A stretch of 17,451 bases of DNA, from contig JAKLLI010000059.1 in assembly GCA_023150195.1 (NCBI GenBank), positions 1 through 17,451 of the forward strand, read 5' to 3'. Of this stretch, positions 1 through 17,451 are shown piece after piece; positions within the stretch are counted from its first letter, which is position 1, and every line of letters begins with the position of its first letter. Made by a program: the position numbers and the translations under genes. The stretch is from Azonexus sp. GTDB lineage: Bacteria > Pseudomonadota > Gammaproteobacteria > Burkholderiales > Rhodocyclaceae. The notes below the pieces were generated by a model. It was not told the origin of the DNA, searched no databases, and worked only from the letters and a program-made list of their open reading frames with translations.

Positions 1-2
1 CC

Positions 3-1028
3 CGTATTTTCCGCACGACGGCACTGGCCGTTGCTCTTGGTACTGTTGCCGTTTCTGCCATGGCTGCCGAAATCACCGGCGCAGGTGCTTCTTTCCCGGC
101 CCCGGTTTACGCCAAGTGGGCGGATGCCTACCAAAAGGCCACCGGTAACAAGGTTAACTATCAGTCCATCGGTTCCGGTGGCGGCATCAAGCAAATCAAC
201 GCCAAGACCGTGGATTTCGGCGCTTCCGACAAGCCGCTGAGCACGGCGGATCTGGACAAGGGCGGCCTGATGCAATTCCCGACCGTGATCGGCGGCGTGG
301 TGCCGGTGGTTAACGTGACGGGTGTTCAGCCGGGTCAACTGCACCTGACCGGCGCTGTGCTGGCCGACATCTATCTCGGCAAGATCACCAAGTGGAACGA
401 CAAGGCCATTGCCGAGCTGAACCCGAAGGTTTCCCTGCCGGATACCGAAATCGCTGTCGTGCGTCGTGCTGACGGCTCCGGTACCTCCTTCATCTTCACC
501 AACTACCTGTCCAAGGTCAGCGAAGAGTGGAAGACCAAGGTTGGTGAAGGTACGGCCGTTCAGTGGCCGACCGGCATGGGCGGCAAGGGTAACGAAGGGG
601 TTGCCGCTTTCCTGCAGCGCATCCCGAACTCGGTTGGCTATGTTGAATACGCCTACGCCAAGCAGAACAAGCTGGTCCACGTGATCCTGAAGAACGCCGC
701 CGGCAACTTTGTTGCACCGGATGACGAAACCTTCAAGGACGCTGCAGCGACCGCTGACTGGAACAAGTCCGCCTTCGGCGAAATCCTGACCAACCAGGCG
801 GGCAAGAAGGCCTGGCCGATCACCGGCGCCACCTTCATCCTGATGCACAAGGTGCAAGACAAGCCGGCTCAAGCCGCTGAAGTCCTGAAGTTCTTCGAGT
901 GGTCCTACAAGAACGGTGGCAAGATGGCGACCGAACTGGACTACGTGCCGCTGCCGGACAGCCTGGTCAAGTCGATTGCTGCCTCCTGGGGCAACATCAA
1001 GGACGCTTCTGGCAAGGCCGTCAAGTAA
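3..1028 (+). CDS. pstS: Phosphate ABC transporter periplasmic phosphate-binding protein PstS (5' partial)
   Basis: PstS is the periplasmic protein that captures inorganic phosphate and delivers it to the PstCAB importer. The frame is open from base 3, ahead of the ATG at 60, and the upstream codons encode a hydrophobic signal-peptide core ([15 protein letters not shown]) ending in a signal-peptidase-like AMA-AE site. The true start is therefore outside the window and the ATG at 60 is internal. Family motifs are clear: [11 protein letters not shown] at the mature N-terminus, the phosphate-binding stretch around [19 protein letters not shown], and RADGSGTSF. About 320 mature residues is normal for PstS. 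It heads the pst operon and is followed by a strong hairpin before pstC. Any Pho box for this operon would lie upstream of the window. Confidence 0.96.
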
Positions 1029-1052
1029 GTTGAAACAATAAAAATGCAGCTT

Positions 1053-1084
1053 GCGGTGATTTCGGCTTCGGCGGAAATCACCGC
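1053..1084 (+). terminator. Intercistronic hairpin between pstS and pstC (attenuator or 3' stabiliser)
   Basis: Bases 1053-1063 (GCGGTGATTTC) pair perfectly with 1074-1084, an 11-bp stem. Inside it, GC-TTCG-GC (1065-1072) forms a second small stem capped by a UUCG tetraloop. The following bases (CTTGTT) are only weakly T-rich, so full termination is unlikely. Partial termination or protection of the pstS 3' end would explain the usual excess of PstS over the membrane components. The fold is seen in the sequence; its role is inferred. Confidence 0.65.
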
Positions 1085-1131
1085 CTTGTTGCGTGTGATG
1101 CATCTTTTAAGGATGTCACAGGAAGACGGCA

Positions 1132-2079
1132 ATGAATGAATCACATAAACAAGGGCGTTTCGGAGATTGGTTGTTCTTCAACCTGACGCGCGCTTTTGCA
1201 GTACTGACCTTGTCCATGCTGGTCGGCGTGGTCATTTCCCTGACCTGGAGCGCCTGGCCCTCCATCAAGGAATTCGGTTTCGGCTTTCTGACGAGTTCGG
1301 AGTGGAATCCGCCGGCAGAACGCTTTGGTGCACTGGTGCCCATGTATGGCACGATCGTCACCTCCCTGATTGCGCTGGTGATCGCACTGCCCATCAGCTT
1401 TGGCATTGCGCTCTTTCTGACCGAACTCTCGCCCACCTGGCTGCGTCGTCCGCTGGGGATTGCGATTGAACTGCTCGCCGGGATTCCCAGCATTGTGTAC
1501 GGCATCTGGGGCCTGCTCGTGTTTGCCCCCATCTTTGGCCAGTACGTGCAACCGCTGATCGGCGGGACGCTGGGCAAGCTGCCCGTGATCGGCAGCCTGT
1601 TCAGCGGCCCCTCGCTGGGCATTGGCATTCTGGCCGCTGGCATCATCCTGGCCATCATGATCATCCCTTTCATCACCTCGGTGATGCGCGATGTGTTTGA
1701 ACTGGTCCCGCCGATGCTGAAGGAATCCTGCTACGGCCTGGGCGGAACCACTTGGGAAGTGGTGTGGAAAGTGGTGCTGCCTTACACCCGTGTTGGCGTG
1801 ATTGGCGGCGTGATGCTCGGGCTGGGTCGCGCGCTGGGCGAGACCATGGCGGTCACCTTCGTGATCGGTAATGCCAGCCTGCTCTCCAATTTTTCGCTCT
1901 TCATGCCCGGGAATTCGATTACTTCGGCACTGGCCAATGAATTCGCCGAAGCCTCGCCGGGCTTGTACACCTCGGCACTCGTCGAGTTGGGCCTGATCCT
2001 GTTCGTGATCACCTTCATCGTGCTCACCTGTTCCAAGCTGTTGCTGCTCTCGCTTGAGAAGCAGTCCGGCAAATCCTGA
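1132..2079 (+). CDS. pstC: Phosphate ABC transporter permease PstC
   Basis: PstC is one of the two inner-membrane permease subunits that form the phosphate channel with PstA. The 315-residue product has an N-terminal membrane segment at about 18-40, then a cluster of hydrophobic helices. The cytoplasmic EAA-type loop, which contacts the ATPase, lies near residues 198-228 ([21 protein letters not shown]). The [12 protein letters not shown] stretch is typical of PstC. The start is ATG 1132, with AGGAAG at 1120-1125 six bases upstream; a second ATG at 1136 is out of frame. It follows pstS after about 100 bases containing a hairpin and is 5 bases from pstA. Length and motifs are normal. Confidence 0.96.
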
Positions 2080-2084
2080 GGTGC

Positions 2085-2930
2085 ATGATGAATCTTGTCG
2101 TAAAACGTAAAGCCATCAATTTTCTCGCGCTCAGCCTGTCGCTGGCGGCGATGGCCTTCGGCCTGTTCTGGCTGATCTGGATTTTGTGGATGGTGTTCGA
2201 GCAGGGCGTCAGTTCGCTGGCGCTGACCTTGTTCACCCAGGATACCCCGGCGCCCGGTAGCGCCGGCGGTCTGCGCAATGCGATTGCCGGCAGCGCGATC
2301 ATGGTCGGTCTGGCCATGTTCATCGCCACGCCGATCGCCATTCTGGCCGGGATTTATCTGGCGGAATATGGCCGCACCACGCTGTTGGGTAAAGTCACCC
2401 GCTTTGTGAATGACATTCTGCTGTCGGCGCCGTCCATCGTCATTGGTCTCTTCGTGTATGCGGTCTACGTGGCCCAGATGGGAAAATTCTCCGGGTTTGC
2501 CGGGGCGCTGGCGCTCGCGCTGCTGGTGATTCCGGTGGTGGTGCGGACGACCGAAGACATGCTGGTGCTGGTCCCCAATTCGCTGCGCGAAGCCGCCTTC
2601 GCGCTGGGCGCGCCGAAATGGAAGGTGATCATGATGGTCACGCTGCGTGCCGCCAAGACCGGGGTGGTGACGGGCATCCTGCTGGCGCTGGCCCGGATTT
2701 CCGGCGAAACCGCACCCTTGCTGTTCACGGCCCTGTCCAACCAGTTCTGGAGTCTGGACCTGAACGAGCCGATGGCCAATCTGCCGGTGACGATCTACAA
2801 GTTCGCCATGAGCCCCTTTGCCGATTGGCAGGGTCTGGCCTGGGCGGGCGTTTTCATCATCACCCTTGCGGTGTTGATCCTCAATATTCTGGCGCGCGTG
2901 GTGTTTCGCCGTGCTGCCGCCCAACACTGA
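2085..2930 (+). CDS. pstA: Phosphate ABC transporter permease PstA
   Basis: PstA is the second inner-membrane permease subunit of the high-affinity phosphate importer. The 281-residue protein has a first membrane helix at about 12-38, [34 protein letters not shown] near 62-95 (the start of the permease domain), and the EAA loop [14 protein letters not shown] near 168-181. [14 protein letters not shown], near 205-218, is a PstA signature. The start ATG 2085 lies 5 bases after the pstC stop, with GAGG just upstream overlapping that stop, so translation is probably coupled. An immediately following second ATG (2088) is an equally possible start. The order pstC-pstA-pstB is canonical. Confidence 0.96.
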
Positions 2931-2960
2931 TTCACGATGAAATTCCACCAGGACGCCAAA

Positions 2961-3743
2961 ATGCCTGTCGAAAAAGCTCAAGAAGCGCTGATCCCGCAGA
3001 TCAGCATGAAAAATCTCAATTTTTATTACGGCAAGGCGCTGGCCTTGAAGAACATCAATCTGGACATCTATAAAGGCCATGTCACCGCCTTTATCGGCCC
3101 GTCCGGTTGCGGCAAATCCACGCTGCTGCGCACGATCAACCGCATGTATGACCTCTATCCCGGTCAACATGCCGAAGGGCAGTTGATTGTCGATGGCAAG
3201 AACATTCTCGATAAGGGCGTCGATACCATCGAATTGCGCGCCAAGGTGGGCATGGTGTTCCAGAAGCCGACGCCTTTCCCGATGTCGATTTACGACAACA
3301 TCGCTTTCGGCGTGCGCATGCATGAAAAGCTCAGCCGCAACCAGATGGACGATCGCGTCGAATGGGCGCTGACCAAGGCTGCGCTGTGGACCGAGGTGAA
3401 GGACAAGCTCAACGCACCGGGGACCGGCCTGTCCGGCGGTCAGCAGCAGCGTCTCTGCATCGCCCGTGGTGTGGCGGTCAAGCCCCAGGTCTTGCTGCTC
3501 GACGAGCCGACCTCGGCGCTGGACCCGATTTCCACCATGCGCATCGAAGAACTGATCCACGAACTGAAGCGTGATTTCACCATCGCCATCGTCACTCACA
3601 ACATGCAGCAGGCCGCACGGGTGTCCGATTTCACGGCCTACATGTATCTTGGCGAGATGGTCGAGTTTGGCAAGACTGACGAAATTTTCATCAAGCCCAA
3701 AGACAAGCGCACCGAAGACTACATTACCGGCCGTATGGGTTAA
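2961..3743 (+). CDS. pstB: Phosphate ABC transporter ATP-binding protein PstB
   Basis: PstB is the cytoplasmic ATPase that powers PstCA. Counting from ATG 2961 (260 residues), the motifs are Walker [10 protein letters not shown] at 46-54, the Q-loop glutamine at 101, the ABC signature LSGGQ at 157-161, Walker B LLLDEP at 178-183 and the H-loop histidine at 213. [17 protein letters not shown] and the [13 protein letters not shown] region are typical of PstB. I chose ATG 2961 because AGGAC lies at 2950-2954, six bases upstream, and the resulting length matches the family. An in-frame ATG at 2937 would add eight residues but has no obvious ribosome-binding site. It follows pstA closely and precedes phoU by 9 bases. 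Confidence 0.95.
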
Positions 3744-3752
3744 GGAACCAAC

Positions 3753-4442
3753 ATGAACGAATCTCTGCATCTCTCCAGCCAGTTTGATGAAGACCTGAGC
3801 CGCCTGCGCAGCCACGTGCTGCAAATGGGCGGGCTGGTCGAAACCCAGGTTTCCGCAGCCATCGATGCCTACGCCACCGGCGAAGTCGCCAGCGTCAAGA
3901 CCATCGTCGAAACCGACCGCAAGATCAACGATCTGGAAAAGGCCATCGACGACGATTGCGCCCACGTCATTGCCAAGCGTCAGCCGGCAGCCTCCGACCT
4001 GCGTCTGGTGCTGGGCATCAGCAAGATCGTGACCGATCTTGAGCGCGCCGGCGACGAGGCCAAGAAGATCGCCAAGGGCGTGCGCCGCATTTACGAAGCC
4101 GGCCACATGCCGGCGCAATACGGTGTCGGCATCCGCCATCTCGCCGAAGCCGCGCTGGTGATGGTGCGCCAGTCGCTGGATGCTTTCGCCCGTCAGGATG
4201 CCGAGCTGGCCGGCGCGGTCATTCGTGCGGACAACGACGTGGATGTGGAATTCAAGTCCATCATTCGCCAGCTGATCACGCACATGATGGAGGACCCGCG
4301 CACGATCACGGTGTCGATCGACATCATCTCGATTGCCCGCGCCATCGAACGCATTGGCGATCACGCCAAGAACGTGTCCGAACAGGTCATTTTCGTGGTC
4401 GAAGGCCGTGACATCCGCCACACCAAGGAGCTCAGCAAGTGA
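3753..4442 (+). CDS. phoU: Phosphate signalling protein PhoU
   Basis: PhoU is a cytoplasmic metal-binding protein that links the activity of the Pst transporter to repression of the PhoR kinase. The 229-residue product shows the two tandem three-helix PhoU domains. Each carries an E-x3-D metal motif: LERAGDEAKK (E97, D101) in the first and ERIGDHAKN (E199, D203) in the second. The start is ATG 3753, preceded by AAGGAA. The TGA stop overlaps the GTG start of phoB, so the two are translationally coupled. Because PhoR downstream appears broken, PhoU may lack its normal partner in this strain. Confidence 0.96.
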   Translation: MNESLHLSSQFDEDLSRLRSHVLQMGGLVETQVSAAIDAYATGEVASVKTIVETDRKINDLEKAIDDDCAHVIAKRQPAASDLRLVLGISKIVTDLERAGDEAKKIAKGVRRIYEAGHMPAQYGVGIRHLAEAALVMVRQSLDAFARQDAELAGAVIRADNDVDVEFKSIIRQLITHMMEDPRTITVSIDIISIARAIERIGDHAKNVSEQVIFVVEGRDIRHTKELSK

Positions 4443-5125
4443 CACCGACGATTCTGGTGGTTGAGGACGAACCGGCCATTCAGGAACTGGTGGTCATCAA
4501 CCTCAAACACGCCGGTTTTCTGGCTGTGCGTGCGGGCAGCGCGGAAGAGGCCGAATCGGCGATCCGCGCCGCCTTGCCGGATCTGGTCGTGCTCGACTGG
4601 ATGTTGCCCGGACAATCCGGTGTCGCATTGGCCAAAAAGCTGCGTGCCGACGAGCGGACCCGCGAATTGCCCATCATCATGCTGACTGCCCGGGTACACG
4701 AAGAAGACAAGGTGCAAGGCCTGGAGGCCGGGGCCGACGACTACGTCACCAAACCCTTCTCGCCCAAGGAACTGGTGGCCCGTGTCCGCGCCGTGCTGCG
4801 TCGCCGGGCGCCTCATCTGGCTGGTGAAGCGGTGGAAGTGGGCGATCTCACGCTCAATCCGGCCACGCATCGGGTCAGCGCCGGGGGCAAGCCCATCGAT
4901 CTCGGGCCGACCGAATTCCGCCTGCTCTTCTTCTTCATGACGCATGCCGAGCGCGTGTTCACCCGGGCCCAGCTGCTTGACGAAGTCTGGGGCGACCATG
5001 TGTTCATCGAGGAACGCACGGTGGATGTGCATATTCGCCGCCTGCGTGCTGCGCTGGAAGAATCCGGTCATCACGAGCGGGTGGAAACCGTGCGCGGCAC
5101 GGGGTATCGCTTTCGGGGAGCCTGA
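4439..5125 (+). CDS. phoB: Phosphate regulon response regulator PhoB
   Basis: PhoB is the OmpR-family transcription factor that, once phosphorylated, binds Pho boxes and activates phosphate-starvation genes. The 228-residue protein has an N-terminal receiver domain with acidic pocket residues (VVEDEP, 7-12), phosphoacceptor D53 in LDWMLPG, switch threonine T83 and K105 in TKPF. A C-terminal winged-helix domain follows (about 130-228), with RTVDVHIRRLR and the terminal RGTGYRF. Translation starts at GTG 4439, overlapping the phoU stop, with AAGGAG at 4425-4430 eight bases upstream. phoR follows after 5 bases. All phosphorylation residues are intact, so PhoB itself looks functional. Confidence 0.97.
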   Translation: MTPTILVVEDEPAIQELVVINLKHAGFLAVRAGSAEEAESAIRAALPDLVVLDWMLPGQSGVALAKKLRADERTRELPIIMLTARVHEEDKVQGLEAGADDYVTKPFSPKELVARVRAVLRRRAPHLAGEAVEVGDLTLNPATHRVSAGGKPIDLGPTEFRLLFFFMTHAERVFTRAQLLDEVWGDHVFIEERTVDVHIRRLRAALEESGHHERVETVRGTGYRFRGA

Positions 5126-5130
5126 TTCGC

Positions 5131-6331
5131 TTGTTTCGCGCCCTGATGTATTCCCTGTTGACGGCGGCAGTCGCCCTGCCGCTGGGCTATTTCGTCGAAG
5201 CCTGGATGGGCTGGGTGCTGTTTTACATCGGCCTCAGCGTCCATCTGGCCATCCACTATCGCAACTTTTCCCGCCTCGAGCGCTGGACGCGCCAGCCGAT
5301 TCTCGACCCCAATCTGGAGGGCGATGGCGAATGGGCGGACGTTTTCCGTCGCCTGTATCGCCATGAAAAGGAAATGCTCGGCAAGATCGAGCAGCGGGAA
5401 CGCGATATTGGCCGCCTGATTGCCGCCGTGCATGTGATGAATGACGGCGTGGTGCTGCTCGATGCGCAGTTCCAGATTCAGTTCTGCAATAAGACCGCCG
5501 AACGGCAACTGGGCCTGGATTCCGTCACCGATCGCGGCCTGCCGATTGCCGATATCGTGCGCCAGCCAGAGTTTGTCGAGTACCTGGCGAACGCCGATTT
5601 CACCCGACCGCTGATCCTGCATCTGGATCGCTATTTCGAGCGCGTGCTCTCGCTGCCGCGATTTTGTCGCCAACGTTTCGCACGAGTTGCGTACACCGCT
5701 GACCGTACTCTCTGGCTTTGTCGAAACCCTGCTCGAAATCGACGTCGACCGCGAAGACAGGCTGCGTTATCTGGCGCTGATGGGGGAGCAATCCTCGCGC
5801 ATGCAGTCGATTGTGCAGGATCTTCTGACCTTGTCTTCTATTGAGTCTGCGCCACCGCCGGAGGATGAACTGGTGGACATGACCTCACTGCTCGACAAGC
5901 TGAGACGGGACGCCGAAGCCCTGTCTGCCGGTCGACACCGGATTTGCCTCGAAATTGACGGGCGTGGCGACCTCAACGGTAACCACGCCGAACTCCTCAG
6001 CGCCTTTGCCAATCTGGTATCGAACGCGGTGCGCTATACCCCGAATGGCGGCAAAATCACCCTGATCTGGCGTGTATCGGCGAAGGGCGCGGAATTTGCC
6101 GTGCAGGACACAGGTATCGGGATTGACCAGCAACATATACCCCGCCTGACCGAGCGCTTCTACCGCGTGGATCGCGGGCGTTCGCGCGATGCCGGCGGGA
6201 CTGGCCTGGGCCTGGCCATTGTCAAGCATTCGCTCAGCCGCCATCAGGCGAATCTTGAAATTACCAGCCAGCCGGGTGAGGGCAGCCGTTTTGCTGCGGT
6301 GTTTCCCGCTTCCCGCGTCAGCCTCCACTGA
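5131..6331 (+). pseudogene. phoR: Phosphate regulon sensor kinase PhoR, disrupted by an out-of-frame deletion
   Basis: PhoR is the membrane histidine kinase that phosphorylates PhoB. The first part reads from TTG 5131 (GGGGAG at 5115-5120) and encodes two N-terminal membrane helices (about 6-21 and 28-44) and a PAS domain, up to RYFERVLSL at about 5653. The kinase half continues in a different frame from about 5657: RDFVANVSHELRTPL (the H-box), the N-box NLVSNAVRYTP, DTGIGI, ERFYRVD and GTGLGLAIVKH, ending at 6331. Intact PhoR has roughly 25-28 residues (end of PAS, then xRDVTxxxRLExMR) between these parts, and they are absent. The event is therefore best read as a deletion with length of 2 mod 3. 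The downstream ORF opens only at TTG 5687, after the catalytic histidine codon. Without frameshifting, the original frame ends at 5844. This is either a real null allele or an assembly error. Confidence 0.9.
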
Positions 6332-6371
6332 TACCCCCGCCGCGATGCTTGCGGCATCTCCGGGTTGATTG

Positions 6372-6415
6372 CATGATTCCGGCATCGCGTTGCGACGCAT
6401 CCTGCCGGAGTCATG
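6372..6415 (+). promoter_or_regulatory. Hairpin enclosing the Shine-Dalgarno and start codon of the PhoD-like gene
   Basis: Bases 6372-6384 (CATGATTCCGGCA) pair with 6403-6415 (TGCCGGAGTCATG) over 13 positions, with one G-T wobble. Between them GCGT (6387-6390) and ACGC (6395-6398) form an inner stem around a TGCG loop. The right arm contains the GGAG ribosome-binding site and the ATG at 6413. Folding would hide the translation start. It could act as a translational switch or a weak barrier between phoR and the phosphatase gene. No T-tract follows, so a simple terminator is unlikely. Confidence 0.55.
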
Positions 6416-7822
6416 ATGAAACTGAGCGCCCCCACCGTTGGCCCCATTGTCGGCTACACCGCCCCGGATCAAACCCGCATCTGGTTCCGTGGGCAATTCG
6501 AAGGTCTTGGCGAAAGCAGCTACCGCCGCTGTTTTGGTGTGTTGCGTTATCGCAAGCGCGGCCTGCGCAAATGGTCGGCCCCGCTATTCAACAAGATGTC
6601 ACCCAATTTCGACATGACCTGCGTGGTCGCGCTGACCGGCCTGCAGCCTCAAACCGAGTATGAATATCAGGCTGGCTGGGTCACGCTGGATGCCGAACTC
6701 GACCGCCTGGCGGGCATGCATGCCGCCCTGATCGAATGGCCGGACGACAGCGGCACCTTCCGCACAGCGGCTGCCGATGCCTCTCGCTCGCGCAGCTACG
6801 TCGCCGGGTCTTGCCGTTACCTGTTGCGCACCTTTTTTGGTGACATTTTCGACGATCGCGGCGACAAGATTTTCAAGAGTATCTACGAGCAGTCGCTTGC
6901 ACGTCCGGTGGACGGCATGCTGATGGTCGGCGACCAGATTTACGCCGATGACCTCAATTTCTTCTCTCCCGACAGCAGCCTGCCGGAATTCCTCAAACGC
7001 TATCGCACGGTGTTTTCACAAACCCATATCCGGCGTTTGATGAGCTGCGTGCCCACCTACATGATTCTCGATGACCACGAAATCGAGGATAACTGGCCAG
7101 CCAAGGCGACGGAAAAGGACAAGGTTCAGCTGTACCCGCAAGCCATCCATGCCTACCAGATTTACCAGTGCAGCCATTCCCCGCTGTTTCAGGCCGACGC
7201 CAACGGTCGACTGGATGGCATCCTGCAAAAGTTCTGGTACCGCTTCAGCGACGGCTGCGTCGACTGCTTCGTGCTCGATACCCGCACCGAACGGATTACC
7301 GCCGGCGCCCGCAAGCGCATGGTCAAGGAAGAGCAGATGACGGCGCTGCTCAACTGGCTGAGCGATGGTTCAGGTCGCGTCAAGCTGGTGGTGAGTTCAG
7401 TACCGCTGGCCCCCGATTTCAGTGTCGAAGGCGACGATAAATGGGGGGCTTTTGCCGAGCAGCGCGACCGTATCCTGGCCCATCTGGCGACCCTGAACGG
7501 CGTCAACGTCGTCTTCCTGTCCGGCGACGTGCATTGCTCCTTCTGCGCTGAAGTCCGGGTCAAGGGGCGCAGCAAGCCGCTGGCCTATCAGGTGGTTTCC
7601 TCATCGTTTTTCTGGCCGTATCCGCACATGGAAGACGACGAACTGGTGCTCGACCGGCCGCTGATTACGCAAGGCAACAAGCAGTACACCGTCAAACTGC
7701 GCTCCGGTGTGCAATCGCTGGACAATTTTGCCCGCCTGGACCTGTCGACCGCAGGACTGCGGGTGGCCTTCCACGCCCGCAAAGGCGAATTGCTCGATAC
7801 GCCGGTCGACATCGTGTTTTGA
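6413..7822 (+). CDS. PhoD-like metallophosphatase (alkaline phosphatase D family)
   Basis: This 469-residue protein belongs to the PhoD-like superfamily of Fe/Ca- or metal-dependent phosphatases and phosphodiesterases. Motifs in order are GSCRY at 132-136, GDQIYADD at 173-180, DDHEIEDNW at 220-228, LDTR at 288-291 and SGDVHCS at 370-376. An N-terminal Fibronectin-like part (residues 1-115, GYTAPDQTRIWFRG) is also common in the family. There is no signal peptide or twin-arginine motif, so it is probably cytoplasmic, unlike the exported PhoD of Bacillus. The exact substrate is unknown. Start ATG 6413 has CCGGAG (6405-6410) just upstream; ATG 6416 is an alternative. Its place after phoR suggests a role in phosphate scavenging, but no Pho box is visible directly upstream. 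The gene converges on the chemotaxis gene, 21 bases away. Confidence 0.85.
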   Translation: MMKLSAPTVGPIVGYTAPDQTRIWFRGQFEGLGESSYRRCFGVLRYRKRGLRKWSAPLFNKMSPNFDMTCVVALTGLQPQTEYEYQAGWVTLDAELDRLAGMHAALIEWPDDSGTFRTAAADASRSRSYVAGSCRYLLRTFFGDIFDDRGDKIFKSIYEQSLARPVDGMLMVGDQIYADDLNFFSPDSSLPEFLKRYRTVFSQTHIRRLMSCVPTYMILDDHEIEDNWPAKATEKDKVQLYPQAIHAYQIYQCSHSPLFQADANGRLDGILQKFWYRFSDGCVDCFVLDTRTERITAGARKRMVKEEQMTALLNWLSDGSGRVKLVVSSVPLAPDFSVEGDDKWGAFAEQRDRILAHLATLNGVNVVFLSGDVHCSFCAEVRVKGRSKPLAYQVVSSSFFWPYPHMEDDELVLDRPLITQGNKQYTVKLRSGVQSLDNFARLDLSTAGLRVAFHARKGELLDTPVDIVF

Positions 7823-7843
7823 GCCAAAATCGACGGATCGGAC

Positions 7844-9514
7844 TCAGAAGAGCTCGGCGCTGCCGCGCGTGCCACCCTCCGCCATCGACAGGCGCAGCTG
7901 CCCGATGCGGAAGCGATTGACGATGCCGGCCATGTGTTCCGACATGCCGCGGATGTCGTCGGCAAAGCCTTTGGTGTGATGGGCTGATTGGTTGGCATGC
8001 GACATCAGGTGCTCGATGGCATTCATCTGTTGCACGATCTGGCGGCTCGCCTGGTGGCCATCGCCGACCTGAGTGCCGATTTGTTCGACCATCGAAATCA
8101 CGGCCTGGGCTGAGTGTTCGATATCCTGCATGGCGCTGCCTGCCGTGCTGGCCAGTTGAATGTTGTGCTTGATGTCATCAACCACCGTGCGCATCAGTTC
8201 GGTCGATTGTTCTGCCGTGCGGCCGATTTCGGTGACTTGAACGCTGATCGCGTGGGTGGCACCGCTGACGCGCTCGGCCAGCTTGCGAACCTCGTCGGCA
8301 ACCACGGCAAATCCGCGGCCGCTCTCGCCGGCACGCGCCGCCTCAATCGCCGCATTGAGCGCCAATAAATTGGTTTGATCCGCGATTTCGCGAATTTCCC
8401 GCACCAGCCCGGAAATATTCTGCCCGGCACTGGCCAGGGCGAAGACCCGCTCGGCGGCGACTTCCACGTTATCCGCGAGTTGGTGGATATGGGCGACGGT
8501 GTGGCGGATGGTGTGGCCATTGTTCTCGGCCTGCTTGCCCGAATGCGCTGTCAGTTCGCCAGCCTTGCCGGTGTCGGCGTGAATGCGGTCGATCTGGCCC
8601 TGAATGGCGTTGACCGCCGCCATGATTTCCCGCGACGAGCCGTTGCCGTTTTCGGCGATGTGCGCCAGCGTCACCGCCGACTGATGCATTTCGATGGCGG
8701 CGATGCCGTTACGCTCGATCACGGCGGCAATCTCGGTCAGGCTGTGCTGAACCGTGTCCAGCAGTTGGTTGAAGGCCTGGATGGAGCGCCCGATTTCATC
8801 GTTGTTGATGATGGGCACGCGCTGGGTGAAATCCAGGGTGTCCGCAATGTGGATCATGGTGGCTTCCATGTCGCGTAGCGGCTTGGCGATACGCCGGTAA
8901 AGGGCCCAGCCAAAAAAGCTCAAAAGGCCGAGTAGACCGACGAAGGCGGCGCCCAGTTGCACCAGGGTTGCCTGCAGGCTGCTTGCCAGTTGGGCGATAC
9001 TTTCGTCCTTGGCTCGCCGTTTTTCGATGCGCAAGGTTTCGAGAATGCCGCTGATTTCTGCCAGGTAAGGCGCCACGTTGCCCGACAGCATGGCGCTGGC
9101 CATGAGCGGCTGGCCGGCACTGGCGAATTGCGCCATCTCGTCAATGGCAGCGAAGTAAAGGGTCAGACTCTCGCCGGCCTCGTCCAGCAGCGCCCGTTGC
9201 GTCTCGTCGCTGGCTTGCGGCCGTTGTACGGCAATCGCGTTTTCCAGCGCGGTGCGTTGCTGTTTCAGGATGGCGTGTTCTTGCCGGGCGAGATCGGCGG
9301 ACTGGGTGTGGGCTAGCGTGACGGCGGCAATCTGCAGGCTTTTCAGTTCGGCCTCCAGTTCGACCGAGGCCAGGAAGCCGGGAATGGCGCCGTCGGTCAA
9401 CTGCCGCACCATCGCGTTATTGCGCTCGAACTGTTGCAGGGCAATGGCCCCCAGTGCCAGCATGGCAAGCAGCATGAAGCCCATGAGCAATATCAGGCGA
9501 TGCGCAATTTTCAT
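7844..9514 (-). CDS. Methyl-accepting chemotaxis protein
   Basis: This is a transmembrane chemoreceptor that controls CheA kinase activity. The 556 residues comprise a first membrane helix at 7-27 and a periplasmic helical domain of about 155 residues (probably four-helix bundle). A second membrane helix lies at about 183-206, a HAMP domain at 207-259 and a long cytoplasmic coiled coil. The conserved hairpin tip is at about 372-415 (EIADQTNLLALNAAIEAARAGE and GFAVVADEVRKLAERV). The C-terminus lacks an NWETF-type CheR tether. Start ATG 9514 (complement) has a GGAG site at 9521-9524. The ligand is unknown. Its position between two phosphate-related genes makes a phosphate-linked signal conceivable, but nothing in the sensor domain shows this. 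Confidence 0.95.
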   Translation of the reverse strand: MKIAHRLILLMGFMLLAMLALGAIALQQFERNNAMVRQLTDGAIPGFLASVELEAELKSLQIAAVTLAHTQSADLARQEHAILKQQRTALENAIAVQRPQASDETQRALLDEAGESLTLYFAAIDEMAQFASAGQPLMASAMLSGNVAPYLAEISGILETLRIEKRRAKDESIAQLASSLQATLVQLGAAFVGLLGLLSFFGWALYRRIAKPLRDMEATMIHIADTLDFTQRVPIINNDEIGRSIQAFNQLLDTVQHSLTEIAAVIERNGIAAIEMHQSAVTLAHIAENGNGSSREIMAAVNAIQGQIDRIHADTGKAGELTAHSGKQAENNGHTIRHTVAHIHQLADNVEVAAERVFALASAGQNISGLVREIREIADQTNLLALNAAIEAARAGESGRGFAVVADEVRKLAERVSGATHAISVQVTEIGRTAEQSTELMRTVVDDIKHNIQLASTAGSAMQDIEHSAQAVISMVEQIGTQVGDGHQASRQIVQQMNAIEHLMSHANQSAHHTKGFADDIRGMSEHMAGIVNRFRIGQLRLSMAEGGTRGSAELF

Positions 9515-9560
9515 CAGAATCTCCGGTTGACCGTCATCGGGTTGCGCAGCTTAGGGGCAG

Positions 9561-9574
9561 GACATTGCAATGTC
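9561..9574. promoter_or_regulatory. Perfect 14-bp palindrome in the divergent promoter region
   Basis: GACATTGCAATGTC is identical to its own reverse complement. It lies 46 bases upstream of the chemoreceptor start and 15 bases before the Pho box array. Symmetric sites of this size are typical operators for dimeric regulators. The binding protein, if any, is unknown. Confidence 0.4.
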
Positions 9575-9588
9575 GTGACGGATTGACA

Positions 9589-9628
9589 CTGTCACCGAAG
9601 TGTCAATCGGCTGTCACGGCGCGTTCAT
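9589..9628 (+). promoter_or_regulatory. Pho box array (PhoB binding site) upstream of the plcP-like gene
   Basis: Four heptamers begin exactly 11 bases apart: CTGTCAC at 9589, GTGTCAA at 9600, CTGTCAC at 9611 and the degenerate CGTTCAT at 9622, each separated by 4 bases. This matches the PhoB site architecture (direct CTGTCAT repeats with 4-bp spacers). A -10-like TATCTT lies at 9639-9644, exactly 10 bases after the last repeat. That is the spacing seen at classical PhoB-activated promoters, in which the Pho box replaces the -35 element. Confidence 0.85.
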
Positions 9629-9638
9629 GGCGAGCGGC

Positions 9639-9644
9639 TATCTT
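9639..9644 (+). promoter_or_regulatory. Candidate -10 element of the PhoB-dependent promoter
   Basis: TATCTT matches four of six bases of TATAAT and is 10 bases downstream of the final Pho repeat. The start site would fall near 9650-9652, at or next to the ATG of the metallophosphoesterase. The mRNA may therefore have almost no leader, and no Shine-Dalgarno sequence is visible there. Confidence 0.5.
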
Positions 9645-9651
9645 CGCCGCC

Positions 9652-10434
9652 ATGCCCAAGGTACGCAGCGTTTTTCTCTCGGATATTCACCTCGGCACGC
9701 GGGCGTGCCAGGCGGATGCCCTTCTCGATTTCCTGCGGGAACATCCCGCCGAAAATACCTTTTTGATTGGTGACATCGTCGATTTCTGGGCGATGAGCCG
9801 CAGCATCTGCTGGACGCAGGCGCAGAACACCGTGGTGCAGAAACTGCTGCGCCGGGCGCGGCACGGCGAGCGGGTCGTCTTTATTCCCGGCAATCACGAC
9901 GAAGCCCTGCGTGATTACTGCGGCATCGTGTTCGGCGATGTCGAGGTGGCCAGCGAGCTGGTGCATGGCACGGCCGATGGCCGGCGTTTTTTGCTGATTC
10001 ACGGCGACCAGTTCGATCAGGTCACACGCCACCATCGCTGGGTGGCGGTGCTGGGCGACAAGGCCTATGACCTGCTGGTCCGCCTCAATCTGGGCTTGTC
10101 GTGGATACGCCGCAAGCTGGGCCGGCCCGGTTACTGGTCGCTCGCCGGCTACGCCAAGCGCAAGGTGAAGACGGCACTCAATTTTATTTTCGACTTCGAG
10201 GAATCGGCCGTCCGCCATGCACGTGAGCGCGGGCTGGACGGGGTGATCTGCGGCCATATCCACTGGGCGACGATTCGCGATATCGACGGCCTGGCCTATA
10301 TCAATTGCGGCGACTGGGTCGATTCCTGTACCGCGATCATCGAGCACTTCGATGGCCGCCTGGAATTGATCGAGTGGGGCCATGTGCGGAGCGCGCAGGC
10401 ACTGCTGCCGGCCCCCGCAGCTCTGGAGAACTGA
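9652..10434 (+). CDS. plcP: PlcP-like metallophosphoesterase (LpxH/COG2908-type fold), probable phospholipase C
   Basis: The 260-residue cytoplasmic protein carries the calcineurin-like dimetal motifs: SDIHLG (D11, H13), GDIVDFW (D41), GNHDE (N81), HGDQFD (H117) and CGHIHW (H202, H204). It resembles the LpxH-like family annotated as UDP-2,3-diacylglucosamine pyrophosphatase. That family includes PlcP of Sinorhizobium, which cleaves phospholipids to diacylglycerol and a phosphorylated head group under phosphate starvation. The Pho box directly upstream and the GT4 glycosyltransferase directly downstream favour PlcP over a role in lipid A synthesis. I chose ATG 9652 because it begins just before the conserved SDIHLG strand; upstream TTG codons lie within or before the Pho box. 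The next gene starts immediately after the stop codon (TGA-ATG). LpxH activity cannot be excluded from sequence alone. Confidence 0.8.
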   Translation: MPKVRSVFLSDIHLGTRACQADALLDFLREHPAENTFLIGDIVDFWAMSRSICWTQAQNTVVQKLLRRARHGERVVFIPGNHDEALRDYCGIVFGDVEVASELVHGTADGRRFLLIHGDQFDQVTRHHRWVAVLGDKAYDLLVRLNLGLSWIRRKLGRPGYWSLAGYAKRKVKTALNFIFDFEESAVRHARERGLDGVICGHIHWATIRDIDGLAYINCGDWVDSCTAIIEHFDGRLELIEWGHVRSAQALLPAPAALEN

Positions 10435-11577
10435 ATGCGTGTACTGATGGTGTCCGATGTGTATTTCCCGCGGGTCAATGGCGTTTCGACCTCGATTGAA
10501 ACCTTCCGCCGCGGTCTGGCGGCCGAAGGGATCGACGTCCGTCTGGTGGTGCCGCGTTACGGCGATGAGGCCGATAGCGAGGGCATCATCCGCGTGCCCG
10601 GTCGCCCGGTGCCCGGTGATCGCGAAGACCGGCTGGTCGGCTGGCGGGGGATGCACAAGGCGGTGCGACAGGCCGCTCAGGGGTGTGCGCTGATTCATGT
10701 GCAAACGCCCTTTGTGGCCCATTACGCGGGACTGGCGGCAGGGCAGGCGCTGGGCGTGCCGGTGCTGGCGACCTATCACACGCTGTTTGAGGAATATCTC
10801 GCGCATTACGCGCCCTTCGTGCCGGCCGGCTGGTTGCGTGGGCAGGCGCGGGCCTTTTCGCGCCGCCAGTGCAATGCGCTGGATGCGGTCGTGGTGCCGT
10901 CGACGGCCATGCGCGAACGCCTTGCCGCCTATGGCGTGACGGCGCCCATGCACGTTTTGCCGACCGGCATTCCGCTCACACAGTTCGCCGGCGGCGACGG
11001 CGCAGCCTTCCGGGCCCGCCATGGCATTTCGCCTCAACACCCGCTGGCGCTGTTTGTCGGACGGGTGGCGCATGAAAAAAACATTGGTTTCCTGCTGGAG
11101 GCCTTGATCCATGCGCAACAGCAGGCGCCGGGGGCGATGCTGATGATCGCTGGCGAAGGGCCCGCGATGGGGGATTTACGCCAGCGTGTGCAGCAACTGG
11201 GCCTGGTCGACAGCGTGGTATTCATCGGCTATCTCGACCGACGTCAGGATCTGCCGGCCTGCTATGCGGCGGCAGATGTGTTTGCTTTTGCCTCGCGCAC
11301 CGAAACCCAGGGGCTGGTGCTGCTGGAAGCGATGGCGGCGGGGGTGCCGGTCGCGGCATTGGCGGCCATGGGCACCATCGACATTCTGGCGCCAGGGCAG
11401 GGCTGTATCGCCCCGCCTGATGACACCGCCGCCTTCGGGCAGGCGCTGGGTGCCTTGCTGGCCGATGCGTCGCGACGGCAGGTGCTCAAGCAGCAGGCGC
11501 CGGTCTATGCGGCGCAGTGGTCAGATCGTGCGATGGCGGCCCGTCTGGCCCGTCTCTATCGCGAATTGTGCGTTTGA
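10435..11577 (+). CDS. GT4-family glycosyltransferase, probable diacylglycerol glycosyltransferase (Agt-like)
   Basis: This 380-residue GT-B fold enzyme has the N-terminal acceptor domain with the GT4 start VSDVYFPRVNGVST (6-19) and a C-terminal nucleotide-sugar domain. The latter has GRVAHEKN (209-216) and the E-x7-E motif at E290/E298 (ETQGLVLLEAMAAGVPV). Such retaining enzymes include SqdX, MgtA and the Agt enzymes that glycosylate diacylglycerol in phosphate-starved bacteria. The ATG abuts the plcP stop, with GGAG in the end of plcP, so the pair is one translationally coupled unit. Its acceptor is probably the diacylglycerol released by PlcP. The sugar donor cannot be read from the sequence. 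A terminator follows immediately. Confidence 0.85.
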   Translation: MRVLMVSDVYFPRVNGVSTSIETFRRGLAAEGIDVRLVVPRYGDEADSEGIIRVPGRPVPGDREDRLVGWRGMHKAVRQAAQGCALIHVQTPFVAHYAGLAAGQALGVPVLATYHTLFEEYLAHYAPFVPAGWLRGQARAFSRRQCNALDAVVVPSTAMRERLAAYGVTAPMHVLPTGIPLTQFAGGDGAAFRARHGISPQHPLALFVGRVAHEKNIGFLLEALIHAQQQAPGAMLMIAGEGPAMGDLRQRVQQLGLVDSVVFIGYLDRRQDLPACYAAADVFAFASRTETQGLVLLEAMAAGVPVAALAAMGTIDILAPGQGCIAPPDDTAAFGQALGALLADASRRQVLKQQAPVYAAQWSDRAMAARLARLYRELCV

Positions 11578-11611
11578 AAACTGCGGTCAATCGTCGGTCG
11601 ACCGCAGTTTT
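11577..11611. terminator. Bidirectional intrinsic terminator
   Basis: AAAACTGCGGTC (11577-11588) pairs perfectly with GACCGCAGTTTT (11600-11611), a 12-bp stem with an 11-base loop. The A-run on the left and T-run on the right serve as the U-tract for each strand. It sits between the convergent glycosyltransferase and cyclic-nucleotide-binding genes and so ends the plcP operon. Confidence 0.85.
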
Positions 11612-11623
11612 CCCGGTTCGCGC

Positions 11624-11998
11624 TCAGATATCCTCGATCACCGGCAGCAAACGGTCGGTGGCGCGCAAGCGTTCCGCCATCACGCGCATGACCTGCATGG
11701 CAAAAAACGGGGTGTTCTGGATCAGGAATTGAAAGCGCTTTTCGTCGATGGCGACGAATTCGCAATCCGTGGTCGCCGTCACCGTGGCCGAGCGCGGGCC
11801 GGGGCAGACCAGGCCGGTTTCGCCGACGATGTTGCCATGCTGGAGGATTTCCACCTTGCGGTTGCCGACATGGACATCTGCCGTGCCGGCGGCCAGGACG
11901 TACATCTGGTGGCCTTCATCGCCTTCGACAAAGAGGGTGTCGCCGGCGGCGACGCGAATAATCACCGGGTTGTTGGAAAACAATTCGAAAAAAACCAT
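11624..11998 (-). CDS. Stand-alone cyclic-nucleotide-binding (Crp-type) domain protein
   Basis: This small protein (124 residues) is a single cNMP-binding beta-barrel domain. It shows AAGDTLFVEGDEG at 17-29, VLAAGTADVHVG at 34-45 and a phosphate-binding cassette with GNIVGE (55-60) and PRSATV (68-73). It then has a C-terminal helix ending at the stop. There is no helix-turn-helix, kinase or channel domain, so it is not itself a DNA-binding regulator. It may bind a nucleotide and act on a partner protein. The start ATG 11998 (complement) has a modest AAGG upstream. It lies between the two glycosyltransferase units on the opposite strand. Function unknown. Confidence 0.85.
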   Translation of the reverse strand: MVFFELFSNNPVIIRVAAGDTLFVEGDEGHQMYVLAAGTADVHVGNRKVEILQHGNIVGETGLVCPGPRSATVTATTDCEFVAIDEKRFQFLIQNTPFFAMQVMRVMAERLRATDRLLPVIEDI

Positions 11999-12043
11999 GC
12001 TTGTGCCTTGGTGTCGGGGGAAAAGGTTTGTAGCACGCGAGCG

Positions 12044-12093
12044 TTTACAGGGTGTTTTCGGAAATGTGACAGGCGTGCGCGATGAACTGTCAT
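12044..12093. promoter_or_regulatory. Weak Pho-box-like half-sites in the divergent region upstream of dgkA
   Basis: On the minus strand CTGTCAC (12066-12072) and CTGTAAA (12044-12050) begin 22 bases apart, twice the Pho repeat period, with a degenerate middle unit. On the plus strand one CTGTCAT occurs at 12087-12093 without a neighbour at 11 bases. These are suggestive of PhoB control of one or both divergent genes but are far weaker than the array at 9589. Confidence 0.25.
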
Positions 12094-12141
12094 CAATGCT
12101 TAGCCTTGGCTGATTACCGTGAGGGCTTTCATGGAGGTGGC

Positions 12142-12561
12142 ATGCAGGAAATCGATCCTTCGGCGCTGGGTCTGGACCCGGCCAATGAGTCCCCGTTCAA
12201 GGGCAAGACCGGCCTGCGCCGGGTATGGAATGCCTTTCGCTATTCGCTCGACGGCCTGCGCGCCGCCTACCTGTGCGAAGACGCTTTCCGCCAGGAAGTG
12301 CGACTGGCGCTGATCCTGATCCCGCTGGCGCTGTGGTTGCCGGTGGGCTGGCTGGGCCGGGGCTTGATGCTGGCCAGCGTGCTGCTGGTGCTGGTGATCG
12401 AATTGCTTAATTCCGCGATTGAAGCGGTGGTTGACCGCGTCAGTCTGGAAAATCACCGGCTGGCCAAGCGTGCCAAGGACATCGGCAGCGCGGCGGTGCT
12501 GGTGTCGCTGCTGCTGGTGGTTGTGGTCTGGGGCAGCGTGTTGATGAATGGAGTGGTCTGA
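12142..12561 (+). CDS. dgkA: Diacylglycerol kinase DgkA
   Basis: DgkA is the small integral-membrane kinase that turns diacylglycerol into phosphatidic acid, returning it to phospholipid synthesis. The 139-residue product has an amphipathic N-terminus with EDAFRQE (46-52) and three membrane helices. The catalytic region ELLNSAIEAVVDR (87-99) includes E87, N90, E94 and D98, and KDIGSAAV begins at K112. These match the active-site residues of E. coli DgkA. I chose ATG 12142 because GGAGGTGG (12133-12140) lies just upstream; an in-frame ATG at 12082 would add 20 unlikely residues. About 20 extra N-terminal residues remain compared with E. coli. The stop overlaps the start of the second glycosyltransferase by one base, linking the diacylglycerol kinase with glycolipid synthesis. 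Confidence 0.93.
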   Translation: MQEIDPSALGLDPANESPFKGKTGLRRVWNAFRYSLDGLRAAYLCEDAFRQEVRLALILIPLALWLPVGWLGRGLMLASVLLVLVIELLNSAIEAVVDRVSLENHRLAKRAKDIGSAAVLVSLLLVVVVWGSVLMNGVV

Positions 12562-13679
12562 TGCTGAACATTGCCTTCGTGACCGAAACCCATCCGCCAG
12601 AAGTCAATGGCGTGGCCATGACCGTGGGACGGCTGGTGGGCGGCCTGCGTCAGCGCGGCCATCGGGTGGACGTGGTCCGCCCGCGCCAGGCCGGGGATGG
12701 CGATGGCAGCAGCGATGACATGCTGGTGGGCGGTCTGCCTTTGCCCGGCTATCCTGCGCTGCGCTTTGGCTTGCCGGCCGGGGCGCAGTTGCGCCGTCGC
12801 TGGCGGGAGGAGCGTCCCGATCTTGTTCATGTGGTGACGGAAGGACCGCTCGGCTGGTCGGCCGTGGCCGCTGCACGCAAGCTGGGCATTCCCGTGACCT
12901 CTGGCTTTCATACCAATTTCGATCATTACAGCGTGCATTACGGCATGGGCTGGATGCGTCCGGCGGTTGCCGCCTATTTGCGCATGCTGCACCGACGGAC
13001 GCGCGCCACCATGGTGCCGACCGAGGCCCTGGCCGCTGAACTGGCGGGCGCCGGGATTCCCGGCGTGCGGGTGGTGGGGCGGGGCGTCGATACGGCCCTG
13101 TTCTCGCCAGTGCGGCGCGATCCGGTGTTGCGGGCGAACTGGGGGGCCGATGAGGCGGCGCCGGTCTGCCTCTATGTCGGTCGACTGGCCCCGGAAAAGA
13201 ATTTGCCGCTGGCGGAAAAATGCTTTGCCGCGATTCAGGTCTGGGAGCCGGCGGCGCGCATGGTGTGGGTGGGCGATGGTCCCGCCATGGCTCGCCTGAA
13301 GGTAGAGCATCCGGATCACCATTTCGCCGGGGTTCGGGTCGGCGAGGATCTGGCCCGGCATTACGCCAGTGCCGATCTGTTCATTTTTCCGAGTCTGAGC
13401 GAAACCTACGGCAACGTGGTGGCCGAGGCGATGGCTTCCGGGGTGCCGGTGGTGGCCTATCGCAGTGCCGCCGCCGCAGAGCTGGTGGTGGATCGGCGAA
13501 ATGGTGTGCTGGCCTCGCCCGGCGATGAAAAGGCTTTTGTGGCTTCGGCCCTCTGGGCGCTGGAAGACGCCGGGCATCTGAACGGCATGCGCCATGCGGC
13601 GGCGGAATCCATGCTGCGGCGCAACTGGCCGGCGGTGATCAGCCGTTTCGAGTCGGTGGCCTGGGAGGCCATCGGCTGA
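12561..13679 (+). CDS. Second GT4-family glycosyltransferase (SqdX/MgtA/Agt-like)
   Basis: This 372-residue GT-B enzyme has TETHPPEVNGVAMTVGRL (8-25) at the N-terminus, GFHTNFDHYS (115-124), GRLAPEKN (207-214) and the E-x7-E motif E281/E289 (ETYGNVVAEAMASGVPVVAY). These are hallmarks of lipid-directed retaining GT4 enzymes such as SqdX and MgtA. It is recognisably related to, but clearly different from, the glycosyltransferase at 10435. The ATG overlaps the dgkA TGA (TGATG) with GGAG at 12550-12553, so translation is coupled. The acceptor is probably diacylglycerol or a monoglycosyl diacylglycerol. Donor sugar unknown. No clear terminator follows before the TRAP genes. Confidence 0.85.
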   Translation: MLNIAFVTETHPPEVNGVAMTVGRLVGGLRQRGHRVDVVRPRQAGDGDGSSDDMLVGGLPLPGYPALRFGLPAGAQLRRRWREERPDLVHVVTEGPLGWSAVAAARKLGIPVTSGFHTNFDHYSVHYGMGWMRPAVAAYLRMLHRRTRATMVPTEALAAELAGAGIPGVRVVGRGVDTALFSPVRRDPVLRANWGADEAAPVCLYVGRLAPEKNLPLAEKCFAAIQVWEPAARMVWVGDGPAMARLKVEHPDHHFAGVRVGEDLARHYASADLFIFPSLSETYGNVVAEAMASGVPVVAYRSAAAAELVVDRRNGVLASPGDEKAFVASALWALEDAGHLNGMRHAAAESMLRRNWPAVISRFESVAWEAIG

Positions 13680-13728
13680 GTCCCGATGTCATGGCCGCGT
13701 AACATGCTGCGGCTAAGGTGCTCCGATC

Positions 13729-14580
13729 ATGCCTATTGCCTATCGCTTTCCTGTGTGCCGGTCGACGCGCCCGGCGGTCGTTTTTTGCCTTGGACTGTTG
13801 TTGACCGCGCTCGCCGGATGTACGCCGCGAACGCTGATTCAGTCCGAATTGGCGGATGCCCTCGCGGCGCAAGGGCAGGTGGCAGAGGATGATCCGCTGC
13901 TGGCACGGGATGCGGCTCCCTTTTACCTGAAACTGTCTGAATCCGTGTTGCGCGACCAGCCGGGCCACCGGGCGCTGGCCGAGTCGGTCGCCGCCGGGTT
14001 TGCCGGTTATGCCTATGCGTTTGTCGCTTTCGAGGCCGACCGTCTGGAATCCACGGATGCCAACGGCGCCACCCGCCTGCGGCAGCGCGCTGCCCGGCTT
14101 TACCGCCGGGCCCATTTCCATGCCCGGCGGACGCTGGCTGCGCATGTGCCGGGGGGCGATGGCGCGCTGAGCGACCCCCGGGCGCCGCTGGTATTGCGTC
14201 GCGAGGACGTGGGCTTGGCGTATTGGGCTGCGGCAGCGTGGGGCGGCTGGATTTCCCTGTCCAAGGATGATCCCGACGTGGTGGCCGATCTGCCGCTGGC
14301 GATCCGTCTGGCCGACGTCGCCGCGCAGGTAGACCCGGATTGGGGCGCTGGCAGCTTGAAGAGCCTGCAGGCGACCTTCGAAATGGCCCGTCCCGGCGGT
14401 CAGCCCCGTCAGGCGCTGGCCGGATTCGATGCGTCCATTGCGCTGGCCGGCAATGCCAGGCCGGGGCCGCTGCTGGCCAAGGCCGAGGCGTATGCGTTGC
14501 CGCTGGGTGACCGGCCCCTTCGCCTTGCAGGATCGCGTGCTGCGCGAGCGTGCGGCCTGGTTGCTGACGCAATCCCCTGA
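13729..14580 (+). CDS. TRAP transporter TatT lipoprotein (TPAT component), C-terminus frameshifted
   Basis: TatT proteins are helical, TPR-like periplasmic lipoproteins that form a complex with a DctP-type binding protein in TPAT transporters, best known from Treponema. The N-terminus is a lipoprotein signal with lipobox LAGC (C31). Internal features such as AAAWGGWISLSKDD and a DPDWGAGSLKSLQATFEM stretch fit the family. After LPLGDRP (about 14515) the annotated frame becomes arginine- and alanine-rich nonsense. Another frame from 14519 reads FALQDRVLRERAAWLL and ends SPDLF at 14590, the expected family C-terminus. An extra C in the run 14515-14518 or a short out-of-frame deletion explains this; my recollection of family alignments suggests some residues are missing. 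The start is ATG 13729, without a strong Shine-Dalgarno sequence. It precedes the binding-protein gene. Confidence 0.75.
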   Translation: MPIAYRFPVCRSTRPAVVFCLGLLLTALAGCTPRTLIQSELADALAAQGQVAEDDPLLARDAAPFYLKLSESVLRDQPGHRALAESVAAGFAGYAYAFVAFEADRLESTDANGATRLRQRAARLYRRAHFHARRTLAAHVPGGDGALSDPRAPLVLRREDVGLAYWAAAAWGGWISLSKDDPDVVADLPLAIRLADVAAQVDPDWGAGSLKSLQATFEMARPGGQPRQALAGFDASIALAGNARPGPLLAKAEAYALPLGDRPLRLAGSRAARACGLVADAIP

Positions 14581-14604
14581 TTTGTTCTGATCCCGGAGAA
14601 CCCC

Positions 14605-15603
14605 ATGAAAATCCGTCTGGCCGCGCTCCTGCTCGGCATCCTTGTTTCGTGTGGCGCAGCCATCGCCGAACCGCAATTGCGTATCGGCACGCTGGCCCCG
14701 AAAAACTCCCTCTACCACCGCCAGCTGATGGCGCTGGGCGAAGCCTGGCGCACGGCGCAGGGCGGCGGCAAATATCTGGTCTATCCCGATGGCAGCCAGG
14801 GTGGCGAGACCGACATGGTGCGGCGGATGCGCATTGGTCAGTTGCAGGGGGGACTGATGTCGGTGGTCGGGCTGCGTGAAATCGAGCCGTCGATTGCGGC
14901 CTTGCAGGCGATGCCGCTGATGTTCCGTAGCTGGGAGGAAGTCGATTACGTGCGCGAAAAAATGCGTCCGGCGATGGAGCAGAAATTTCTCGACAAAGGC
15001 TTTGTCGTGCTCGCCTGGGGCGATGCCGGCTGGGTCCGCTTTTTTTCGAAGCAGCCGGGCCTGCATCCGGACGACTTCAAGCGCATGAAGTTTTTTGCCT
15101 GGGGCGGCGAAGCCGAGCAACAGGAAATCATGAAGCGTCTCGGCTACACGCCGGTACCGCTGGAAACGGCCGACATCCTGCCGGCGATCCAGACCGGCAT
15201 GATCGATGCCGTGCCGTGCACGCCATATTTCGCGCTGGCCACCCAGATTTATCAAACCGCCCCCAATATGCTGGACATGAACTGGGCGCCCATCGTCGGC
15301 GCGCTGGTGGTCACCCGCAAGGCCTGGGATGCCATGACGCCGGAGGCCCAGCAAAAGGTGCGCGAAGCCGGCGCCCTGGCTGGTGCCCAGATTCGCGCCC
15401 AGGCGCGCAAGGAAGTGGATGAAGCGGTCGAGGCCATGAAAAAACGCGGTCTTGCGGTCAACACGCCGAATCCGGAACAAATGAAAGCCTGGCGTACGCT
15501 GGCCGACACCCTGTATCCGCAGATTCGCGGCACGCTGGTGCCGGCGGCCACCTTTGATGAAGTGCTGGGCCATCTCAAGGCCTACCGCGCTGGCCGGCAC
15601 TAA
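14605..15603 (+). CDS. TRAP transporter substrate-binding protein, DctP family
   Basis: This is the 332-residue periplasmic binding protein of a TRAP transporter. A signal peptide (residues 1-21, ending AIA before EP) precedes the mature start LRIGTLAPKNSLYHRQL. Typical DctP elements follow: GGETDMVRRMRIGQLQGG (about 67-84), the MPLMFRSWEE hinge region, WGDAGWVRFFSKQPG, and the domain-crossing helix LETADILPAIQTGMIDAV. CGGAGAA lies six bases before ATG 14605. The family usually binds carboxylates through an arginine. In TatT-associated members the ligand is uncertain and may be hydrophobic. It is flanked by tatT upstream and the permease 3 bases downstream. Confidence 0.9.
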   Translation: MKIRLAALLLGILVSCGAAIAEPQLRIGTLAPKNSLYHRQLMALGEAWRTAQGGGKYLVYPDGSQGGETDMVRRMRIGQLQGGLMSVVGLREIEPSIAALQAMPLMFRSWEEVDYVREKMRPAMEQKFLDKGFVVLAWGDAGWVRFFSKQPGLHPDDFKRMKFFAWGGEAEQQEIMKRLGYTPVPLETADILPAIQTGMIDAVPCTPYFALATQIYQTAPNMLDMNWAPIVGALVVTRKAWDAMTPEAQQKVREAGALAGAQIRAQARKEVDEAVEAMKKRGLAVNTPNPEQMKAWRTLADTLYPQIRGTLVPAATFDEVLGHLKAYRAGRH

Positions 15604-15606
15604 GCC

Positions 15607-17421
15607 ATGCTCGCCCGTTTCCGCCATCTGCCCGAAACCCTGCTGGCCGGCGGTGCGCTGAGTCTGATGTTGCTGCTGCCGCTGGGCGAAATGGGCTTGC
15701 GGCCCCTGCTCGGCAAAGGCATCGCCAATGCGCCGCTGTTCGTCCAGCATCTGGGATTGGTGCTGGCCATGTTCGGTGCCTTGCTGGCCGAACGGGCCGG
15801 TCATCTGACCTCGCTGGGGGCGGGCCTCGCCGCTGCACCGGACCCGCGTGTACGCGGGCTCGCCCGTGCTTTCGCCCATGCCGGCGGCGGGCTGATCTGC
15901 GGCATGCTGGCGCAAAGCAGCTGGACCTTCGTTCGCGAAGAAATGGCCGTTGCGCATGCCATTGCCTATGACATTCCCGGCTGGCTGTTTCAGGTGGCCA
16001 TGCCGGCTGGCTTTGCCCTGCTGGGCTATCGTCTGGCCAGTCGCGAGGCGAAAGACTGGCGTGGACGGCTCGCGGCCTTGGCCTTGTTGGTCCTCGGCGC
16101 CTGGGTTGTGGCGCAGTTCGACGGCCTGAGCCTGCCGTTCTGGCCGATCGCTCTCGCCCTGCTGCTGCTCCTTGCCTGCGGGGCGCCGATTTTTGTCGTG
16201 CTGGGCGGCCTGGCGCTCGGCCTGTTCTGGAGCGAAGGGCAGCCGCTGGCCGCCGTGCCGCTCAGCCATTACCAGATCACGGTCAATCCCTCACTGCCGG
16301 CCTTGCCCTTGTTTACGCTGGCCGGGCTGATTTTTGCGCGCACCGGCGCGGCGACCCGACTGGGGACACTGTTCACCGCCCTGTTTGGTGGTGGCGCCCG
16401 GGGGACGGCGATTGCCGGTGCCGTGCTTTGTTCCTGTTTTACCGCGTTGACCGGCGGCAGCGGAGTGACGATTTTGGCGCTGGGGGGCTTGCTCCTGCCC
16501 CTGCTGACGCAGGCGGGGTTTCCCGAACGCCGCGGGATCGGGCTGGTCACCAGCGCCAGTGCCCTGGGCGTGCTGCTGGCGCCTTCGGTGCCGTTGATCA
16601 TGTTTGCCATCATCGCCCGCGTGCCGATCAACACCATGTTCCTCGCGGGGGTACTGCCGGCGCTGGCCATGATTTTTTTCCTGCTGGTGGTCGGGGGCTT
16701 TCTCAGGCAGGACCTGCTTGCGGTCAACGCGCTGGCTCAACCCAAAATGGCGTCGGATCTGCGCGCAGCGCGCAAGGCCGCCTGGGCCGCCCGCTGGGAA
16801 ATCCTGGCACCGGTGGTGGCCATCGGCTCACTCGCCGGCGGGGTCGCCACGCCGACGGAAAGCGCGGCGCTGACGGCGGCCTACGCCTTGCTCACCCAGG
16901 TGGTTTTTCATCGCGAACTGGATCGCCGGGGCGTCGGACGTGCCCTGCTCGGCTGCGCCGAAGTGATCGGCGGCATCATGCTGATTCTTGGCATGGCGCT
17001 GGGGCTGACCAATTTCCTGATCGACGCCGGCATTCCCGATGCGGCGATTGACTGGGTGCAATCGGTCTTGCCCAACAAGTGGGCCTTCCTGATCGCCTTG
17101 AATGTTTTCCTGCTGCTGGCCGGGGCGCTGATGGAAATCTACGCGGCGATCGTGGTGCTGGTGCCGCTGCTCCTGCCGGTGGCACTGGCCTACGGCATAG
17201 ACCCCGTGCATTTCGGGATCATTTTTCTGGCCAATATCGAAATGGGCTTCCTCTGTCCGCCTGCCGGCATGAACCTGTATTTTTCGTCGGCGATGTTCAA
17301 CAAGCCGGTGCGTGAGGTGGCGATGTCGGTGGCGCCGGCGGTGCTGGCGATCTTTCTCGGCTCACTGACGATTTCGCTCTTGCCGTTTCTGGCGACCTGG
17401 CTGCCTCAGCGCTTGATGTAG
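15607..17421 (+). CDS. TRAP transporter permease, fused DctQ-DctM (small and large subunits)
   Basis: This 604-residue inner-membrane protein joins both TRAP permease subunits and would use an ion gradient to import the ligand delivered by the DctP protein. The N-terminal 170 or so residues form the four-helix DctQ part. From about residue 178 the DctM part follows, with GAPIFVVLGGLALGLF, PALPLFTLAGLIFARTG, the TGGSGVTILALGGLLLP stretch, a GGVATPTESAALTAAYAL loop and GFLCPPAGMNLYF near the end. These GG and TPTE segments are DctM signatures. The ATG 15607 is 3 bases after the binding-protein stop and depends on coupling. The stop codon overlaps the end of an opposing gene by 16 bases. Confidence 0.92.
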   Translation: MLARFRHLPETLLAGGALSLMLLLPLGEMGLRPLLGKGIANAPLFVQHLGLVLAMFGALLAERAGHLTSLGAGLAAAPDPRVRGLARAFAHAGGGLICGMLAQSSWTFVREEMAVAHAIAYDIPGWLFQVAMPAGFALLGYRLASREAKDWRGRLAALALLVLGAWVVAQFDGLSLPFWPIALALLLLLACGAPIFVVLGGLALGLFWSEGQPLAAVPLSHYQITVNPSLPALPLFTLAGLIFARTGAATRLGTLFTALFGGGARGTAIAGAVLCSCFTALTGGSGVTILALGGLLLPLLTQAGFPERRGIGLVTSASALGVLLAPSVPLIMFAIIARVPINTMFLAGVLPALAMIFFLLVVGGFLRQDLLAVNALAQPKMASDLRAARKAAWAARWEILAPVVAIGSLAGGVATPTESAALTAAYALLTQVVFHRELDRRGVGRALLGCAEVIGGIMLILGMALGLTNFLIDAGIPDAAIDWVQSVLPNKWAFLIALNVFLLLAGALMEIYAAIVVLVPLLLPVALAYGIDPVHFGIIFLANIEMGFLCPPAGMNLYFSSAMFNKPVREVAMSVAPAVLAIFLGSLTISLLPFLATWLPQRLM

Positions 17422-17451
17422 CGGAGATCGACCAGCGCCGGGTCGTCGGCA
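17406..17451 (-). CDS. 3' end of an unidentified convergent gene (partial)
   Basis: On the complement, the last bases read as an open frame ending ADDPALVDLRYIKR and a TGA at 17406-17408. The codons look like coding sequence for this organism, and the frame ends close to the permease stop, as convergent neighbours here do. Only 14 residues are visible, so no function can be given. Confidence 0.4.
   Translation of the reverse strand, partial: ADDPALVDLRYIKR

Follow-up and report, generated by a model that had tools for sequence, protein, structure and literature searches.

Gene layout and promoter boxes

The window, a stretch of 17,451 nt from Azonexus sp., contains four genes which we located from the ORF list and translations, arranged in two short units on the forward strand. 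The first unit consists of plcP (9652-10434), which codes for a phospholipase C-type metallophosphoesterase with a GNHD motif and a Pfam Metallophos match of 51 bits, and of GTa (10435-11577), which begins immediately 3′ of the plcP stop codon and codes for a GT4 glycosyltransferase of a separate clade. The second unit consists of dgkA (12142-12561), which codes for a diacylglycerol kinase paralogue (Pfam DAGK_prokar, 115 bits; cut-off 22.3), and of a further GT4 glycosyltransferase gene, GTb (12561-13679), whose start codon overlaps the dgkA stop (TGATG). The best glycosyltransferase domains in Pfam, which was searched with eight proteins of the window, score 119 bits in GTa and 121 bits in GTb. 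Between the two units, on the reverse strand, lies a gene for a single-domain cNMP-binding protein (11624-11998; PF00027, 65.7 bits), whose membership in the set is unsure; of the 80 named loci (the best of 324), 35 contain a relative of it. Upstream of plcP are pstSCAB-phoU-phoB-phoR, named by eye, and a gene for a PhoD-like phosphatase recognised through Pfam. An initial annotation of this DNA had reported a PlcP-like phosphoesterase, two GT4 enzymes and DgkA clustered beside pst-pho genes, which the ORFs and Pfam matches confirm. It had also described them as one island from 9652 to 13679; the genes do occupy these coordinates, but as two units split by the reverse-strand gene and not as one run. 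A single four-gene operon was rejected because that gene and a second promoter box separate the units. The most likely start of dgkA is 12142 rather than 12082, where a longer ORF begins; GGAGGTG precedes the ATG at 12142.

An array of four 7-mer PHO-box half-sites with 11-bp spacing (9589..9628, forward strand) begins 63 bp upstream of plcP and accounts for the top three PHO scores in the window. It ends 10 nt before a -10 element, TATCTT (9639..9644, forward strand), which is followed after 7 nt by the ATG. In 65 of 80 named relatives (the best 80 of 324; these 65 loci passed the set alignment limits and the other 15 were dropped), the half-sites are kept at -62/-51/-40/-29, one base closer to the gene than in the window itself, and a TATCGT-like block is kept at -12 to -7. 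The plcP mRNA is probably leaderless, with a predicted transcription start. With a matrix whose training set comprised plcP promoters only, we detected a PHO-like box with its -10 element before dgkA as well (12087..12120, forward strand: CTGTCATCAATGCTTAGC, 10 nt, TACCGT). This box scores 17.3 bits, against 15.8 bits at the 99th percentile of background; its downstream half-site is weak, and the 10-nt gap to the -10 element is the same as at plcP. A box at about -55 reaches at least the 95th percentile of background in 33 of 44 dgkA upstream regions and at least the 99th in 14 of 44, these regions coming mostly from near relatives and not being independent. Negative controls reached at least the 95th percentile in 1/69 (GTa), 0/29 (PhoB) and 0/25 (PhoU) cases. 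With the same matrix, matches were obtained for the cNMP-binding gene (17/35) and a chemoreceptor gene (4/4), which indicates either further Pho genes or loose scoring, and no PHO box was found before the window's phoD. In several loci that lack dgkA, GTb has the same box instead. Judging from these boxes, the plcP and dgkA units are likely to be under phosphate-shortage control through putative binding of PhoB.

Identity of the phosphoesterase and the glycosyltransferases

The phosphoesterase is of the PlcP type and not LpxH, and phospholipase C activity is predicted for it. It scores 39.4 bits on the LpxH model TIGR01854 (cut-off 190.35), as against 224.4 bits for the true LpxH of the same genome, which sits on another contig. 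In a quick tree, 45 PlcP rows and 19 LpxH rows separate with a support of 100, seven of the LpxH rows being long branches and 4 of 23 LpxH loci having given no row. An LpxH identity, which the initial annotation had named as evidence that would count against it, was rejected on the sub-cut-off score, the separate true lpxH of the genome and this split. In agreement with a PlcP assignment, the protein is a metallophosphoesterase near, yet outside, LpxH, and its gene is linked to phosphate starvation by a PHO box and an adjoining glycosyltransferase gene.

PlcP-Agt remodelling is proven in other bacteria, according to the available parts of the sources (PMC8528852, PMC4796936, PMC9239053). The systems of SAR11, Agrobacterium and Methylosinus share with this locus a PlcP-type enzyme, a GT4 gene directly behind it, a PHO box and a phosphate-starvation setting. 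In contrast, the glycosyltransferase behind plcP in Azonexus belongs to another clade, a second glycosyltransferase and a dedicated DgkA are added, and both glycosyltransferases have Glu rather than Asp at the catalytic acid. The likeness to PlcP-Agt systems that had been drawn earlier is upheld for PlcP, the PHO boxes and the lipid type of the GT4 enzymes, but not for Agt in the strict sense. Agt, the glycosyltransferase of PlcP-Agt systems, converts DAG to MGDG or GADG. We recognised it by a catalytic His together with GRVAxEKN, by the Asp in FPSxTDTFG and by grouping with plcP-linked Agt. The His is present in both enzymes; GTa contains GRVAHEKN as well as SRTETQG, and GTb contains GRLAPEKN, which is one letter off. 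The Asp, which is Asp256 in the SAR11 Agt (PMC8231724), is replaced by Glu in both window enzymes, in 107/107 other GTa rows and in 87/89 other GTb rows, and is retained in 47 of 51 Agt-clade rows. In the SAR11 Agt studied, the Asp was needed, and changing it to Glu removed >90% of the activity, as stated in the available part of the source (PMC8231724). Since neither GTa nor GTb has this residue, their donor or acceptor may differ.

In a quick, midpoint-rooted tree of 138 glycosyltransferase rows, neither window enzyme groups with plcP-linked Agt: GTa falls in a clade of 43 rows (stem 2.06, support 100) and GTb in one of 44 rows (98), the latter being sister to the 51-row Agt clade (99). The Asp/Glu difference and this tree position led us to reject GTb as a plain Agt. 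GTb scores 242 bits against an HMM of plcP-linked Agt taken from outside the host family, and when a plcP-linked Agt was searched against the window's own genome (77% complete), GTb ranked first and GTa second (172.6 and 91.2 bits), the third-best match reaching 38 bits. This ranking bears on whether the GT4 enzymes serve polysaccharide or LPS synthesis, sharing with plcP merely neighbourhood and Pho control, a role that the initial annotation had likewise set against its own proposal. The GT4 family is huge, and solved structures gave generic GT4 matches only, both of which would agree with such a role; however, the two enzymes are the best matches to plcP-linked Agt in their genome, they track plcP in occurrence and position, and no other polysaccharide genes were seen beside them in the window (ORF list and Pfam); we consider such a role highly improbable. 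These comparisons support GTa and GTb as lipid-type GT4 enzymes, with predicted products, that are not Agt in the strict sense.

In NCBIfam, both enzymes score highest on the GlcNAc-PG synthase model (NF053787; 139.7 bits for GTa and 156.4 for GTb, under the cut-off of 480), and the second match of GTa is alpha-monoglucosyl-DAG synthase (NF049988; 123.6 bits, also below cut-off), on which GTb reaches 69.6 bits. The enzymes of these models are likewise lipid-acting GT4 proteins, and the scores of the window enzymes amount to less than one third of the cut-offs. Three plcP-linked Agts score 61.5, 73.8 and 79.6 bits on the GlcNAc-PG synthase model, and the higher values of GTa and GTb would be consistent with GTb or both enzymes glycosylating phosphatidylglycerol in the manner of glucosaminyl-PG formation, while DgkA feeds PG synthesis. 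We consider this highly improbable, as both scores lie far under the cut-off, synthesis of a phosphorus lipid would be odd under phosphate starvation, and a domain of the type of GpgD, a deacetylase, was absent from the eight Pfam-searched window proteins and was not seen by eye in the rest. In the available part of the source, GpgD carries out the second step of the glucosaminyl-PG pathway (PMC12713373).

A stepwise chain, in which one glycosyltransferase would make monoglycosyl diacylglycerol and the other would extend it to the diglycosyl form with the role of DgkA unchanged, is conceivable but rather doubtful. It fits the far-apart clades of GTa and GTb, the better score of GTa on the monoglucosyl-DAG synthase model, and the description of plcP beside glycosyltransferases, one of them forming di- and tri-glycosyl DAG (PMC4796936, part of the text). 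On the other hand, several genera have just one of GTa and GTb close to plcP, and in P. aeruginosa DAG is the acceptor of two glycosyltransferases that differ in the sugar they add (PMC8528852, part of the text). P. aeruginosa resembles Azonexus in having one PlcP (PA3219) and two glycosyltransferases (Agt1, PA3218; Agt2, PA0842), with PHO boxes before both glycosyltransferase units; unlike here, the second glycosyltransferase is encoded elsewhere in the genome, and the word 'kinase' is absent from the main text as far as it was available (PMC8528852).

Conservation of the gene set and the role of DgkA

The gene-neighbourhood survey that had been suggested with the initial annotation found that the set recurs. 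In the host family, all four genes were present in 23 of 53 genera, and in 25 of 53 the distance from plcP to dgkA was no more than about 8 kb, each genus being represented by one plcP-bearing genome out of 136 family genomes with plcP. Gene orders vary among the 23 four-gene genera; by eye, 22 of them have dgkA between the two glycosyltransferase genes. The other 28 genera, some of them with loci truncated at contig ends, showed no dgkA that close to plcP, and outside the host family dgkA was similarly near plcP in only 5 of 67 loci (from 66 genomes, chosen from the better matches listed, of 178 phylum genomes with plcP). These two counts indicate that a linked DgkA is unneeded for PlcP remodelling generally. 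Glycosyltransferase type in the survey was assigned by best tblastn score, and the tree moved two family rows (L186 and L221) to the Agt clade. Across 199 family genomes, and among the matches listed, GTa occurred in 113 of 136 genomes with plcP vs. 8 of 63 without, and GTb also co-occurred with plcP; kinship is ignored in these counts and is partly corrected for by a contrast within genera. This contrast used 20 genera with both plcP-bearing and plcP-free members: GTa was more frequent in the plcP-bearing members in 14 genera and equally frequent in the remaining 6, with no genus showing the reverse. For GTb the contrast was weaker, with 11 genera higher, 8 equal and 1 lower. Match limits were 1e-10 for plcP, 1e-90 for GTa and 1e-80 for GTb, genome lists were compiled by hand, and the protein rows were restricted to sequences free of N whose length fell in a set range. 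The cluster is a conserved gene set, more than chance would produce. Its two glycosyltransferase clades, present in most plcP-bearing family genomes surveyed, would be overlooked or wrongly named were Agt deemed the sole enzyme of the pathway.

By sequence, DgkA is a paralogue dedicated to the cluster and a predicted diacylglycerol kinase. Its best solved-structure matches are diacylglycerol kinase (105 bits), and six positions that we take to be E69, N72, E76, D80, K94 and D95 of E. coli DgkA are kept in 77/77 cluster rows, the window included, and in 26/26 others. The genome encodes three DgkA. In a tree of 138 columns, in which 53 of 92 inner branches are open and from which 7 of 39 DgkA places were left out, the DgkA of the cluster loci form a grouping distinct from the remaining DgkA of the genus. 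On these two observations, an ordinary dgkA located there by chance was rejected. A point against the module proposed below is that DgkA consumes ATP and remakes a phospholipid precursor, which runs counter to phosphorus saving.

The initial annotation had suggested that DgkA could return diacylglycerol to phosphatidic acid once phosphate returns. The chemistry suits this role, and enzyme made during starvation would still be present at recovery; moreover, among the seven dgkA genes of the host family that head a unit, a box of at least the 95th percentile precedes only one, from the window's own genus (0/6 outside it). The suggestion is weakened, however, by the starvation-type box before dgkA in near relatives and by the position of 17 of 24 dgkA genes in the host family, which follow another member of the set at a distance of 75 bp or less, and we regard it as unlikely. 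The box before dgkA suggests that DgkA works in diacylglycerol balance during starvation rather than in recovery, which is an argument and not a proof.

A proposed lipid-remodelling module and its precedents

Starting from the observed genes, conserved boxes, gene set, separate clades and kept catalytic residues, we propose, with a probability of roughly 55%, a PhoB-controlled lipid-remodelling module in which PlcP releases diacylglycerol, two glycosyltransferases act on it and DgkA acts on the surplus. When phosphate is short, PhoB would bind the boxes before plcP and dgkA and switch on plcP-GTa and dgkA-GTb. PlcP would then cleave the phosphate head group off membrane phospholipids; GTa and GTb would each add a sugar from a UDP-sugar to the resulting diacylglycerol, giving two types of phosphorus-free glycolipid. 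Diacylglycerol not taken by the glycosyltransferases would be phosphorylated by DgkA to phosphatidic acid, a step that would prevent its build-up and supply the small phospholipid pool still required. In this scheme PhoB binding, the substrates, the sugars and the direction of flux are predictions. The cluster probably swaps phosphorus-containing membrane lipids for sugar lipids, and it is a so far undescribed variant of PlcP-Agt remodelling rather than a wholly new kind of system. More tentatively, it may constitute a separate betaproteobacterial four-enzyme branch, with Glu-type, non-Agt glycosyltransferases that perhaps make other glycolipids and with a duplicated, Pho-controlled DAG kinase as a valve for diacylglycerol during starvation. 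PlcP remodelling yields diacylglycerol, and the parts of the literature available contained no statement of how remodelling cells limit it; a dedicated DgkA in a Pho-linked set is a direct, testable answer to its control.

The initial annotation had not recognised the layout as a described system. This still holds for the four-gene set, of which the literature searched yielded no description, as it yielded none of a DAG kinase branch acting as a starvation-time valve. It does not hold for the pairing of a DAG kinase with PlcP or an LpxH-named protein, the novelty of which is lowered by two precedents, each cited from part of its text (PMC5082522, PMC10734472). Flexible phosphate islands of HIMB59 carry DGK, 'LpxH' (possibly PlcP) and a glycosyltransferase together with pst and phoRB; the authors see no direct P-related function for the glycosyltransferase or the kinase, and the available text does not read the islands as lipid remodelling (PMC10734472). 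For P. putida BIRD-1, the available text mentions no gene cluster and leaves the kinase family unstated, and DagK is not among the proteins that it names as absent from the phoBR mutant (PMC5082522). DagK was enriched there with PlcP under phosphate depletion, and the discussion calls both PHO-dependent (PMC5082522).

The plcP locus, its conservation and published counterparts

The window, an entire contig (G000:C221) of a 2.5-Mb draft genome that is 77% complete, carries pstSCAB-phoU-phoB-phoR and then a PhoD-like phosphatase gene upstream of plcP (9652-10434, forward strand). Between the phosphatase gene and plcP, and divergent from the latter, lies a chemoreceptor gene (4HB-HAMP-MCP; 7844-9514, reverse strand). 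The gene of the first GT4 glycosyltransferase, GTa (10435-11577, forward), directly abuts plcP, and a gene for a stand-alone cNMP-binding domain (11624-11998, reverse strand) precedes dgkA (12142-12561, forward), which overlaps the second GT4 gene, GTb (12561-13679, forward), in the letters TGATG; TRAP-transporter genes follow. Part of the window's genes were named by Pfam and the remainder by eye. By PlcP, the closest named relatives among the best 80 of 324 are Azonexus and Dechloromonas, and a relative of the cNMP-binding protein occurs in 35 of these 80 loci, mostly behind GTa. The phoR gene is split into two overlapping frames (5131-5844 and 5687-6331, within 5131-6331), a frameshift that is either genuine or an assembly error.

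Judged by sequence comparison, the cluster is a genuine, conserved and Pho-linked gene set, predicted to be a new variation on PlcP-Agt remodelling. plcP is present in 136 of 199 family genomes and in 178 of 397 phylum genomes. The extended layout proposed in the initial annotation was borne out by a neighbourhood survey of 53 family loci (one genome per genus), of which 41 have a GT4 gene of the types seen here, 25 have dgkA and 23 have all four genes; in the latter, plcP stands before, behind or opposite the others, and 22 of them have dgkA flanked by GTa and GTb (order counted by eye). Outside the family, 67 plcP loci picked among the better matches listed included a glycosyltransferase gene in 53 and dgkA in 5, and dgkA was counted by eye in 43 of the 80 named loci (best 80 of 324). 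Across the 199 family genomes, uncorrected for kinship, GTa occurs in 113/136 with plcP vs. 8/63 others, and GTb in 117/136 vs. 16/63. In the 20 genera whose members vary in plcP, presence of plcP went with a higher frequency of GTa in 14, the same frequency in 6 and a lower one in none; for GTb the frequency was higher in 11, the same in 8 and lower in 1.

A search of PubMed Central, outside which most subscription papers lie, found no paper on plcP with two glycosyltransferases and dgkA. The word "kinase" is absent from the main text, as available, of a paper with six plcP neighbourhoods (PMC4796936), and from the accessible portions of PMC8528852, which describes PlcP with Agt1 and Agt2, and of PMC9239053, which leaves an MGDG enzyme yet to be found; the accessible Caulobacter text (PMC6445935) has none of the terms sought. 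Two papers, as far as their accessible text goes, count against novelty of the cluster. Phosphate-starved P. putida raises both PlcP and DagK, and the discussion terms both PHO-dependent, although the proteins listed as absent from the phoBR mutant include PlcP and not DagK (PMC5082522). HIMB59 phosphate islands carry DGK, "LpxH" and a glycosyltransferase, with no tie to lipids drawn in that portion (PMC10734472).

Identity of the phosphoesterase and glycosyltransferases

The phosphoesterase had been described as PlcP-like, and this description holds, as it does not fall inside true LpxH enzymes. LpxH as its identity is ruled out by its score on TIGR01854 (39.4 bits vs. a cut-off of 190.35), by a separate true LpxH on another contig of the same genome (224.4 bits), by a tree of 45 PlcP and 19 LpxH rows in which one branch with support of 100 parts the two sets, and by the motif, which is GNRDF in 19/19 LpxH rows and GNHD in every extracted PlcP row.

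GTa and GTb most likely function like Agt, the diacylglycerol glycosyltransferase of known PlcP-Agt systems, yet they fail its tested marks. A plcP-linked Agt of another family matched GTb at 172.6 bits and GTa at 91.2, the next match in this 77%-complete genome being 38. A midpoint-rooted tree of 138 glycosyltransferases divides into GTa, GTb and a third group of Agts, most of whose plcP loci lie beyond the family; GTb is closer than GTa to this Agt group. According to the accessible part of PMC8231724, SAR11 Agt has Asp256 where MshA has Glu, and Asp-to-Glu substitution loses over 90% of activity. This column holds Asp in 47/51 Agt-clade rows, Glu in 107/107 GTa and 87/89 GTb rows, and Glu in both window proteins. 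Among curated lipid GT4 models, GlcNAc-PG synthase is best for GTa and GTb and monoglucosyl-DAG synthase second for GTa, all under cut-off; three plcP-linked Agts have about half the GTa/GTb score on the former. Four plcP-linked glycosyltransferases of one family (L242, L257, L275 and L283) fall in the Agt clade with Glu rather than Asp.

The diacylglycerol kinase

The window DgkA aligns throughout its length to a solved diacylglycerol kinase, presumably the E. coli enzyme, at 105 bits, and the six positions checked are all kept in 77/77 cluster rows, its own among them. The genome encodes three DgkA. In a tree of this short protein, with many open forks, a branch with support of 99 sets cluster copies apart from DgkA kept elsewhere in the same genus, and seven order-level DgkA fall on the cluster side. 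Three loci from a different family within the order (L273, L285 and L286) also have dgkA behind plcP and an Agt-clade glycosyltransferase gene, and in a locus from elsewhere in the phylum (L282) dgkA precedes plcP, so its linkage to plcP may have arisen more than once.

PHO boxes and promoters

The top three scores of the window for PHO boxes (putative PhoB sites) all lie within a single array upstream of plcP; since 3/40 one-strand shuffles contained an equally high single score, it is the array that carries weight. Half-sites at -62, -51, -40 and -29 recur in 65 of the 80 named relatives (those meeting alignment limits; best 80 of 324), together with a TATCGT-like -10 element at -12, which would place the mRNA start at or beside the start codon, so that the plcP transcript is probably leaderless. 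In the window (9639-9654), 7 nt separate the end of this element from the ATG, compared with 6 nt in relatives; no Shine-Dalgarno sequence was seen.

Other genes were scanned with a matrix trained solely on plcP promoters, against a background of 4,860 windows. Upstream of dgkA, at about -55, the match is made up of CTGTCAT and, 4 nt further on, a weaker half-site, then a 10-nt gap and a TACCGT-like stretch; it scores 17.3 bits in the window, and among close, non-independent relatives 33/44 dgkA regions reach at least the 95th percentile and 14/44 at least the 99th. The box speaks for DgkA action in starvation, in which case DgkA, from its known chemistry, would limit diacylglycerol build-up during PlcP action and send part of the diacylglycerol back to phosphatidic acid for phospholipids still required. 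Among the controls, the 95th percentile was reached by GTa in 1/69, PhoB in 0/29, PhoU in 0/25 and PstS in 5/5; the cNMP-binding gene (17/35) and chemoreceptor (4/4) also reached it, as did GTb in 10/51 overall, the box standing before GTb in several loci lacking dgkA. In the 53 family loci, boxes of this rank precede plcP in 34/39, GTb in 11/16 and GTa in 6/13 when these head a unit, vs. 1/13, 5/20 and 1/17 when internal. dgkA is internal in 17/24, and when heading a unit it has a box in only 1/7, in a locus (L226) of the window's own genus.

In L123, L126 and L134, GTb lies opposite plcP-GTa and has a box to itself (simple scores of 14, 14 and 12.8, respectively), and dgkA was not found within the stretch examined. 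In the window, a PHO-like box with a -10 element (13686-13719; 18.1 bits, above the 99th percentile) precedes the TRAP TatT gene at 13729; such a TRAP gene turned up in none of the 80 named loci (best 80 of 324), and one of 53 family loci (L208) has DctP and DctM relatives 5 kb before plcP. The chemoreceptor, with a PHO-like box at about 9581 and such a box in 4/4 loci scanned, may be a phosphate-taxis receptor. In the loci of two relatives (L074, 12667-13356; L106, 12027-12713), a gene for a secreted, perhaps outer-membrane, protein diverges from dgkA or GTb, with PHO-like boxes nearby on the opposite strand.
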